From Flavobacteriaceae bacterium (lineage in GTDB: Bacteria > Bacteroidota > Bacteroidia > Flavobacteriales > Weeksellaceae): 64,000 bases of DNA. Every line of letters begins with the position of its first letter. Within the stretch, counting starts at the first letter, position 1. Under the pieces are notes generated by a model, which was not told where the DNA came from, made no database searches, and saw only the letters and a list, made by a program, of their open reading frames with translations. Positions 1 through 64,000 of this stretch are shown here, piece by piece. A program made the translations under genes and the position numbers. The stretch is taken from contig JAAYKY010000001.1 of NCBI GenBank assembly GCA_012522185.1, positions 1 to 64,000 on the forward strand, given 5' to 3'.

Positions 1-108
1 GGATTTAAAACCAGAATCTTGGCTAAAATTACAACACTTACAACCATTCAATATCTCAATAAATTCCTTTTCAACAGGAACATTAACAACCTAAAAATTA
101 ATCTCGTT
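1..108 (+). CDS. Possible 3' end of an insertion-sequence transposase (partial)
   Basis: Frame 1 is open from the window edge to the TAA at 106-108 and encodes about 35 residues rich in Ile, Asn and Thr, including TTIQYLNK and NINNLKINLV. From memory, this resembles the C-terminus of IS982-like transposases in Bacteroidota. The DNA just after the stop (112-130) reads GAAAACCCGTAGTGC on the minus strand, which could be an element end. The body of the gene lies outside the window, so the family is an inference and the call is weak. Confidence 0.35.
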
Positions 109-133
109 TAATAATGCACTACGGGTTTTCAAA

Positions 134-2572
134 TTAAAACTTCATACGAATCTTCGCATTGATAAACCTTCCGGTCAAACGGTTGGGGACGCCATAAATA
201 CGGGAAGTATTTACATCACGAACCCAATTGTTGCTGATTTCGTTTCGGATGTCAAATATGTTGAACAAATCCACGCCCAATGATAATTCTTTGAAATTTC
301 TCCAGAAATCTCCGCTTGCTTTCAATTCGTTTTGATTGATGAATTCTTTGACAAAGCCAATGTCCACACGTTTGTAATCCGTCAGATAATTTTGATAATC
401 ATAAGGATCCGTCAAAGGCGGCGCTCCGTTTGGCAAGCCCGAAGCATAAACCAAATTCACATTCACCTTGAAAGAAGGCAAAATCGGCATATAATCCTGG
501 AAGAAAATCGAAGCTTTGAATCTCGGATCGGTTGGCAATGGGATATCGCCGCGTCCGTCGATGTTCTGATAAGCCCTTGCATACGACAAACTCAACCAGG
601 AATCCACGCCCGGAACAAACTCACCAAACAAACGCATATCAACTCCATACCCGTATCCGTCGGCATTATTATCCGCCGTGTAACGGATTCGGACGTTGTC
701 CACGAAATAAGGGTTCAAGTCGTTGAATAATTTATAATAAGCTTCGGTCGTCAGTTTAAACGGACTATTCCACATGGTGAATTCATAATCATGTCCCAAA
801 ATGAAATGAATGGATTGTTGGGATTTTACTTCGTTGTTCAGAGAACCGTCCAGTCTTCGTACTTCACGATAGAAAGGCGGTTGGTAATAAAGTCCGGTGT
901 TGAAACGGAAAGTCATATCCGTGTCCCAATCCGGTTTGATGGCGATTTGAGCTCTTGGCGAAATATTAAATTCTTCGTTAAAGTCCCAGTAAGTTGCCCT
1001 AACCCCACCGTTGACCAAAACTTTGGAACTTCCCCACATGAATTTTTTGGTGTACTGCGCATAAGCTGAAAATCGGTTGGAAGCCAATTCATTTCTGGCG
1101 TTGACGTGATAGTTGAGCATCAAATCCGATTCATCCAAAATTCCGGGTTGATAAGGATTGGGAAGTGAATATCCGGTAGAGTCCAAATATTGCCATTCGC
1201 TCAATAAATCCCGAATGTCCTCGCGCTGGTATTTCACGCCCCATTCTATGTCTGTGTTGACGTCCAATTTGTATCGTCCTCGGTGTTGCGCTCCGATGAC
1301 CAAAGCATCAAAATTATTTCTTGCATGATCGATTTGGCTACCTATGTTATACGTGGTCAAAACATTTCCCTCGCCGTCCAATTCGTTCAACAAATAAGCA
1401 CCATGAATGTCAAAATATTCACGCTCTTTGGAATGAAAAGCAAAAGCATCCACAATCAAATCCAGTTTGGAATTCGGTGTATGGCGAAGTGTAAGTGAAG
1501 CCGATTCGGTTGCGAAACGGTCTTCTTCGTTTCCGTCATAGAAAACGGTAAGGCTCATCGGGGTGTCCAAAGTTCCGAATTTGGTTTCACGGTTTTTCGG
1601 TACAAGCTCAAATTTACTTTCGGTCATCGCTCCCAAAAAGGAAATTTCCCATTTTGAATTAAATTTATAATTCAAATTTGCCTGCACATCATAATAAACG
1701 GGATTGAAATCACTTTCTCCATCCAATGTATTGAGGACTAAATTTCTATTTTGATAACGTGCGCCTATAATTCCTGAGAATTTACGGTCTTTCGAGCCCG
1801 TCCCTAACGTCAGGCTTCCGCCCATTAAACTTGCCTCCAAAGTCGCTTCGAACTCTCTTGGGCGTTTGTAAATGATATCCAGAACGCTTGACATTTTATC
1901 GCCGTATTTGGCTTCCCAACCACCGGCTGAGAAATTCACCGCATCGGTCATCGCCGGATTTACAAATCCTAAACCTTCTTGTTCGCCGGAACGAATGAGT
2001 TGGGGTTTGTAGATTTCGATTCCGTTTACATAAATCAGGTTTTCGTCAAAGTTTCCACCACGTACTCGGTATTGAGAAGTCAATTCGGAGCCGATGCTTA
2101 CCGAAGGTAAGCTTCCCAACATTTCTGCCACACCACCTGTCAATCCGACAGAAGTTTCCATCGCTGCCGGATCCAGCGAAATACTGTTCAATGGTTTTTC
2201 GGTCACTCGTTGGAAGATCACGGCGCCTTCCAGTTGAACGCTTGTAGCGAGAATGATGTATTTTTCCAAAGTTTCGCCTTCCGAAAGATTGACGTTTTCG
2301 GTAAAGGTAGATCGTCCGTCTTGTTCAAATTGAATGGTAACATCCGTTCCGGCTGTAATTTCGATGGAGAAATTCCCATCACCGTCTGTATAAACGGTTT
2401 GTGTTCCGTCCGAAACCGAAACGTCCATAAGCGGAAGTTGGTATTCGTCAAAAACTTTTCCTTTGAAACTTGCCTGTTGGGCATAGGTAAATCCGGCAAT
2501 TAATAAGAAAATTACAAGAAAATTAACTCTTATTGAAATTGACGGTGTAGGTTGCAGTGTTGTTTTTTTCAT
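134..2572 (-). CDS. TonB-dependent outer-membrane receptor
   Basis: This 812-residue protein starts with a signal peptide ending near FTYAQ. A carboxypeptidase-regulatory-like beta-sandwich follows (about residues 33-110, with FKGKVFDEYQLPLMDV and TDGDGNFSIEI), then a plug domain (about 140-240, with YRVRGGNFDENLIYVNGIE) and a C-terminal beta-barrel ending in the aromatic RMKF. Such receptors import large or scarce ligands across the outer membrane using ExbBD-TonB. The substrate cannot be read from the sequence. The start codon lies inside the end of the upstream M23 gene (50 nt overlap), which suggests translational coupling. No alternative start keeps the signal peptide. Confidence 0.9.
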   Translation of the reverse strand: MKKTTLQPTPSISIRVNFLVIFLLIAGFTYAQQASFKGKVFDEYQLPLMDVSVSDGTQTVYTDGDGNFSIEITAGTDVTIQFEQDGRSTFTENVNLSEGETLEKYIILATSVQLEGAVIFQRVTEKPLNSISLDPAAMETSVGLTGGVAEMLGSLPSVSIGSELTSQYRVRGGNFDENLIYVNGIEIYKPQLIRSGEQEGLGFVNPAMTDAVNFSAGGWEAKYGDKMSSVLDIIYKRPREFEATLEASLMGGSLTLGTGSKDRKFSGIIGARYQNRNLVLNTLDGESDFNPVYYDVQANLNYKFNSKWEISFLGAMTESKFELVPKNRETKFGTLDTPMSLTVFYDGNEEDRFATESASLTLRHTPNSKLDLIVDAFAFHSKEREYFDIHGAYLLNELDGEGNVLTTYNIGSQIDHARNNFDALVIGAQHRGRYKLDVNTDIEWGVKYQREDIRDLLSEWQYLDSTGYSLPNPYQPGILDESDLMLNYHVNARNELASNRFSAYAQYTKKFMWGSSKVLVNGGVRATYWDFNEEFNISPRAQIAIKPDWDTDMTFRFNTGLYYQPPFYREVRRLDGSLNNEVKSQQSIHFILGHDYEFTMWNSPFKLTTEAYYKLFNDLNPYFVDNVRIRYTADNNADGYGYGVDMRLFGEFVPGVDSWLSLSYARAYQNIDGRGDIPLPTDPRFKASIFFQDYMPILPSFKVNVNLVYASGLPNGAPPLTDPYDYQNYLTDYKRVDIGFVKEFINQNELKASGDFWRNFKELSLGVDLFNIFDIRNEISNNWVRDVNTSRIYGVPNRLTGRFINAKIRMKF

Positions 2573-4217
2573 CCCAAACTTTTAATTCTAATTGATGTTT
2601 TCCGTTGGCGATTCCTTCTTTGTTTAAATCAATGGTCAATGATCTGGTTTTTTGATCGTAATTGGTCAATATCCATTTACCATTTATATAAGCTGCAAAG
2701 CCTTGAATCCCTGTCTGACTGTCGCTTATCGTAAATCGGATCACTCCTCTGGAGCCTGTAAATGTACTATTTTCTTTGATATTAACGGGATTTATTACAG
2801 GTTTCGTATTGTCCACTTCCACAGAGAAAACACCGAAATCCCTTGCTTCTCCCACGACCTTTCCGTTTTTGTACTCAGCATTGATGTGTTCTTTTCGCCA
2901 TGCGCCTCGGTACTGATATTCTCTAACCAGAATGGCTTTGTCAAGTTGAGCCGTTGGGATCCCATCTGGTTCGATGGCAATCGTATAATATCTATGAACC
3001 GGGATATTCCAGTCGTGAACCCAATGTTTTCCGTTATCTGATTTTCTGTACTTAAAATTTAAATCTTCATAAATAATTCCTTTGGGAAATAGTAATTCAA
3101 TTCCTTCTGCTTTGAAATAATTTTCTTTGTTCCAATGAAAAACAAGGGCGCTTTCATCCACAGGTTTTTCGCGCGGAGGAGTTTTTCCTGAAATTTTAAA
3201 TTTAGATTCTCGTTTATTCCCGGCATAGTCACGCACTTCAATGCGGATATCATAAGTTTTTCCTTCTTCCAAATCGATGATTCCTTCGTTTTGAACGTTT
3301 GAATACATCTGAACTGGATCTCCTGCTTTGCGAAAAAGTTGATAAACCCAGCTGTTGTTTTTCATCCTGTCTTCGTAGTCCACTAAACAGTTTATGGCCC
3401 GTGTCCAATCGAAATTCAATCTTTCGGCGGTATAAGTATAATAAGGTTGTTCATCGACGAAAACATTGATTTGAAAAATTCCGTTCATGTTTTCAGCGCC
3501 ATTATGTTTGTCATAAGCCTTCACACCGAGTCCTACTTTTCCTGAGGCTGAAACGGTCGATCCATTCGCAACAGTTTGCCGCGAAGTCTTTCCATTTACA
3601 TTTCCATTAATCGGATAAATATAAGTGCCGTTGATCATCGGTGCGCTGGTGTCGGGAACGTCAAATCCAAATAAAAAGGGATTGATAGGCTCTTCGGTCT
3701 GGGTATCACGAATTTCGAAATGAAGATGCGGACCACCCGAACTGCCTGAATTGCCCGAAAGGGCAATGATATCGCCTTGTGAAACTTTTAACTCATTTTT
3801 TTTGGGATAAATTTCGACAGCAAAACTTTCATTTTGGTACTGATAATCTCTTACGTAAGCTTCGATTTCTGAATTGAATTTCTGCAAATGCGCATATACG
3901 GTGGTATAACCGTTTGGGTGGTCAATATAAATCGCATTCCCATAACCACGGGGCGAAACGTTGATGCGTGAGATAAATCCATCGCCTACTGCATAAATAT
4001 TATAGCCTTCCTTTTGGTTGGTTTTTATATCGATTCCACTGTGGAAATGATTATTTCTTAATTCTGCAAAATTCCCTGAAAGATAATTAGTGATACCGAG
4101 TGGGTTTTGGAAATCGCCTTTGGGATAAGGATTTTTGGAGGTTGGAGTTTCGGGTAAATCCTGCGCACAAGCGCAGAGGAAAATTAATCCACAAAACAAA
4201 ACATTTAACTTCTTCAT
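2523..4217 (-). CDS. M23-family metallopeptidase lipoprotein
   Basis: A 564-residue lipoprotein with lipobox LCAC (Cys17). The LytM/M23 peptidase domain covers about residues 35-185. The zinc ligands are visible: His59 and Asp63 in HFHSGID, and His166 in GGPHLHFE, with His110 in YAHLQ as a further active-site residue. M23 enzymes cleave peptide cross-links in peptidoglycan, or act as scaffolds when degenerate; here the motifs are intact. The long C-terminal part (about 190-564) looks like beta-sandwich domains and carries no recognised motif. It is the first gene of a likely two-gene unit with the TonB receptor, whose start it overlaps. Confidence 0.88.
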   Translation of the reverse strand: MKKLNVLFCGLIFLCACAQDLPETPTSKNPYPKGDFQNPLGITNYLSGNFAELRNNHFHSGIDIKTNQKEGYNIYAVGDGFISRINVSPRGYGNAIYIDHPNGYTTVYAHLQKFNSEIEAYVRDYQYQNESFAVEIYPKKNELKVSQGDIIALSGNSGSSGGPHLHFEIRDTQTEEPINPFLFGFDVPDTSAPMINGTYIYPINGNVNGKTSRQTVANGSTVSASGKVGLGVKAYDKHNGAENMNGIFQINVFVDEQPYYTYTAERLNFDWTRAINCLVDYEDRMKNNSWVYQLFRKAGDPVQMYSNVQNEGIIDLEEGKTYDIRIEVRDYAGNKRESKFKISGKTPPREKPVDESALVFHWNKENYFKAEGIELLFPKGIIYEDLNFKYRKSDNGKHWVHDWNIPVHRYYTIAIEPDGIPTAQLDKAILVREYQYRGAWRKEHINAEYKNGKVVGEARDFGVFSVEVDNTKPVINPVNIKENSTFTGSRGVIRFTISDSQTGIQGFAAYINGKWILTNYDQKTRSLTIDLNKEGIANGKHQLELKVWDEKNNTATYTVNFNKS

Positions 4218-4318
4218 TCAGATTAAATTTTGACAAAAATATAAATTTATACAGAAGTCGTTGATTTGATAAATGAAATTAAAATGAAATTCGATATGGA
4301 ACTCTGCTAAAAAAAAAT

Positions 4319-4326
4319 TACCTTTG
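4319..4326 (+). promoter_or_regulatory. Putative -7 element (TACCTTTG) for the zapA operon
   Basis: TACCTTTG matches the Bacteroidota -7 consensus TAnnTTTG and lies 35 nt before the coiled-coil gene. No clear TTG-type -33 element is seen at the usual distance. Confidence 0.4.
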
Positions 4327-4361
4327 CGTTAAATAAGTTAGGACAAAAGTTCTCTTATCAA

Positions 4362-4661
4362 ATGAATCAAAATGAATCAAATTTCATAAAACTTGAACAG
4401 AAGCTCTATCAATTGGTAGATGCTTATCGAAATATTAAAAAAGAAAAAGAGTCGCTGGAGGAGGAAGTAGAGGCGTTGAAGAAAAATTTGAAATCATCCC
4501 GAGAGGATTTTTTGCAGCTGAAAGATGACAATGACCGGCTTAAAGTTGCAAATGCTATGTTGGGAGATGAAGAACATAGAAGATTGATGAAGCTCAGAGT
4601 GAACAAGCTCATAAAGGAATTGGATTTTTGTATCGCTCAAGTTAAAAACGAAAAAGGATAA
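4362..4661 (+). CDS. Small coiled-coil protein, ZapB-like candidate
   Basis: A 99-residue, highly charged protein that is almost entirely helical. Heptad-like spacing runs from about residue 5 to 75 (KLEQKLYQLVDAYRNIKKEKESL in two overlapping blocks). No catalytic motif or signal peptide is seen. It ends 2 nt before zapA, so the two are translated from one message. A short coiled-coil gene directly upstream of zapA suggests a division-associated partner comparable to ZapB. That role rests on position and shape, not on sequence identity I can verify. Confidence 0.7.
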   Translation: MNQNESNFIKLEQKLYQLVDAYRNIKKEKESLEEEVEALKKNLKSSREDFLQLKDDNDRLKVANAMLGDEEHRRLMKLRVNKLIKELDFCIAQVKNEKG

Positions 4662-4663
4662 AT

Positions 4664-4951
4664 ATGCTGAAGGTGAAGATAAACATAGCGGGAAGACAGT
4701 ATCCTTTGTCAATCAATGCAGAAGAGGAAGAGGCAGTGAGAAATGCAGGAAAAGAAATTAATAAACTGATTCAGGAATTTGAAGATCGTTATGCTGTAAC
4801 TGATAAGCAAGATGCGATTTCCATGGTTGCATTGCAAATGGCTTCAAAGTACAACCTGATGAAGCAGGCAGGCTCAGGCAATGACGCAGAGATGAATGAA
4901 AAGCTGACTCAATTAACAGAATTCATAGATAAAGAATTGGATAAAATTTAA
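4664..4951 (+). CDS. zapA: Cell division protein ZapA
   Basis: This 95-residue protein has the ZapA layout. The N-terminal domain begins VKINIAGRQYPLSI and is followed by EEEEAVRNAGKEINK. The helix carrying DAISMVALQMA leads into a C-terminal coiled coil. ZapA binds and bundles FtsZ filaments at midcell. It follows a coiled-coil partner gene and precedes 6S RNA and RNase Y. zapA beside the 6S RNA gene is also known in Escherichia coli. Confidence 0.88.
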   Translation: MLKVKINIAGRQYPLSINAEEEEAVRNAGKEINKLIQEFEDRYAVTDKQDAISMVALQMASKYNLMKQAGSGNDAEMNEKLTQLTEFIDKELDKI

Positions 4952-4990
4952 ATAAAGACGTTCAGCTGCTTAAATGCAGTAAAAATTAGT

Positions 4991-5186
4991 ATCCCACATT
5001 AGTTCTAACATTTTTGGTAAACTCAACACTAGTTTTGTTGCCGGGTGAAAGTTGTCCGGAAAGCGGGCCGCAACGACGAAAGTTGTTCAAATTTATTTGA
5101 CAGCGGATTTTTGACTGACAAAATAGCCCAAACCCTGTTTTTCAGGAGTTTACTCAAAACACACTTAACTAATGTGGGATTTTTTT
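4991..5186 (+). ncRNA. ssrS: 6S RNA (RNA polymerase regulator)
   Basis: The 257-nt gap between zapA and rny holds a long self-complementary structure. The closing stem is a perfect 14-bp match of 4991-5004 (ATCCCACATTAGTT) with 5167-5180. A second helix pairs 5017-5024 (GTAAACTC) with 5146-5153. Between them lie GC-rich inner arms at about 5037-5085. The total of about 190 nt, the rod shape with internal bulges, and the place between zapA and rny fit 6S RNA, which mimics open promoter DNA and binds the housekeeping RNA polymerase. The closing stem runs into seven T residues, so it also looks like the terminator. The 5' end is approximate. Confidence 0.78.
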
Positions 5187-5208
5187 ATGACCTAAAATTG
5201 AAATAAAA

Positions 5209-6780
5209 ATGGATACAGCGACAATAATTGTTGGAATTCTGGCGCTCATAATAGGAGCGGTGGTAAGTTATTTTCTGGCGAAGAAATCTGTGGATAAAGA
5301 AAACCAGATACTAATCGACAATGCCAAAAGAAAGGCAGAAGAAATCGTCAATGACGCTGAAAAGGAGGGTGAGGCCATCAAAAAGGAAAAAATATTCCAG
5401 GCCAAAGAAAAATTCTTGGAACTCAAATCAGCTCATGAGGAAGCAATTAACCAAAGAGAAAGAAAATTTGCAGAATCAGAGTCGAGATTAAAAGAAAGAG
5501 AAGATAAGTTGAAGATGGATCTCTCTGATTTGCAGAGACAAAGAGATTTGTTGAAGAACGAATCAAGTAATTTGCAATCACGTCAAGACAAATTAAACCT
5601 GAAACAAAAAGAAGTAGATACCCTGCATAAAAAACAGGTGGAAGTTTTGGAAAAAGTTGCAAGTTATACGGCAGAGGAAGCAAAAGCCGAACTCATGGAA
5701 ACCCTGAAAGAAGAAGCTCGAATCAAAGCCCAATCTCATATCCAGGAGATCATGACCGAAGCGGAATTGAATGCAAAAAACGAAGCGAAAAAAATTGTAG
5801 TTCAAGCAATTCAACGAATTGGAACCGAACAAGCAGTTGAAAATGCAGTTTCGGTGTTTAATATTGAGTCCGATGAAGTAAAAGGTAGAATCATCGGGCG
5901 TGAAGGGCGTAACATTCGTGCAATTGAAGCAGCTACAGGTGTAGAGGTGATTGTGGACGATACGCCAGAGGCGATTATTTTGTCATGTTTCGATCCTGTG
6001 CGTCGTGAAATTGCGAGATTGTCTTTGCACCGATTGGTAACCGACGGTCGAATTCACCCGGCGAGAATTGAAGAAGTCGTAGCGAAAACCACAAAACAAA
6101 TTGAAGACGAAATCTTAGAGGTTGGAAAGAAAACTATAATGGATTTGGGTATTCACGGACTGCACAAAGATTTAGTGAAAATCGTGGGTAGAATGAAATA
6201 CCGTTCCTCTTATGGTCAAAACCTTTTACAGCACTCGCGTGAAGTAGCACATTTGGCAGGAACATTGGCAGCAGAGCTTGGTCTAAATCCGAAACTTGCG
6301 AAACGAGCCGGGCTTCTACACGATATTGGGAAAGTACCAGATCAGGAGTCAGAATTGCCGCACGCAATCTTGGGAATGCAGTGGGCCGAAAAGTATGGAG
6401 AACACCCCGACGTTATCAATGCCATAGGGGCTCACCATGATGAAATTGAAATGACTTGTATGATTGCACCGATTGTGCAAGTTGCTGACGCAATCAGTGG
6501 TGCACGGCCAGGGGCAAGACGACAAGTGGTGGAATCCTATATTCAGAGATTGAAAGATTTGGAAACAACAGCACTTAGTTTTGATGGAGTAGAAAAAGCC
6601 TTTGCGATTCAGGCCGGACGAGAATTGCGTGTAATGGTGGAAAGCGATAAAGTGGATGACGCAAAAGCATCGGAGCTTTCCTTTTTAATTACCGATAAAA
6701 TTCAAAATGAATTGACCTATCCGGGACAAGTCCGTGTGACCGTAATTCGGGAAACAAGGGCTGTGAATGTCGCCAGATAA
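5209..6780 (+). CDS. rny: Ribonuclease Y
   Basis: A 523-residue membrane-anchored endoribonuclease that starts mRNA decay. It has an N-terminal membrane helix (about residues 4-24) and a long charged coiled coil (about 28-190). A KH domain follows (about 210-275, with [15 protein letters not shown]), and then an HD domain (about 330-425, with the His-Asp pair in GLLHDIGK and downstream HHDEIE). The length matches the family (about 520). It lies downstream of 6S RNA and ends at a strong terminator. Confidence 0.96.
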
Positions 6781-6799
6781 ACAAAATAATTTATCCACA

Positions 6800-6838
6800 A
6801 AAACCCGGTCGTAAAATAAAAATGACCGGGTTTTTTTT
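6800..6838 (+). terminator. Rho-independent terminator after rny
   Basis: A perfect 10-bp stem pairs AAACCCGGTC (6801-6810) with GACCGGGTTT (6824-6833), and it is followed by a run of T. Confidence 0.9.
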
Positions 6839-7171
6839 ATGAGGAAAAACAGCTTTGTAAAGCTTTGTAGTAAAAACTTTTAGGTATTTTGAGTGGAAAT
6901 TCAGCAGAAAAGCCTCCCAAGGTAAAACTCTGTAAATCAGCTATATAAATTCATGTTAATAACATTTTGATTACTTTTCCCGAAAGGTGAGCAAATCATT
7001 AGAGAGATATTATAATTTTGAAAATACCCAAACTACCGTGTGGAATTTCATAATCTGATGACTTTTAAATGGTTCTATTTTTAGCATCCGAAATCATAAG
7101 TCAGACGTCTGGAATTTTTGTGAGAATTGGGTCGAAATTTGGAATTACATTAACAAAAAAATCATTAGCCC
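6839..7171 (+). promoter_or_regulatory. Long leader region upstream of nrdB
   Basis: This 333-nt stretch has no convincing gene. It holds a direct repeat AGCTTTGTA (6851-6859 and 6861-6869), a -7-like TAATTTTG at 7013-7020, the 10-bp palindrome CAGACGTCTG at 7102-7111, and recurring TGGAATT words (near 7041, 7110 and 7139). Ribonucleotide reductase promoters are usually regulated, so some of these may be operators. No canonical NrdR box is recognised. Confidence 0.4.
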
Positions 7172-8146
7172 ATGTCTATTTTTGACAGAAGAATTAATTA
7201 CAAGCCGTTTGAATACCCCGGCATTTTGCAGTTTACAGACGCTATCAATAAGTCCTTTTGGGTACATAGCGAAGTGGACTTTACAGCCGACACTCAGGAT
7301 TTTCATTCTCATCTGAATCTTGCTGAAAGAACAGCCATCAAGCACAGTTTGCTGGCGATTGCGCAAATCGAAGTGGCGGTAAAAACGTTTTGGGGTGATA
7401 TCTATGAACATTTCCCCAAACCAGAATTCAATGGACTGGGCGCAACATTTGCCGAATGTGAATTCCGTCATTCAGAGGCTTATTCGAGGCTTCTTGAGGT
7501 TTTGGGGTATAATGACGAATTTGAAAAACTATTGGACGTGCCGGTTATCCGGGAGCGAATTGATTATCTGTCGGCAGCGTTGAAAGATGCACGTTCGCAG
7601 GATCGTAAGAAATATGTGGTATCCTTGATTTTGTTTTCGATTCTAATTGAAAACGTCTCTCTGTTCAGTCAGTTTGCCATCATTTTATCCTTTACCAAAT
7701 TCAAAGGATATATGAAAAACGTGAGCAATATCATTGCATGGACTTCAATCGACGAACAGATTCATGCCAACGCCGGAATTTACATCGTAAACAAAATCCG
7801 TGAAGAATTCCCGGATTTCTTTGACGAAGAAACGACCGAATACATTCGAAAAACCGTTGAACATTCCATCGAAATCGAAGGGAAAATTTTGGACTGGATT
7901 TTTAGCGAAGGCGAAATTGAAACAGTGAAAAAAGAAGACTTGCTGAACTTTATGAAATTTAGAGTGGACGACAGCATGAAAAAAATCGGATTGAAAACGA
8001 TTTATAATGTAACTGACGAGTATTTCAAACCGATGGCTTGGTTTGAAGAAGAAGTTTTTGCCAATAGTATGGACGATTTCTTTGCGAAGCGTCCTACAGA
8101 TTACACCAAACACGATAAGCCCATTACAGCAAACGATTTATTCTAA
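7172..8146 (+). CDS. nrdB: Ribonucleotide reductase class I, beta subunit
   Basis: This 324-residue subunit carries the dimetal-tyrosyl radical cofactor used to make deoxyribonucleotides. The first ligand set is visible as Glu67 (AIAQIEVAV) and Glu97-x2-His100, with the radical Tyr104 in CEFRHSEAYSR. The second set is Glu in LIENVSLF and the E-x2-H of IDEQIHA. There is no N-terminal ATP-cone; the protein starts directly with the ferritin-like fold. It precedes nrdA by 24 nt. Confidence 0.95.
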   Translation: MSIFDRRINYKPFEYPGILQFTDAINKSFWVHSEVDFTADTQDFHSHLNLAERTAIKHSLLAIAQIEVAVKTFWGDIYEHFPKPEFNGLGATFAECEFRHSEAYSRLLEVLGYNDEFEKLLDVPVIRERIDYLSAALKDARSQDRKKYVVSLILFSILIENVSLFSQFAIILSFTKFKGYMKNVSNIIAWTSIDEQIHANAGIYIVNKIREEFPDFFDEETTEYIRKTVEHSIEIEGKILDWIFSEGEIETVKKEDLLNFMKFRVDDSMKKIGLKTIYNVTDEYFKPMAWFEEEVFANSMDDFFAKRPTDYTKHDKPITANDLF

Positions 8147-8170
8147 ATAATTTACTAAATATCAAGAAAT

Positions 8171-9871
8171 ATGGAAGCAAACAACAACGAACTCCCTATA
8201 CAAACCTCATTACAACCGGAATTGATGGAGAAACTCTGGTGGAAAAATGAAGAAAGTGAACAAATCCTAAACCGTGGCTATCTTTTGAAAGGGGAAACGG
8301 TAGAAGGTGCCATTGAACGAGTGGCGACGGCGGCAGCAAAACGTTTGTATAAACCCGAACTGATCGAACCTTTCAAAGAAATGATCGAACGTGGGTGGAT
8401 GAGTTTGAGTTCTCCAATTTGGGCCAATATGGGAACCCAAAGAGGATTGCCTATTTCTTGTTTTAATGTTTTTATTCCGGACAGCATCGAAGGAATTACC
8501 CACAAACTCGGCGAAGTAATCATGCAGACCAAAATCGGGGGAGGTACTTCCGGTTATTTCGGTTCGCTAAGAGAGCGTGGAAGTGCTGTGACCGATAATG
8601 GGAAAAGTAGCGGAGCCGTAAGTTTTATGAAGTTGTTTGATACGGCTATGGATACTATTTCACAAGGAGGTGTAAGGAGAGGTGCTTTTGCTGCCTATCT
8701 TGATATTGATCATGCCGATATTGAAGAATTCCTAAAAATCAAAAACATTGGTAATCCCATCCAAAATCTGTTTACTGGAGTTTGTGTGCCCGACTATTGG
8801 ATGCAAGAAATGATTGACGGAGATGTGGAAAAACGCCAGATTTGGGCAAAAGTTCTGGAAAGTCGTCAACAAAAAGGTTTGCCATATATTTTCTTCTCGG
8901 ACAATATTAACCGAAACAAACCGCAGGTTTACAAAGACTTAAATATGCGAATTTACGGAAGTAACCTTTGTTCAGAAATCATGCTTCCATCAAGCGAAGA
9001 CGAGTCATTTATTTGCTGTTTGTCTTCTATGAACTTAGAATTATATGATGAATGGAAAGACACCGAAGCAGTGAAACTGGCCATATTTTTCTTGGATGCC
9101 GTACTTCAGGAATTTATAGAAAAAACTGAAGGAAACCATTATTTGGCTTCAGCCAACCGTTTTGCGAAACGTCACCGTGCGCTTGGGTTGGGCGTTTTGG
9201 GTTGGCATTCGTATTTGCAGAAAAACATGATTCCATTTGAAGGATTGGAAGCGAAAATGCTGACTTCTGAAATCTTTAAAAATATCAAAGAAAAAGCCGA
9301 CAAAGCAACCCAGGATTTGGCGAGAATTTATGGCGAGCCGGAATTGCTAAAAGAATACGGAATCAGAAATACGACCACGATGGCCATCGCGCCGACGACT
9401 TCCTCTTCAGCGATTTTAGGTCAAACTTCGCCTGGAATTGAGCCTTTTGCTTCTAACTATTACAAAGCTGGATTGTCCAAAGGAAACTTTATGCGTAAGA
9501 ACAAATACTTGGCGAAACTCCTGGAAGAAAAAGGTATGGACAATGAAGATACCTGGAGAAATATCATGCTGAACCAAGGAAGCGTACAAGGACTTAATGG
9601 ACTGACCGATCATGAAAAAGCAGTCTTTAAAACATTCCGCGAAATCAGTCAGTTGGAAATCATACAACAAGCTTCCATTCGACAGAAATATGTAGATCAA
9701 GCCCAAAGTCTGAATTTGAATATTCCTTCTGAATTGCCGATCAAAGAAGTTAATAATTTGATTATAGAAGCCTGGAAGTTAGGCGTAAAAACTCTGTATT
9801 ACCAACGTAGTCAAAGTGTTTCAAAAGAAATGGTTACCAATTTGGTTTCGTGCAGCAGTTGCGAATCATAA
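8171..9871 (+). CDS. nrdA: Ribonucleotide reductase class I, alpha (catalytic) subunit, short form
   Basis: This 566-residue catalytic subunit has the redox cysteine Cys97 (LPISCFNV), the N-x-C-x-E active-site motif NLCSEI, its partner cysteine in FICCLSSMNL, and the radical-transfer tyrosine pair in TLYYQRSQS. The C-terminal thiol pair is CSSC (561 and 564). Typical NrdA proteins are about 750-850 residues because of an N-terminal ATP-cone. That domain is absent here, and NrdB does not carry one either. The subunits are encoded in the order nrdB-nrdA and the unit ends at a terminator. Confidence 0.95.
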   Translation: MEANNNELPIQTSLQPELMEKLWWKNEESEQILNRGYLLKGETVEGAIERVATAAAKRLYKPELIEPFKEMIERGWMSLSSPIWANMGTQRGLPISCFNVFIPDSIEGITHKLGEVIMQTKIGGGTSGYFGSLRERGSAVTDNGKSSGAVSFMKLFDTAMDTISQGGVRRGAFAAYLDIDHADIEEFLKIKNIGNPIQNLFTGVCVPDYWMQEMIDGDVEKRQIWAKVLESRQQKGLPYIFFSDNINRNKPQVYKDLNMRIYGSNLCSEIMLPSSEDESFICCLSSMNLELYDEWKDTEAVKLAIFFLDAVLQEFIEKTEGNHYLASANRFAKRHRALGLGVLGWHSYLQKNMIPFEGLEAKMLTSEIFKNIKEKADKATQDLARIYGEPELLKEYGIRNTTTMAIAPTTSSSAILGQTSPGIEPFASNYYKAGLSKGNFMRKNKYLAKLLEEKGMDNEDTWRNIMLNQGSVQGLNGLTDHEKAVFKTFREISQLEIIQQASIRQKYVDQAQSLNLNIPSELPIKEVNNLIIEAWKLGVKTLYYQRSQSVSKEMVTNLVSCSSCES

Positions 9872-9890
9872 CTTAATTTTAAACATAGAA

Positions 9891-9926
9891 AAAGCCATAA
9901 TTTATTTTTAAGTTATGGCTTTATTA
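9891..9926 (+). terminator. Terminator after nrdA
   Basis: A 10-bp perfect stem pairs AAAGCCATAA (9891-9900) with TTATGGCTTT (9913-9922), followed by a short AT-rich tail. Confidence 0.75.
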
Positions 9927-9986
9927 TTCAAATTGATTTAGGTTGGAATAGTTTTTGCTTGGGTAATTCGGGCGAAACGAAAATGA

Positions 9987-10805
9987 ATGAAAAAGGGGGT
10001 TTTTATTTGTGTATTTTTAACTATCTTTTCTTGCAATACTTTGAATCAGGAGAGTGTTCTTTACTCTAACTCAATGGGATTGGTGGAAGGAAGTCCGCTG
10101 ATTAATGATTATGGGAAGACGGTATTAGAGCGATTCGATGCGCCCTTGGGTTACAACCGAGTTTCTGTTTCCACCCATACTTTTGGGAACTATCTTCGCA
10201 CACTTATGCTCAAACCCGAAGGGTCTTTGGTTCAATTCTATAATGGAAAAACCAAACCCAATAACAATGTGTATGTATCCGTTGTGGATATGCCAATTTC
10301 AGATAAAAACATTCAAAACTCCACGGACTCTGTGATGCGGTTAATTTCTGAATACTTGTACAAAATGGAGAGTTATGAAAAAATTGTATTTCATGCCGAC
10401 AAAGAAAAATTAAGCTTTACGGAGTTTGCAAAAGAGGATTATTCCCGTCAGAAATTTGATCAATACTTAGAGTATGTTATGGAGAAAGTATCGACTCCGA
10501 GTTTTTGCTCCGATTTGAAACCCGTGAAACTTGATGACATCAAAGTGGGAGATATATTTGTTCAAAACACACAACCAAACGGCCATGCAGTAATCGTAGT
10601 GGACATGGTGGAAAACGCAAAAGGAGATAAACTATTTTTGCTTGCCCAAGGATTTCAGCCCGCACAAGAAATTCAAATTTTAGCCAATCCCAATCGAGAC
10701 GATATCAGCCCTTGGTATCAATTGAAAGAAGGCGAATTACTTACTCCCGAATGGCGATTTATGACTTCGGATCTTATGCGTTTTAAATTTCTTCAAGACG
10801 ACTAA
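9987..10805 (+). CDS. DUF4846-domain lipoprotein
   Basis: A 272-residue exported protein. The signal peptide ends at a lipobox-like IFSC (Cys16). The body resembles the DUF4846 family: a segment GYNRVSVSTHTFGNYLR near residue 60, and a C-terminal part with VGDIFVQ, GHAVIVVDM and the Gln-rich LLAQGFQPAQEIQ. The GHAVIVVDM segment recalls NlpC/P60-like or CHAP-like folds, but no catalytic triad can be assigned. It stands alone between the nrd terminator and the next lipoprotein gene. Function is unknown. Confidence 0.72.
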   Translation: MKKGVFICVFLTIFSCNTLNQESVLYSNSMGLVEGSPLINDYGKTVLERFDAPLGYNRVSVSTHTFGNYLRTLMLKPEGSLVQFYNGKTKPNNNVYVSVVDMPISDKNIQNSTDSVMRLISEYLYKMESYEKIVFHADKEKLSFTEFAKEDYSRQKFDQYLEYVMEKVSTPSFCSDLKPVKLDDIKVGDIFVQNTQPNGHAVIVVDMVENAKGDKLFLLAQGFQPAQEIQILANPNRDDISPWYQLKEGELLTPEWRFMTSDLMRFKFLQDD

Positions 10806-10878
10806 GGTTAAAACCTTTTGCCAGCTCAGTTCCAACTGAATTTTTCTAGGCTTTCTAATTTCGTCCGAAATAATTTCT

Positions 10879-10886
10879 GTATTTTT
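10879..10886 (+). promoter_or_regulatory. Putative -7 element (TATTTTTG)
   Basis: TATTTTTG matches TAnnTTTG and sits 17 nt before the PrcB-like lipoprotein gene, giving a short leader. A TTCG near 10860 is a weak -33 candidate. Confidence 0.4.
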
Positions 10887-10903
10887 GTTTAAATTTAATC
10901 AAA

Positions 10904-11362
10904 ATGAAAAATCTGGTTTTTTGTTTTGGATTATTGCTATTTGCAATTTCCTGTAATAATTCCAAAGTTGTGAGTTCAGAAACCGACAAACTAAAAAATT
11001 TCGAAGTAATCCACCAATCCGAATACGGAGGAAGAGGAGTGGAAACCACGATGGTTTTAACGGATCAAGAAAGCTTTACGAAATTTTGGCAGGAAACCCT
11101 AAACGCTTATTCGGACTCGCAGGAAATCCCCTCCATTGATTTTAATGAAAAAATGGTAATTGCTCAGCATTTCCAAAGCCGAAATAGCGGCGGAACGACC
11201 TATGAAATCATCTCTGTCAATCAGTCAGGAAACCAAACCCAAGTCAATTATGCAGTTTCTTCTCCTGAAGGCATGGCAACAATGGCCATTACAAGTCCGC
11301 TTTTGATTGTGGTTGTGCAAAAAACCTCTGATCCATTGGTAGAATTTAGAGCCCAGAATTAA
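10904..11362 (+). CDS. PrcB-like C-terminal-domain lipoprotein
   Basis: This 152-residue lipoprotein has lipobox AISC (Cys17). The mature part resembles the PrcB C-terminal domain family: a hydrophobic strand MVIAQHFQSRNSGGTTYEI near residue 85, then alternating strands ending LIVVVQKTSDPLVEF. PrcB is known from the treponemal dentilisin protease complex, but in Bacteroidota these small proteins are orphans. No protease gene is adjacent. It ends 14 nt before the cysteine desulfurase gene and may be co-transcribed with it. Confidence 0.6.
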   Translation: MKNLVFCFGLLLFAISCNNSKVVSSETDKLKNFEVIHQSEYGGRGVETTMVLTDQESFTKFWQETLNAYSDSQEIPSIDFNEKMVIAQHFQSRNSGGTTYEIISVNQSGNQTQVNYAVSSPEGMATMAITSPLLIVVVQKTSDPLVEFRAQN

Positions 11363-11376
11363 TTGAAGTTATTGAA

Positions 11377-12534
11377 ATGCGAAAAATTTATTTAGATAAT
11401 GCTGCGACAACGCCATTGCACCCGGAAGTCATAGATGAAATGACCGAATGCATGAAAAACACCTACGGAAATCCCTCTTCCACGCATGTTTTTGGAAGAG
11501 AAGCCAAAGCCCGAATGGAAATTTCTCGGAAAAAAATAGCCGAAGCCTTGGGCGTGAATTCTTCAGAAATTGTATTTACATCTTGTGGCACGGAATCCAA
11601 TAATCTGATTATCCGTTCTTGCGTTGACTATTTGGGTGTAAAAAGAATCATTACTTCCGATCTCGAACACAAATGCGTAAAAGAAACAACTGCGGAAATG
11701 GGCGCTTGCAGAGAGGTTGAAGTTCTCAAAGTTAAAACCGATAAAAAAGGCTCGGTCGATTATGAAGATTTTGAAAAGAAATTAAAATCATCGAAGGAAA
11801 AAACTTTGGTAACTTTGATGCATGCCAACAACGAAATCGGGAATTTATTAGACATAGAAAAAATTCAGTCTCTATGTGAAGAAACCGGTGCATTATTCCA
11901 TACAGATACTGTGCAAACATTGGGACATTATCCCGTCAACCTCGCAGAATTAAAAGTTGATTTTGCCTCTTGTAGCGCGCATAAAATTCATGGCCCCAAA
12001 GGGATTGGATTTGCTTATATCAAGAAATCTACTGGATTGAAACCACAGATTACCGGTGGAGGACAAGAAAGAGGTCTTCGTTCTGGGACAGAAAATGTTT
12101 ACGGCGTTGTAGGTTTGGCCAAAGCCTTTGAGATGGCGATTCTAGATCTAGATAAGAATAAAAAGCAGATCGAAGAACTAAAAAAATACACCATTGAAAA
12201 ACTACAAGAAAGCATACCGGGAGTTGGATTCAACGGGCTTTCCGGTGATCTTGAAAAAAGTCTTTATACGGTTTTGAACATTCGACTTCCATTCAAAGAC
12301 CCACTGATTGGATTTGAATTGGAACTAAAGGGGATTGCGGTTTCTCAGGGAAGTGCTTGTAGTTCCGGAGCCTCCAAAGTTTCGGCAGTCATCGAGTCGA
12401 TTTTATCGCCCGAGCAGATTGAATCCACTACACCTTTGCGTGTTTCTTTCAGTGCATATAACACCAAGGAAGATATTGACGGACTTGTGGGAGTTTTGAA
12501 AAACATCAGTCAGAAACACTTGGTGGCGCATTGA
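11377..12534 (+). CDS. Cysteine desulfurase (IscS/NifS type)
   Basis: This 385-residue PLP enzyme takes sulfur from cysteine and holds it as a persulfide. The PLP lysine is Lys203 (SAHKIHGPKG) and the sulfur-accepting cysteine is Cys328 (VSQGSACSSG) on the long group I loop. The N-terminal YLDNAATTP motif is intact. No iscU or other Isc gene is adjacent. The suf operon in this window shows no sufS, so this enzyme could supply it, but group I desulfurases also serve tRNA thiolation. It overlaps the next gene by 4 nt. Confidence 0.92.
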   Translation: MRKIYLDNAATTPLHPEVIDEMTECMKNTYGNPSSTHVFGREAKARMEISRKKIAEALGVNSSEIVFTSCGTESNNLIIRSCVDYLGVKRIITSDLEHKCVKETTAEMGACREVEVLKVKTDKKGSVDYEDFEKKLKSSKEKTLVTLMHANNEIGNLLDIEKIQSLCEETGALFHTDTVQTLGHYPVNLAELKVDFASCSAHKIHGPKGIGFAYIKKSTGLKPQITGGGQERGLRSGTENVYGVVGLAKAFEMAILDLDKNKKQIEELKKYTIEKLQESIPGVGFNGLSGDLEKSLYTVLNIRLPFKDPLIGFELELKGIAVSQGSACSSGASKVSAVIESILSPEQIESTTPLRVSFSAYNTKEDIDGLVGVLKNISQKHLVAH

Positions 12535-13025
12535 TGAATTACTTAGATTGGTTCTTTGTGTTTATTCTCGGTTCCGGTTTGATTTGGGGCTACCGAAAAG
12601 GATTTGTCCGTGCGGTAGTGGGATTTCTGGCCATTGGACTTGCGATTTGGGCTGGAATCAGTTTTTCGGGAATCACCGAATCAATCCTTAGAAACTCGGA
12701 GTCGATTCCCCAAGAATTGACCTATATCTTGTCTTTACTCATCACGATTGTTTTAATTTATTTCGCAGTCAAATTAGCCGGGAAAATTCTCCATGGACTT
12801 ACCCATACCATAGGTCTTGGGATTTTTAACCGATTGGGTGGCGCCTTATTTGGGGTTTTGTTGAATGTTTTGACATTGAGCGCTTTGGTTTATTATGTGT
12901 TGCCTATTTTTAGCAATTTGTTTGCGACTGAAACTTTATCACAAAGTCAAATTCTTCCTTATTTGAAACAAGTCATTGATTTGCTTAAAACTAACTTCCA
13001 ATTGCTCGCTGATTCCTCGAAATAA
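12531..13025 (+). CDS. CvpA-family membrane protein
   Basis: A 164-residue inner-membrane protein with four hydrophobic segments, at about residues 3-20, 28-47, 63-85 and 100-122. The N-terminal pattern DWFFVFILGSGLIWGYRKGF is typical of CvpA (colicin V production) proteins. Members affect envelope homeostasis, but their biochemical role is unsettled. The start ATGA overlaps the stop of the cysteine desulfurase gene. Confidence 0.85.
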   Translation: MMNYLDWFFVFILGSGLIWGYRKGFVRAVVGFLAIGLAIWAGISFSGITESILRNSESIPQELTYILSLLITIVLIYFAVKLAGKILHGLTHTIGLGIFNRLGGALFGVLLNVLTLSALVYYVLPIFSNLFATETLSQSQILPYLKQVIDLLKTNFQLLADSSK

Positions 13026-13065
13026 AAGAAAATCAGCCAGTGTTTTTTACTTTTTGGATAAATCT

Positions 13066-13073
13066 TATCTTTG
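13066..13073 (+). promoter_or_regulatory. Putative -7 element (TATCTTTG)
   Basis: TATCTTTG is a full match to TAnnTTTG and lies 20 nt before the acyl-CoA dehydrogenase start. It supports that internal ATG over an upstream in-frame one that would overlap the CvpA gene. Confidence 0.5.
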
Positions 13074-13092
13074 GACATCTAAAACAAAGAAA

Positions 13093-14235
13093 ATGGATTT
13101 CCAATTAACAGAAGAACAATTAATGATACGCCAGGCGGCGAGAGATTTTGCCCAAAATGAATTATTGCCCGGTGTAATAGAACGTGACGAAGAACAAAAA
13201 TTTCCAGCAGAACAAATCAAAAAAATGGGAGAACTTGGTTTTCTTGGAATGATGGTCGATCCCAAATATGGAGGAGCCGGACTTGATACAATTTCCTATG
13301 TTTTGGCCATGGAAGAAATCTCCAAAGTGGACGCTTCCGCTTCGGTGGTGATGTCGGTCAATAACTCGCTTGTGTGTTGGGGACTTGAAAAGTTTGGGAC
13401 AGAAGAACAAAAACAAAAATATTTAACCAAACTTGCCACGGGTGAAGTGATTGGGGCATTTTGTCTATCTGAACCAGAAGCCGGATCCGATGCAACTTCT
13501 CAAAGAACTACTGCCGAAGACAAAGGAGATCATTATTTGCTGAATGGAACAAAAAATTGGATTACCAACGGAAACACAGCCTCGGTTTATTTGGTAATGG
13601 CACAAACTGACCCCGAAAAAGGACACAAAGGAATCAACTGTCTAATCGTTGAAAAAGGAATGGAAGGATTTCAAGTCGGACCCAAAGAAAACAAACTTGG
13701 AATCCGTGGTTCTGATACACATTCATTGATGTTTACCGATGTGAAAGTCCCAAAAGAAAATCGTATTGGTGAAGATGGATTTGGATTTACATTCGCTATG
13801 AAAACTTTGTCCGGCGGAAGAATTGGAATTGCTTCTCAGGCCTTAGGAATAGCGAGCGGTGCTTATGAATTGGCATTGAAATATTCGAAAGAAAGAAAAG
13901 CTTTCGGCAAGGAAATTTCCCAGCATCAAGCCATCGCATTTAAATTGGCTGATATGGCAACGAATATCGATGCGGCACGCCATCTTTGTCTGCATGCAGC
14001 TTGGCTGAAAGATCAGGGGCAGAACTTCGATAAAGAAGGTGCAATGGCCAAACTATTTGCATCCAAAACTGCGATGGACGTGACAGTAGAAGCCGTGCAA
14101 GTCCATGGAGGATATGGTTATGTAAAAGAATACCATGTTGAGCGATTGATGCGCGATGCAAAGATCACTCAGATTTACGAAGGAACTTCTGAAATCCAGA
14201 AAATCGTAATTTCAAGATCGGTATTGAGAGATTAA
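13093..14235 (+). CDS. Acyl-CoA dehydrogenase (short/medium-chain type)
   Basis: This 380-residue flavoprotein oxidises acyl-CoA to enoyl-CoA. The N-terminal FQLTEEQ segment, the FAD-binding middle part (FCLSEPEAGSDA and NGTKNWITNG) and the C-terminal IYEGTSEIQKI with the catalytic-base glutamate are all present. The length equals that of butyryl-CoA dehydrogenases. The start at 13093 is chosen because homologues begin MDFxLTEEQ and a -7 element lies just upstream. An in-frame extension to 12976 would overlap the CvpA gene. It is probably monocistronic. Confidence 0.93.
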   Translation: MDFQLTEEQLMIRQAARDFAQNELLPGVIERDEEQKFPAEQIKKMGELGFLGMMVDPKYGGAGLDTISYVLAMEEISKVDASASVVMSVNNSLVCWGLEKFGTEEQKQKYLTKLATGEVIGAFCLSEPEAGSDATSQRTTAEDKGDHYLLNGTKNWITNGNTASVYLVMAQTDPEKGHKGINCLIVEKGMEGFQVGPKENKLGIRGSDTHSLMFTDVKVPKENRIGEDGFGFTFAMKTLSGGRIGIASQALGIASGAYELALKYSKERKAFGKEISQHQAIAFKLADMATNIDAARHLCLHAAWLKDQGQNFDKEGAMAKLFASKTAMDVTVEAVQVHGGYGYVKEYHVERLMRDAKITQIYEGTSEIQKIVISRSVLRD

Positions 14236-14255
14236 TAAATCCAAACAAATATTCT

Positions 14256-14289
14256 AAGGCTTGTTGAGACCATTCAGCAAGCCTTTTTT
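14256..14289 (+). terminator. Terminator after acyl-CoA dehydrogenase
   Basis: The arm AAGGCTTGTTGA (from 14256) pairs with TCAGCAAGCCTT with one G-U wobble, and is followed by T7. Confidence 0.88.
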
Positions 14290-14355
14290 TATTATCCTTT
14301 CAATTCCTTTCAAAAAAATTAATAAAAGCCGTAATTTAATCCCAAATTTTATCGG

Positions 14356-14952
14356 ATGTTGGAAGAATTGAAAGAATATTTTCGGGAAAAATCGGTGGAA
14401 TTAACCCCCGAACTCGTTGGTTTAATGGAAAGCGAACTGGAAAGAAAATCAGTAGGAAAAAATGAAATGATTCTACGTCCTGGAGAAACTTGTAATTATA
14501 CATTTTTTGTAGCAAAAGGACTTTTAAGGGCTTACACACTCGACGAAGGCGGAAAAGAGCATATCTTACAATTCGCACCTGAAAACTGGCTGATTTCCGA
14601 TCGTTCTACCGTCCTGTTTGACGGCGTTTCGGAGCAGTTTATCGAAGCGGTAGAGGATTCCGAAATCATTCTGATTGAAACCGGTTTTTTTGAAAAATTA
14701 TCTGAAATAAGTCCTAGTTTTCAACGATTCAATATGCTTGCGCTGAACAACCATATCCGCCATCTGCACAAAAGAATCAACCTACTCATCAGTGCATCTG
14801 CCGAAGTTCGCTACATGGATTTCATTGAACTCTATCCCGATATTTTGCTTCGGGTTCCTCAATGGATGACCGCCTCCTATTTAGGAATTACACCCGAGTC
14901 TTTGAGTCGTGTTCGCAAAGAATTGGCGCGCAAGAACTTTCGACCGGATTAG
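14356..14952 (+). CDS. Crp/Fnr-family transcriptional regulator
   Basis: This 198-residue protein has an N-terminal cyclic-nucleotide-binding-like beta-roll (about residues 20-120, with ILRPGETCNYTFFVAKG) and a long linking helix. A short C-terminal helix-turn-helix has the recognition stretch YLGITPESLSRVRKEL. It lacks the cysteine cluster of FNR proteins, and the ligand is unknown. It is followed, after a separate putative -7 element, by two pirin genes and osmC, so it may control them. That link is inferred from position. Confidence 0.85.
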   Translation: MLEELKEYFREKSVELTPELVGLMESELERKSVGKNEMILRPGETCNYTFFVAKGLLRAYTLDEGGKEHILQFAPENWLISDRSTVLFDGVSEQFIEAVEDSEIILIETGFFEKLSEISPSFQRFNMLALNNHIRHLHKRINLLISASAEVRYMDFIELYPDILLRVPQWMTASYLGITPESLSRVRKELARKNFRPD

Positions 14953-14991
14953 TTCTTATCAAATGTCAATGTAGAATTTGTCTGCTGAACC

Positions 14992-14999
14992 TAATTTTG
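14992..14999 (+). promoter_or_regulatory. Putative -7 element (TAATTTTG) for the pirin gene
   Basis: TAATTTTG matches TAnnTTTG, 15 nt before the chosen start of the first pirin gene. It supports the short form of that gene. Confidence 0.45.
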
Positions 15000-15014
15000 T
15001 ATAAAAGATTAGAT

Positions 15015-15896
15015 ATGAGACAAAAAGAGATAGAAAAAATATTTTCACCGCCCAAAATTCATGAAGTGGGCGATGGATTTCGTATGCATAATTTCATTCC
15101 TGGACTTCCTGAATTGACCATGGAGCGCATGGATCCATTTCTGGTGCTCGATTATAATTCCAAATATCATTTTCCACCTTCTGATAAAATTCGTGGCGTA
15201 GGAGTTCATCCGCATCGTGGATTTGAAACAGTAACTATTGCTTATCAAGGCAAGATTGCCCACAATGATAGCGCCGGTGGCGGTGGTGTGATCGGAGAAG
15301 GAGATGTGCAGTGGATGACTGCCGGCTCAGGAATTTTGCATAAAGAATTTCATGAAGAAGAATTTTGCAAATCTGGAGGCGATTTTCAAATGGTACAATT
15401 ATGGGTCAATCTTCCAGCCAAAGATAAAATGACCCAACCCAAATATCAACCCTTGAAAAATGCAGAAATCCCGAAACGCCAACTTCCCAACGAGGCTGGT
15501 TTTTTGGAATTAATTGCCGGAGAATTCAATGGAACGATGGGGGCTGCTCAAACCTTTTCACCTGTAAATGTGTGGAATGTGAAATTAAATACGGGAGGTA
15601 AAGTTGAATTTGAACTTCCTGCGGAGTTTAATACCGGGCTGTTGATGGTAGAAGGCGATGTAAAAGTGAATTCAGAAACAGTAGCTGCAGATCATTTCCT
15701 TCTTTTTAAAAATCAAGGAGAGAAAGTTTCGCTGCAAGCAACTCAGAATTCAATCGTTTTGGTTTTGAGTGGACAACCTTTGCGTGAACCAATTTTTGCT
15801 CACGGACCCTTTGTTATGAATTCAAGAAAGGAAATTTGGGATGCTTTCCACGACTACAACTCCGGGAAGTTTGGCTATTTGGAAGATGAATTTTAA
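15015..15896 (+). CDS. Pirin-family protein, copy 1
   Basis: A 293-residue bicupin protein of the pirin family. The metal-site pattern is present: HPHRGFETVT supplies two histidines, and HKE (in GILHKEFHEE) supplies the distal His and Glu. Bacterial pirins are metal-dependent and some have quercetin 2,3-dioxygenase activity, though the physiological role is usually unknown. The start at 15015 is preferred, because an in-frame extension to 14862 would run into the regulator gene. It is the first of two adjacent, divergent pirin paralogues. Confidence 0.9.
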   Translation: MRQKEIEKIFSPPKIHEVGDGFRMHNFIPGLPELTMERMDPFLVLDYNSKYHFPPSDKIRGVGVHPHRGFETVTIAYQGKIAHNDSAGGGGVIGEGDVQWMTAGSGILHKEFHEEEFCKSGGDFQMVQLWVNLPAKDKMTQPKYQPLKNAEIPKRQLPNEAGFLELIAGEFNGTMGAAQTFSPVNVWNVKLNTGGKVEFELPAEFNTGLLMVEGDVKVNSETVAADHFLLFKNQGEKVSLQATQNSIVLVLSGQPLREPIFAHGPFVMNSRKEIWDAFHDYNSGKFGYLEDEF

Positions 15897-15956
15897 AAGG
15901 GAGTTAACTGTTTTATCCGTTTATTTTAATTAATTTAACGCCAATTAAACAGTCAA

Positions 15957-16853
15957 ATGTCAAACGTAGGATTAATTATAGAAGAAAGAGCAGCGGATAT
16001 TGGTAACTTTTTAGTAGGTCGTTTGCTCCCTTTTCGCGAAAAAAGAACGGTAGGTCCTTTTTCATTTATTGACCACATGGGGCCGGCCGCCCTAAAAGAT
16101 CATGAAAACCTCGATGTGGCACCGCATCCCCACATAGGACTTTCCACATTGACTTTCCTTTTTGAAGGAGCAATTACGCATAAAGACAGTATTGGGTCTG
16201 ATATTGTCATCGAGCCGGGTGCTGTAAATTGGATGACTGCCGGAAAAGGTGTTGTGCATTCTGAGCGAACCCCCGAATACCTTCGCACGACAGATAAAAA
16301 CTTACATGGACTGCAAATTTGGGTGGCTTTGCCCAAAGATTTGGAAGAAATGGAACCCGAGTTTCATCACTTCGGAGCGGAAGAACTTCCAGCTTGGGAA
16401 AAGGATGGAATGCAGTTTAAACTAATTGCCGGTGAAGCTTTGGGGTATAAATCCCCGGTCCCTGTTTACAGCAAATTGTATTTTTTGGAAATCAAATCCG
16501 AAAAAGGAGGAAAGGTAAAAATCGGACAGGATTTATATGGCGAAAGCGCATTGTACATATTGGAAGGAAGTATCGAAGATGGTGGAAATCACTACGAACC
16601 GAAACATATACTTATCGCAAAAGATACCAAACTTTGTGAATTTGAAATGGCACCCGGTACGACTGTTTATATTTTTGGAGGAGAAGCCTTTCCGGAGCCG
16701 CGCTATATTTTTTGGAATTTTGTTTCGAGTCGAGTAGAAAGAATTGAACAAGCCAAACAAGATTGGATGAATCATAGATTTCCTTTGGTGCCTGGTGATG
16801 ACGGATATGTTCCTCTGCCGGACGTATATAAAAACTTAAAACCTAAAGCATAA
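15957..16853 (+). CDS. Pirin-family protein, copy 2
   Basis: This 298-residue second pirin follows the first by 60 nt. The metal-binding pattern is HPHIGLSTLTF plus HSE in GVVHSERTPE. The sequence differs clearly from copy 1, so this is an old duplication or separate acquisition rather than a recent tandem copy. Its stop overlaps the start of the OsmC gene (TAATG), so the two are translationally linked, which suggests a shared role in handling electrophiles or oxidants. Confidence 0.9.
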   Translation: MSNVGLIIEERAADIGNFLVGRLLPFREKRTVGPFSFIDHMGPAALKDHENLDVAPHPHIGLSTLTFLFEGAITHKDSIGSDIVIEPGAVNWMTAGKGVVHSERTPEYLRTTDKNLHGLQIWVALPKDLEEMEPEFHHFGAEELPAWEKDGMQFKLIAGEALGYKSPVPVYSKLYFLEIKSEKGGKVKIGQDLYGESALYILEGSIEDGGNHYEPKHILIAKDTKLCEFEMAPGTTVYIFGGEAFPEPRYIFWNFVSSRVERIEQAKQDWMNHRFPLVPGDDGYVPLPDVYKNLKPKA

Positions 16854-17245
16854 TGTTGAAAACAATCGCAGTATCAAAACAAGAAAATTACAGAACTGAA
16901 ATTCGTGCCAATGCACATCATTTCATAGTCGATGAACCTATTTCTGTAGGTGGAAAAGATTTAGGGCCGACGCCAGGTGAATTAGTCGCAGCGGCGCTTG
17001 CTTCATGTAGTTCGATAACAATGAAAATGTACGCTGACCGAAAGGGATGGGAATTGGAAGAAGTAGAGGTCGAAGTGGACTATGAAACTGATGCCCAAAA
17101 AAAATTAACACGTTTTACCAAAAACATCCGTTTTCAAGGAAATTTGGATGCAACTCAAAGAGAAAAATTATATGAAATCGCAGCCAAGTGCCCGATTCAT
17201 CGATTGTTGATGGGGCAAGTGGAAGTTAACTCCAAATTATTATAA
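16853..17245 (+). CDS. OsmC-family peroxiredoxin-like protein
   Basis: A 130-residue OsmC/Ohr-fold protein. Both expected cysteines are present, in ALASCSSITM (about residue 52) and IAAKCPIHR (about 115). In OsmC and Ohr this pair reduces organic hydroperoxides. The sequence looks closer to the general OsmC branch than to Ohr. It overlaps pirin copy 2 by 1 nt and ends at a bidirectional terminator. Confidence 0.9.
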   Translation: MLKTIAVSKQENYRTEIRANAHHFIVDEPISVGGKDLGPTPGELVAAALASCSSITMKMYADRKGWELEEVEVEVDYETDAQKKLTRFTKNIRFQGNLDATQREKLYEIAAKCPIHRLLMGQVEVNSKLL

Positions 17246-17268
17246 AAAGAATAGAATGCATTAGAACC

Positions 17269-17309
17269 ATAAAAAAGCCGCTCTGATTAAAATCTGAAGC
17301 GGCTTTTAA
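17269..17309. terminator. Bidirectional terminator between osmC and the Spy-like gene
   Basis: A perfect 10-bp stem pairs AAAAGCCGCT (17273-17282) with AGCGGCTTTT (17298-17307). The A-run upstream lets it serve the convergent minus-strand gene too. Confidence 0.85.
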
Positions 17310-17325
17310 CTACTTAGAGTTCAGT

Positions 17326-17760
17326 TTACTTGGATCTTTTGAAATCCGAACTCTTTTTTCTAAGTTGTTTTTCTGCTTGTCTTTTTTCGCGTTCTGCAAG
17401 AAATTCTTTGTATTGTTCAGCTGTCAAAATTGATTGAATTTTTGCATCTCTTTCTTTAAACTTAGCATCTCTTTTTGCCTTGAATTCCGCTTTTTCAGCT
17501 TCTGAGAATTCTCTTTTTTTACGATCTGTTTTGACCTTTTGTTCTTTGGCAGTAAAGGAAGATTTCTCTCTTTTGTTTTTATATTCTGCTTTTTCTGACT
17601 CAAACAAAGCACGAATTTCGGTTTTTTGTTGTTCGGTCAAATTTAAATTTTCAAAAATCTCCATTCGATCTATCGAAGCATTTTTTCTGTCCATTTTCTT
17701 TTCCTGTGCCGAAACACCTACTACAAGTGCAACTGCACAAATTGTGATGATTTTTTTCAT
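17326..17760 (-). CDS. Spy/CpxP-like periplasmic protein with LTxxQ motifs
   Basis: This 144-residue protein has a signal peptide ending GVSAQ. The mature part is highly charged and helical, rich in Lys, Glu and Arg. Two LTxxQ-type motifs, NLTEQQ (about residue 40) and ILTAEQ (about 112), are the hallmark of the Spy/CpxP superfamily of periplasmic chaperones and stress sensors. The length is normal for the group. The basic C-terminus (KKSSDFKRSK) is unusual. No two-component system is adjacent. Confidence 0.7.
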   Translation of the reverse strand: MKKIITICAVALVVGVSAQEKKMDRKNASIDRMEIFENLNLTEQQKTEIRALFESEKAEYKNKREKSSFTAKEQKVKTDRKKREFSEAEKAEFKAKRDAKFKERDAKIQSILTAEQYKEFLAEREKRQAEKQLRKKSSDFKRSK

Positions 17761-17907
17761 TTCGTTGGTTTTAAATTATTAAACTCTTCTATAAATTCAA
17801 ATTACGTGCCTGAATTTCCCCAAGAAAATTTTTATTAAATAACGGATGGTCTATCCCGATGAATTTGGCTAACTTTATCAATAATTAAAACCAGAAATAC
17901 CAATACA

Positions 17908-18189
17908 ATGACAATCGAACGTATGAACAACGGGCACAAAGGCTTCTTCAGAGCTATGGAAAACGAACTTCAAGCCGGATTGATGACCTATACTTGGGTA
18001 GGAAATGAGAAGTTTATCATTGATCACACCGAGGTAGATCCGGGCTTTAGTGGCCAAGGAGTTGGAAAAAAAATGGTGATGGAAGCTGTGGAATTTGCTC
18101 GAGCCAATAATTTAAAAATCATTCCGCTTTGTCCTTTTGCCAAGTCTGTGTTTGACAAAGAGCAAGCTTTGCACGATGTTTTGGGGTAA
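17908..18189 (+). CDS. Small GNAT-type N-acetyltransferase (COG2388-like)
   Basis: A 93-residue minimal GNAT domain. The acetyl-CoA loop region is FSGQGVGKKMVMEAVEFAR, preceded by the strand HTEVDPGF and followed by LKIIPLCPFAKSVF, which is typical of the short YjdJ/COG2388 group. The substrate is unknown. It is a single-gene unit ending at a strong terminator. Confidence 0.85.
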   Translation: MTIERMNNGHKGFFRAMENELQAGLMTYTWVGNEKFIIDHTEVDPGFSGQGVGKKMVMEAVEFARANNLKIIPLCPFAKSVFDKEQALHDVLG

Positions 18190-18219
18190 TGAATTGAATT
18201 CAATCCAAGGATAAATTAT

Positions 18220-18250
18220 AAAGACGGTGAAGATCAAAACCGTCTTTTGT
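18220..18250 (+). terminator. Terminator after the GNAT gene
   Basis: AAGACGGT (18221-18228) pairs with ACCGTCTT (18239-18246), followed by a T-rich tail. Confidence 0.85.
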
Positions 18251-18280
18251 TTTTTCTGTCGATTCAAATTAGTATTTTTG
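18246..18280 (+). promoter_or_regulatory. Putative promoter for the Plug gene
   Basis: TTTG (18246-18249) and TATTTTTG (18273-18280) are separated by 23 nt, a good Bacteroidota -33/-7 pair. The start codon at 18286 is so close that the message would be nearly leaderless. Confidence 0.4.
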
Positions 18281-18285
18281 AGACT

Positions 18286-19536
18286 ATGAAAAGAGTTTTC
18301 ACAATCATAATCCTATTTTTTTCCTTGGTTTTATCGGCTCAAAAATATGCTGAGGTTTTACCGCCTGAAAACATCAAAACCGTTCAGGTCTTTAACCCAC
18401 AAACCAATGATCAAACCCCGGTAATTCGGTTGAGCGGAGAATATCTTATTTTGTCATTCGATGATTTAAATTCCGGATTTCAGGAATACAATTACAAAAT
18501 TGAGCATTACAATGCCGATTGGACGCCTTCCGGTATTTTCCAATCTGAATTTTTGGACGGCTATAGTTCCGATTATATTCGAGACTATAAAAACTCTTTC
18601 AATACCTATCAGACCTATACGCATTATCGCTTGATGATTCCCAATCAAAATATGCGACTGAAATTACCTGGGAATTATGTGATTAAAGTTTATACTCGTG
18701 ATGAAAACAATCCTGTTTTTACACGTCGTTTTGCGCTTTATGATGAAAGAAAAGTGACTGTCGGTATGCAAACCGAAAGAGGAATTGGTACGGGTGATTT
18801 GAATCAAAGATTAAACGTAGTGGTGAGTAGTTCACAAGTGAATTTGACGGAAACCCCGGACGGTGCAACGCTCTTCATTATGAAGAATGGAAATTGGGAA
18901 GACAATTTAACCATTGAAAAACCTTCGTTTATTCGAAATAGTCAATTGACCTATCGAGACCAAAATTATCTTTTCGAAGGAAACAGTGAATACCTTTGGT
19001 TCGATACGAAAAATATAGACGTTGCGGCGATGAGTACCGAACGGATTTTCCGACAAGATAGTTTGTATCATACAATTTTGCGTCCTGATTTTCAGAAATG
19101 GAATATGAGTTATTTTGATGAGTCGGATGTGAACGGTGCTTTCTATGTTCGAAATGTACAATTGGCAAATCAGAGTTTGTCCAATTCCGAAGCTGATTAT
19201 ACTTGGGTTCATTTTGCTTTGGACGAATTTGACGATGCGGGCGGAACCAAAGAACTCTATGTGGTCGGTGCTTTTAATAATTGGCAATTGACTCCCCAGC
19301 ATCGATTAAGTTTATCTGAACAGAATTATTGGGAAGTGGCAGTTTTGCTAAAACAAGGGTATTATAATTACCAATACGCAGTTTACGACCGAAATACGAA
19401 CACCGTAAGTTATTCAGCTATCAATGGGAGCTTTTGGCAAACGGAAAATATATATCAAGGACTTTTTTATTACCGACCTTGGGGCGTACGCTATGATGTT
19501 TTGATGGGATATGGTGAGGTGAATACAAGGGGTTGA
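18286..19536 (+). CDS. Type IX secretion system Plug protein (DUF5103)
   Basis: This 416-residue protein has a signal peptide (MKRVFTIIILFFSLVLSAQ). The mature part has the DUF5103 pattern: VQVFNPQTNDQTPVIRL at about 35, YNYKIEHYNADW at about 70, and a C-terminal half ending in GLFYYRPWGVRYDVLMGYG. In Flavobacterium johnsoniae this family forms the plug that closes the periplasmic side of the SprA translocon when it is idle. The start is set at the signal peptide. No other T9SS gene is in the window. Confidence 0.85.
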   Translation: MKRVFTIIILFFSLVLSAQKYAEVLPPENIKTVQVFNPQTNDQTPVIRLSGEYLILSFDDLNSGFQEYNYKIEHYNADWTPSGIFQSEFLDGYSSDYIRDYKNSFNTYQTYTHYRLMIPNQNMRLKLPGNYVIKVYTRDENNPVFTRRFALYDERKVTVGMQTERGIGTGDLNQRLNVVVSSSQVNLTETPDGATLFIMKNGNWEDNLTIEKPSFIRNSQLTYRDQNYLFEGNSEYLWFDTKNIDVAAMSTERIFRQDSLYHTILRPDFQKWNMSYFDESDVNGAFYVRNVQLANQSLSNSEADYTWVHFALDEFDDAGGTKELYVVGAFNNWQLTPQHRLSLSEQNYWEVAVLLKQGYYNYQYAVYDRNTNTVSYSAINGSFWQTENIYQGLFYYRPWGVRYDVLMGYGEVNTRG

Positions 19537-19566
19537 TTTTTAGGAAGTTATTAGGTTTATTTCAAT

Positions 19567-19596
19567 AAAAAAGTCCTGAATTTCTTCAGGACTTTT

Positions 19597-19597
<1 letters not shown>
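19567..19597. terminator. Bidirectional terminator for Plug (+) and tRNA-His (-)
   Basis: A perfect 10-bp stem pairs AAGTCCTGAA (19571-19580) with TTCAGGACTT (19585-19594). It has a TTTT tail on one side and an A-run on the other. Confidence 0.85.
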
Positions 19598-19672
<75 letters not shown>

Positions 19673-19738
19673 ATTTTTCAATTGGATTGCAAATATATAA
19701 ATTATTTCATTTATACGCTTGAAATTTCAAATATAATT

Positions 19739-20440
19739 TCAGCAAAGACTTTCAAAATCCTTTAATCCCAAATAGCCTTTTAGCATAAAGCCTTCTCCGG
19801 CTTCTGCCCCGATTAGCATTCCCAAATCCCGAGCTCGGTTTTCGATGCTATCTTTGAACTGTATAGATGAAATAGGCGTGTTGGGTTCTTGATTGTTTGG
19901 GTCGTGAAACTGCGTTTTGTAAGCAAAGCAGGCCGCTTTTTTCTTTTCTATAAATCCTGATACATCCAAAACGAAATCTGGTTTGAGCGGATACCATTGA
20001 ATGAAATGAAAAATATGTTTCGGACGCCAAGCAGGGAATTCGGTTTCAATTCGTTTCAAACCAGAAAGAAAACAAGAAGTTTCAACCAATTCAGCTCCTT
20101 TGGGATGATCGATGTGCCGATCTTCCACTGCATTGCATATAACGATTTCCGGTTGGTATTTCCGGATGACTTCAATGAGTTTCATCTGATGTTCTTCATC
20201 GTTTACAAAAAATCCATCCCGAAATTTCATGTTTTCCCGGACTTCAACACCGAGTATTTTGGCTGCTTCCGTCGCCTCTTGCTTTCGGGTTTCCGCTGTA
20301 CCTCGAGTTCCCAATTCACCTTGAGTCAAATCAACAATACCTACTTTTTTGCCGGATGCAACCATTTTGGCAAGGGTTGCTCCAGCACCCAATTCCACAT
20401 CATCAGGATGTGCGCCTATGGCAAGAATGTCTAATTTCAT
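19739..20440 (-). CDS. bshB1: Bacillithiol biosynthesis deacetylase BshB1
   Basis: This 233-residue LmbE-like zinc hydrolase removes the acetyl group from GlcNAc-malate in bacillithiol synthesis. The zinc motif AHPDD (GAHPDDVELGAG) is at residues 9-13, and the third ligand lies in DRHIDHPKG (about 113). The DLTQGELGTRGT segment is typical of BshB1. bshA and bshC are not in the window. Bacillithiol is the main low-molecular-weight thiol of many Bacteroidota, which fits the adjacent peroxidase gene. Confidence 0.93.
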   Translation of the reverse strand: MKLDILAIGAHPDDVELGAGATLAKMVASGKKVGIVDLTQGELGTRGTAETRKQEATEAAKILGVEVRENMKFRDGFFVNDEEHQMKLIEVIRKYQPEIVICNAVEDRHIDHPKGAELVETSCFLSGLKRIETEFPAWRPKHIFHFIQWYPLKPDFVLDVSGFIEKKKAACFAYKTQFHDPNNQEPNTPISSIQFKDSIENRARDLGMLIGAEAGEGFMLKGYLGLKDFESLC

Positions 20441-20504
20441 AATTCTTCAGTGATGCGTGAATAGTATTAGTAATTAGCTGAAACTATTTACTAACGACTT
20501 ATAA

Positions 20505-21059
20505 TTATTTATTATTTTCTATCCATTTCGTAATCTTCTTACTGTCAGGCTTGGTAATCGAATAGAAATAATCGTGGAAAGTGCCGTCTTCGTTGATTAG
20601 ATATTTCTGAAAATTCCATTTGACCGATGAGTTTTTCTTTCCGTTTAATTCTTTCTGAGTTAAAAACTCATAAATCGGTGCAATGCTGTCGCCTTTCACC
20701 GAAATTTTACTCATCATCGGAAAACTTACGCCGTAATTAATTTTACAGAACTCGGCGATTTCTTCATTGGATCCCGGATCTTGTTGTCCAAAATCATTGG
20801 ATGGAAATCCCACAATGACGAAATTCTGGTCTTTGTATTTTTGATATATTTCTTCCAAACCTTCAAATTGTGGCGTAAATCCACATTTGGAAGCGGTATT
20901 GACAATCAGTATTTTCTTTCCTTTCAAATCAGCAAAGTCAAATTCATCGCCACTGATATCTTCTACTTTATAATCATATATAGTATTCATTTTTGTTTGG
21001 TTTTGAGCATTGCAACTTATCAAAAAGCTGAACAATGCGATTAAACTAAGAGGTTTCAT
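20505..21059 (-). CDS. Glutathione-peroxidase-family thiol peroxidase, lipoprotein form
   Basis: This 184-residue GPx-fold protein has peroxidatic Cys59 (NTASKCGFT) and the catalytic WNFQKYL motif. The FPSNDFGQQDPG segment is conserved. The N-terminus MKPLSLIALFSFLISC is a lipoprotein signal with Cys16, so the enzyme should act in the periplasm. The reductant in bacteria with this family is usually thioredoxin rather than glutathione. Its start lies 14 nt inside the end of the ResB-CcsA gene. Confidence 0.93.
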   Translation of the reverse strand: MKPLSLIALFSFLISCNAQNQTKMNTIYDYKVEDISGDEFDFADLKGKKILIVNTASKCGFTPQFEGLEEIYQKYKDQNFVIVGFPSNDFGQQDPGSNEEIAEFCKINYGVSFPMMSKISVKGDSIAPIYEFLTQKELNGKKNSSVKWNFQKYLINEDGTFHDYFYSITKPDSKKITKWIENNK

Positions 21060-24000
21060 CTTTTTTGATTTTTTTCTTTTTCTTCTGATTAAATTTCTTG
21101 TCTCTAAAATAAGAAATCAAACTCAAAATAAGCATAAATGCAGCTGTATAATAAATCCAAGCAGGAATTGGAATCGGGTCACCGGCAGCGTAGGAGTGAA
21201 GTCCTGACAGATAATAGTTCACCCCGAAATAGGTCATAATGATCGACCAAATCGCCCACATACTCGCCATATTGAACGCCCATTTTCCACGTAATCCAGG
21301 AACCAATCTTAAGTGCAAAACAATCGCATAAACAATCACAGAAATAAACGCCCAGGTTTCTTTTGGATCCCAGCTCCAATAACGTCCCCAACTTTCGTTG
21401 GCCCACATCCCACCGAGGAAAGTTCCTACAGTTAGTGCAAATAATCCGATGGTGGATGCCATCTCGCTAACGATGGTGATTTCCTGAATGGATTTTTTGA
21501 TTTTAGGAGTCGGTTTGAAACACAAGAGAATTAAAGAAATAATTCCGATAACTGCTGATAGGCCGAAGAACCCATAACTTGAAGTGATGATTCCTACGTG
21601 AACCATCAACCAATAGGATTTTAGTACCGGAACCAAAGGTGTGATTTGTGGGTCAAGCAAACCTCCGCCGTGCGCAAATCCCATCATGATCATAGCTACA
21701 ATTGCTCCAGCTGCTGGAATGAATGCATTTCGGTTTCGGTAAAGAATCAAACCCGATAAAACCCCTATGGAGGAAATAAATACAATGGCTTCGTAACCAT
21801 TGCTCCAAGGAGCATGACCGGATAAATACCAGCGAGCCGCAAGTCCGAGCAAATGAACCAAAAAAGCAAGTCCGAGTAATCCTAAAAAGAATAAAGTAGC
21901 CTTGTGGATGATTTTTCCTAATCGATTTTCTGTGGAGAAAACCTCAATAAATGCAAGGAAAATCAAAACGCCACCCAGCATACTGTAAACAATCATCAAC
22001 CAAAAGAAAATATTGACTTTGTTGTACATTACTTCCAGATTGACTTTGGCATCGGAGGGAATGACGTTTTTCCCCCATTCGTGCTGATAATCCACCATAG
22101 CCTGAAGGGATTTGTCTGCACCCGTCCAGTCACCCGTTGCAAATCCCGATTTCAGATTATTGTAATATTGGGTAATAAAATCATAGGCGACTTTGTTGAT
22201 TTCAACCGGACTATCTTCGGTGCTGTAAATCCATGAAGTCCATGATTCTCCTGGGTCGTTTTGAATCGGAATTACTTTGGTATAATATCCATAAACGATA
22301 TTGCTGAAAACATTAAAACGTTCGGTTATATTGATGACTTCTTTGTCATAATTGGATTGATCGGCAGCGCGTTTACTAAAAGCTGCGTTGTATTGGCTCT
22401 CAAGCTTATATTGGCCTGTATGTGGATCCACCAGCTTCATGTAGGAAGTGTATCCTTCGGCATTTGCCTGCGTTTCGGCCAATAATTCTTCACCACCTTT
22501 CGCGGCTACTTTTATGATATCTGCGTCTGCCCAAGAAGTCGGGTCGATTTGCATTGCTAGAAACCATTGGTCTGAGCTTACAGATTTGTCCTTACTGATT
22601 CGGTACCGGTCTTTTTTATAAATTTTTCTAAGCAATTCCAGCGTATGCGTATTCATGGGTTTGATCCGACCTTCGAAATCCTGAACCAAAAGGCGCCCGA
22701 ATTTTTCAGAATGGATCGGATCCACTTCGAACTGAGTCCCCGAATTTGGGGTCATAAATTGAACCGAAGCTTGAACCTCCTTGTGTGCGGTAGGTAAAGA
22801 ATCAGTTGAAATCGAATCCTGTGAAATTCCCGTTCCGAATAAAAACAAGAACGGAAGAAGTACCAATGTCTTTTTATGTAAATCAGTCAGTTGTTTATTG
22901 AGTTTCCAAAAATGAGTTCCTTTCCAGAATAAGGTAGCGAAAAGGCCAAAGAACAATAAGAAATATCCAACATAGGTAATATTAGTTCCCCACCAATCCG
23001 CATTTACAGAAAGGATAGTCCCGCCTTCGTCAGGAAAATAACTGGACTGGAAAAATCGATAGCCTCTGTAATCCATTACATTGTTCATGTAAATATGATG
23101 CGGGGTTTCCTGCCCACGGTCGATGACGGTAATTTCACTTTCGTAAGAGGAGGGATTCATAGAACCGGGATAGCGGTCGAGTATAAAATCATCGCAACGG
23201 ATTGAGAAGGGTGTGTGAATGATTTTCGAACCAAAACCAACCGAAACGCCCAATCCATTGATGGTAGTGTTTTTGCTGAAGGAAGTCAAACCGCGTCCTC
23301 CAATGATGGTCAGCGTGTCTTTTTCATTTCCTGAGCTTAATTCCACAATAATTGCTCCTGGCAAATCTTTCTCTGACTGATTGGTTTTATCACCTTTGTA
23401 ATAAACAACTCTTCCCTGAAATGCAGGTGTAGGAATGATGAAATTGGTGTTGTTAATGGTGTAAAGCGTTCGGTAATTCAACATTTTAGGTTCATTGATA
23501 CCAATGCTTCCTGATTGTTCGGCAAGTAGAGCCGAATCCGTAACGACTCCGACTTCTTGTCCGGTCATGGTCATATACTGTCCCTCAAATGGGGAGTTTA
23601 TCATTAACTTTCCGTCTTCATCGATGAGTTGAACCGAACCTTCAATCGGATTATTATAACTGATCATGGTGCCACCAATGTTTCGGATTTCACCTTCGCC
23701 GATGTAGTCCGTTTCACGACCGCCTTCGCCCATCGTCACGATTTCCAACATTTTTTTGCCGGAATTAGTTCTTTCAATGGAATCTTTGGCCAATGGGATG
23801 TAATCCAAAGTCTTTAAAGTCACAACTTTGTCTCCAAAAGGATAATCTTCTTTGTAGGTTCTTTTAAACGGCCATGGCGTGTCTTTCGCATTGAAATGCG
23901 ATAGCATATAAGTGTTTTTATCGTAGCGTAAAGCCCTTTCCTTATCGTTGATTTCAAGTTTGAAATAAGTTCTGTCAGAAATGATTTCATTGGTAGTTTC

Positions 24001-24327
24001 ACCTTCTCTGATGGGCATTTGCCCTTCGAAACTGATATAACGCGTAATGGCGCCACCGAGGAAAATAAAAACAAATGACAAATGAAATATCAAAACTGGC
24101 CATTTTTCGCGTCTCAACAAACGGTAACGTTTGATATTTCCGATGAATAAAATAATCAACCAAAGCATCAATACCTCAAACCATTTGGCTTCGTAAATCA
24201 AAGCTTTAGCAGTAGGAGTATCATAATCATTCTCTATAAACGTTGCCACCGCCATTGAGATGGCATAAATGAACAACAAAACCGTCATTGTTCGAGTAGA
24301 GAAAAAGAATTTTTCAAATTTCGTCAT
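21046..24327 (-). CDS. Cytochrome c biogenesis protein, ResB-CcsA fusion
   Basis: This 1093-residue system II haem-lyase fuses both subunits. The N-terminal ResB/Ccs1 part has membrane helices near residues 13-30, 48-65 and 75-95 and a large periplasmic domain (about 100-440). The C-terminal CcsA part (about 790-1080) has many helices and the tryptophan-rich haem-handling motif WGRYWSWDPKETWAF. The fusion is the usual arrangement in Bacteroidota. It serves cytochromes c, such as the one in the nir cluster here. It overlaps the peroxidase gene. Confidence 0.93.
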   Translation of the reverse strand: MTKFEKFFFSTRTMTVLLFIYAISMAVATFIENDYDTPTAKALIYEAKWFEVLMLWLIILFIGNIKRYRLLRREKWPVLIFHLSFVFIFLGGAITRYISFEGQMPIREGETTNEIISDRTYFKLEINDKERALRYDKNTYMLSHFNAKDTPWPFKRTYKEDYPFGDKVVTLKTLDYIPLAKDSIERTNSGKKMLEIVTMGEGGRETDYIGEGEIRNIGGTMISYNNPIEGSVQLIDEDGKLMINSPFEGQYMTMTGQEVGVVTDSALLAEQSGSIGINEPKMLNYRTLYTINNTNFIIPTPAFQGRVVYYKGDKTNQSEKDLPGAIIVELSSGNEKDTLTIIGGRGLTSFSKNTTINGLGVSVGFGSKIIHTPFSIRCDDFILDRYPGSMNPSSYESEITVIDRGQETPHHIYMNNVMDYRGYRFFQSSYFPDEGGTILSVNADWWGTNITYVGYFLLFFGLFATLFWKGTHFWKLNKQLTDLHKKTLVLLPFLFLFGTGISQDSISTDSLPTAHKEVQASVQFMTPNSGTQFEVDPIHSEKFGRLLVQDFEGRIKPMNTHTLELLRKIYKKDRYRISKDKSVSSDQWFLAMQIDPTSWADADIIKVAAKGGEELLAETQANAEGYTSYMKLVDPHTGQYKLESQYNAAFSKRAADQSNYDKEVINITERFNVFSNIVYGYYTKVIPIQNDPGESWTSWIYSTEDSPVEINKVAYDFITQYYNNLKSGFATGDWTGADKSLQAMVDYQHEWGKNVIPSDAKVNLEVMYNKVNIFFWLMIVYSMLGGVLIFLAFIEVFSTENRLGKIIHKATLFFLGLLGLAFLVHLLGLAARWYLSGHAPWSNGYEAIVFISSIGVLSGLILYRNRNAFIPAAGAIVAMIMMGFAHGGGLLDPQITPLVPVLKSYWLMVHVGIITSSYGFFGLSAVIGIISLILLCFKPTPKIKKSIQEITIVSEMASTIGLFALTVGTFLGGMWANESWGRYWSWDPKETWAFISVIVYAIVLHLRLVPGLRGKWAFNMASMWAIWSIIMTYFGVNYYLSGLHSYAAGDPIPIPAWIYYTAAFMLILSLISYFRDKKFNQKKKKKIKKDETS

Positions 24328-24350
24328 TTCTTCATTTCCTGTTTGAGCTA

Positions 24351-24358
24351 CAAAAATA
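24351..24358 (-). promoter_or_regulatory. Putative -7 element (TATTTTTG) for ResB-CcsA
   Basis: On the minus strand TATTTTTG matches TAnnTTTG, 23 nt before the start codon. A TTG at 24382-24384 (minus strand) lies 23 nt upstream as a -33 candidate. Confidence 0.4.
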
Positions 24359-24526
24359 AGTTATGCTCAACGATTTAAGATCAATTCACAAGTGATTTTT
24401 GTTATGATGAATTATATTATTCTAATTTAAACTAATTCTAATTAAACTAAATCCATTCATTTTCTTTCATTGAAATTATTTACCTTTTGGGCGTTTTTAA
24501 AAAACCTTGAGTAAACACATCTTTTT

Positions 24527-26185
24527 ATGGAATCAAATCAAATCAAAACTAACTATCCTGCGCTTTATACACTCATTGTAGTGTTTTTCTTTTGGGGATT
24601 TATTGCAGCTGGAAACAGTATTTTCATTCCTTTTTGTAAACATTACTTCCAACTCGATCAATTCCAGTCGCAATTAGTGGATTTTGCTTTCTATACGGCC
24701 TACTATGTTGGCGCATTGCTTTTGTTTATCTTCAGTTCCGTTTCCGGTAAAGATTTGGTGGGCAAATGGGGCTATAAAAAGAGTATTGTTTACGGTTTAT
24801 TGTTCTCGGCTTTGGGAGCTGCAGCGATGATTGTCGCTGTAGAGGTAAATACATATGCGGGAATGTTGATTGGATTATTTATTGTCGCTTTGGGGTTTTC
24901 ACTTCAGCAAACGGCAGCCAATCCATTTGCAATTTTGTTGGGAGATCCCAAAACAGGAGCGAGTCGAGTGAATTTAGGTGGCGGGATTAATTCCTTTGGA
25001 ACGACAATTGGCCCGTTGATTTTGGCTTTTGCACTATTTGGGACGACGGCTTCCGTTTCGGATGAAGACATCGCCAATCTACCGCTCAACAAAGTTGTTT
25101 ATCTGTATGCCGGGGTCGGATTATTGTTTATAGCAGCGGCCGCTTTGTTTTATTTTTCTAAAAAAGTACCTGCCGGAATTTCAAACGAGCCGATCGAAAA
25201 AGCCAATAAAGCCATCACTACTTTGGTAATCATCACGATTTTATTGGCGGTATGCTTCATTCCGGTTTTCAGAACTTACCAATTGGATTTATCTACCTAT
25301 ACGGCTTCGGAAATGTCGGTCTTGGAGCAATTTCGGATGTATTGGCTTTTGGGAGCTTTTCTCGCAGTTGTAGGCGGATTAATGCTTTCCTATTTTTTAG
25401 CAAGAAAAAAGCCAGTAGGCTGGGGGGCAATGCGTTATCCTCAGTTGGTCTTGGGGATGATTGCGATTTTTGTTTATGTAGGCGTAGAGGTAGCTATCGG
25501 AAGTAATCTGGGCGATCTTTTGCAACAACCGGAATTCGGAGGGCATCTTTCTTCAGAAATCGCACCTTATATTTCCATGTATTGGGGAAGTTTAATGATT
25601 GGCCGCTGGGCGGGTGCTATTTCAGCATTTAACCTGATGGGAATGAAGAAGAATATGTTGTTGATCATTATGCCATTGCTTGCTTTTACCGTGATTATCA
25701 TCGTAAATATACTGGCCGGAAAAGACATGACACCACTTTATTACTATGTTTTCTGTGTATTTATTCAAATCATTATGTTCTTCATTAGCAAAGACCGTCC
25801 TGCGATCACTTTGATGATTTTCGGGATTTTTGGGGTTGCCGCTATGATTGTTGGACTGATGACCGATGGAACGACTGCGATTTATGCCTTTTTGGCTGGC
25901 GGTCTTGCGTGTAGCATCATGTGGCCTTCCATTTTTGCACTTTCACTGATGGGACTTGGAAAATACACGGCGCAAGGTTCAGCATTTTTGGTAATGATGA
26001 TTTTGGGTGGTGGAATTATTCCACCGATTCAAGGGAAACTGGCCGATATCATCGGGATCCATCAGTCGTATATCATTCCGGTTTTATGTTTTGTTTACCT
26101 AACCATTTTTGCGATTTTGGTAAAATCGTTCCTGAAAAAACAAGGAATTGATGTGGACAAAGTGGAAACTTCAAACGCGCATTGA
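24527..26185 (+). CDS. Sugar MFS transporter (FucP/NagP-like)
   Basis: A 552-residue integral membrane protein with at least 12 hydrophobic helices. The N-terminus ([19 protein letters not shown]) and the [19 protein letters not shown] segment are characteristic of the fucose/glucose/N-acetylglucosamine proton symporter branch. It is longer than FucP (about 440). The extra length lies around residues 260-350, where additional hydrophobic stretches occur. The substrate is unassigned. It lies 71 nt upstream of a TonB receptor gene, so the two may form an uptake route. Confidence 0.85.
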
Positions 26186-26232
26186 TTTATTTGAATCCGA
26201 ATTATTTCGGCAAATAATTTGATGGAGAAGCG

Positions 26233-26240
26233 TAGTTTTG
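26233..26240 (+). promoter_or_regulatory. Putative -7 element (TAGTTTTG)
   Basis: TAGTTTTG matches TAnnTTTG, 16 nt before the TonB receptor gene. It suggests that gene has its own promoter. Confidence 0.4.
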
Positions 26241-26256
26241 TTGAAATTACGTAAAT

Positions 26257-28641
26257 ATGCGATATACACTTGGCCTGATTTTTTTGGCGCTTTCGTTTTT
26301 GGGAATGGCTCAGGTCGGGAGCATCAATATCAATGTTTACGATGAATTTTCCCAACAACCCTTGGAAGCTATGGTTTCGGTTTCGGGTGAGGAAAGGTTT
26401 TTTACCGGTTTGGGAAATGTTCAGATCGATAGTTTACAACAAGGAAATTACAGCTTCGAAATTTCTGCAGAAGGATATTTGCCGAGTTATCTGGACGATA
26501 TTACCATCGTTCCCAATCAAAATATTTCGTATTCGATAGGATTGTATTCGATTTCCGAAGAATTGGAAGCAGCCATTATTACTCGTCAAACTTATAAAAC
26601 CACAGCCGAAAGTCCACTTTCTTTGAGAAGCATTTCAAGTGAAGAAATCCAGAAAAACGCAGGTTCCAACCGTGATGTTTCCAAAGCCATTCTGAGTTTT
26701 CCGGGCGTGGGTTCAACAGCGACTTTCCGAAATGATTTATTCATCAGAGGAGGGAGTTCGGGCGAAAATAAATTTTATGTGGATGGAATTGAAGTTCCGG
26801 TTATCAATCACTTTCAAACTCAGGGAGCAAGCGGCGGACCAAGAGGAATTCTCACTGTAGATTTCATTCAGGATGTGGATTTTTACAGTGGCGCTTTTCC
26901 TGCACGTAGAAACGGCGTTTTATCTTCTCTTTTTGAATTTAATCTCAAACAAGCGCGCAAAGATAAACTCGGTTTTAAAGGGATCATCGGGCTCGATGAT
27001 TTACAACTGATGATGGACGGCCCTTTGAGCAAAGACCAAAGCTGGACGGGATTGTTTTCGGTTCGCAAATCGAATTTGCAATTATTGTTCAGTGCGATTG
27101 GACTTCCGTTTCTGCCTTCTTATTACGATGCGAATTTCAAGGTTTCCAAAAAATTCAATACCGGCGATGAATTGTATTTCATCGGAATTGGAGCCATTGA
27201 TCAGTTTGAATTTAACGAAGACGCCGAACCGACGCTGAGCAATTTGACTTTGATCGAAAGATTGCCCAAATCGCCACAATGGAATTATACGTTTGGTGCG
27301 GGCTATAAACGATTGACGGACAACGGAAACTGGCTTTTTACCTATAGTCAAAATATGATGGACAATCGAGCGGAAAAATATTATCGGAACATCGAAACGC
27401 CCGAAAATCTTTTATTGGATTATCATTCGAGAGAATTTGAAAGTAAAATCAGAGCAGACCGAAATCTGAATTTAGGGAAATTCAAAGTTTCTTTCGGAGC
27501 GAATGTCAATTTTGCCAATTATAAAAATGATTCGAGAATTCATTCGGTAAGTCAGAACAATGTGGATTTGGATGAACTCGATGTCAATATGGATTTGTTT
27601 CAGTACGGTGCTTATTTTCAGGCGGCCAGAAGTTTTTTCAGTCAAAAACTTCAGCTTTCATTGGGTATGCGAATGGACGCCACGGATTATTCGGAAAAAA
27701 CCAATAATCCTTTTGAGCAATTCTCACCCCGATTTTCATTGAACTATAAGTTTGCGCCGAGGTTTGCTTTTAATTTCAATGCCGGAATTTACCATCAATT
27801 GCCGGCATATACAGCTTTGGGTTATGTGGAAAATGAAGATTTTGTGAACCGTCCAAATTTGAAATACATCAAGAATTCACATTTAGTGGGAGGAATTGAA
27901 TACAAGGGAAAATCCAATTTGAGAATTACGCTGGAAGCTTATTATAAAAAATACAAAAATTATCCTTTTTCGCTTCGAAACCAAATCAGTCTTGCCAATG
28001 TGGGCGCGGATTTTGGCGTGGTCGGTAATGAGCCGCTGGACGCAAGAGGAGAAGGTGAAACCTATGGAATGGAAGTTTTAATTCAAAAGCGGACTACGAA
28101 CAATTTTTATGGAATTGCGGCTTATACTTTTGGGTATTCAAAATTCAGCGATGCCGATGAAAATCTGCTTCCCTCTTCCTGGGATAGTCGTCATATTCTA
28201 ACGCTTTCAGTGGGGAAATATTTCAACCGAAATTGGAACATAGGTTCGCGTTTCCGTTTGCAAAGCGGTTTGCCTGAAACGCCTTATGATTTGGAAAGAA
28301 GTTCGTTGGTCAATATCTGGACGATTTCAAATGGTCCGGTTCAGAATTTTGAAGAATTGAATTCATTGCGTGGAAATTTGGCGCATCAATTGGATATTCG
28401 GGTGGAGAAAAAATGGGCGTTTGCCAAATGGCAGTTGACGGCTTACCTCGATGTGGTAAATGTATATGGTTCCAACAGTCCAAGTGCTTTGCCGGTGGTC
28501 AATCTTCAGCGAGATGACAGTAATAACGGAATTATTTTAAACCCCGAAGCGCCGGCCGATCAGCAACGATATTTACTGGAAATAGGAGAGCAGGACAGAA
28601 GTACAGTTTTGCCTTATTTCGGTTTGATTTTCGAATTCTAA
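26257..28641 (+). CDS. TonB-dependent outer-membrane receptor
   Basis: A 794-residue receptor with a signal peptide (ending GMAQ), a carboxypeptidase-regulatory-like domain (about residues 22-100), a plug domain (about 115-220, with DLFIRGGSSGENKFYVDGIE), and a barrel ending in VLPYFGLIFEF with a terminal Phe. It shares architecture with the receptor at the left end of the window but is a different subfamily. The ligand is unknown. Its stop codon directly abuts the stop of rarA on the other strand, with no terminator between. Confidence 0.9.
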   Translation: MRYTLGLIFLALSFLGMAQVGSININVYDEFSQQPLEAMVSVSGEERFFTGLGNVQIDSLQQGNYSFEISAEGYLPSYLDDITIVPNQNISYSIGLYSISEELEAAIITRQTYKTTAESPLSLRSISSEEIQKNAGSNRDVSKAILSFPGVGSTATFRNDLFIRGGSSGENKFYVDGIEVPVINHFQTQGASGGPRGILTVDFIQDVDFYSGAFPARRNGVLSSLFEFNLKQARKDKLGFKGIIGLDDLQLMMDGPLSKDQSWTGLFSVRKSNLQLLFSAIGLPFLPSYYDANFKVSKKFNTGDELYFIGIGAIDQFEFNEDAEPTLSNLTLIERLPKSPQWNYTFGAGYKRLTDNGNWLFTYSQNMMDNRAEKYYRNIETPENLLLDYHSREFESKIRADRNLNLGKFKVSFGANVNFANYKNDSRIHSVSQNNVDLDELDVNMDLFQYGAYFQAARSFFSQKLQLSLGMRMDATDYSEKTNNPFEQFSPRFSLNYKFAPRFAFNFNAGIYHQLPAYTALGYVENEDFVNRPNLKYIKNSHLVGGIEYKGKSNLRITLEAYYKKYKNYPFSLRNQISLANVGADFGVVGNEPLDARGEGETYGMEVLIQKRTTNNFYGIAAYTFGYSKFSDADENLLPSSWDSRHILTLSVGKYFNRNWNIGSRFRLQSGLPETPYDLERSSLVNIWTISNGPVQNFEELNSLRGNLAHQLDIRVEKKWAFAKWQLTAYLDVVNVYGSNSPSALPVVNLQRDDSNNGIILNPEAPADQQRYLLEIGEQDRSTVLPYFGLIFEF

Positions 28642-29916
28642 TCAATACCCATATTTACCTTTCCATTTTTTATTCAGGGATTGTTTGTCAGATTGTTCGC
28701 GAGCGTTTTGCCCGGGTTCATAAAAGACTGTTCCCGATAATTCTTTTGGTAAAAATTCCTGTTCTGCAAAATTGTTTTCGTAAGAATGTGCATATTTATA
28801 ATCCTTTCCGTAATCCAAGTCTTTCATTAGTTTGGTCGGCGCATTTCTGAGATGAAGCGGAACTGGTAAATTTCCGGTTTGTCGCACGATTTGTTGTGCT
28901 TTCCCGATGGCTTCATACGTGCTATTGCTTTTTGGGGAATTGGCCAAATAAACCGCACATTGACTCAGGATAATTCTCGCTTCGGGATAGCCAATTGAAT
29001 TAACCGCTTGGAAAGCATTATTGGCAATTACCAAAGCCGTTGGATTGGCATTTCCGATGTCTTCTGAAGCCGAAATCAATAATCTTCTTGCAATAAATTT
29101 GAGGTCTTCACCGCCTTCCAACATTCGGGCGAGCCAATAAACTGCGCCGTTCGGGTCAGAACCGCGAATGGATTTGATGAAAGCGGAGATGATATCGTAA
29201 TGCATTTCGCCGCTTTTGTCGTACATCGCAAGGTTTTGTTGAATGGTTTGTGTAACCGAATCATTGGTAAGTTTAATTTCTTTTTCAGTAGCACTGTTGA
29301 CCACCAGTTCAAGGCCGTTGAGAAGTTTCCTTGCGTCGCCTCCTGAAAATCGGATTAAAGCCTCGGTTTCGAGAATTTTGATATTTTTTTCTTTTAGAAA
29401 TTCGTCTTTTTCGACGGCTCTTTGAATTAATTCTTCCAAATCATTTCGTTCGAGCGATTTCAAAATATAAACCTGACAACGTGAAAGCAAAGCGGGAACG
29501 ACTTCGAAACTTGGATTTTCGGTTGTGGCGCCGATCAGGGTGATCCAACCTTTCTCCACTGCGCCCAATAAGCTGTCTTGTTGGGATTTGTTGAAACGAT
29601 GGATTTCGTCAATGAATAATATAGGTGCTTGTTGTCCAGAGAAGAGATTTTGATTTTTCGCTTTCTCAATGACTTCTCTGACTTCTTTTACGCCTGAATT
29701 AATGGCGCTGAGCTCAAAAAAGGAACGTTTTGAAAGTTCAGAAATCATTTGTGCCAATGTGGTTTTTCCGGTTCCCGGTGGTCCCCAGAAAATCATGGAA
29801 GCGATATGTCCGGATTTGAGCATAATCCGAATCGGTCCATTTTCTCCAATCAAATGGGTTTGATTAATGAAGTCGTCCAAAGATTTTGGGCGTAAACGTT
29901 CGGCAAGAGGTTGCAT
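28642..29916 (-). CDS. rarA: Replication-associated recombination protein A (AAA+ ATPase)
   Basis: This 424-residue clamp-loader-like ATPase acts at stalled replication forks. Walker A is GPPGTGKT (about residues 45-52), Walker B is [10 protein letters not shown], and sensor 1 is [10 protein letters not shown]. The C-terminal MgsA tetramerisation part includes [20 protein letters not shown]. The length is normal. It converges on the TonB receptor gene with no spacer, so read-through or antisense overlap of the transcripts is likely. Confidence 0.95.
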
Positions 29917-29951
29917 GTTGATGATTTTTTACAAATTTAACCCATCCGGCT

Positions 29952-32075
29952 TTATTTAAATAATTTGCGAACCACATTTCCGATTTGAACGAAATCCCCG
30001 TGGTTGTTTACCATTCTTTTTTCCGGGTAATTCTCCATTTCGCCTTGGTAAGGATAAATAATTAAATAATTTTTTTCGATAAAAACTGAATTTAAAATTC
30101 CAGGGATATAACGCATTTGAGGAATGTAGGAGTTCATGCCTCGTTTTGCAAGGAAAATAATCAGGCCTTCATTTTCACCAATTGATCGAGCGATTTCTTC
30201 CGAATCTTTCCAGGTGTTGATAACCGAGAATTTGGCTTCGATGTTTACTTTTTTGATGATTTTCTTGAGCACATCAATCGTGGGTTCAGTTGCATAGAAA
30301 TGGATGATGGCTCCAGTGTTTCTGGCGATATTCCAAACCCGTAAAAGTGCATGAAAAAATCCAGGTTCGGTATGTGAATTGGCTGGAATAATTACGATTT
30401 GATTTTTGATGGTTGAAATAGGCTGTGCGGCATGGTAAATAAAAATATTGGATTTATCGTTTTGTAGATAACCGTTGTAAAGATTATGAACAAAAGAGGA
30501 TGAAAATCCTTTCCCGGGATTTAATCCAATGAACAAATCGGTAATTTTCTTTTCTTTGATGACGTTGTTTACGCCATTGATTACGTCATTGTCATAGCGA
30601 GTTAAAGGTTGAAGCGTTACCTCTGCTGCGGATGCTTGATTGACTGATTCATCGAGAAGTTTTTCGGCATTTTTCATAGAAGATTCATTTTTCTCTTCAT
30701 TGATGACGTTTAGTGCGAAAACTCCGTCTGTATTGTGTTTTGATTTTGTGATAACGGCTAAATTAACAAGAGGTTCGACGGTTTCAGGGTAATTTAGCGC
30801 AAGCAAAATATTTTCTTTTTCTTCTGATTTTCCCGCAACAGTATCCGCATTTTCCAGTTGCGCAATTTTCTCGGCACTTGCAGTTGAGGTGAAAGAAGAG
30901 AGTGTACAGGAAATTAAAATCAATAAAATACTTCCATTCAGAACATGTTCGTTTAACAATCGAATGGGTTCGCCGGCTTCGGTTTCTGAAATAATGATGT
31001 TATATCCGACCATGACTGCGGCAAGTGTAGCAGCGGCTGAGGCTACACTTAGTCCAAATATAAGTTTCCCTTCTTCTTTGGAAAGTCGGAAAGTTTTTTG
31101 GGTTGCTACGGCAGCAAAATATTTTCCTGCAAAGGAAGCAATTAGCATAATCGCAGCTACGAGAATGGTCTCCCAGCTACTGATAAATACTTTGAAATCA
31201 ATCAACATTCCGACACTGATAAGGAAAAACGGGATGAAAATGGCGTTTCCTACAAATTCAACACGATTCATCAAAGTGGAAGTGTGCGGTATGAGTCGGT
31301 TGAGTGCGAGTCCGGCAAGGAAAGCGCCGATGATGGCTTCTACGCCAGCTACTTCAGCCAATAGAGCTGCGAGGTAGATCATCACAAGCACGAAAATATA
31401 TTGAGAAATTTTGTCGTCCACTTTTTTGAAAAACCATCTTGCGATAATCGGGAAGATCAATAATACAATCAGTCCGAAAACAATGATGGAGACCGACATT
31501 TTGATCCAGAATTCTTGCCCCACTTCGCCCTGTGCCATTCCCACACAAGCTGCCAAAACCAAAAGAGCAAGGATATCAGTAATCATGGTACCGCCTACAG
31601 TGATATTGACGGCTCGGTTTTTGGCGACGCCAAGTTTACTGACAATAGGGTAGGCAATTAAAGTGTGTGATGAAAATAAACTAGCAAATAATAGAGCAGT
31701 TAATTGTGAAAAGCCTAGAATATAATATCCGCCCAAATATCCCAAAGCAAGTGGAACGAGAAAGGTGTAAATCCCAAATGTTAAGCTTTTCCATTTGTTT
31801 TTCTTGAAATCTCCCATATCAATTTCAAGTCCAGCGAGAAACATGATGTAGAGTAGTCCGGTGGTCCCGGTTACGACAATACTACTGTCTCGCGCAAGGA
31901 CATTGAACCCATTGGGTCCGATGACCGCTCCGGCAATGATGAGCCCCAAAAGATGTGGTACTTTTATTTTGTTTAATAACAAAGGCGCAAACAATATTAT
32001 AATTAGGACCAGCAGAAACTTTAGAACAGGATCTGCGATAGGGAGGCTGAGATCATGAATGTTCAATAAAATCAT
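29952..32075 (-). CDS. Cation:proton antiporter (CPA2) with cytoplasmic stress-like domain
   Basis: A 707-residue protein. The N-terminal part (about 1-400) has roughly 12 membrane helices of the Na+/H+ exchanger (KefB/NapA-like) fold, with PHLLGLIIAGAVIGPNG and the unwound-helix region GGTMITDILALLVL. The C-terminal 270 residues are soluble and look like two universal-stress-protein-like lobes (LALNYPETVEPLVNLAVITK and following). It lies 35 nt from rarA and 21 nt from an upstream lipoprotein gene, so the three may form one operon. Confidence 0.88.
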   Translation of the reverse strand: MILLNIHDLSLPIADPVLKFLLVLIIILFAPLLLNKIKVPHLLGLIIAGAVIGPNGFNVLARDSSIVVTGTTGLLYIMFLAGLEIDMGDFKKNKWKSLTFGIYTFLVPLALGYLGGYYILGFSQLTALLFASLFSSHTLIAYPIVSKLGVAKNRAVNITVGGTMITDILALLVLAACVGMAQGEVGQEFWIKMSVSIIVFGLIVLLIFPIIARWFFKKVDDKISQYIFVLVMIYLAALLAEVAGVEAIIGAFLAGLALNRLIPHTSTLMNRVEFVGNAIFIPFFLISVGMLIDFKVFISSWETILVAAIMLIASFAGKYFAAVATQKTFRLSKEEGKLIFGLSVASAAATLAAVMVGYNIIISETEAGEPIRLLNEHVLNGSILLILISCTLSSFTSTASAEKIAQLENADTVAGKSEEKENILLALNYPETVEPLVNLAVITKSKHNTDGVFALNVINEEKNESSMKNAEKLLDESVNQASAAEVTLQPLTRYDNDVINGVNNVIKEKKITDLFIGLNPGKGFSSSFVHNLYNGYLQNDKSNIFIYHAAQPISTIKNQIVIIPANSHTEPGFFHALLRVWNIARNTGAIIHFYATEPTIDVLKKIIKKVNIEAKFSVINTWKDSEEIARSIGENEGLIIFLAKRGMNSYIPQMRYIPGILNSVFIEKNYLIIYPYQGEMENYPEKRMVNNHGDFVQIGNVVRKLFK

Positions 32076-32096
32076 GAATAAATGTTTAAGTTGTGT

Positions 32097-32669
32097 TTAA
32101 TTTTTTTGCGAAGGACGATTCAGTTCGATATTGAACAAGGCGGAACATTTCTCATCTAAACTAATGATTCTTTTCCCACTCATTTTATCTGTTCTGATTT
32201 GGTCGAAATTCACATTCATCACTACGTTTCTTGTGGAGGTGGAATCGGTTCGGAAACTAAGTTGGATTCCTCTTGGTGTGAATTTCGCATTGTAGGTTCT
32301 GATGATTTCGTTTCGGTTATCGAGTACGCTGGCGTTTAATCCAGTAGAGTCTTGATCAAATATCCAGACGTTCACACGTTGATCGCCTACTGCATAATCG
32401 CTGCAATTGGATTCGGTGCAAATCGTCCGGCTGTTCCATTTTCCTGCAATGCTGTCGGGCCAAGCTCGATAAGTCAGTGTATCCATGCTCAAACGAACAC
32501 TGTCGCGAAAAGACACTAAGGAAAGGTATTCGGATTCTTTTTCGGCGATTTGCATTTCTCTTAGCTGCAGAGCGTTTTCTCTCTGGACTAAATCTTCTTC
32601 TTTTGTGCAATCGTTACAAGCTACGAAGGTAAATAGGATTGTAAAGCAAAGGATGATGGGTTTTGACAT
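32097..32669 (-). CDS. Hypothetical lipoprotein with short coiled coil
   Basis: This 190-residue protein has a lipoprotein signal ending FTFVAC (Cys18). A charged helical segment follows (about 25-50, with ENALQLREMQIAEKESEY), then a beta-rich domain that includes AGKWNSRTICTESNCSDYA. I do not recognise a family with certainty. The WPDSIAGKWNSRTICTES part recalls lipocalin-like small domains, but that is weak. It lies upstream of the CPA2 antiporter gene and is probably co-transcribed with it. Confidence 0.7.
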   Translation of the reverse strand: MSKPIILCFTILFTFVACNDCTKEEDLVQRENALQLREMQIAEKESEYLSLVSFRDSVRLSMDTLTYRAWPDSIAGKWNSRTICTESNCSDYAVGDQRVNVWIFDQDSTGLNASVLDNRNEIIRTYNAKFTPRGIQLSFRTDSTSTRNVVMNVNFDQIRTDKMSGKRIISLDEKCSALFNIELNRPSQKN

Positions 32670-32792
32670 GGATAATTGTTTTGGCTCAATTTTAATTCAA
32701 AATTAAGAAAGTTGAATGAATTATAGGTAAAACTTATGGAGTTAACAGTTTTTTAAGTCAAGCTAATTGGATTTAGAATGTTGAAATAAAAT

Positions 32793-32820
32793 AAAAAAAG
32801 CTACCTCGAGAGGCAGCTTC
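32793..32820 (-). terminator. Terminator after the SusD gene
   Basis: A hairpin pairs AAGCTACCTC with GAGGCAGCTT (one mismatch). On the minus strand it is followed by a T-run, and it lies just past the SusD stop. Confidence 0.75.
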
Positions 32821-32843
32821 AATTAAATTCTATTTACAAATCT

Positions 32844-34448
32844 CTACGGCATCCACCATAGTTTTGCGTTGATTGCATCAATGGATTGACTGTCACCCGT
32901 ATATTGGGTTGCAGCGGCATTCCAATTTGCATTGTTTACGGATTGCTCAGCGACCGGATAAGAAATTCGGTACGGCATATCGCTCATTCCACTTACGTGT
33001 GGCGTAAATACGTAGGGAGTTCCGTCGAGTTCATATCCTGTGTCTCCTGGTAATAGGAGGATAGGTGAAGTCGGGAATCCGGTTCTTCTATAATCTGCCC
33101 AAGAAACTTGTGGTTGCATATACATCGCTACATATTTCTGAGTGATTACATTTTCTTGATCAGCTGCTGGTAGGTTGCTCACAAAAGTTGTTATTTGGTC
33201 TGGATCTACGCCCCATTTTTCCATGGAAGCAATTACTCCGTTCTCATAGTGAGATTGTGCCCACCCGTTTAATTCGGAAAGAATAAATTCGACTTCTGAA
33301 TATTCCATCAAAACTTCAGGGAAAGTTGCTGTCAAAACGTGTTTGCTGAAAGGCGATAATTTAGCCAGGGCATTATTTGCAGTCATTCGATCGGCGGGTA
33401 ATGCATAAGGCATTCCTTGGTAATCATTTGGGTCATTTGAGTCTTCGTAAGCTCCGGCTCCCACATCATTTCGGGGGGTTCCAAATGGTGCAGCATATTT
33501 CTGCAGTCTTGGGTCTACGCCAAAGTTGCCGGTTTCGCCTTGCAAAAGATTGATCAATTGGTTGTTTACGAAGAAGTCATTTCTACCTCCTACAAAAAAT
33601 TCTGCCCAGAAAGGAGAACCACCGGTTGCTGTATTCATATAATGCAAGGCGGCATTGTCCTGATTACTTGTAAATACACCTGAGCTAAGCGCATTGGCAA
33701 TTGCTGCATTTGCTTCGGCAGGAATTTTATGTTTTACCATATTGGCAATTCGCAAGCGAAGTGAGTTACCAAACTTTTTCCATAATTCGACGTCGCCTTC
33801 ATAAATCTTATCCCCGGAAACTCCTCCTGGCTCGACAAATACACTACCTGAAGTCAGTTGGTTTACCGCTTGGTCTAGTTCTACCAATAGGTTTTTGAAA
33901 ATTGTTTCCTGACTCACGTATTTTGGTTGTGGGTAAGTGTCGATTTGCAATGCCTGAAAGTCAGGATTGTCTCTTTCGCTCACGGACCAATAAGGAACGT
34001 CGCCAAAGTAATTCGTCAAATCCAGAAAGGCGTATGCCATCATAATTCGGGCTACACCGATTTGATTGTTTAAGTCACCATAAGCTGCCATTTGAAGTCC
34101 TAATTCAGGGTCTTCGCAGAAAGTGATGATTTCCTTGTAGTTTGCCAGTGCTCTGTAGATGTTGTTCCAAGCCTGATCTCCCGTTGTGGGTCTGTATTGG
34201 TACTTGTCTTCATCTACGTAATTTCGCTGTGCGCTGTACTGCATCCACGGGAGTACCATGCGTCCGCTTACCCATCCATCTCTTGTTTCATCCATCAACC
34301 TCTTAGTTGCGGTGTTGAAGATTGTGTAAGTAGGGGCAGCTTCTGGTCTGTCCGGGTCTGTGTTTATCTCCTCAAAATCATTGTCACAGGACCACATAAG
34401 TGTTAGTCCTAAAAATGATAGTAATAGTATTCTTTTATTTAAAAACAT
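32844..34448 (-). CDS. SusD/RagB-family outer-membrane lipoprotein (SusD-like type 2)
   Basis: A 534-residue lipoprotein with lipobox LMWSC (Cys21). The sequence after it, FEEINTDPDRPEAAP, and internal motifs such as NIYRALANYKEI and the C-terminal MPYRISYPVAEQSVNN mark the SusD-like_2 branch. It is the surface-exposed lid that hands ligand to the SusC partner encoded 11 nt upstream. The substrate could be glycan or peptide, and no hydrolase gene is adjacent to decide. Confidence 0.93.
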   Translation of the reverse strand: MFLNKRILLLSFLGLTLMWSCDNDFEEINTDPDRPEAAPTYTIFNTATKRLMDETRDGWVSGRMVLPWMQYSAQRNYVDEDKYQYRPTTGDQAWNNIYRALANYKEIITFCEDPELGLQMAAYGDLNNQIGVARIMMAYAFLDLTNYFGDVPYWSVSERDNPDFQALQIDTYPQPKYVSQETIFKNLLVELDQAVNQLTSGSVFVEPGGVSGDKIYEGDVELWKKFGNSLRLRIANMVKHKIPAEANAAIANALSSGVFTSNQDNAALHYMNTATGGSPFWAEFFVGGRNDFFVNNQLINLLQGETGNFGVDPRLQKYAAPFGTPRNDVGAGAYEDSNDPNDYQGMPYALPADRMTANNALAKLSPFSKHVLTATFPEVLMEYSEVEFILSELNGWAQSHYENGVIASMEKWGVDPDQITTFVSNLPAADQENVITQKYVAMYMQPQVSWADYRRTGFPTSPILLLPGDTGYELDGTPYVFTPHVSGMSDMPYRISYPVAEQSVNNANWNAAATQYTGDSQSIDAINAKLWWMP

Positions 34449-34459
34449 GATTTTACTTT

Positions 34460-37400
34460 TTAGAATTGGAATCTTAAATTCATACCATACGTTCTCGTTG
34501 ATGGAAGAGAACCTCCTTCTAGACCTTGGATATTTCCACTGCCATACGTAGCCATTTCTGGGTCAAATCCTTTCTTATCCACACCCCACATCGCTAAGTT
34601 TCTTCCAAATGCAGAAATGGTAATTCCTTCAAATGGACCGGTTAATCTTTGTGGAATTGTATAGGAAATCGATACGTCTCTTAACTTGATGTAGTCAGAT
34701 TTAAATACGTTCTGAGCATCTACGTTGTTGTAGAAATTGGCAAAATAATCTGTCGCATCAACCACGGTGGTATTGGGCGTATAAGAGTTGGAACCTGCAT
34801 CCCAAACAACTCCGTCTAGAATAATCCCGTCTTCGCGGATATTATTGGCTGCAGTTGCTTCTAGCATTCCTGAATAATTACCCCACATATGTGTAGTTGA
34901 GTAAAAATGCCCTCCTTTTTGGATGTCAATTAGGAATGAGAAATCAAAGTTTTTGTAAGTGAAAGTATTTCGGATACCCATATTATAGTCGGGAATGATT
35001 GACCCCAGGTTTTCTACCTGATCACTTGTCACATACAATCCATTGTCGTCAATAATCTTATTTCCGTTATCATCGAACTTATAGTTGTATCCTCTCAACA
35101 TACCGTATTTTTCTCCTTCAACTGCCCAAAGTGAAACAAGGAAAGGAGCATTGGCAAGGTTAATTGCATCCATGTCATCTGCCACTTTCGTAACCGTGTT
35201 ATCATTGGTTGAGAAGTTCCAGTTGATTCTCCATTCGAAATCTTGGGTACGTACAGGAACTAAATTTAAACTAGCCTGAATACCCTTGTTTTCCATCGTT
35301 CCGGCATTTAACCATTTGAACATGAATCCTCCTGAATAAGAATGTTGCACGGGAACTAATAAATCCTTGATGGTTTCTTCGTAATAAGTGAAGTTCAACC
35401 CCACACGGTTTTTGAACATATTCATTTCCAAACCAACTTCCCAAGCATCTTTGATTTCGGGTTTCAATAATGGGTTGGACTTGGTGTTGCTCAACTCAAA
35501 TGAAGGTCCACCAAAGTTTGATGCAGAGTTGAAATAGTCACGTGTTTGGTATTCCAACAAGTCATTGGAAGTCTGTGAAAAACCTCCACGGATTTTACCA
35601 TAACCTAACCAATTTGCGTCCACTAATTCAGAGAATAAAAAAGACCCTGTTACAGATGGATAGAAATAACTATTGTTTCCAGCAGGAAGTGTGGAGAACC
35701 AGTCATTTCTACCGGTTACATCTAAGAACAACATATTGTTGTACCCCAATGAGATCATCCCAAATGCAGAGTTAACTCGCTTTTGGGCGAATTTGTCTGT
35801 TTCTACATAAGGATCATTCATACTATTGGTAAGCGTATAAACATTTGGAACCACTAATCCACCTACGGTATTTCCAAAGATGTGGTTTCCATTAACTTCT
35901 CTTCGGTTCAAACCTACAAATGAGTTCAATGAGAATTTTCCAAACGTACGATCGAAATGCAATCGACCTTCGTAGTTAAATTCAGAAAACCTTCTCAATC
36001 CATAAGAATATCCAGACTGAGCTTGTGATCCTACAGCAACTCTTTCGGTGATTTCAAGATTGTAGTTATCGCCCATTACATTTCCAATTACATAAAGACC
36101 GGGCTGGAAATCATATCTCAACTCAACGTTTCCGAAGTATCGGTTTCTTTCGTCGGTTGAAATGTTCTCATATAGCGTCCAGTAAACGTTGTCGGAATAA
36201 AGTGGGGTTCCGTCGTCCCATGAATTTCGGTTCCAAGTTCTTTGCAGTCCGTTGGCTAATTTATAATTTTTTAAACGGCTGTAATCCAATTGGGTTTGTC
36301 CCCATTGCCAGATTTTTTGTGGAATTGAATTGTCACCATACCCTTGTTCAGGTCTGTTTTTACCATAAGTTCGGGTGTAGTTGAAATTGGATTTCACAGA
36401 AAACTTCTCATTGAATTTATGCCCAAGACTCATCCCCACGTTGGTTCTTTCCAAATTGGTATTAGGTAAAATACCTGATTGGTTAACATTGGCCAATGAT
36501 ACTCTGAAGTTTGTGTTTTCATTTGCGTTGGCAAAAGTTACAGAGTTGGTATAGGTGATTCCTACATTAAACAATGACATTGCATCGTTAGCCGGGTAAG
36601 ACCAAGGACGAGGATTCAAGTAATCGTTCGGGAACTCCGGATCAAATGCATCCCAATGTAGTACAGGCGTACCGTCCAGTCGAGGTCCCCAAGATTCATC
36701 CATTGAATAATCCACAATGTTGTAAGTTGTTCCGTTGATGTTTACTTGTTCAAATGAATTTCCGTAACCACCTCCATAAAGTTTCTGTAATTTAGGATAA
36801 TAAGCAATCGACTCGAAGGCAACACCTGTATTCAAGGTGATATCACTTTTGCCTCTTTTACCTTTTTTCGTTGTAATCATAATAACCCCGTTGGATGCTC
36901 TTGAACCATAAAGCGCAGAAGCCGGCCCTCCTGTAAGCACGTTTATGTTTTCTATATCGTCTGGGTTGATGTCATAAATGCCATCCCCGTAATCCCTACC
37001 ACCTGCACCACGCTGTGTGTCACTGTTGTTGGCATTGAAGTTAGACATAGGTACACCATCGACCACAATCAAAGGTCGGTTTTCTTGTGTAATGGAATTA
37101 ATACCTCTCAGGGTAATTCGAGTTGATCCTCCAAGGCTTCCACTTGGAGCCGAAATCAGAGCTCCTGCAATATTACCCGATAAGGATGCGATGGCGTTGC
37201 TGCTACGAGTTTTGGAGATTAACTCTCCGGAAACTTCTTGAGTAGCATACCCCAAAGCCTTCTGATCTCTTGTAATACCTAAAGCGGTTACTACAACTCC
37301 TTCCAATTCTACGGATTCACTTAGTGTGAGCGTTGCATTGTAAACATTGCTCGCACCAACATTGACCGTTACGACATCCATACCAAGTGTTTCAATTGTG

Positions 37401-37609
37401 AGGACGTCTCCCTCACTTGCCTGAATGGAATAATTTCCGTCTGCATCGGTGTACGCTTCTTCACCGGAAGATGATGTTACCAAAATATCCGATAAAGCGA
37501 AACCGTCTGCATCAGTCACAGTACCTGTAACTGTTTTTTCTTGTGCCAAAAGAATTCCTCCGAAAAGGATCCCAAATAGCACAAGTAAACTTCTTAACTT
37601 TGTACTCAT
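34460..37609 (-). CDS. SusC/RagA-family TonB-linked outer-membrane protein
   Basis: This 1049-residue transporter has a signal peptide ending LLAQ and a carboxypeptidase-regulatory-like domain (about 25-100, with TGTVTDADGFALSDI). A plug follows, with GVVVTALGITRDQKALGYA and the signature LRGINSITQENRPLIVVDG. The large barrel ends TYGMNLRFQF. It pairs with the downstream SusD gene. No sensor, sigma/anti-sigma pair or glycoside hydrolase adjoins the pair, so it is an isolated SusCD unit. Confidence 0.95.
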   Translation of the reverse strand: MSTKLRSLLVLFGILFGGILLAQEKTVTGTVTDADGFALSDILVTSSSGEEAYTDADGNYSIQASEGDVLTIETLGMDVVTVNVGASNVYNATLTLSESVELEGVVVTALGITRDQKALGYATQEVSGELISKTRSSNAIASLSGNIAGALISAPSGSLGGSTRITLRGINSITQENRPLIVVDGVPMSNFNANNSDTQRGAGGRDYGDGIYDINPDDIENINVLTGGPASALYGSRASNGVIMITTKKGKRGKSDITLNTGVAFESIAYYPKLQKLYGGGYGNSFEQVNINGTTYNIVDYSMDESWGPRLDGTPVLHWDAFDPEFPNDYLNPRPWSYPANDAMSLFNVGITYTNSVTFANANENTNFRVSLANVNQSGILPNTNLERTNVGMSLGHKFNEKFSVKSNFNYTRTYGKNRPEQGYGDNSIPQKIWQWGQTQLDYSRLKNYKLANGLQRTWNRNSWDDGTPLYSDNVYWTLYENISTDERNRYFGNVELRYDFQPGLYVIGNVMGDNYNLEITERVAVGSQAQSGYSYGLRRFSEFNYEGRLHFDRTFGKFSLNSFVGLNRREVNGNHIFGNTVGGLVVPNVYTLTNSMNDPYVETDKFAQKRVNSAFGMISLGYNNMLFLDVTGRNDWFSTLPAGNNSYFYPSVTGSFLFSELVDANWLGYGKIRGGFSQTSNDLLEYQTRDYFNSASNFGGPSFELSNTKSNPLLKPEIKDAWEVGLEMNMFKNRVGLNFTYYEETIKDLLVPVQHSYSGGFMFKWLNAGTMENKGIQASLNLVPVRTQDFEWRINWNFSTNDNTVTKVADDMDAINLANAPFLVSLWAVEGEKYGMLRGYNYKFDDNGNKIIDDNGLYVTSDQVENLGSIIPDYNMGIRNTFTYKNFDFSFLIDIQKGGHFYSTTHMWGNYSGMLEATAANNIREDGIILDGVVWDAGSNSYTPNTTVVDATDYFANFYNNVDAQNVFKSDYIKLRDVSISYTIPQRLTGPFEGITISAFGRNLAMWGVDKKGFDPEMATYGSGNIQGLEGGSLPSTRTYGMNLRFQF

Positions 37610-37636
37610 TTGTTAAAGAATTTAATGTTTATCTAA

Positions 37637-37668
37637 CAAATTTAATGTAAATTTAACTAGACGACCAA
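37637..37668 (-). promoter_or_regulatory. Putative susCD promoter
   Basis: On the minus strand TAAATTTG (37637-37644) is a full -7 match. A TTG (37666-37668) lies 21 nt upstream, the expected -33 distance. Confidence 0.5.
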
Positions 37669-37686
37669 CTAAATCTGAGATAAATC

Positions 37687-38313
37687 ATGATTGAATTCAA
37701 AAATAATGACATGAAAAATCAATTGTTATTTGATAAAATAGAAGCGGGTTGTGATGAGGCGGGAAGAGGATGTCTTGCGGGGCCTGTTTTTGCAGCTGCC
37801 GTTATTTTGAAGCCTGATGTTGATTATCAGGGGTTTATAGATTCTAAACAATTATCCGAAAAAAATCGAAAAGAAATCAAATTTCTAATCGAAAAATCCG
37901 CAGAAGCCTGGGCAGTCGCAAAAGTGAACCCCAAAAAAATTGATGAAATCAATATTCTAAATGCAAGTATTCTTGCCATGCACCTCGCAATCGATCAATT
38001 AAACATCAGACCTGAGCATATCGCTGTGGATGGCAACCGTTTTCAAATCTATCAAGACATTCCGCATACCTGTGTTATAAAAGGCGATTCGAAACTGAAA
38101 AACATTGCAGCCGCTTCTATTTTGGCCAAAACCTATCGTGACGAGTACATGGAAAAGCTCCACGAAGAATTTCCTCATTACAAATGGAATCAAAACAAAG
38201 GCTATCCGACTTCAGCTCACCGGCATGGAATCAAGGTTTACGGAGTTTCCGATCATCACAGAAAGTCGTTTCGACTTTTGCCTCAACAAATTGAAATTGA
38301 CTTTAAAACTTAA
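37687..38313 (+). CDS. rnhB: Ribonuclease HII
   Basis: A 208-residue enzyme that cuts the RNA strand of RNA-DNA hybrids and removes single ribonucleotides from DNA. The metal-binding start of the fold is AGCDEAGRGCLAG (about residues 21-33), with a second acidic residue in HIAVDGNRF (about 117). The ATG at 37711 (MKNQLLF) is an equally good start and gives 200 residues. It converges on coaD with a 4-nt overlap. Confidence 0.95.
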   Translation: MIEFKNNDMKNQLLFDKIEAGCDEAGRGCLAGPVFAAAVILKPDVDYQGFIDSKQLSEKNRKEIKFLIEKSAEAWAVAKVNPKKIDEINILNASILAMHLAIDQLNIRPEHIAVDGNRFQIYQDIPHTCVIKGDSKLKNIAAASILAKTYRDEYMEKLHEEFPHYKWNQNKGYPTSAHRHGIKVYGVSDHHRKSFRLLPQQIEIDFKT

Positions 38314-38771
38314 ATCCGAACTTCCAAAGGAACAAGAATTTCGTAATTTCCCTTGTTGCGAATGACGTCTCGTACAATACTTGAACTGATATAGGATTTG
38401 CCGGAGGAAGTCAATAGGAAAACTGTTTCGATGTGCTTTTCTGTAATGGCACGATTGGTATGTGCAATGGCTTTCTCAAACTCAAAGTCCGCAGGGTTTC
38501 GAAGTCCTCTCAGGATAAAAGAAGCTCCTACTTTTTTACAATAATCAACGGTCAAACCTTCATAAACATCAACTTGAATATTGGGAAAACGCTGAAGAGA
38601 CTCTTCCAGCCATTTTCTGCGTTGCTCCAAAGTAAACATATAATTCTTCTGAGCATTTTGCCCGATTGCTACAATTATTTTATCAAAAAGCGGTGCGGCT
38701 CTTTCGATGATGTCGTAATGACCAAGGGTGATAGGATCAAAAGATCCCGGGAAAACGGCTATTCGTTCCAT
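38310..38771 (-). CDS. coaD: Phosphopantetheine adenylyltransferase
   Basis: This 153-residue enzyme makes dephospho-CoA from 4'-phosphopantetheine and ATP. The nucleotidyltransferase motif FPGSFDPITLGHYDII carries the T/HxGH signature, and the C-terminal SSIVRDV matches the ISSTxVR motif. LRGLRNPADFEFE is also diagnostic. Length is typical. Its start overlaps the end of ddl by 13 nt. Confidence 0.96.
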   Translation of the reverse strand: MERIAVFPGSFDPITLGHYDIIERAAPLFDKIIVAIGQNAQKNYMFTLEQRRKWLEESLQRFPNIQVDVYEGLTVDYCKKVGASFILRGLRNPADFEFEKAIAHTNRAITEKHIETVFLLTSSGKSYISSSIVRDVIRNKGNYEILVPLEVRI

Positions 38772-39748
38772 AAATTTTTTCGGTTTAATGCGATTTCAAT
38801 TTCGCTGTCAAATAAATCTTTTAAATCCAATCCTGCATGATTGGCTTGTTGAGGGAAAATACTCGCCGAAGAAAATCCAGGAAGTGTATTCATTTCCAAA
38901 AAATGAGGAACGCCGTCCACGATGATGTATTCCGATCTTGAAATTCCCGTCATTTGTAAACTATCATAGGTTTTACAAGCAATTTCTTCCACCTTCATAT
39001 AAGTGGCAGCATCCAGTCGAGCCGGGGTAATTTCATCCGATGCGCCTTCGTATTTGGCTTCGTAATCAAAGAAGTCATTGTGGCTGACAATTTCCGTCAC
39101 ACCTACAACCCGAGTTTGACCTTTGTACCGAATGACGCCCACCGAAACTTCAGTTCCATCAAGGAAAGATTCAATCAGTACTTCGGTATCTTCTTTAAAA
39201 GCTTTCGCAAGCGCAGGCTCAAATTCATCTCTGCTTTTGACCTTTGAAATTCCCAAACTTGAACCCGATTGATTGGGTTTTACAAAACAAGGAAGTCCAG
39301 TAGTTTTTATAATTTCCGAAATATCATAAGGAATGTCCCGATGAATATAACAGGATTTAGCATGAGGAATTCCATATTTTTCCAATACCGCTATGCAATC
39401 CTTTTTGTTAAATGTAAGCGCCGCTTGGTAAAAATTACAACCTGTATAAGGCATTCCAATCAATTCCCAATAAGCCTGAAGATAGCCGTCCTCACCGGGT
39501 GTGCCGTGAATGATGTTAACAACACAATCAAACTGATGCTTGACTCCATCCTTTTCAAAACTGAAATCCTTTTTGTCAATTGGATATTTCTCATTATCAA
39601 TTTCAGCATACCAAGCTTCCCGAAGAATCCGGACACGTGTCCGGTTGTATTTAGTCGGATTTAAACTATCATATACCAGTTCGCAGCTTTTTAACGAAAC
39701 TATATATTCGTCCGAATACCCGCCAGCGACTACTGCTACGTTCAACAT
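38759..39748 (-). CDS. ddl: D-alanine--D-alanine ligase
   Basis: A 329-residue ATP-grasp ligase for peptidoglycan precursor synthesis. The N-terminal domain begins MLNVAVVAGGYSDEYIVSL. The central NIIHGTPGEDGYLQ and VKPNQSGSSLGISKV motifs and the C-terminal LEMNTLPGFSSAS with metal-binding Glu and Asn are present. The start at 39748 is chosen over an in-frame ATG 42 nt upstream, because homologues begin at this beta-strand. It overlaps coaD by 13 nt. Confidence 0.95.
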   Translation of the reverse strand: MLNVAVVAGGYSDEYIVSLKSCELVYDSLNPTKYNRTRVRILREAWYAEIDNEKYPIDKKDFSFEKDGVKHQFDCVVNIIHGTPGEDGYLQAYWELIGMPYTGCNFYQAALTFNKKDCIAVLEKYGIPHAKSCYIHRDIPYDISEIIKTTGLPCFVKPNQSGSSLGISKVKSRDEFEPALAKAFKEDTEVLIESFLDGTEVSVGVIRYKGQTRVVGVTEIVSHNDFFDYEAKYEGASDEITPARLDAATYMKVEEIACKTYDSLQMTGISRSEYIIVDGVPHFLEMNTLPGFSSASIFPQQANHAGLDLKDLFDSEIEIALNRKNLWNE

Positions 39749-39881
39749 AAGATTCTTAATTTGAATCCAAATATAAGAATGACTGTCCACATATGAATAG
39801 AATCAATCATGAAATTAAAAATCGATGAGGCAATTTTAGGGAGGTTAAAAACGTTGAAGTAAAACGCATAAAAAAAATATG

Positions 39882-39889
39882 TAAGTTTG
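39882..39889 (+). promoter_or_regulatory. Putative -7 element (TAAGTTTG)
   Basis: TAAGTTTG matches TAnnTTTG, 53 nt before the GTG start of the PASTA protein. A TTG at 39854-39856 is 25 nt upstream. Confidence 0.4.
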
Positions 39890-39942
39890 TGGCTGAGTTT
39901 TTCACTAATCAATCGCTTATTAAATAACCAAAAACGAATCGG

Positions 39943-40905
39943 GTGAAAGTTTTAAAAGCACTAACCAAATGGCAATTCTGGGCAAGTATCCTCGCAATGG
40001 GGCTTATTTGTTTTGGCCTTTATCATTTCATATTCAAAGTATGGCTTTCTGCTTATACGAACCACAATCAGGAAATCGAAATTCCCGATTTGGCATCTAT
40101 GGATATCAATCAAGCAATGAAGACTTTGGATAGTCTGAATTTAACTTATGAAGTGGACAGCGTTCGCTTTGATTCCTCCAAACCACCTTTTGCAGTTTTG
40201 GAGTTCTACCCCGAAAAAGGATTTAAAGTAAAAGAAGGAAGAAGAATATTCATCAAATCCAATCCGAAAAGCTGGCGCCCAACAAATTTGCCCGACATCA
40301 TCGGCAAATCCAAAAGACTTGCCTTTACACAGCTTAAACTTGCTGGACTGGAAGTAGGAGATACAATTTATGAACCAGACATCGCCAAAGATGCGGTTTT
40401 GCGCGTGATGTTTCAAGGAAAACAAATCTCAAAAGACACCGAACTTCCAAGATTTACCAAAGTGGATTTGGTTTTGGGAAAAGGATTGGAGTATGGAGTC
40501 GATATGGCAAATCTGATAGGAATGACGCTTGAGCAGGGACGTTCTTCCATCTTGGCCAATCGATTTGAAGTAGGACAATTGAATACCGAAGGAAGCGTGA
40601 CCGATAGTTCGCTTCTGAGAATTTTTTATCAATACCCATTGCCGGGCGATAATTACGACCAAGGATTGCCGGTTGATCTATGGCTTTCCGAAAAAGACCC
40701 GCGTGAACTTGCTCCACGTGTAAAAGAACTGGACAGACAATACCGAAACTTCGACAATGATTCCATTGCCATCGAAAGATACGCAGAAGAGTTAAGGTTG
40801 CGTGACAGAGAAATGCAAGACAATGAAGAGACTTCTTCGCCTGAAACTCCCGAAGTAACTCCCAATCAGCCTATACAAAAACCAGAAGGAGTAGAAATAG
40901 ATTAG
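39943..40905 (+). CDS. PASTA-domain membrane protein
   Basis: This 320-residue protein has one N-terminal membrane helix (about 10-33, FWASILAMGLICFGLYHFI). About three PASTA repeats follow (about 45-245), seen as recurring EIPDL/NLPDIIGKS/NLIGMT openings and P-G-(D/x) turns. The tail is charged and Pro/Glu-rich. There is no kinase domain, so unlike the Ser/Thr kinases that carry PASTA it is a stand-alone periplasmic sensor or scaffold. It starts with GTG. The next gene follows immediately (TAG then ATG). Confidence 0.88.
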   Translation: MKVLKALTKWQFWASILAMGLICFGLYHFIFKVWLSAYTNHNQEIEIPDLASMDINQAMKTLDSLNLTYEVDSVRFDSSKPPFAVLEFYPEKGFKVKEGRRIFIKSNPKSWRPTNLPDIIGKSKRLAFTQLKLAGLEVGDTIYEPDIAKDAVLRVMFQGKQISKDTELPRFTKVDLVLGKGLEYGVDMANLIGMTLEQGRSSILANRFEVGQLNTEGSVTDSSLLRIFYQYPLPGDNYDQGLPVDLWLSEKDPRELAPRVKELDRQYRNFDNDSIAIERYAEELRLRDREMQDNEETSSPETPEVTPNQPIQKPEGVEID

Positions 40906-41934
40906 ATGCCAGAAAACGAGAAAGGAAATCAACAAGAGCAATTTGAGCAGTATTCATTCAAAGTGCCAAAGGGGCAGCAACCGCTTCGTGTAGATAAATT
41001 TCTATTGAACTTTATTGAAGAAACGACAAGGAGCAAAATCCAAAAAGCAGCAGACAACGAACAAATCATCGTAAACGGAATCCCCGTCAAATCCAATTAT
41101 AAAGTAAAGCCTGATGACGAGGTGAAACTCGTATTGGACGAACCACCTCGCGTAATTGACATAATTGCGGAAGATATTCCGATACAAATCGTTTACGAAG
41201 ACGAATCCTTGGTGGTCATTAACAAAGAACCCGGAATGGTAGTTCACCCTGGACACGGGAATTACAAAGGAACACTTGTCAATGCGCTGAAATTTCATTT
41301 CGACAATTTACCATCGATGTCCGCCGAACTGGAACGCCCTGGATTGGTACACAGAATTGATAAAGACACAAGCGGACTTTTGGTCATCGCCAAAACCGAA
41401 CAAGCCATGCAAAGTCTGACTTCGCAGTTCAAAGCCCGAACTACAGACAGGCTTTACGATGCAGTTGTTTGGGGAAGTTTGAAAGAAGAAACCGGAAGTA
41501 TCGAAGGTCACATTGGTCGCCATTTAAAAAATCGACTGCAAATGGCTGTTTTTGAAGATGGAAGTCTAGGAAAACCTGCACTGACACGATACAAGGTCAT
41601 CGAGCATTTTCTCTATGTAACTTTGGTGGAATGTAAACTAGAAACCGGACGCACGCATCAGATCCGTGCCCATTTTAAACACATTGGACATCCGCTCTTT
41701 AATGATGAGCGATACGGTGGAAATGTCGTTTTGAAAGGAACGACTTTTACTCGCTACAAACAATTTGTAGAGAATTGTTTTAAAGTATGTCCGCGTCAAG
41801 CACTACACGCCAAAACACTTGGTTTTGACCATCCCGTGACCGGTGAACGAATGTTTTTCCAAGCACCTATGCCAGACGACATGGTGGAATTATTGGAAAA
41901 ATGGCGCCACTATACACAATACTCAAAGGACTAA
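40906..41934 (+). CDS. RluA-family pseudouridine synthase (RluD-like)
   Basis: A 342-residue enzyme with an N-terminal S4 RNA-binding domain (about 27-85, with RVDKFLLNFIEETTRSKIQ) and a catalytic domain carrying HRIDKDTSGLLVIAK, in which Asp152 is the nucleophile. The ETGRTHQIRAHF motif is intact. The S4 plus RluA arrangement fits RluD, which modifies 23S rRNA helix 69. It is cotranscribed with the PASTA protein gene without a gap. Confidence 0.93.
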   Translation: MPENEKGNQQEQFEQYSFKVPKGQQPLRVDKFLLNFIEETTRSKIQKAADNEQIIVNGIPVKSNYKVKPDDEVKLVLDEPPRVIDIIAEDIPIQIVYEDESLVVINKEPGMVVHPGHGNYKGTLVNALKFHFDNLPSMSAELERPGLVHRIDKDTSGLLVIAKTEQAMQSLTSQFKARTTDRLYDAVVWGSLKEETGSIEGHIGRHLKNRLQMAVFEDGSLGKPALTRYKVIEHFLYVTLVECKLETGRTHQIRAHFKHIGHPLFNDERYGGNVVLKGTTFTRYKQFVENCFKVCPRQALHAKTLGFDHPVTGERMFFQAPMPDDMVELLEKWRHYTQYSKD

Positions 41935-41954
41935 TTCCAAAGTCTAACTTCATG

Positions 41955-41990
41955 AAAAAACCGCCTCAAAATTTATATTGAGACGGCTTA
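41955..41990. terminator. Bidirectional terminator between the pseudouridine synthase and ric
   Basis: CCGCCTCAA (41961-41969) pairs with TTGAGACGG (41978-41986) with one mismatch. An A-run flanks it at the left, and both genes converge here. Confidence 0.7.
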
Positions 41991-41997
41991 TTTAGAT

Positions 41998-42732
41998 TTA
42001 ACTGGGATTCGCTCGGCTTCGTAGTTCGTTTTCGAGCGAAATAGAATTCGGAAACAAAATATTATTTTCCAGATGAATGTGTTTGTGGAGGTCATTTTCA
42101 AAGTCCTGAAGCATCGCAAAAGTAACCCGATACGTATTGCAAGCATCTGACGGAGGTGTAAACTCATTCGACGTTTCTCCGATTTTTCTAAATCTTTCCC
42201 CTTCGATGGTGTGTTCATGTTTCATCATATTGACCGGATTTTCTACCGTTCCAAAAGGTGGGAATTCAAAATCAGAACCGCGTAATTTCATTTTTACCAG
42301 ATTTCTGATAAACGGAAAAAGGATGAGTTCTTCCTTTTTCATATGCGCAGCCAGATCTTTGGCCGATTCGTCAAATAATTCGCGTATTTCAAATAATTCG
42401 GGATGACGATCACCGTGAACTTTACAAAGCTTCTCGAGAAAAGCCTGAATGATCGGTGTTTTTTCTTCAACGTAACGATGATGCGTTTTTTCTACATAAT
42501 CCGCCAGCAAATCAAGCGCCCAGGATTTGAAATCGATAGAACCGTTGTTATCACCGGGAAGAATATTAATTTCCCTAAAAATTTCATCCGGATTCAAATT
42601 TTTCGTCTCGCAAGCTTCCTCTACCGTTCTTCCGCCTTTGCAGCAAAAGTCAATTCCGTGCTTTTTAAATATTGCCGCAGTTCTGAAGTCTTCTGCAACT
42701 ATTTCTCCTATGTGTTTTGATTTGATTTTCAT
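41998..42732 (-). CDS. ric: Iron-sulfur cluster repair di-iron protein Ric (ScdA/YtfE)
   Basis: This 244-residue protein repairs Fe-S clusters damaged by NO or oxidants. The N-terminal DUF542 domain carries FKKHGIDFCCKGG. The hemerythrin-like domain (about 85-235) supplies the di-iron ligands in DYVEKTHHRYVEE, CKVHGDRHPEL, HMKKEELILFP, MKHEHTIEGE and LHKHIHLENNILFP. It is the last gene of the nitrite cluster, 4 nt after the cytochrome gene, which fits a role against NO made by NirK. Confidence 0.95.
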   Translation of the reverse strand: MKIKSKHIGEIVAEDFRTAAIFKKHGIDFCCKGGRTVEEACETKNLNPDEIFREINILPGDNNGSIDFKSWALDLLADYVEKTHHRYVEEKTPIIQAFLEKLCKVHGDRHPELFEIRELFDESAKDLAAHMKKEELILFPFIRNLVKMKLRGSDFEFPPFGTVENPVNMMKHEHTIEGERFRKIGETSNEFTPPSDACNTYRVTFAMLQDFENDLHKHIHLENNILFPNSISLENELRSRANPS

Positions 42733-42736
42733 AATT

Positions 42737-43156
42737 TTATTTTTTAAGTGAAAGAATGTATTTAACCATTTGACGGGCGTTTTCTTTATTAACGCCGGGG
42801 TGCGCCGTCATCGGGATATCACCCCAAACGCCTTTCCCTCCGTCAATGATTTTATCGGCCAGATAATCAATATCGGCATCTGTGTACCGGTCGGCAACCT
42901 CTTGGTAGCTTGGCCCAATCATTTTTGTAGCCGTCGTGTGGCAGGATAAGCAATCGGATGATTCAATGAGTGCCAAACCTCGAACAGCCGGATCTTCTTT
43001 TGGCTTTTCTACTGGATTTTCGGATCTGAATTCCTCGTATTCCTTGGCCATTTGGTCATAGTCCACCACCGTTTCAAAAGGATCAGGTTCTTCTTCTTTT
43101 GATGAACAAGAAAAGGTGGCAAATAAAACGCTTGCGATAAGAATTATTTTTTTCAT
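42737..43156 (-). CDS. Monohaem cytochrome c lipoprotein
   Basis: This 139-residue protein has lipobox ATFSC (Cys17) and one haem-binding motif CLSCH (in SSDCLSCHTTATKMIGP), with an axial methionine available in DIPMTAHPG. It resembles class I cytochrome c domains of about 85 residues. Sitting between the SCO gene and ric in the nirK unit, it is a plausible electron donor to NirK. That is inference. Confidence 0.9.
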   Translation of the reverse strand: MKKIILIASVLFATFSCSSKEEEPDPFETVVDYDQMAKEYEEFRSENPVEKPKEDPAVRGLALIESSDCLSCHTTATKMIGPSYQEVADRYTDADIDYLADKIIDGGKGVWGDIPMTAHPGVNKENARQMVKYILSLKK

Positions 43157-43166
43157 ATTGTTAATT

Positions 43167-43730
43167 TTAGGATTTTAATTGTTTTTTAATTTCTTTGGTA
43201 ATTCCTTCTGTATCAACCGTGAGTCCTTCTTTCTGATAAGTAAGTACGCCTGATTCAGAAAAGACGCTGATGATGTTGGAATGCGAGAAATCAATCGGGG
43301 AAATCTGTTTGTATTTCACCGAAAGGACATTGGCAAACTCTCGTGTGTCGGCTTCATTTGCACGGATGAAAAGCCATTGTTCACCTAAAAATTTATTGTG
43401 GTCCAAATAGGTTTTCATGGTTTCGGGCGTGTCATGTTCAGGGTCAATCGAAACCAATACAAATCTAATTTTTTCAGGATCATATTCTCCGATGTTTCTT
43501 TCAATGTCGCGCATTTCGGCGGTCAGTCGCGGGCAGGCTGTTTTACAATTTGTATAAATCATCACCATTACCAAAGTTTTTCCTTTGAGTTCATGGAGTT
43601 TGAATTGGTTTCCGAATTGATTTTCCCAGGTAGAATTCAACTGGAAAATTGATTGGGCATCCATTTCTTCCTTTTCACTGCAAGCAGTAAATCCGAAAAG
43701 AATAATGAATATTAGGAGTAGTTTTTTCAT
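43167..43730 (-). CDS. SCO1/SenC-family copper chaperone
   Basis: A 187-residue thioredoxin-fold lipoprotein (lipobox FTAC, Cys17). The copper-binding CxxxC is Cys62 and Cys66 in TNCKTACP, and a downstream histidine occurs in DFSHSN. SCO proteins load copper into cytochrome oxidase CuA sites; here the neighbour is copper-dependent NirK, so it may serve that enzyme. The start at 43730 is chosen at the signal peptide; an upstream ATG at 43757 would overlap the preceding gene. Confidence 0.92.
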   Translation of the reverse strand: MKKLLLIFIILFGFTACSEKEEMDAQSIFQLNSTWENQFGNQFKLHELKGKTLVMVMIYTNCKTACPRLTAEMRDIERNIGEYDPEKIRFVLVSIDPEHDTPETMKTYLDHNKFLGEQWLFIRANEADTREFANVLSVKYKQISPIDFSHSNIISVFSESGVLTYQKEGLTVDTEGITKEIKKQLKS

Positions 43731-43740
43731 AATTAATTGA

Positions 43741-44559
43741 TTAATAATCTTTGACACAACGAAATCCCAGATTGTTCACGGTATAATTGGCTTTCAAGCT
43801 ACCTCGCATCGCAAAGCGGATAAAAGCCGCATAATTTTTCAAATCATCGGTGGTAACCGCTGCACCCGAACAGAAAAGGTTTTCATTTGTTGTTTGGTCT
43901 TTTCGCGATTCTCCGGTAATCATCACCGAATTAAAATCATCGGTCCATTCCCAAATCATTCCGTAGAGGTTGTGAACGCCATAATAATTGGCATCATCTT
44001 GTCCCACTGCGTTGCGGTAATTTTTTTTGTTTTGATAAGATTTCAGAATGAAATCGGTGAATTCAGGTTTTTCCGAAGCGTCTTTTGAAGTCCGGTCTGC
44101 AATGGCGGTAAATTCCCATTCGTCCACCGTCGGTAATCTCTTTCCAACGCTTTCTGCATAAGCTTTTGCGGCAAACCAGGAAATATTGGTCACAGGTGCG
44201 TCAGGGCTTACATCGGCAGGAGGTTCAAAATCACCGGACCAATTGTGCAGATAGGAATTGTCTGCATACAGCGCCGGAATTTTACTTTTCGTCCACTGAG
44301 GATTGGCTTTCAGGAATATTAAATATTCTGAAACAGTAACCGGTGTTTCATCCATTTGGAAAGAGGCAACTTCAACAATTCTTCCCGAATCTTTTCCGAT
44401 GAATGCCGCATAGGTTCCGCCTTCTATATCAACCATTTTTTTCTGAATGCTGACAGGATTCAATTGAACCGGAACCGCAGATGCATGGGTTGTTTCTCTG
44501 CTCTGGAAACAAGATGTGATGAAAATAAAAAATATAAAAATAAATGAAAAAGGTCGCAT
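43741..44559 (-). CDS. nirV: NirV-like SUMF1/FGE-fold lipoprotein
   Basis: A protein of about 272 residues with a lipoprotein signal ending FITSC. The formylglycine-generating-enzyme fold is shown by IEGGTYAAFIG, VTNISWFAAKAYAESVGKRL, PTVDEWEFTA, GMIWEWTDD and the end LGFRCVKDY. NirV proteins of this fold are encoded next to nirK in several denitrifiers; their function is not settled. The start at 44559 is chosen at the signal peptide. It lies between nirK and the SCO gene. Confidence 0.85.
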   Translation of the reverse strand: MRPFSFIFIFFIFITSCFQSRETTHASAVPVQLNPVSIQKKMVDIEGGTYAAFIGKDSGRIVEVASFQMDETPVTVSEYLIFLKANPQWTKSKIPALYADNSYLHNWSGDFEPPADVSPDAPVTNISWFAAKAYAESVGKRLPTVDEWEFTAIADRTSKDASEKPEFTDFILKSYQNKKNYRNAVGQDDANYYGVHNLYGMIWEWTDDFNSVMITGESRKDQTTNENLFCSGAAVTTDDLKNYAAFIRFAMRGSLKANYTVNNLGFRCVKDY

Positions 44560-44601
44560 CGTTTTACTGTTTTTAATCCTCAATGAACAAAAAGTTTTAT
44601 C

Positions 44602-45639
44602 TTAATTATTTTTGATAAATACATTAGGGTTTTCTTCTCCGGTGGCTTTCAGAATCCCCAAAGCGCCTTTGTGAAACGCTCTGAAAATCGCGTGATCTAC
44701 CAAAACATAGTCGCCCGGCACATCTACTTTAAATTCCAACATTACAGCTCCACCCGCAGGAATAGTGGTGGTTTGGACATTTTCGTTAATCTGGCTTCCG
44801 CCTTCCACATAAACACGGTCAAATATCTCCCCTATTATGTGAAACGAAGAAGTAAGGTTGGGGCCTCCGTTTCCAACAAAGAGTCGTACGGTTTCACCGA
44901 CGTTTACTTTGAGCTCGTTTTCTCCAAGCAAAGCGCCTGTGTTTCCATTAAATACTACATAATCCGGAGTTTCAGCAATTGCTTTGTCAATGTCAAACTC
45001 CTGAAGACCTTTTTCGCCAAAACTTCCTTTAGTGTAAAAATCACCTTGCATGATGTAAAATTCCTTATCGACTTTTGAAAGTCCGCCTTCGGGTTCGATC
45101 AGGATCAATCCGTACATACCGTTTGCAATGTGCATTCCTACGGGTGCAGCAGCACAATGGTAAACATACAATCCGGGATTTAGTGCTTTAAAAGTAAACA
45201 CCGCTTCTTTTCCGGGTGCTACGAAAGTCGCTTCAGCCCCTCCGCCTGGTCCGTTGACAGCGTGAAGGTCAATGTTGTGAGGGAAATTGCTGTTTTCATT
45301 GTTTTTCAAATGAAGTTCAATTTCGTCACCGACTCTCGCACGGATGAAACTTCCCGGGACAGTTCCATTGAATGTCCAGAAGTTGTATTCGGTGCCATTG
45401 GCGAGCTCTCCTGTCTTCTCAATAGTCTCAAGGTGGACAATAACCTTTTTGGCTTTTCGTCTTCCGACGGGTTCTGGAACAAATGGCGGTGCCACATCGG
45501 GATGAGTCTCAATAGTACCGTCTGTTTTGATGGTTTCGGCATAAAGTTCTCCATTTTTGGATTTGTTCAGAGAACTGTCTTTGCAGGAAACAACTGCAAT
45601 CATAATTGCCAGCACTGAAAGAATGGTTGTAAGTTTCAT
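44602..45639 (-). CDS. nirK: Copper-containing nitrite reductase, AniA type
   Basis: This 345-residue lipoprotein (Cys19 in VVSCK) reduces nitrite to NO. Two cupredoxin domains are present. Type 1 copper ligands are His121, Cys162, His170 and Met175; type 2 ligands are His126, His161 and His316; catalytic residues are Asp124 and His267. The loop [10 protein letters not shown] is one residue shorter between Cys and His than in the Alcaligenes enzyme and matches Neisseria AniA. As a lipoprotein it is probably tethered to the outer membrane. Confidence 0.96.
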
Positions 45640-45679
45640 ATTGTTTGATTTTAATTTTTTAATTTACTAAGATTTAGAT

Positions 45680-45710
45680 TGAAGATAAAAACACCTTAAA
45701 ATCTTTTATT
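45680..45710 (-). promoter_or_regulatory. Candidate nirK promoter and operator
   Basis: The word TCTTTTATT (45702-45710) repeats the half-site found upstream of the Rrf2 gene. A degenerate partner GATAAAAAC lies at 45684-45692. A weak -7 (TATCTTCA, minus strand, 45680-45687) overlaps it. Confidence 0.35.
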
Positions 45711-45723
45711 GGTATAAATTTTT

Positions 45724-46158
45724 TTATTTCTTCAAAAATGTAAGATTCAAGTCGAGACTGTCCACAAACATAGAAACGACCGACTCTTCCAGCATATGCC
45801 TGATTTCACTTCTGATGGAACTGAATTGGTGGTGGATGGGGCAGGGGTGTTGGGAAGAGCATTCCTTGAGCCCCAGTCCGCAACCTTTGAACAATTGTTC
45901 TCCATCGATTTCCCGGACTATGTCGGCAAGTGAAATATTTCTATGCTCGTCATCCATGTAAAATCCTCCGTTGGGTCCTTTGGCAGATTGTACAAATCCT
46001 TTTCTTCTCAAATCCTGAAGTATTTTTGCGATGAAATATTCAGGAGATTCAATGCCTGCCGCAATTTCCTTGATGCCCACCCGGTCTCCTTTATTGGATT
46101 GCTGTGCAATGTATATCATTGCTCGGATGGCATATTCACAGGTTTTTGACAGTAACAT
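45724..46158 (-). CDS. Rrf2-family regulator, NsrR-like
   Basis: This 144-residue winged-helix protein has an N-terminal DNA-binding part (MLLSKTCEYAIRAMIYIA, then PEYFIAKILQDLRRKGFV and the wing KGPNGGF). Cys93, Cys100 and Cys106 (KGCGLGLKEC-SSQHPC) are the cluster-binding residues of NsrR/IscR-like members. It precedes nirK by 84 nt on the same strand. The neighbours make NO and repair NO damage, so sensing NO through an Fe-S cluster is the simplest role. Direct evidence is lacking. Confidence 0.9.
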   Translation of the reverse strand: MLLSKTCEYAIRAMIYIAQQSNKGDRVGIKEIAAGIESPEYFIAKILQDLRRKGFVQSAKGPNGGFYMDDEHRNISLADIVREIDGEQLFKGCGLGLKECSSQHPCPIHHQFSSIRSEIRHMLEESVVSMFVDSLDLNLTFLKK

Positions 46159-46178
46159 ATCGTTTCATTTTTACACTA

Positions 46179-46225
46179 CAAAACTATACATATTTATTTA
46201 ATAAAAGATAAAAAACTCTTTTATT
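46179..46225 (-). promoter_or_regulatory. Promoter of the Rrf2 gene with an inverted-repeat operator
   Basis: On the minus strand TAGTTTTG (46179-46186) is a full -7 match, 21 nt before the start. A perfect 9-bp inverted repeat AATAAAAGA-N8-TCTTTTATT (46200-46225) covers the -33 region, a good place for autoregulation. Confidence 0.5.
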
Positions 46226-46323
46226 TTTTATGAATAATATCAGTTTAATTTTTTCTAAAAACAGAGTATTTTGGTAAAGTAGAAATTTCGCATATATATA
46301 AATGGCAAAAAGCTTTTTTTTCG

Positions 46324-46331
46324 TAATTTCG
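46324..46331 (+). promoter_or_regulatory. Putative -7 element (TAATTTCG) for ileS
   Basis: TAATTTCG differs from TAnnTTTG at one position and lies 80 nt before the ileS start. The AT-rich region has no better candidate. Confidence 0.3.
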
Positions 46332-46411
46332 CAAATCCTAAATTTTTAGGAATAAATTGATAACGACGAGATAAGTACAAAATATTGTGCTTAAAATTTG
46401 CAGAGACCAAA

Positions 46412-49400
46412 ATGAGCAAGAATTTTAAAGAATACAAGCAATTAGATTTAGTTCAGATCGCCAATGATGTTTTGGAAGATTGGAAGCAAAACCAAATTTT
46501 CGAAAAAAGTGTATCCACACGTGAAGGTCAGGAAAATTTTGTGTTTTACGAAGGACCGCCATCCGCAAACGGACTTCCGGGAATTCACCATGTGATGGCA
46601 CGTGCGATCAAAGATATTTTCTGTCGTTACCAAACCCTGAAAGGAAAACAAGTACACCGCAAAGCCGGTTGGGATACACACGGTCTTCCGGTAGAATTGG
46701 GTGTGGAAAAAGAATTGGGAATCACGAAAGAAGACATCGGAAAGAAAATTTCAATTGAAGACTATAACAAAGCCTGTCGCGAAGCGGTTATGCGCTATAC
46801 CGATGTTTGGAATGATCTGACCGAAAAAATGGGCTATTGGGTGGATTTAAAAGATCCTTACATCACTTACGAACCCAAATACATGGAGTCGGTTTGGTGG
46901 TTGTTGAAGCAGATTTATGACAAGGATTTATTGTACAAAGGTTATACAATCCAACCCTATTCACCCAAAGCCGGAACCGGACTTTCTTCCCACGAACTGA
47001 ACATGCCGGGAACGTATCGTGATGTGACCGACACCACGATTGTAGCACAGTTTAAGATTCTTCCAAAAGAACAACAAAATAAAGTCTTCCCCTTTGGGGA
47101 AGATTTAGATGGGGCTTACTTTTTGGCTTGGACGACAACTCCTTGGACTTTGCCTTCCAATACCGCTTTGACCGTCGGTCCAAAAATCGAATATGTTTTG
47201 GTCGAAACTTTTAACCAATATACATTCCGACCACAGAAAGTGATTTTAGCTAAACCTTTGTTGAATTCGGTTTTTGGTAAAAATTATTTCGAAACCAATG
47301 AAGAATCCGATTTTGAAAATTTCAAAGAAGGAGATAAGCAAATTCCATACAGAATACTTGAAACCTTCAAAGGCTCTGATTTGGTTGGAATCAAGTACGA
47401 ACAATTATTGCCTTGGGCGTTGCCGTACGAAGATGCGGACAAAGCATTTCAGGTAATCGACGGAGACTTCGTAACCACCGAAGACGGTACCGGAATTGTT
47501 CATACCGCTCCGACTTTTGGGGCGGATGACGCCAAAGTCGCCAAAGAACACGGTGTTCCGCCAATGTTGGTTTTGGATGAAAATCAAAATCCCGTTCCTC
47601 TGGTCGATTTACAAGGGAAATTTATAGAAGAATTGCCCGAAGGATTTGGTGGGAAATATGTAAAAAATGAATATTACAACGACGGAGAAGCACCTGAACG
47701 TTCGGTGGATGTGGAAATCGCCATTCAACTAAAGGAAGAAAACAAAGCTTTTAAAGTCGAAAAATACAAACACAGTTATCCGCATTGCTGGCGAACCGAC
47801 AAGCCGATTTTGTATTATCCGCTGGACTCTTGGTTTATCAAAATTACATCGGTTCGGGAACGAATGGCGGAATTGAATAAATCCATCAATTGGAAACCGA
47901 AATCAACCGGTGAAGGCCGTTTCGGGAATTGGTTGGAAAATGCAAACGATTGGAATTTATCGCGTTCCCGATATTGGGGAATTCCTTTGCCTATCTGGCG
48001 CACAGACCCTTCGACAAGCTCAGGGCAAGTCGAAGAAATTATCATCGGCTCGGTAGAAGAATTGATGAATGAAATACAAAAATCAATTGATGCAGGATTC
48101 ATGGAAATGAATCCGTTTGAAGGATTTGAAATCGGAAATATGTCGGATGAAAATTATGCAAAACTTGATTTGCATAAAAATATCGTAGATGAAATCATTT
48201 TGGTTTCCCCGTCCGGAAAACCGATGAAACGCGAGTCCGATCTGATTGACGTTTGGTTTGATTCGGGTGCGATGCCCTACAGCCAGTTTCACTATCCCTT
48301 CGAAAACAAAGAACTAATAGAAAAAGAAGGGGCTTTCCCCGCCGATTTTATCGCCGAAGGTGTAGATCAAACCCGCGGATGGTTTTATACTTTGCACGCC
48401 ATCGGAACTTTGGTTTTTGATAGCGTAGCTTATAAAAACGTGGTTTCCAATGGATTGGTGCTCGATAAAAACGGACAAAAAATGTCCAAACGTTTGGGTA
48501 ATGCGGTCGATCCTTTTGAAACATTGGCAACTTATGGTCCCGATGCCACGCGTTGGTATATGATTTCCAATGCGCAACCCTGGGAAAATTTGAAATTTGA
48601 CATTGCGGGCGTCGACGAAGTTCGCCGTAAATTCTTCGGAACGCTTTACAATACTTATTCGTTCTTTGCGCTTTACGCCAATGTGGACGGATTTAACTAT
48701 TCGGAAGAAGAAATTCCGGTAAGTGAAAGAGCGGAATTAGACCGTTGGATTTTGTCGGAACTGAATACATTGATCAAGAAAGTCGATGAATTCTATGCCG
48801 ATTATGAACCGACCCGTGCGGCGCGCGCCATTCAAGAATTTGTGATCGATAATTTGAGTAATTGGCACGTACGTTTGAGCAGAAGACGTTTCTGGAAAGG
48901 TGAATATTCGAACGATAAAATTTCGGCTTATCAGACGCTTTATACCGTTTTGGAAAAAGTTGCGATTATGATTTCGCCGATCGCACCGTTTTTTGCCGAA
49001 AGATTGTACCATGATTTAAACAATGCCACCGGTAAAAACGAATTTGAGTCGGTGCATTTGGCTTATTTTCCGAAAGCCGATGAAAGCCTGATTGACAAAG
49101 AGCTTGAAATCAGAACGCAGTTGGCACAACAAGCGACCACGATGATTTTATCACTTCGAAAAGGAGCCGATATCAAGGTTCGTCAGCCATTGCAGAAAGT
49201 CATCATTCCGGTTTTGGACGATACGATGAAACTTCGCTTGGAGTCCGTTTCAGAATTGCTGAAACAAGAGGTAAATGTGAAAGAAATTGAACTTTTGACC
49301 AACGAAGAAGCTTCGCATTTATTGGTGAAAAACATCAAACCAAATTTCAAAACTCTGGGTCCGAAATTCGGGAAAGATATGAAAGCGATTTCGGCTGCGA

Positions 49401-49846
49401 CGGCGCAATTAAACAATGAAGACATCGTTAAATTGGAGTCCGAAGGGAGAATTTCGTTGGATTTGGGCGATCAACAATTGGAATTGGAGCTGGAAGATTT
49501 TGAAATTTCGACCAAGGACATTCCGGGTTGGACGGTGGCTTCCAACAATACGATGACCGTTGCGCTGGATTTGACTTTGACCGATGCGCTTCGTTCCGAA
49601 GGGGTTGCAAGAGAGTTGGTTAACCGCATTCAGAACCTGAGAAAAGAAAAGGATTTTGAACTTACGGACCGAATTAAAGTAATTGTTAAGAAAGATGAAC
49701 AATTAGAAAACGCAATAATTCAAAATAAAGATTATATTTGTTCGGAGACGCTCACAGATGATTTGAAGATTCAGTCGGAAGTAGAGGGCGGTATCCAAAT
49801 AGAGATAGATGATTTAGTAACCGAAATTTCGATTTCTAAAATTTAA
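46412..49846 (+). CDS. ileS: Isoleucyl-tRNA synthetase, with a small in-frame repeat insertion
   Basis: This 1144-residue class I synthetase has the HIGH-type motif GLPGIHH (in PPSANGLPGIHHVMAR) and KMSKR (KNGQKMSKRLGN). The CP1 editing domain contains the TTTPWTLPSNTAL region. The start at 46412 (MSKNFKEYKQ) is preferred over one 27 nt upstream. After WRT the protein reads DPSTSSGQVEE, where homologues have a short ordinary loop. The DNA there is a palindromic repeat element inserted in frame. It sits before the next conserved stretch GSVEEL and seems tolerated. Confidence 0.96.
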   Translation: MSKNFKEYKQLDLVQIANDVLEDWKQNQIFEKSVSTREGQENFVFYEGPPSANGLPGIHHVMARAIKDIFCRYQTLKGKQVHRKAGWDTHGLPVELGVEKELGITKEDIGKKISIEDYNKACREAVMRYTDVWNDLTEKMGYWVDLKDPYITYEPKYMESVWWLLKQIYDKDLLYKGYTIQPYSPKAGTGLSSHELNMPGTYRDVTDTTIVAQFKILPKEQQNKVFPFGEDLDGAYFLAWTTTPWTLPSNTALTVGPKIEYVLVETFNQYTFRPQKVILAKPLLNSVFGKNYFETNEESDFENFKEGDKQIPYRILETFKGSDLVGIKYEQLLPWALPYEDADKAFQVIDGDFVTTEDGTGIVHTAPTFGADDAKVAKEHGVPPMLVLDENQNPVPLVDLQGKFIEELPEGFGGKYVKNEYYNDGEAPERSVDVEIAIQLKEENKAFKVEKYKHSYPHCWRTDKPILYYPLDSWFIKITSVRERMAELNKSINWKPKSTGEGRFGNWLENANDWNLSRSRYWGIPLPIWRTDPSTSSGQVEEIIIGSVEELMNEIQKSIDAGFMEMNPFEGFEIGNMSDENYAKLDLHKNIVDEIILVSPSGKPMKRESDLIDVWFDSGAMPYSQFHYPFENKELIEKEGAFPADFIAEGVDQTRGWFYTLHAIGTLVFDSVAYKNVVSNGLVLDKNGQKMSKRLGNAVDPFETLATYGPDATRWYMISNAQPWENLKFDIAGVDEVRRKFFGTLYNTYSFFALYANVDGFNYSEEEIPVSERAELDRWILSELNTLIKKVDEFYADYEPTRAARAIQEFVIDNLSNWHVRLSRRRFWKGEYSNDKISAYQTLYTVLEKVAIMISPIAPFFAERLYHDLNNATGKNEFESVHLAYFPKADESLIDKELEIRTQLAQQATTMILSLRKGADIKVRQPLQKVIIPVLDDTMKLRLESVSELLKQEVNVKEIELLTNEEASHLLVKNIKPNFKTLGPKFGKDMKAISAATAQLNNEDIVKLESEGRISLDLGDQQLELELEDFEISTKDIPGWTVASNNTMTVALDLTLTDALRSEGVARELVNRIQNLRKEKDFELTDRIKVIVKKDEQLENAIIQNKDYICSETLTDDLKIQSEVEGGIQIEIDDLVTEISISKI
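48007..48026 (+). repeat. Small palindromic repeat element inside ileS
   Basis: The 20 nt CCCTTCGACAAGCTCAGGGC form a short hairpin-capable sequence of a kind widely scattered in bacterial genomes. It encodes PSTSSGQ on the plus strand and CPELVEG on the other. This is the only copy noticed in the window. Confidence 0.75.
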
Positions 49847-49850
49847 AACT

Positions 49851-50237
49851 ATGTCAACAACAGAAGAAAAAACAAGATATTCTGACGCAGAATTGGAAGA
49901 ATTCCGTCAGATCATACAGGAAAAATTACAGAAAGCAGAGCGTGATTATGAGCTGATTAAAGAAACTTTTATGAACGGACTTGACAACGGAACGGACGAT
50001 ACATCGCCGACGTTTAAAGCCTTTGAAGAAGGTTCTGAAACGATGAGCAAAGAGCAGAATGCCCAGTTGGCAGCGCGTCAGGAAAAATTCATTCGGGATT
50101 TGAAAAATGCATTGATCCGAATTGAAAACAAAACCTACGGAATCTGCCGCGTTACCGGAAAATTAATCAACAAAGAAAGATTGAAACTGGTTCCCCACGC
50201 GACTTTGAGCATCGAAGCCAAAAATATGCAACGCTAA
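49851..50237 (+). CDS. TraR/DksA-family protein lacking the zinc-finger cysteines
   Basis: A 128-residue protein with an N-terminal helical hairpin (about 12-85) and the family's C-terminal element YGICRVTGKLINKERL-KLVPHAT. True DksA has a C4 zinc finger; here only one cysteine (in GICR) remains. That is common in the Bacteroidota branch. DksA-like proteins enter the RNA polymerase secondary channel; the effect of this one is unknown. It follows ileS by 4 nt and precedes lspA by 9 nt. Confidence 0.88.
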   Translation: MSTTEEKTRYSDAELEEFRQIIQEKLQKAERDYELIKETFMNGLDNGTDDTSPTFKAFEEGSETMSKEQNAQLAARQEKFIRDLKNALIRIENKTYGICRVTGKLINKERLKLVPHATLSIEAKNMQR

Positions 50238-50246
50238 TCAGAGGGT

Positions 50247-50870
50247 TTGAAAAAAGTAGGAATCATAGTTCTGATTGTTTTACTGATTGATCAGATTTCC
50301 AAATTTTACATAAAAACCAATTTCCATCTGAACGAAGGCATCTATGTCTTTGGATGGGAATGGTTTCAACTGAAATTTGTAGAAAATCCCGGGATGGCTT
50401 ATGGAGCAGAATTCGGTGGTCTGACCGGGAAAATGCTTTTGTCGGTTTTGAGGATTTTTCTCATTGCCGGTATCGGTTGGTACATTTGGAAAAACATCAA
50501 AATCCACAATAATAATTATTTCAAAGTCGGAATGGCATTTGTTTTTGCCGGCGCCATCGGCAATCTTGTGGACAGTCTTTTTTACGGAATGATTTTCGAT
50601 ACAGGCCTTACCTGGAACAGTGAACGTGGCGGTTGGGACGGTTATTCGGGAATTTCCGAAGCCAATTTTCAGGGATATTCAGGATTTTTAAAAGGCTGTG
50701 TGGTGGATATGTTTTACTTTCCGCTGTTTGAATTTACCTGGCCGGACTGGATTCCCGGAATAGGAGGAAAACATTTTGAATTCTTTTCCTACATTTTCAA
50801 TGTTGCCGACTCGGCGATTACTGTAGGCGGCGCAATTATTTTAATCTTCCGAAATAAAGTCTTCCGATAA
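50247..50870 (+). CDS. lspA: Lipoprotein signal peptidase (signal peptidase II)
   Basis: This 207-residue membrane aspartyl protease cleaves lipoprotein signals before the lipidated cysteine. The two catalytic aspartates are Asp109 (GNLVDSLFYG) and Asp188 (FNVADSAI), and VENPGMAYG is conserved. About 40 extra residues between the catalytic parts (GLTWNSERGGWDGYSG) fit the longer Bacteroidota form. The start is TTG at 50247, with GAGGG just upstream as a possible ribosome site. The operon is ileS-dksA-like-lspA. Confidence 0.93.
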   Translation: MKKVGIIVLIVLLIDQISKFYIKTNFHLNEGIYVFGWEWFQLKFVENPGMAYGAEFGGLTGKMLLSVLRIFLIAGIGWYIWKNIKIHNNNYFKVGMAFVFAGAIGNLVDSLFYGMIFDTGLTWNSERGGWDGYSGISEANFQGYSGFLKGCVVDMFYFPLFEFTWPDWIPGIGGKHFEFFSYIFNVADSAITVGGAIILIFRNKVFR

Positions 50871-50874
50871 TAAT

Positions 50875-50882
50875 TATATTTG
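50875..50882 (+). promoter_or_regulatory. Putative -7 element (TATATTTG)
   Basis: TATATTTG matches TAnnTTTG, 19 nt before the DUF3667 gene. Confidence 0.4.
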
Positions 50883-50901
50883 GTAGAAATTCTACTGCCA
50901 G

Positions 50902-52113
50902 ATGTCTCATCATAAACTTAGAAAAGAAAAGAATTGTCTGAATTGCGGATCATTCGTTTTGCATAGATTTTGTCCCAAATGCGGACAAGAAAATTCCATC
51001 AATCGGCCTTCTTTTCATTATCTTTTTTCGCATTTTGCAGAAGACTTTGTTCATTATGACAGCGGCTTTTGGAAAACGATGAAAACCCTGACGCGCAAGC
51101 CAGGTAAAATTATTCGTGATTATTTGGATGGCAAACGGAAAACCTATGTTCCGCCTGTGAAGCTCTATATTTTTGTGAGTTTCATTACCTTTTTTATTCC
51201 CTTTATTCTGCCTGATTTTGACCAATCAGAAAATGAGTCCCGATTTATTTCAGAAACACCCAACAATGATTTTGAAGGAATTGAGGTGGCAGGGGTCAAT
51301 AACATCAAAACAATTCAGCAGCTGGATTCGCTTCAGTCTGTATTGCCTGAAAATAAAAAGCTGACAGGATTGGAATATGGGATTTATGCGCAGACTTTGA
51401 AGGCGATTGAAGAAAATATGAACCCTATTTTATCGGATTCTGCTGATGTGGGAAATTCGGCTTTGGGGATAGACATGAGCGAAGAGGATGGTAGGTTTTT
51501 CAAAGAAAACCACAAAGGGTTCAATGTGGGGAAATATAAAAACATACAGTCCGTCGCGCAGTTTGATTCCATAGATAAATCATTGGCAAAAGAGGACAGA
51601 ATGGGATGGGCTTCTAAAAAATTCTTTAAAAAACTGATTGAATTCCGTGAAAGAGAAGTGGAAAAGGGAGAAAATGTTTCTAGCATATTTTTGGAAAAAT
51701 TAAGCCATAATTTATCCAAAGCGCTCTTCATTTACCTTCCGTTTTTTGCCTTCTTCCTATGGTTGTTTCATAGCAAAAAGAAGTGGCTTTATTATGACCA
51801 TGGAATTTTCACGCTTTATTATTTCTCCTTTCTTTTGGTGTTGATTACTTTCAATATTTTAGTGAGTTGGATGACGACGAGTATTTCTCTTTTGATTCCT
51901 TCTTTGGAAAACATATTTACGCTGATTTCCTTATTTGTAAATTTATTTTCAGGTGGTTATGCGTTTTTCTACTTTTTCAGGGCGCACAGCAGAGTTTATG
52001 GAGAGAGGAAACTAATCTCCAGGGTGAAAAGTTTCAGTCTTTTTTGGATTAATTCATTTTTCATTCTCTTGATTTTAATGGTATATACACTTTTCACATT
52101 TATGATGATTTGA
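50902..52113 (+). CDS. DUF3667-domain membrane protein with zinc ribbon
   Basis: A 403-residue protein. The N-terminus has a zinc ribbon of two CxxC pairs (CLNCGSF and FCPKCGQ). The next segment, HYDSGFWKTMKTLTRKPGKIIRDYL-GKRKTYVPP, is the DUF3667 core. Hydrophobic helices occur near 95-115 and, in the C-terminal third, at about 275-295, 305-330, 335-365 and 380-402. Function is unknown; family members are abundant in Bacteroidota. Confidence 0.85.
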   Translation: MSHHKLRKEKNCLNCGSFVLHRFCPKCGQENSINRPSFHYLFSHFAEDFVHYDSGFWKTMKTLTRKPGKIIRDYLDGKRKTYVPPVKLYIFVSFITFFIPFILPDFDQSENESRFISETPNNDFEGIEVAGVNNIKTIQQLDSLQSVLPENKKLTGLEYGIYAQTLKAIEENMNPILSDSADVGNSALGIDMSEEDGRFFKENHKGFNVGKYKNIQSVAQFDSIDKSLAKEDRMGWASKKFFKKLIEFREREVEKGENVSSIFLEKLSHNLSKALFIYLPFFAFFLWLFHSKKKWLYYDHGIFTLYYFSFLLVLITFNILVSWMTTSISLLIPSLENIFTLISLFVNLFSGGYAFFYFFRAHSRVYGERKLISRVKSFSLFWINSFFILLILMVYTLFTFMMI

Positions 52114-52185
52114 TGAGTTCAGGATTTCATTAAACTAAATTTAGTTCTGAGAATAAATTGAAATGGACTGATAAATATAGGATTT

Positions 52186-52548
52186 ATGGATTTGGATAGA
52201 ACTGAGCGGAAAGATATCTTTGTCAAAAATCTGAAGATGGACGAGAAGTCAAAGAAAAAGTATTTTAATCTTTTTTGCATTGCTGAATTTATCAGCTGTT
52301 TTTTATTGTTTTGTATAGCAATGCCAATCAAATACGGAGTGGATGAGGAGACCTGGTTGATGTTTCCGATCGGATTGTTTCACGGAGTAGCATTTATGGG
52401 CTATGTTTTATTTGCTTTTTTGGTAAAGAAAATTTACCGATGGGACGATGAAGAGTTTGCGTTTATCCTGATGTTTGCTTTCATTCCATTTGCTACTTGG
52501 CTTGTTCACAAAAAAGTAAAAAAGTTTGAGCAGGAAAATCCTTCCTAA
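52186..52548 (+). CDS. DUF3817-like small membrane protein
   Basis: This 120-residue protein has three hydrophobic helices (about 28-47, 58-80 and 88-106). The stretch IAEFISCFLLFCIAMPIKY, followed by GLFHGVAFMGYVLFAF, matches the DUF3817 (YdzA-like) pattern as I recall it. Function is unknown. An internal ATG at 52237 (MDEKSKKKYF) is another possible start and would remove a charged N-terminal 17 residues. Confidence 0.75.
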   Translation: MDLDRTERKDIFVKNLKMDEKSKKKYFNLFCIAEFISCFLLFCIAMPIKYGVDEETWLMFPIGLFHGVAFMGYVLFAFLVKKIYRWDDEEFAFILMFAFIPFATWLVHKKVKKFEQENPS

Positions 52549-52609
52549 AAATTATTTCGAATTAACTTAGCAATTCAAAATTCAACATTAACAATCTAAA
52601 TATCCAAAA

Positions 52610-53584
52610 ATGCCAAGAGTTCTGACAGGAGTCCAAGCAACAGGAACCCCACATTTGGGAAATATTTTGGGAGCGATTTCGCCAGCCATTCAAATGGCAA
52701 ATTCTTCCGATGACAAATCATTTATTTTCATCGCAGACCTTCATGCTTTGACCCAAATCAAAGATCCTGAAATTCTGAAACAAAATACTTACGAAGTAGC
52801 TGCTTGCTGGCTTTCACTTGGATTGGATACAGAGAAAGCGATTTTTTACCGTCAGTCCGATGTGCCTCAGGTTTCTGAACTGATGTGGTATCTTTTGAAC
52901 TATTTTCCTTTTCAGCGTTTGACCTTGGCGCATTCCTTCAAAGACAAACAAGATTATCTTTCAGATGTCAATGCCGGATTGTTTACGTATCCGATTTTGA
53001 TGGCGGCCGATATTTTATTGTACGATGCCGAATTGGTTCCGGTAGGAAAAGACCAATTGCAACATTTGGAAATTACCCGTGATGTAGCAGAGAGATTCAA
53101 TCATCAAATGGGCGAAACCTTTGTATTGCCACAGGCAAAAATCAGCGAAGAAGTGATGATCGTCCCCGGAACGGATGGAAATAAAATGAGCAAATCCAGA
53201 AATAATTTCCTGAATATTTTCCTTCCCGAAAAGCAATTGAAAAAACAAGTTATGTCGATCCAGACCGATAGTACACCGCTGGAAGAGCCTAAAAATCCGG
53301 ATGCCGACAATGTTTTTGCTTTGTACAAACTGGTAGCAACGTCCGAGCAAACCAAAGAAATGCGTCAGAATTATGAAAAAGGCGGCTATGGTTATGGCCA
53401 CGCAAAAACCGCATTGTTTGAGGTTTTGTTGGAGAAATACGGTGACGCACGAGCTAAATTCAATGAATTATTGGACGATAAATCTGAATTGGATACCTTC
53501 CTTCAAAATGGCGCCATTCGCGCATCGGTTGTGGCAGACGAAGTTCTGCGTCGTGTCAGAGGGAAATTAGGGCTGAAGAATTAA
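52610..53584 (+). CDS. trpS: Tryptophanyl-tRNA synthetase
   Basis: This 324-residue class I synthetase has the HIGH-type motif GTPHLGN (residues 12-18) and KMSKS (GNKMSKSRNN). The DQLQHLEITRDVAERFN segment is typical of bacterial TrpS. The 61-nt leader holds a short low-complexity stretch (AATTCAAAATTCAACATT) and no tryptophan attenuator is seen. The 3' end overlaps the convergent DUF417 gene by 4 nt. Confidence 0.96.
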   Translation: MPRVLTGVQATGTPHLGNILGAISPAIQMANSSDDKSFIFIADLHALTQIKDPEILKQNTYEVAACWLSLGLDTEKAIFYRQSDVPQVSELMWYLLNYFPFQRLTLAHSFKDKQDYLSDVNAGLFTYPILMAADILLYDAELVPVGKDQLQHLEITRDVAERFNHQMGETFVLPQAKISEEVMIVPGTDGNKMSKSRNNFLNIFLPEKQLKKQVMSIQTDSTPLEEPKNPDADNVFALYKLVATSEQTKEMRQNYEKGGYGYGHAKTALFEVLLEKYGDARAKFNELLDDKSELDTFLQNGAIRASVVADEVLRRVRGKLGLKN

Positions 53585-54162
53585 TGTAAGCTACTAGGTT
53601 TCAAAATTCTTTTTGCACTGTCCGATGCAACAATAAGACCGGCACCCATCATAATGACGTCTTTGATGACCAACCTTCCTGCACCCGAAAGGTAAGGAAA
53701 TCCATGTTGAGGCGTGGGGAAATCACCGCCCAGATTTGGGACGTAAACTTCAGGAGTCGTGATGAGAAAAGAGAGCGTTACCAGTGACATTCCAAAGGTG
53801 AGCAAACCACCCCAGATACCGATTTTCGGTGACCAGATGCCAAGTAGCACGAGAATTCCGATGATGACGATGACGGTTCCCAATCCGTATGAAAACAGAT
53901 AGGTCCCGTTTTCTTTGTGCCAGTCAATGTTTTTCTTAACTGTTTTTCCTTCGGGATTTTTGTATTCAGCGTATTCAGGAGCCTCTTTCGTGTAAAAAAA
54001 TGACATCACCGGACTATTGGCGACAAAAGGAACAATTCCGTCGGCTTCATATTGAAATGCTTTTAATCCACCGATCCAAGCCATAACCACAAATATTGCA
54101 ATACGGGTGATATTTATAAAATTAGGTTGGTTGGTAGCTAAAACATTCAGTAAATTTTTCAC
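53581..54162 (-). CDS. DUF417-family (YkgB/RclC-like) membrane protein
   Basis: A 193-residue protein with about four membrane helices (near 17-35, 90-112, 118-138 and 168-185). The segment FQYEADGIVPFVANSPVMSFFY and the later FPYLSGAGRLVIKDVIMMGAG are characteristic of DUF417. RclC of Escherichia coli, a member, belongs to the reactive-chlorine resistance operon. No rcl genes are adjacent here, so the role is uncertain. Confidence 0.85.
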   Translation of the reverse strand: MKNLLNVLATNQPNFINITRIAIFVVMAWIGGLKAFQYEADGIVPFVANSPVMSFFYTKEAPEYAEYKNPEGKTVKKNIDWHKENGTYLFSYGLGTVIVIIGILVLLGIWSPKIGIWGGLLTFGMSLVTLSFLITTPEVYVPNLGGDFPTPQHGFPYLSGAGRLVIKDVIMMGAGLIVASDSAKRILKPSSLH

Positions 54163-54380
54163 TTTGAAATTTCTTATGAATTAAAAATTCTCAAAAAAGA
54201 ATAATGTTGAGATAGACAACAAAGGTAGCTATTAAATTTTTTTTCTAGCAAAAATGGGCATGGTGATATTCCGAAAAATAGTTAAAACCACATAAGTTTC
54301 GCTACAAATGAACTAAAGTTTTTCTAATCGTTTAATTGTTATAATTTATTAAAAATTAAGGAAATTCGCCTTTTGGTTTG

Positions 54381-54388
54381 TATCTTTG
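54381..54388 (+). promoter_or_regulatory. Putative -7 element (TATCTTTG) for the suf operon
   Basis: TATCTTTG is a full TAnnTTTG match, 24 nt before the sufA start. It decides the start at 54413, because an upstream in-frame TTG lies inside this element. Confidence 0.55.
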
Positions 54389-54412
54389 TATCTTCAAAAA
54401 ATTGGTAGAAAG

Positions 54413-54742
54413 ATGATACGAGTTTCAGAAGAAGCAAAATCGAAAGTTATTTCGTTGATGGGTGAAGAAGGAACCAATCTGGAAGAGAGTTTCGTGCGTG
54501 TAGGAGTTGAGAGTGGTGGTTGTTCAGGACTTTCGTACAAACTAAGTTTTGGAAAAGACCGAAATGAAGAAGACAAATTGTTTGAAGACAATGGCGTGCG
54601 GATCCTTGTGGATAAGAAATCATTTCTTTACCTGATTGGAACTACTTTGGAATATTCCGGTGGTTTAAACGGTAAAGGTTTTGTATTTAACAATCCAAAT
54701 GCACAGCGAACTTGTGGTTGCGGTGAAAGTTTTGCGGTTTAA
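54413..54742 (+). CDS. sufA: A-type iron-sulfur carrier (SufA/IscA)
   Basis: This 109-residue protein has the three conserved cysteines Cys37 (SGGCSGL), Cys101 and Cys103 (RTCGCGESF), which bind and pass on Fe-S clusters. Length is normal. It leads the suf operon, 11 nt before an unknown secreted-protein gene. Confidence 0.94.
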   Translation: MIRVSEEAKSKVISLMGEEGTNLEESFVRVGVESGGCSGLSYKLSFGKDRNEEDKLFEDNGVRILVDKKSFLYLIGTTLEYSGGLNGKGFVFNNPNAQRTCGCGESFAV

Positions 54743-54753
54743 TCAGAAAGAAA

Positions 54754-55611
54754 TTGAAATTCCTGACCTACATAGTTTTCTTTCTTTCGATAGGCATAAT
54801 GGCACAGTCGGCTTCTGATGTAAATCGGCTATTGGTGTTCGCTCCAGATGAAAACTCAGCGAAGTTCAACAAAATTTATACTGAGAATTTTTTCTTTGGA
54901 AATTTTGGAATTAAACCCTTAGTAAATGCCCTTCCAATCCAAAACGAAAACCTAAGAATCGTTCGGATTTCAGCCTTAAGCGATGGGAAAAGAATTCCTG
55001 ATATCATGATTTTGAATTATGACAAAGCTGGAAAGCTAACAAAGATGAAAGTTTCAGAAGAACTTTCAGGAAAAGCCATGACGGTGGATTATGTTTACCA
55101 AGAAGGATTGATTTCGCAAGAAATTTTTAGTGACGCAGAAGGAAAACGAACCAATAAATTTTATTATTCCGAAGGGAAAATGATTGTGAAGAATTTCCGC
55201 GATATGATTGATGTATTTCAGTTAAAAGGAAAAATTTTGTTCAAAGAAACTTTTCTAGACGGAAAGAAAGTCTTCAAAGATCGGATCGAAGGGAAATGCA
55301 GAATCACTCAATATTTGCAAGAAGATATCGACAAAACTTGTTACAGTAATTTTCAGGGAGAGCTTCCTTTTTCAATGGAAGAGTTTACAACGACTGAAAA
55401 CACTAAAACAAAAAAAATCACTTTGGTTCCCGAAACCAAATGGACAATAGAAAAACAAAGAAATGGAACCTACAGCATACTGAGCGGTAAATCAGAAATT
55501 TACCGCGTGGAACTGGATAAAAATACGACTGTAAAGAACTTTGAGTTTATGGGCAACAAGTCGGAAAACAAAAAGCCCGTTAAATTTTCATTTAGTTATA
55601 TTTATTATTAA
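54754..55611 (+). CDS. Unknown secreted protein inside the suf operon
   Basis: A 285-residue protein starting at TTG, with a signal peptide ([17 protein letters not shown]). The mature part is beta-rich with repeating strand pairs such as [33 protein letters not shown] and [16 protein letters not shown]. These loosely recall MORN/YwqK-like repeats. I do not recognise a family. A secreted protein makes no obvious sense in cytoplasmic Fe-S assembly. It begins 11 nt after sufA and stops 1 nt before sufB, so it is part of the same message. Confidence 0.75.
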
Positions 55612-55612
55612 A

Positions 55613-57070
55613 ATGAGCAATACAAAATATACAGAAGACGATTTGAGACAGGATTTGTCGAGCCGAAAAGAATATGAATTTGGCTTTACAACCGATGTGG
55701 AATATGAAGAATTTCCCGTTGGCCTCAATGAAAATATCATTCGAGAAATCTCAAAACGTAAAGAAGAACCGGAATGGATGACCGAATGGCGCTTAGAAGC
55801 TTTTCGTGAATGGCAAAAAATGACCGAACCGGAATGGGCCAATGTTCATTATGAAAAACCAAACTTTCAGGACATTACCTATTATGCCGCTCCGAAAAAG
55901 AAACCGGAATTAGAAAGTTTAGACGAAGTGGATCCGGAATTGTTGAAAACCTTCGAGAAATTGGGGATTTCCATCGACGAACAAAAACGTCTGACAGGCG
56001 TTGCTGTGGACGTCGTAATGGACTCTGTGTCCGTCGCAACAACTTTCAAAGATACTTTGAACGAATTGGGAATTATTTTCTGTTCGATTTCCGAAGCAAT
56101 CAAAGAACACCCCGAATTGGTGAGAAAATACATCGGAAAAGTAGTTCCAAGAACCGATAATTTCTATGCGGCGTTGAACTCGGCAGTATTTTCAGACGGT
56201 TCATTTTGTTATATCCCAAAAGGCGTTCGCTGCCCGATGGAACTTTCAACTTACTTCCGTATCAACCAAGCCGGAACCGGTCAGTTCGAAAGAACTTTAT
56301 TGATTGCCGACGAAGGTTCTTATGTTTCTTATTTGGAAGGATGTACCGCACCGATGCGTGATGAAAATCAATTGCACGCTGCAGTTGTGGAACTAATCGC
56401 TATGGATGACGCCGAAATCAAATATTCGACAGTTCAGAACTGGTACCCCGGAAACGAAGAAGGAAAAGGGGGCGTTTTCAACTTTGTAACCAAAAGAGGA
56501 GTTGCAGAGAAAAACGCCAAGATTTCTTGGACACAAGTAGAAACAGGTTCGGCCGTTACTTGGAAATACCCGAGCTGTATTTTGAAAGGTGATAATTCCG
56601 TAGGAGAATTTTATTCGATTGCGGTTACCAATAATTATCAGCAAGCCGATACCGGAACCAAGATGATTCACATCGGGAAAAACACCAAATCGACGATTAT
56701 TTCCAAAGGAATTTCAGCCGGGAAATCCCAAAATAGTTATCGAGGACTTGTAAAGGTAAATGCAGGTGCAGAAGGAGCAAGGAATTTCTCGCAGTGTGAT
56801 TCACTTTTGATGGGGAATGAATGTGGAGCCCACACTTTCCCATACATCGAAATCAAAAACAAAACCGCTCAATTGGAACACGAAGCAACGACTTCGAAAA
56901 TCGGAGAAGACCAGTTGTTTTATTGTAACCAAAGAGGAATTGATACCGAGAAAGCGATTGCTTTGATTGTAAACGGATTTAGCCGCGAAGTGCTTGATAA
57001 ATTGCCAATGGAATTCGCCGTAGAAGCCAAGAAACTTTTGGAGATTTCGCTGGAAGGATCCGTGGGGTAA
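55613..57070 (+). CDS. sufB: Fe-S cluster scaffold subunit SufB
   Basis: This 485-residue SufBCD subunit shows the family landmarks: RSDNFYA-like [39 protein letters not shown] (with the persulfide-accepting cysteine region) and [11 protein letters not shown] near the end. The start at 55613 ([11 protein letters not shown]) is preferred, because an in-frame extension would overlap the preceding gene. It assembles clusters with SufC and SufD, encoded downstream beyond an inserted gene. Confidence 0.96.
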
Positions 57071-57073
57071 GTT

Positions 57074-57106
57074 AAGTTTAATGTTCAAGGTTTAATGTTT
57101 AAAGTT
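57074..57106 (+). repeat. AT-rich repeat block 5' of the four-helix-bundle gene
   Basis: The block is built from GTTTAA/GTTCAA words (AAGTTTAATG, TTCAAGGTTTAATG). Its end GTTTAAAGTT (57097-57106) is exactly inverted at 57512-57521, downstream of the gene. Confidence 0.6.
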
Positions 57107-57113
57107 AGAGCTT

Positions 57114-57494
57114 ATGGCAACAATTGAAAGATTTGAAGATTTAGAAATATGGCAATCAGCTCGTATTATTTCGAAGAAAATTCATCTTTTGTCTCTCGAA
57201 ACAGAACTGAAAAACGACTTTGGACTTAAAAATCAGATGAAGAACTCTTCAGGTTCTGTTATGGACAACATAGCCGAAGGCTTTGAAAGAGGAGGGAATT
57301 TAGAATTCAGACAATTTCTTTCCGTAGCAAAAGCTTCGGCCGGAGAGACGAGGTCACAATTATATCGATTATGGGACTTTGATTATATTAATCAAAAGAA
57401 ATTTGAGGAGTTAAAAATCGACTTAGAAAATTTAAGTGGAAAAATTCAAAACTTTATAAAAAATTTAAATAAAAATGATTTTAAAGTAGATTAG
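57114..57494 (+). CDS. Four-helix-bundle protein (23S rRNA intervening-sequence type)
   Basis: A 126-residue helical protein. It has the TIGR02436/S23-like pattern: RFEDLEIWQSAR at the start, KNQMKNSSGSVMDNIAEGFERG in the middle, and FLSVAKASAGETRSQLYR. Such genes occur inside 23S rRNA intervening sequences and as solitary genes in Bacteroidota. The molecular function is unknown. Here it interrupts the suf operon between sufB and sufC and is flanked by inverted AT-rich repeats, as a small insertion would be. Confidence 0.9.
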   Translation: MATIERFEDLEIWQSARIISKKIHLLSLETELKNDFGLKNQMKNSSGSVMDNIAEGFERGGNLEFRQFLSVAKASAGETRSQLYRLWDFDYINQKKFEELKIDLENLSGKIQNFIKNLNKNDFKVD

Positions 57495-57536
57495 TTTAAG
57501 TAAAACCTTTAAACTTTAAACTTTAACCTTTAAACG
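57495..57536 (+). repeat. AT-rich repeat block 3' of the four-helix-bundle gene
   Basis: Tandem CTTTAAA-type words (CCTTTAAACTTTAAACTTT, AACCTTTAAAC) form the inverse of the upstream block. The exact 10-bp inverted match is 57512-57521. Confidence 0.6.
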
Positions 57537-57543
57537 TACAAAA

Positions 57544-58299
57544 ATGTTAAAAATAAATAATTTACATGCTCAAATTGAAGACGGAGCAGAAATTTTAAAG
57601 GGAATCAATCTGGAAATCAAACCGGGAGAAGTTCATGCGATCATGGGCCCGAACGGATCCGGGAAGTCGACTTTGTCATCGGTAATTGCCGGAAAAGAAG
57701 AATACGAAGTTTCTCAGGGTGAAATCAATTTTGAAAACGAAGACCTATTGGAAATGGGACCGGACGAACGTGCCCACAAAGGAATTTTCCTTTCTTTCCA
57801 ATATCCGGTGGAAATTCCGGGTGTTTCAGTAACGAATTTCATCAAAACGGCGATCAACGAAACCCGAAAAGCACAGGGATTGGAAGATATGGGCGCTTCG
57901 GAAATGTTGAAATTAATTCGTGAAAATGCCGAAAAATTAGGAATTCGTAAAGATTTCCTTTCGCGTTCACTCAACGAAGGTTTTTCGGGCGGTGAGAAAA
58001 AGCGAAACGAAATTTTCCAAATGATGATGCTCAATCCGAAACTGGCCATTCTGGACGAAACCGATTCAGGATTGGACATTGATGCACTTCGAATTGTAGC
58101 AGACGGTGTGAACGCCTTCCGCAAAGAAAACAATGCGGTACTTGTAATTACGCACTACCAAAGACTTCTGGACTATATCGTTCCGGATTTTGTTCACGTA
58201 TTGAACGACGGTAAAATCATCAAAACAGGCGATAAATCTCTGGCTTTGGAGCTCGAAGAAAGAGGTTACGACTGGGTGATTGAAGAAGCAGCGATTTAA
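57544..58299 (+). CDS. sufC: Fe-S assembly ATPase SufC
   Basis: This 251-residue ABC-type ATPase powers SufBCD. Walker A is GPNGSGKST (about 36-44), the signature is LNEGFSGGEKKRNE, Walker B is PKLAILDETDSGLD, and the switch histidine is in VITHYQR. The length is normal. It restarts the operon 49 nt after the four-helix-bundle gene. Confidence 0.97.
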   Translation: MLKINNLHAQIEDGAEILKGINLEIKPGEVHAIMGPNGSGKSTLSSVIAGKEEYEVSQGEINFENEDLLEMGPDERAHKGIFLSFQYPVEIPGVSVTNFIKTAINETRKAQGLEDMGASEMLKLIRENAEKLGIRKDFLSRSLNEGFSGGEKKRNEIFQMMMLNPKLAILDETDSGLDIDALRIVADGVNAFRKENNAVLVITHYQRLLDYIVPDFVHVLNDGKIIKTGDKSLALELEERGYDWVIEEAAI

Positions 58300-58357
58300 T
58301 TATTTTAAAAGTTAAATTATAAAATTTAAATGAATTTAGAATTGGAAAACTGAGAAA

Positions 58358-58389
58358 TCTAACTTCTAATTTCTAACTTCTAATTTCTT
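58358..58389 (+). repeat. 14-bp tandem repeat in the sufC-sufD spacer
   Basis: TCTAACTTCTAATT occurs twice without mismatch (58358-58371 and 58372-58385) with a partial third copy. It fills most of the spacer before sufD. Confidence 0.85.
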
Positions 58390-58393
58390 AAAA

Positions 58394-59716
58394 ATGATAG
58401 ATTTAAAAGAAAATTTGGTTTCAAGACATTTGGTTTTCAATGAGAAAAATCCAAAAAATAAATGGATAGACGACCTGCGCCATGAAGCCATTGAAATATT
58501 CGGGAAAAACGGTTTCCCAACCAAAAAAGAAGAAGAATGGAAATACACCAATCTGGCACCTTTACTGAAAGCCGATTATAAATTATTTCCGGAATCCGAA
58601 GAAATTTCCATCGGTTACCAAGATGTAAAAAAGTATTTCATCCACGATATGGATACCTACAACATCGTGTTCGTAAATGGAGTTTACAGCAGTTATTTGT
58701 CTTCGACCACACATGAAGAAGCCGATATCTGTGTGCTTTCCAGCGCGATGAACAAAATGATGCATCAACCAGTCATCGAAAATTTTTACAGCAAAATTGC
58801 ACCGAAAGATGATAGTCTTGTTTCATTGAACACCGCATTTTTCAAAGACGGAGCTTATATTTATGTGCCGGATAAAGTAATTTTGTCCAAACCGATTCAG
58901 ATAATTTTCTTCTCCACGGCTCAGGAATCCGAAGTTTTGTACCACCCGAGAAACCTGATTGTTTTGGGAAACAATTCCCAGGCACAAATCATCGAAAGAC
59001 ATCAAACCCTGAATGAAAAAGCCAATCTGACGAATTCTGTTACGGAAGTTCATGTGGGGAGAAATTCCGAACTGGATTATTATAAAATTCAAAATGATGC
59101 TGTCGAAGCTTCTTTGATTGATAATACTTACATCGAACAAGAACGTGATAGTGTGGCTTCATTTCAGACATTTTCCTTTGGTGGGAAATTGACAAGAAAC
59201 AATCTGAACTTTGTTCAAAAGGGAGAAAATTCTAATTCAATCCTAAATGGAGTTACGATTATTTCTCGAAAACAACACGTGGATCATCATACAAAAGTTG
59301 AACATAAATTTCCACATTGTGAAAGCCACGAATTGTACAAAGGGATTTTTGATGAACAATCTCACGGTGTTTTTAATGGAAAAGTTTATGTTCATCCCGA
59401 AGCACAGAAATTAAATGCTTTTCAACAAAACAACAATGTTTTATTGACCGATAAAGCATCAATTGATACCAAACCGCAGTTGGAAATTTTTGCTGACGAT
59501 GTGAAATGTTCGCACGGATGTACGGTTGGACAATTGGATGAAAGCGCATTGTTTTATATGCAACAACGTGGAATTCCAAAAAAGGAAGCCAAAGCACTTT
59601 TATTGTACGCTTTTGCTGGCGAGGTCTTGGAACACGTTCAGCTTCCGCAAATCAAAAAGCGAATTGCAAATCTCATAGCAATGAAACTCGGAGTCAATAT
59701 GGATTTCGATTTATAA
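58394..59716 (+). CDS. sufD: Fe-S cluster assembly subunit SufD
   Basis: A 440-residue SufB paralogue. Landmarks are EEEWKYTNLAPLL near residue 55, HHTKVEHKFPHCESHELYKGI (in two parts), and the C-terminal VKCSHGCTVGQLDESALFYMQQRGI. It completes SufBCD. A strong terminator follows, so sufS and sufE are not part of this unit. Confidence 0.96.
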   Translation: MIDLKENLVSRHLVFNEKNPKNKWIDDLRHEAIEIFGKNGFPTKKEEEWKYTNLAPLLKADYKLFPESEEISIGYQDVKKYFIHDMDTYNIVFVNGVYSSYLSSTTHEEADICVLSSAMNKMMHQPVIENFYSKIAPKDDSLVSLNTAFFKDGAYIYVPDKVILSKPIQIIFFSTAQESEVLYHPRNLIVLGNNSQAQIIERHQTLNEKANLTNSVTEVHVGRNSELDYYKIQNDAVEASLIDNTYIEQERDSVASFQTFSFGGKLTRNNLNFVQKGENSNSILNGVTIISRKQHVDHHTKVEHKFPHCESHELYKGIFDEQSHGVFNGKVYVHPEAQKLNAFQQNNNVLLTDKASIDTKPQLEIFADDVKCSHGCTVGQLDESALFYMQQRGIPKKEAKALLLYAFAGEVLEHVQLPQIKKRIANLIAMKLGVNMDFDL

Positions 59717-59718
59717 TA

Positions 59719-59755
59719 CCAGAAGCCTGATGAACTCATCAGGCTTCTTTTTTTA
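59719..59755 (+). terminator. Terminator after sufD
   Basis: A 13-bp perfect stem pairs AGAAGCCTGATGA (59721-59733) with TCATCAGGCTTCT (59736-59748), followed by a T-run. Confidence 0.9.
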
Positions 59756-59796
59756 CTCTCCTTATTTCGAATTTTAAATTAAACTGAAGTCCTTAT

Positions 59797-59840
59797 GTAA
59801 CATAAGTCACAGACCTAATCAAAGTTTAAGCTCAATTTTG
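59797..59840 (+). promoter_or_regulatory. Crp/Fnr-type operator and promoter, site 1
   Basis: GTAAC-ATAA-GTCAC (59797-59810) is a palindrome with one mismatch to the other two sites. CAATTTTG (59833-59840) is the -7 candidate. The distance from the palindrome centre to its last G is 36.5 nt. Confidence 0.65.
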
Positions 59841-59859
59841 TAAATTGAATTTTTGATGT

Positions 59860-60417
59860 ATGGAATGGATTTTACAACCATGGCCGTGGTACGTTTCCGG
59901 GCCACTCATCGCCATGACGATGTTTACCTTGCTTTATCTGGGCAAAAATTTTGGAATGTCTTCTAACTTACGAACGCTTTGCACCATGTGTGGAGCCGAT
60001 AAAACTTGTGAGTTTTTCTGTTTTGACTGGAAAGCCCAATCTTGGAATTTGTTGATGATGTCAGGTGCTATCATCGGCGGATTTCTTGGCGCACATTATG
60101 TGTCCGAAAATCAAGTTCCGGATTTAAATCCCAAAACAATCGAAAAACTTCATAGTCAAAACTTTTTAAGTGCCGGAGAAGCCTATGCTCCGACTGAACT
60201 TTTCGGGAATGAAGCATTTTCCGATCCCAAAGCTTTAGCGATTTTATTAATCGGTGGAATTTTGGTCGGATTTGGCGCACGTTACGCAGGTGGCTGTACT
60301 TCCGGACATTCGATTTCAGGCATCAGTAATCTCCAAATGCCATCCCTGATTGCCACCATCGGGTTTTTCATCGGTGGGCTTCTTATGATCCACCTTATTT
60401 TTCCAATTTTATTTTAA
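59860..60417 (+). CDS. YeeE/YedE-family sulfur transporter, N-terminal-type half
   Basis: This 185-residue membrane protein has hydrophobic helices near 13-28, 63-82, 125-142 and 160-183. The conserved motif GARYAGGCTSGHSISG carries the cysteine that handles thiosulfate in the related TsuA. An additional Cys-rich segment TLCTMCGADKTCEFFCF (about residues 42-58) is unusual. It pairs with the next gene as a two-part transporter for thiosulfate or sulfane sulfur. Confidence 0.88.
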   Translation: MEWILQPWPWYVSGPLIAMTMFTLLYLGKNFGMSSNLRTLCTMCGADKTCEFFCFDWKAQSWNLLMMSGAIIGGFLGAHYVSENQVPDLNPKTIEKLHSQNFLSAGEAYAPTELFGNEAFSDPKALAILLIGGILVGFGARYAGGCTSGHSISGISNLQMPSLIATIGFFIGGLLMIHLIFPILF

Positions 60418-60428
60418 TTTAATTCGAA

Positions 60429-60845
60429 ATGAAAAAAAATAGCTTGTTCCTGATTGTCGGAATTTTTTTCGGAATTTTAATGTACAAATCCGAAGCTTCT
60501 TCTTGGTTCAGAATTTATGAAATGTTCAACTTTCAGTCCATACATATGTACGGACTGATGGGTTCTGCACTTGCTGTGGGCATTATTTTGGTTCGATTTA
60601 TCAAAAGAAAAAACTTAAAAGACGTTCACGGCGAAGCCATTCAAATTCCCGATAAAGAAAAAAGCATCAAACGCTATTTGTTTGGCGGAATTTTCTTTGG
60701 TTTGGGCTGGGCTTTGGCAGGCGCTTGTCCCGGGCCGATGTTCGTGCTCACAGGTGCCGGTTATTTTCCTATCTTAGTCGTTATTTTGGGTGCTTTACTT
60801 GGCACTTGGTTCTATGGATTATTAAAAAATAAATTACCGCACTGA
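60429..60845 (+). CDS. YeeE/YedE-family half-transporter (DUF6691 type)
   Basis: This 138-residue membrane protein has about four helices and the second half's motif GLGWALAGACPGPMFVLTG, with one conserved cysteine. It starts 11 nt after the first half. Its stop overlaps the start of the regulator gene (TGATG), so transporter and regulator are made together. Confidence 0.87.
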   Translation: MKKNSLFLIVGIFFGILMYKSEASSWFRIYEMFNFQSIHMYGLMGSALAVGIILVRFIKRKNLKDVHGEAIQIPDKEKSIKRYLFGGIFFGLGWALAGACPGPMFVLTGAGYFPILVVILGALLGTWFYGLLKNKLPH

Positions 60846-61480
60846 TGGATTTAAAGGAATTACTGACCGAAACTTTTGGAGGAATTTTTGAAGCGGAACT
60901 GATTGAAGAACTTGCTCATGAAGTTCGATTGCAAAGTTTTCAGGAAGGTGAAGTCCTGATTGATTTTGACCAATACATTAAATCTATGCCTTTGTTAATG
61001 GCGGGTGCGATTAAAATTATGCGTGAAGATTTCGACTCCGGAGAATTATTATTGTACTTTCTCGAAAAGGGCGATACCTGCGCCATGACACTTGCTTGCT
61101 GTATGGGCGACAAAAAAAGTGAAATCCGCGCAATTGCCGAAAACGACGGACTCGTTGCGATGGTTCCGGTGATGAAAATGGAAGAATGGGTAGGGAAATA
61201 CCGAAGCTGGCGGGCTTTTGTTTTTGAAAGTTACAATAGCCGTTTCAATGAATTACTTTCGGCCATCGACAACATCGCCTTCAAGCATATGGATCAAAGA
61301 TTAATTGATTATTTAGAAGAAACTTCCAAAGTGAATAATTCCCAAACTATCCAGAAAACCCATCAGGAAATTGCCAACGAACTGAATAGTTCACGTGTCG
61401 TTATTTCCCGATTGCTAAAAGCATTAGAAAACGAAGGGAAAATTATTTTGAATCGGAATAATATTGAACTTCTATCCTGA
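60845..61480 (+). CDS. Crp/Fnr-family regulator of the sulfur cluster
   Basis: This 211-residue protein has a cNMP-binding-like beta-roll (about 20-120) and a C-terminal helix-turn-helix (about 165-205, with HQEIANELNSSRVVISRLLKAL). Three cysteines sit close together in the sensor roll: Cys79, Cys85 and Cys86 (GDTCAMTLACCMGD). They are not arranged as in FNR but could react with sulfide or persulfide. Its own operon and the next two transcription units carry matching palindromes, so it is the likely regulator. Confidence 0.9.
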   Translation: MDLKELLTETFGGIFEAELIEELAHEVRLQSFQEGEVLIDFDQYIKSMPLLMAGAIKIMREDFDSGELLLYFLEKGDTCAMTLACCMGDKKSEIRAIAENDGLVAMVPVMKMEEWVGKYRSWRAFVFESYNSRFNELLSAIDNIAFKHMDQRLIDYLEETSKVNNSQTIQKTHQEIANELNSSRVVISRLLKALENEGKIILNRNNIELLS

Positions 61481-61511
61481 ATGATTAACTCCTATTAATT
61501 CAAATTTCAAT

Positions 61512-61555
61512 GTAACAAAAGTTACTGCAAAGCCCGGCAGTCCTGATTAATTTTG
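61512..61555 (+). promoter_or_regulatory. Crp/Fnr-type operator and promoter, site 2
   Basis: GTAAC-AAAA-GTTAC (61512-61525) is a perfect palindrome. TAATTTTG (61548-61555) is a full -7 match. Centre-to-G distance is 36.5 nt. Confidence 0.75.
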
Positions 61556-61576
61556 CACTGAATTAGTAGAATTTAT

Positions 61577-62392
61577 ATGAATTTCGCATTGATAATTGGG
61601 CTGGTTTTAGCTGCCTTGGTCGGGATTTCGCTGGGATTAATTGGAAGCGGAGGTTCCATTCTTACCGTTCCGATTTTGGTTTATATCCTCGATGTAGATC
61701 CGGTTATGGCAACGGCTTATTCACTTTTCATCGTAGGCGTAACTTCATTGGTGGGTGGAGTTCAAAATGCCTTGCAAAAAAATGTTGATTTCAAAACGGT
61801 TTTGATTTTCGGAATTCCATCTATCCTTGCGGTTTATTTAACGCGCGCTTACCTCATTCCTTTCATTCCCGATGTGATTTTTACCGTAGGGAACTTTCAG
61901 TTTACCAAATCCATTTCATTGATGGTCCTTTTTGCAGTCGTGATGATTGCTGCTTCGGTTTCGATGATCAAACCTTGTATCAATTGCGACAAATACGAAA
62001 AAATCGAATTGAAATACAATTATCCATTAATTCTCCTCGAAGGAAGCATCGTTGGTGTTTTGACTGGTTTGGTGGGAGCCGGTGGAGGTTTTCTGATCAT
62101 TCCGGCTTTGGTGCTTTTGGCGCGCATGCCGATGAAACTTGCCGTAGGAACTTCTTTGTTTATCATCGCTGCCAAATCTTTATTGGGATTTATCGGTGAT
62201 TTACAGGGAACTGAAACCATTGATTGGACTTTGCTTTCAGGCTTTACTGCCCTTTCGGTCATTGGAATTTTCTTTGGAATTTTTCTCTCGAAAAAAATTG
62301 CCGGAACTAAATTAAAAACATTTTTTGGCTGGTTTGTACTGATTATGGGTGTCTATATTTTGGTGAAAGAATTGTTTTATAGAGCTGTGTAA
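61577..62392 (+). CDS. TauE/SafE (TSUP) family sulfite/sulfur exporter
   Basis: This 271-residue permease has about eight hydrophobic helices in two repeats, each opening with a glycine-rich motif: GISLGLIGSGGSILTVPILV (about 16-35) and GVLTGLVGAGGGFLIIPALV (about 158-177). Members move sulfite, sulfoacetate or other organosulfur compounds. It has its own promoter with operator site 2, and its stop lies inside operator site 3. Confidence 0.92.
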   Translation: MNFALIIGLVLAALVGISLGLIGSGGSILTVPILVYILDVDPVMATAYSLFIVGVTSLVGGVQNALQKNVDFKTVLIFGIPSILAVYLTRAYLIPFIPDVIFTVGNFQFTKSISLMVLFAVVMIAASVSMIKPCINCDKYEKIELKYNYPLILLEGSIVGVLTGLVGAGGGFLIIPALVLLARMPMKLAVGTSLFIIAAKSLLGFIGDLQGTETIDWTLLSGFTALSVIGIFFGIFLSKKIAGTKLKTFFGWFVLIMGVYILVKELFYRAV

Positions 62393-62432
62393 CCAAAGTT
62401 ACTGTGCAGGATGTTAGTCATTTATAAATTTG
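62389..62432 (+). promoter_or_regulatory. Crp/Fnr-type operator and promoter, site 3
   Basis: GTAAC-CAAA-GTTAC (62389-62402) is a perfect palindrome that overlaps the TSUP stop codon. TAAATTTG (62425-62432) is a full -7 match. Centre-to-G distance is again 36.5 nt. Confidence 0.75.
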
Positions 62433-62457
62433 TAGTATAATTTTAAAACCGAATAAA

Positions 62458-63876
62458 ATGAAAATTGAACAAATTTATACGGGATGTTTAGCGCAAGGCG
62501 CTTATTACATTGAGAGCAACGGCGAAGCAGCTGTTATCGACCCTTTGCGTGAGGTTCAACCTTATTTGGACAAAGCTGAAAATGACGGAGCCAAAATCAA
62601 ATACGTATTGGAAACCCATTTCCACGCAGATTTTGTAAGCGGTCATTTGGATTTAGCGAAAAAATCGGGTGCAACCATTGTCTATGGGCCAACGGCTAAA
62701 CCCGGATTTGAAGCTCATATTGCTGAAGACGGTGAAATCCTCGAATTGGGAAATCTGAAGATAAAAGTCATTCATACGCCCGGACATACGATGGAAAGTA
62801 CTTGCTTCCTGGTTTCTGATAAAACTGGAAAAGAACTAGGACTTTTTACCGGTGATACTTTGTTCATTGGCGATGTAGGTCGTCCCGATTTGGCACAAAA
62901 AGTTGTAGCTGAACTGACCCAGGAAAAACTTGCATCGCATTTGTATGATTCTTTGCACAATAAAATTATGCCTTTGTCGGATGATCTTATTGTTTATCCG
63001 GCTCACGGTGCAGGTTCGGCTTGTGGTAAGAATATGAGCAAAGAAACCACCGATACACTCGGAAATCAGAAAAAAACAAATTATGCACTTCAGTCGATGA
63101 GTCGTGAAGAATTCATCGAAAAAGTTTTGGATGGATTGATGCCGCCACCGGCTTATTTCCCTGAAAATGTGCTGATGAACATTCAAGGCTATGAAAGCAT
63201 CGACAATGTTCTGGAAAAAGGTTTGCAAGCTTTGTCTCCGGAAGAATTTGAAACGGCAGCAAATGAAACCGATGCCCTCGTGCTCGACACCCGTGATGCC
63301 CAAAGTTTTGCCAAAGGATTTATACCCAATAGCATTAACATTGGGATTGATGGTAGTTTCGCGCCTTGGGTGGGTGCAATGATCCCCGATATCAAACAAA
63401 AAATTTTGATTGTTGCTGACGAGGGAAGGGAAGAAGAAGTCGTGACACGATTGGCAAGAGTGGGATATGATTATGCCATCGGATTTCTGAAAGGCGGATT
63501 TGAGTCCTGGAAAAATTCAGGAAAAGAAGTGGATCGTATCGAGTCGATTTCGGTGGATGAATTTGCGAAGCGAATGGAAAACGATGCCGATTTAAAAGTG
63601 CTGGATGTACGCAAGAAAAGCGAGTATTTTTCTGAACATATCATTGGTTCTGAAAACACGCCTTTGGATTACATAAATGAGTATTTGGCTGAAATTCAAA
63701 AAGATGAAACCTATCACGTACATTGTGCCGGCGGTTATCGTTCGATGATTTTCATCTCCATTCTCAAAGCGCGCGGTTACGAAAATCTGATCGATGTTCA
63801 GGGTGGATTTACGGCTATCAAGGAGTCAGAGAAATTCAATATTAGTGATTATGTGTGCCCGACTACGATGTTGTAG
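62458..63876 (+). CDS. MBL-fold persulfide-dioxygenase-like protein fused to two rhodanese domains
   Basis: A 472-residue protein. The metallo-beta-lactamase domain (about 1-245) has the metal motif H54-x-H56-x-D58 with His63 (THFHADFVSGH), and later HTPGHT and YPAHGAG. ETHE1-like enzymes of this kind oxidise persulfides to sulfite. The first rhodanese domain (about 265-355) has no catalytic cysteine (VADEGREEEV). The second (about 375-465) has Cys423 in HCAGGYRS. It would release sulfite for export by the TSUP protein. That pathway is inferred from context. Confidence 0.9.
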   Translation: MKIEQIYTGCLAQGAYYIESNGEAAVIDPLREVQPYLDKAENDGAKIKYVLETHFHADFVSGHLDLAKKSGATIVYGPTAKPGFEAHIAEDGEILELGNLKIKVIHTPGHTMESTCFLVSDKTGKELGLFTGDTLFIGDVGRPDLAQKVVAELTQEKLASHLYDSLHNKIMPLSDDLIVYPAHGAGSACGKNMSKETTDTLGNQKKTNYALQSMSREEFIEKVLDGLMPPPAYFPENVLMNIQGYESIDNVLEKGLQALSPEEFETAANETDALVLDTRDAQSFAKGFIPNSINIGIDGSFAPWVGAMIPDIKQKILIVADEGREEEVVTRLARVGYDYAIGFLKGGFESWKNSGKEVDRIESISVDEFAKRMENDADLKVLDVRKKSEYFSEHIIGSENTPLDYINEYLAEIQKDETYHVHCAGGYRSMIFISILKARGYENLIDVQGGFTAIKESEKFNISDYVCPTTML

Positions 63877-63895
63877 TTTCCATTTATTAATCTGA

Positions 63896-63926
63896 AAAGC
63901 CGGTGAAATTTTGCCGGCTTTCATTA
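63896..63926 (+). terminator. Weak terminator after the MBL-rhodanese gene
   Basis: AAAGCCGG (63896-63903) pairs with CCGGCTTT (63914-63921). The T-tract is short, so some read-through into the next gene is likely. Confidence 0.6.
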
Positions 63927-63938
63927 AACAAAACAAAA

Positions 63939-64000
63939 ATGCTATCAATATTTAAAAATTTATTCTCACCTTTTGCTGAAGCTTCGGAATTGAAACAAGC
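63939..64000 (+). CDS. 5' end of a further gene (partial), possibly a small rhodanese-like protein
   Basis: An ATG at 63939 opens a frame that runs to the window edge (MLSIFKNLFSPFAEASELKQ). The position after an MBL-rhodanese gene suggests a short rhodanese protein, but too little is visible to assign a family. Confidence 0.5.
   Translation, partial: MLSIFKNLFSPFAEASELKQ

Follow-up and report, generated by a model that had tools for sequence, protein, structure and literature searches.

An IVP gene between inverted heptanucleotide arrays in a bacterial suf operon, and the same layout at other IVP loci

Bacterial genomes hold several kinds of small element with which the locus described here can be compared. 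REP/RAYT and MITE elements are small, palindromic and located in gaps, and a gene may or may not be part of them. Heptanucleotide repeats form another kind; those of cyanobacteria are named STRR. The heptads of Xanthomonas, GGGAATC, occur as inverted pairs (PMC4692102), and those of the Beggiatoaceae are of the type TAACTGA (PMC4679880). Bacteria are known to have an excess of heptameric repeats for which an explanation is lacking (PMC4692102, PMC4679880), and term searches within both papers returned no mention of S23, four-helix or 23S intervening-sequence proteins. The intervening sequences of 23S rRNA are the closest described system. Those of Coxiella, Leptospira and Brucella bear IVP genes, and the Coxiella sequence is excised by RNase III (PMC4990558). 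Finally, PMC10053308 points out a resemblance between PF05635, the IVP family, and Avd, a protein of diversity-generating retroelements. The open-access literature that we searched yielded no link between heptad repeats and IVP/S23 genes.

Our starting point was an IVP gene in the suf operon of a Flavobacteriaceae bacterium. We refer to the whole stretch of DNA analysed, 64,000 nucleotides (64 kb) long, as the window. Its relevant features are these:

55613-57070, + strand: sufB, the upstream neighbour (PF01458/PF19295 profile matches; ORF)
57073-57104, + strand: left arm, tandem GTTTAAA-type heptads, sense strand G-rich (inverted repeat I1)
57114-57494, + strand: IVP gene (23S_rRNA_IVP, four-helix bundle, Avd fold), 126 aa (PF05635, TIGR02436, AlphaFold, Foldseek)
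57507-57538, + strand: right arm, heptads in opposite orientation, sense strand C-rich (inverted repeat; lag-7 array)
57544-58299, + strand: sufC, the downstream neighbour (PF00005; ORF)
58357-58390, no strand assigned: second lag-7 array, TTAGAAG-type heptads in the sufC-sufD gap, no IVP gene (lag-7 scan)
58394-59716, + strand: sufD (ORF; used as query sequence)

The preliminary description of this DNA held that the gene separates sufB from sufC, and its coordinates were right: sufB stops at 57070, sufC starts at 57544, and the insert between them is 473 bp long. An ORF scan finds a single reading frame in the insert, 57114-57494, with no transposase or further ORF. The AT-rich borders of the gene, already described as inverted, consist of tandem 7-nt repeats arranged as two opposed arms, and an inverted-repeat search pairs 57073-57104 with 57507-57538 over 32 nt at 81% complementarity. 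The 10-bp inverted match noted at the outset is exact; GTTTAAAGTT lies at 57097-57106, its inverted partner at 57512-57521, and it is absent elsewhere in the 64 kb. Taken alone it is weak evidence, because 0.39 are expected by chance and a count of 2 was reached in 6 of 100 shuffles. What had been overlooked is that the blocks are locus-specific tandem arrays of 7-nt units, part of the heptanucleotide repeats scattered through these genomes. The insert shows the tandem 7-nt unit that defines such arrays and shares with STRR, GGGAATC and TAACTGA repeats a mostly intergenic position. Like REP/RAYT and MITE elements, it belongs to the small palindromic elements of gaps that come with or without a gene; unlike them, it has no transposase in the cassette, and its arms are repeat arrays that vary by locus.

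We scored the flanks of IVP genes by comparing the upstream 110 nt with the reverse complement of the downstream 110 nt, with arms swapped between loci as the control. The flanks of the gene at 57114-57494 score 34 in inverted orientation, against a median of 15 and a 95th percentile of 24 for swapped arms. The host-family set, which includes 60 further places taken from a longer list, went from 138 IVP ORFs to 130 with duplicates removed, 116 with flanks and 109 at full length. At 80 of these 109 loci the inverted score lies above the swapped 95th percentile; the median is 32, compared with 15 for swapped arms and 16 for the direct comparison, and 72 of the 109 exceed all 12 of their own swaps. 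The arms match themselves at a lag of 7 (0.41 and 0.44 over the 109 loci, against 0.30 when shuffled), with more peaks at 8, 14, 16 and 21, and the repeat units are sometimes 8 nt rather than 7 nt. Ordinary genes seldom carry such flanks. In genomes with IVP genes 8/455 pass, with 0/72 among size-matched genes, and in IVP-free genomes the figures are 17/501 and 6/72. Swapped arms and ordinary genes together rule out pure chance or AT-richness as the source of matching flanks. Twenty-nine of the 109 host-family loci fail, some of them periodic but in direct orientation (L146 and L160).

The layout extends well beyond the host family. A Bacteroidota-wide sample of 33 IVP loci, 30 of them counted, has 20 above the swapped-arm threshold, and of 88 named loci, 82 counted, 52 lie above it. 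Passing named loci include one each from Atribacterota (L269, score 48), Pontiellaceae (L257, 35), Desulfosarcina (L266, 30) and Marinamargulisbacteria (L244, 29), while an Omnitrophota locus (L223, 24) fails; these labels are titles of MAG records or rest on single genomes, and misbinned contigs are possible. Eighteen plasmid records, taken from 28, gave 17 IVP ORFs: 16 cyanobacterial loci and one in Azospirillum. Nine of the 16 cyanobacterial loci pass a swapped 95th percentile of 28, with lag-7 matches of 0.48 and 0.45; an example from Nostoc edaphicum sets a GGGAGTA arm against a CCCTACT arm. Another cyanobacterial locus, L278, has a nearly identical heptad on both sides, but in direct orientation. 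The inverted heptad-arm layout of IVP genes is general and recurs in several bacterial phyla.

One check proposed at the outset was whether other copies of the family carry the same flanking blocks. They share the design, as the 80 loci attest, but not the sequence. Repeat words vary from locus to locus, and both arms of one locus agree. Upstream arms contain 23% G and 7% C, and downstream arms are the mirror image. Syntenic clusters allow the comparison to be made at a single site: 72 of the 109 loci fall in 15 clusters with both neighbours homologous, and because sites are shared across genomes to this extent, much of the inheritance of IVP genes is vertical. At these 72 loci, arms score 33.5 when both come from one genome and 20 when they come from the shared site of different genomes (p 2e-12, ignoring relatedness), a contrast that owes something to different IVP subfamilies sharing one site. 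Two Pontibacter loci, L205 and L212, share a site and encode IVP proteins of 75% identity; the arms are CAAGACA-type at one and TTAGATA-type at the other, both arms having changed. Such joint change would fit a process in which one arm of a hairpin serves as the template for its partner. Arm type follows protein similarity in close pairs only: of the 140 pairs that score above 130 bits, 20% share arms, and below 100 bits the share is 0-0.3%. Among non-syntenic pairs (88 of the 109 loci) a Mantel test gives no global relation, with 132 of 500 permutations reaching the observed value. Since copies at different sites rarely share arm sequence, elements of this sort would be hard to see by sequence comparison.

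How close is the likeness to 23S rRNA intervening sequences? The preliminary description had drawn this comparison from the protein family and its inverted flanks, and it gained substance in a single case of a rRNA-embedded IVP gene with heptad arms. On plasmid p2 of Azospirillum lipoferum 4B, an IVP gene (L399) lies inside a 23S rRNA gene (RF02541) between inverted heptad arrays that score 47, where shuffled sequences reach no more than 23, with lag-7 matches of 0.56 and 0.67; 181 other places in the same rRNA gene score at most 17. No rRNA location was found among six other loci (L401, L257, L266, L244, L269 and L223). The window element resembles the rRNA intervening sequences in protein family, complementary ends and sense orientation. 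It differs in lying in a protein operon rather than an rRNA gene, with locus-specific tandem heptads for arms. On this comparison, the 473-bp insert appears to be the protein-operon counterpart of IVP-bearing 23S rRNA intervening sequences.

The explanation we favour, and to which we would give an even chance, is a hairpin element with the IVP gene in its loop and inverted heptads as its arms, spreading as a cassette while its arms are copied to match and its protein assists. Gene and arms would spread as a unit into operon gaps, where sense insertions alone would persist, and the hairpin would loop the IVP gene out of the host message. Slippage would multiply the 7-nt unit; strand switching in the hairpin would copy one arm onto the other. 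Because slippage and arm-to-arm copying would between them keep the arms matched, word changes would appear on both sides.

The main rival of the hairpin element is selection for the RNA stem itself. On this account we are dealing with an RNA-level element: a stem in the operon mRNA would be cut by RNase III, as in 23S intervening sequences, and the IVP message would be split from its neighbours. We think it rather unlikely, though several observations speak for it. The minimum-energy RNA fold pairs the arms at 90/109 loci compared with 52/109 when arms are swapped. The window segment folds with a z of -2.4, its complementary ends able to form a stem. Both neighbours run in the direction of the IVP gene at 91 of the 98 loci where this was determined, against 178 of 337 ordinary genes. 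Arms of the same kind stand in the Azospirillum 23S rRNA gene, and RNase III is the enzyme that excises the Coxiella sequence (PMC4990558, as above). However, where the arms fail to match, G.U-compatible types are not in excess (106 vs 136, counted at 94 of the 109 loci), and a stem has no need of tandem heptads. The earlier suggestion of a stem that joins the ends in RNA stands in so far as the arms can pair in the transcript; the mismatches lend it no help.

Heptads are also found without IVP genes, and their number is related to that of the genes. Counts of three heptad words over 60 host-family genomes sum to 1354 in the 51 with IVP genes and to 14 in the 9 without; one of the three was the reversed control of another and proved to be a heptad word too. 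The word count rises with IVP number (Spearman rho 0.70 over the 60 genomes and 0.72 on 33 genus means), with 22 within-genus pairs concordant and 6 discordant. In a set of 148 genomes of Bacteroidota, one or other of two words is present in 34/116 with IVP genes and in 0/32 IVP-free, 12 of these 32 being classed as IVP-free by absence from the IVP table. Samples of 20 kb gave no arrays in 640 kb from seven IVP-free genomes against 6 in 560 kb from six IVP genomes, 5 of these 6 in one genome (G080). Some observations run against the link: three IVP-free genomes contain a few TTAGA words (7 in total, 14 with the other two words), and in G030, with its 8 IVP genes, none of the tested words occurs. 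In 16 of the 60 genomes there are more than six words for every IVP gene, so many heptad arrays are gene-less. We read 20 such places, and none contained an IVP ORF; hairpins accounted for some of them and mosaics for many. The correlation of words with IVP number leaves the direction of cause undecided.

Might the heptads simply be ordinary intergenic slippage repeats, beside which IVP genes merely land or survive? Heptads are over-represented among bacterial simple repeats and polymerase slippage has been proposed as the reason (PMC4692102), and in some genomes arrays far outnumber IVP genes, as in G059 with its 205 TTAGA words and 4 genes. Against this, ordinary genes are without such flanks (the 8/455 above), and in the 64-kb window a lag-7 scan shows only two arrays, one being the right arm at 57507-57538 and the other lying at 58357-58390. 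Mutually matching inverted arms and their relation to IVP number would also be left unexplained, and we regard the idea as improbable. As a separate observation, at L359 (G035, contig 20) heptad arrays cross an apparent coding region for some 1.2 kb.

The suf operon offers a closer look at gain and loss. We read 30 automatic loci and 19 further stretches around sufB, out of 192 genomes with a match. Two relatives, G001 and G002, have the gene in the same sufB-sufC gap as the window. The congener G003 has the empty site that had been sought: a gap of 79 bp, without gene or repeats. Its closest homologue lies elsewhere, with a TRAM-domain gene on one side and a sigma-54 activator on the other. 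Together with blocks of the same design at other copies, the empty site supports the view, first taken from the window, that gene and inverted blocks form a cassette. The G003 gap has diverged too far for an alignment, and no target-site duplication was recognised at sufB-sufC. In other genera the window subfamily is placed upstream of sufB, in the sufB-sufC gap or downstream of sufC, and it also adjoins SpoU methyltransferase, DUF58, semialdehyde dehydrogenase and thiolase genes. Where close relatives occupy unrelated sites, they often share their repeat type: of the 18 non-suf loci of the window subfamily, 11 have at least two GTTYRA units in an arm, as do 12 of the 211 IVP loci that belong to other subfamilies (p 1.7e-8, the loci not being independent).

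Gene-less hairpins occur in both the sufB-sufC and the sufC-sufD gaps. In genus g21 several genomes have, at sufB-sufC, gene-less hairpins of other heptads or a more remote gene. Among L026, L027, L028, L029 and L034 of this genus, some have a more remote IVP-like gene whose arms are of the TTAATGAG type and others have gene-less hairpins, and L032 looks like a mixture of the TTAATGAG-type gene state and a gene-less hairpin. The sufC-sufD gap of the window (58300-58393) has TTAGAAG-type heptads, as does that of G002, and G001 has the GTATAAT type there, in no case with a gene. Because repeat type in this gap differs between G001 and G002, gene-less arrays seem to turn over within a genus.

A gene in this position invites the thought that it is kept since it acts with SufBCD, and the subfamily is indeed found in the suf operon of several genera, in three different gaps. 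Yet at the threshold used it is present in only 47 of 197 host-family genomes, and other IVP subfamilies show the same architecture in unrelated operons. We consider a partnership with suf very improbable and reject a suf-specific role, because the subfamily occupies five other sites.

What of the protein? The window protein matches PF05635 (23S_rRNA_IVP) with 103.6 bits (cut-off 33.8; E 8e-30) and TIGR02436 with 95.3 bits (cut-off 24). Its AlphaFold model has four helices and a pLDDT of 92.5, and in Foldseek it matches 2gsc (XCC0516 of Xanthomonas campestris, a genome with inverted GGGAATC heptads), with a TM of 0.85, and 2rld (BT_0352). More remote matches are 4dwl and 8ube, both Avd of diversity-generating retroelements, a likeness of fold. 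Against its two syntenic orthologues the window protein has a dN/dS of 0.08-0.09, and the 10 of 13 IVP orthologue pairs whose dS is finite lie at 0.05-0.15. With ratios this low despite synonymous change that is high or saturated, the protein is under purifying selection. Several IVP copies hold internal stop codons, and loss by decay therefore seems common. The window gene has no match among 50,697 phage records. Fold, conservation and the relation to repeat number suggest that the IVP protein is involved in the history of its arms. With the Avd-pentamer fold of retroelement complexes, it may bind the heptad arms and aid their pairing, copying or spread. That the whole is a retroelement moved by reverse transcriptase, as with Avd in its own elements, is scarcely credible and we reject it: the Avd fold and the orientation bias speak for it, but RVT_1 occurs in 13 of 60 host-family genomes, most IVP-rich genomes are without it (G009, G016, G031, G040 and G056 have none), and the window's own genome has no RVT_1 reverse transcriptase domain match, unlike diversity-generating retroelements.

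A bolder proposition, which we offer as a tentative possibility, is that IVP proteins are the trans-acting cause of bacterial heptanucleotide repeats. Each protein lineage would make, match and spread hairpin arrays; an armed IVP gene would be autonomous, gene-less hairpins its dependants, and rRNA intervening sequences the same elements caught in rRNA. More broadly, the link between IVP genes and heptad arms joins two old puzzles, the role of the IVP/S23 protein in rRNA intervening sequences and the excess of 7-nt repeats in many bacterial genomes, and it would mean that small elements with self-matching, fast-drifting arms sit in core operons. One further observation comes from the cyanobacterial plasmids, where IVP genes lie inside CRISPR operons (L278, L398 and L389), in the cas6/cas4 and cmr2/cmr3 gaps.
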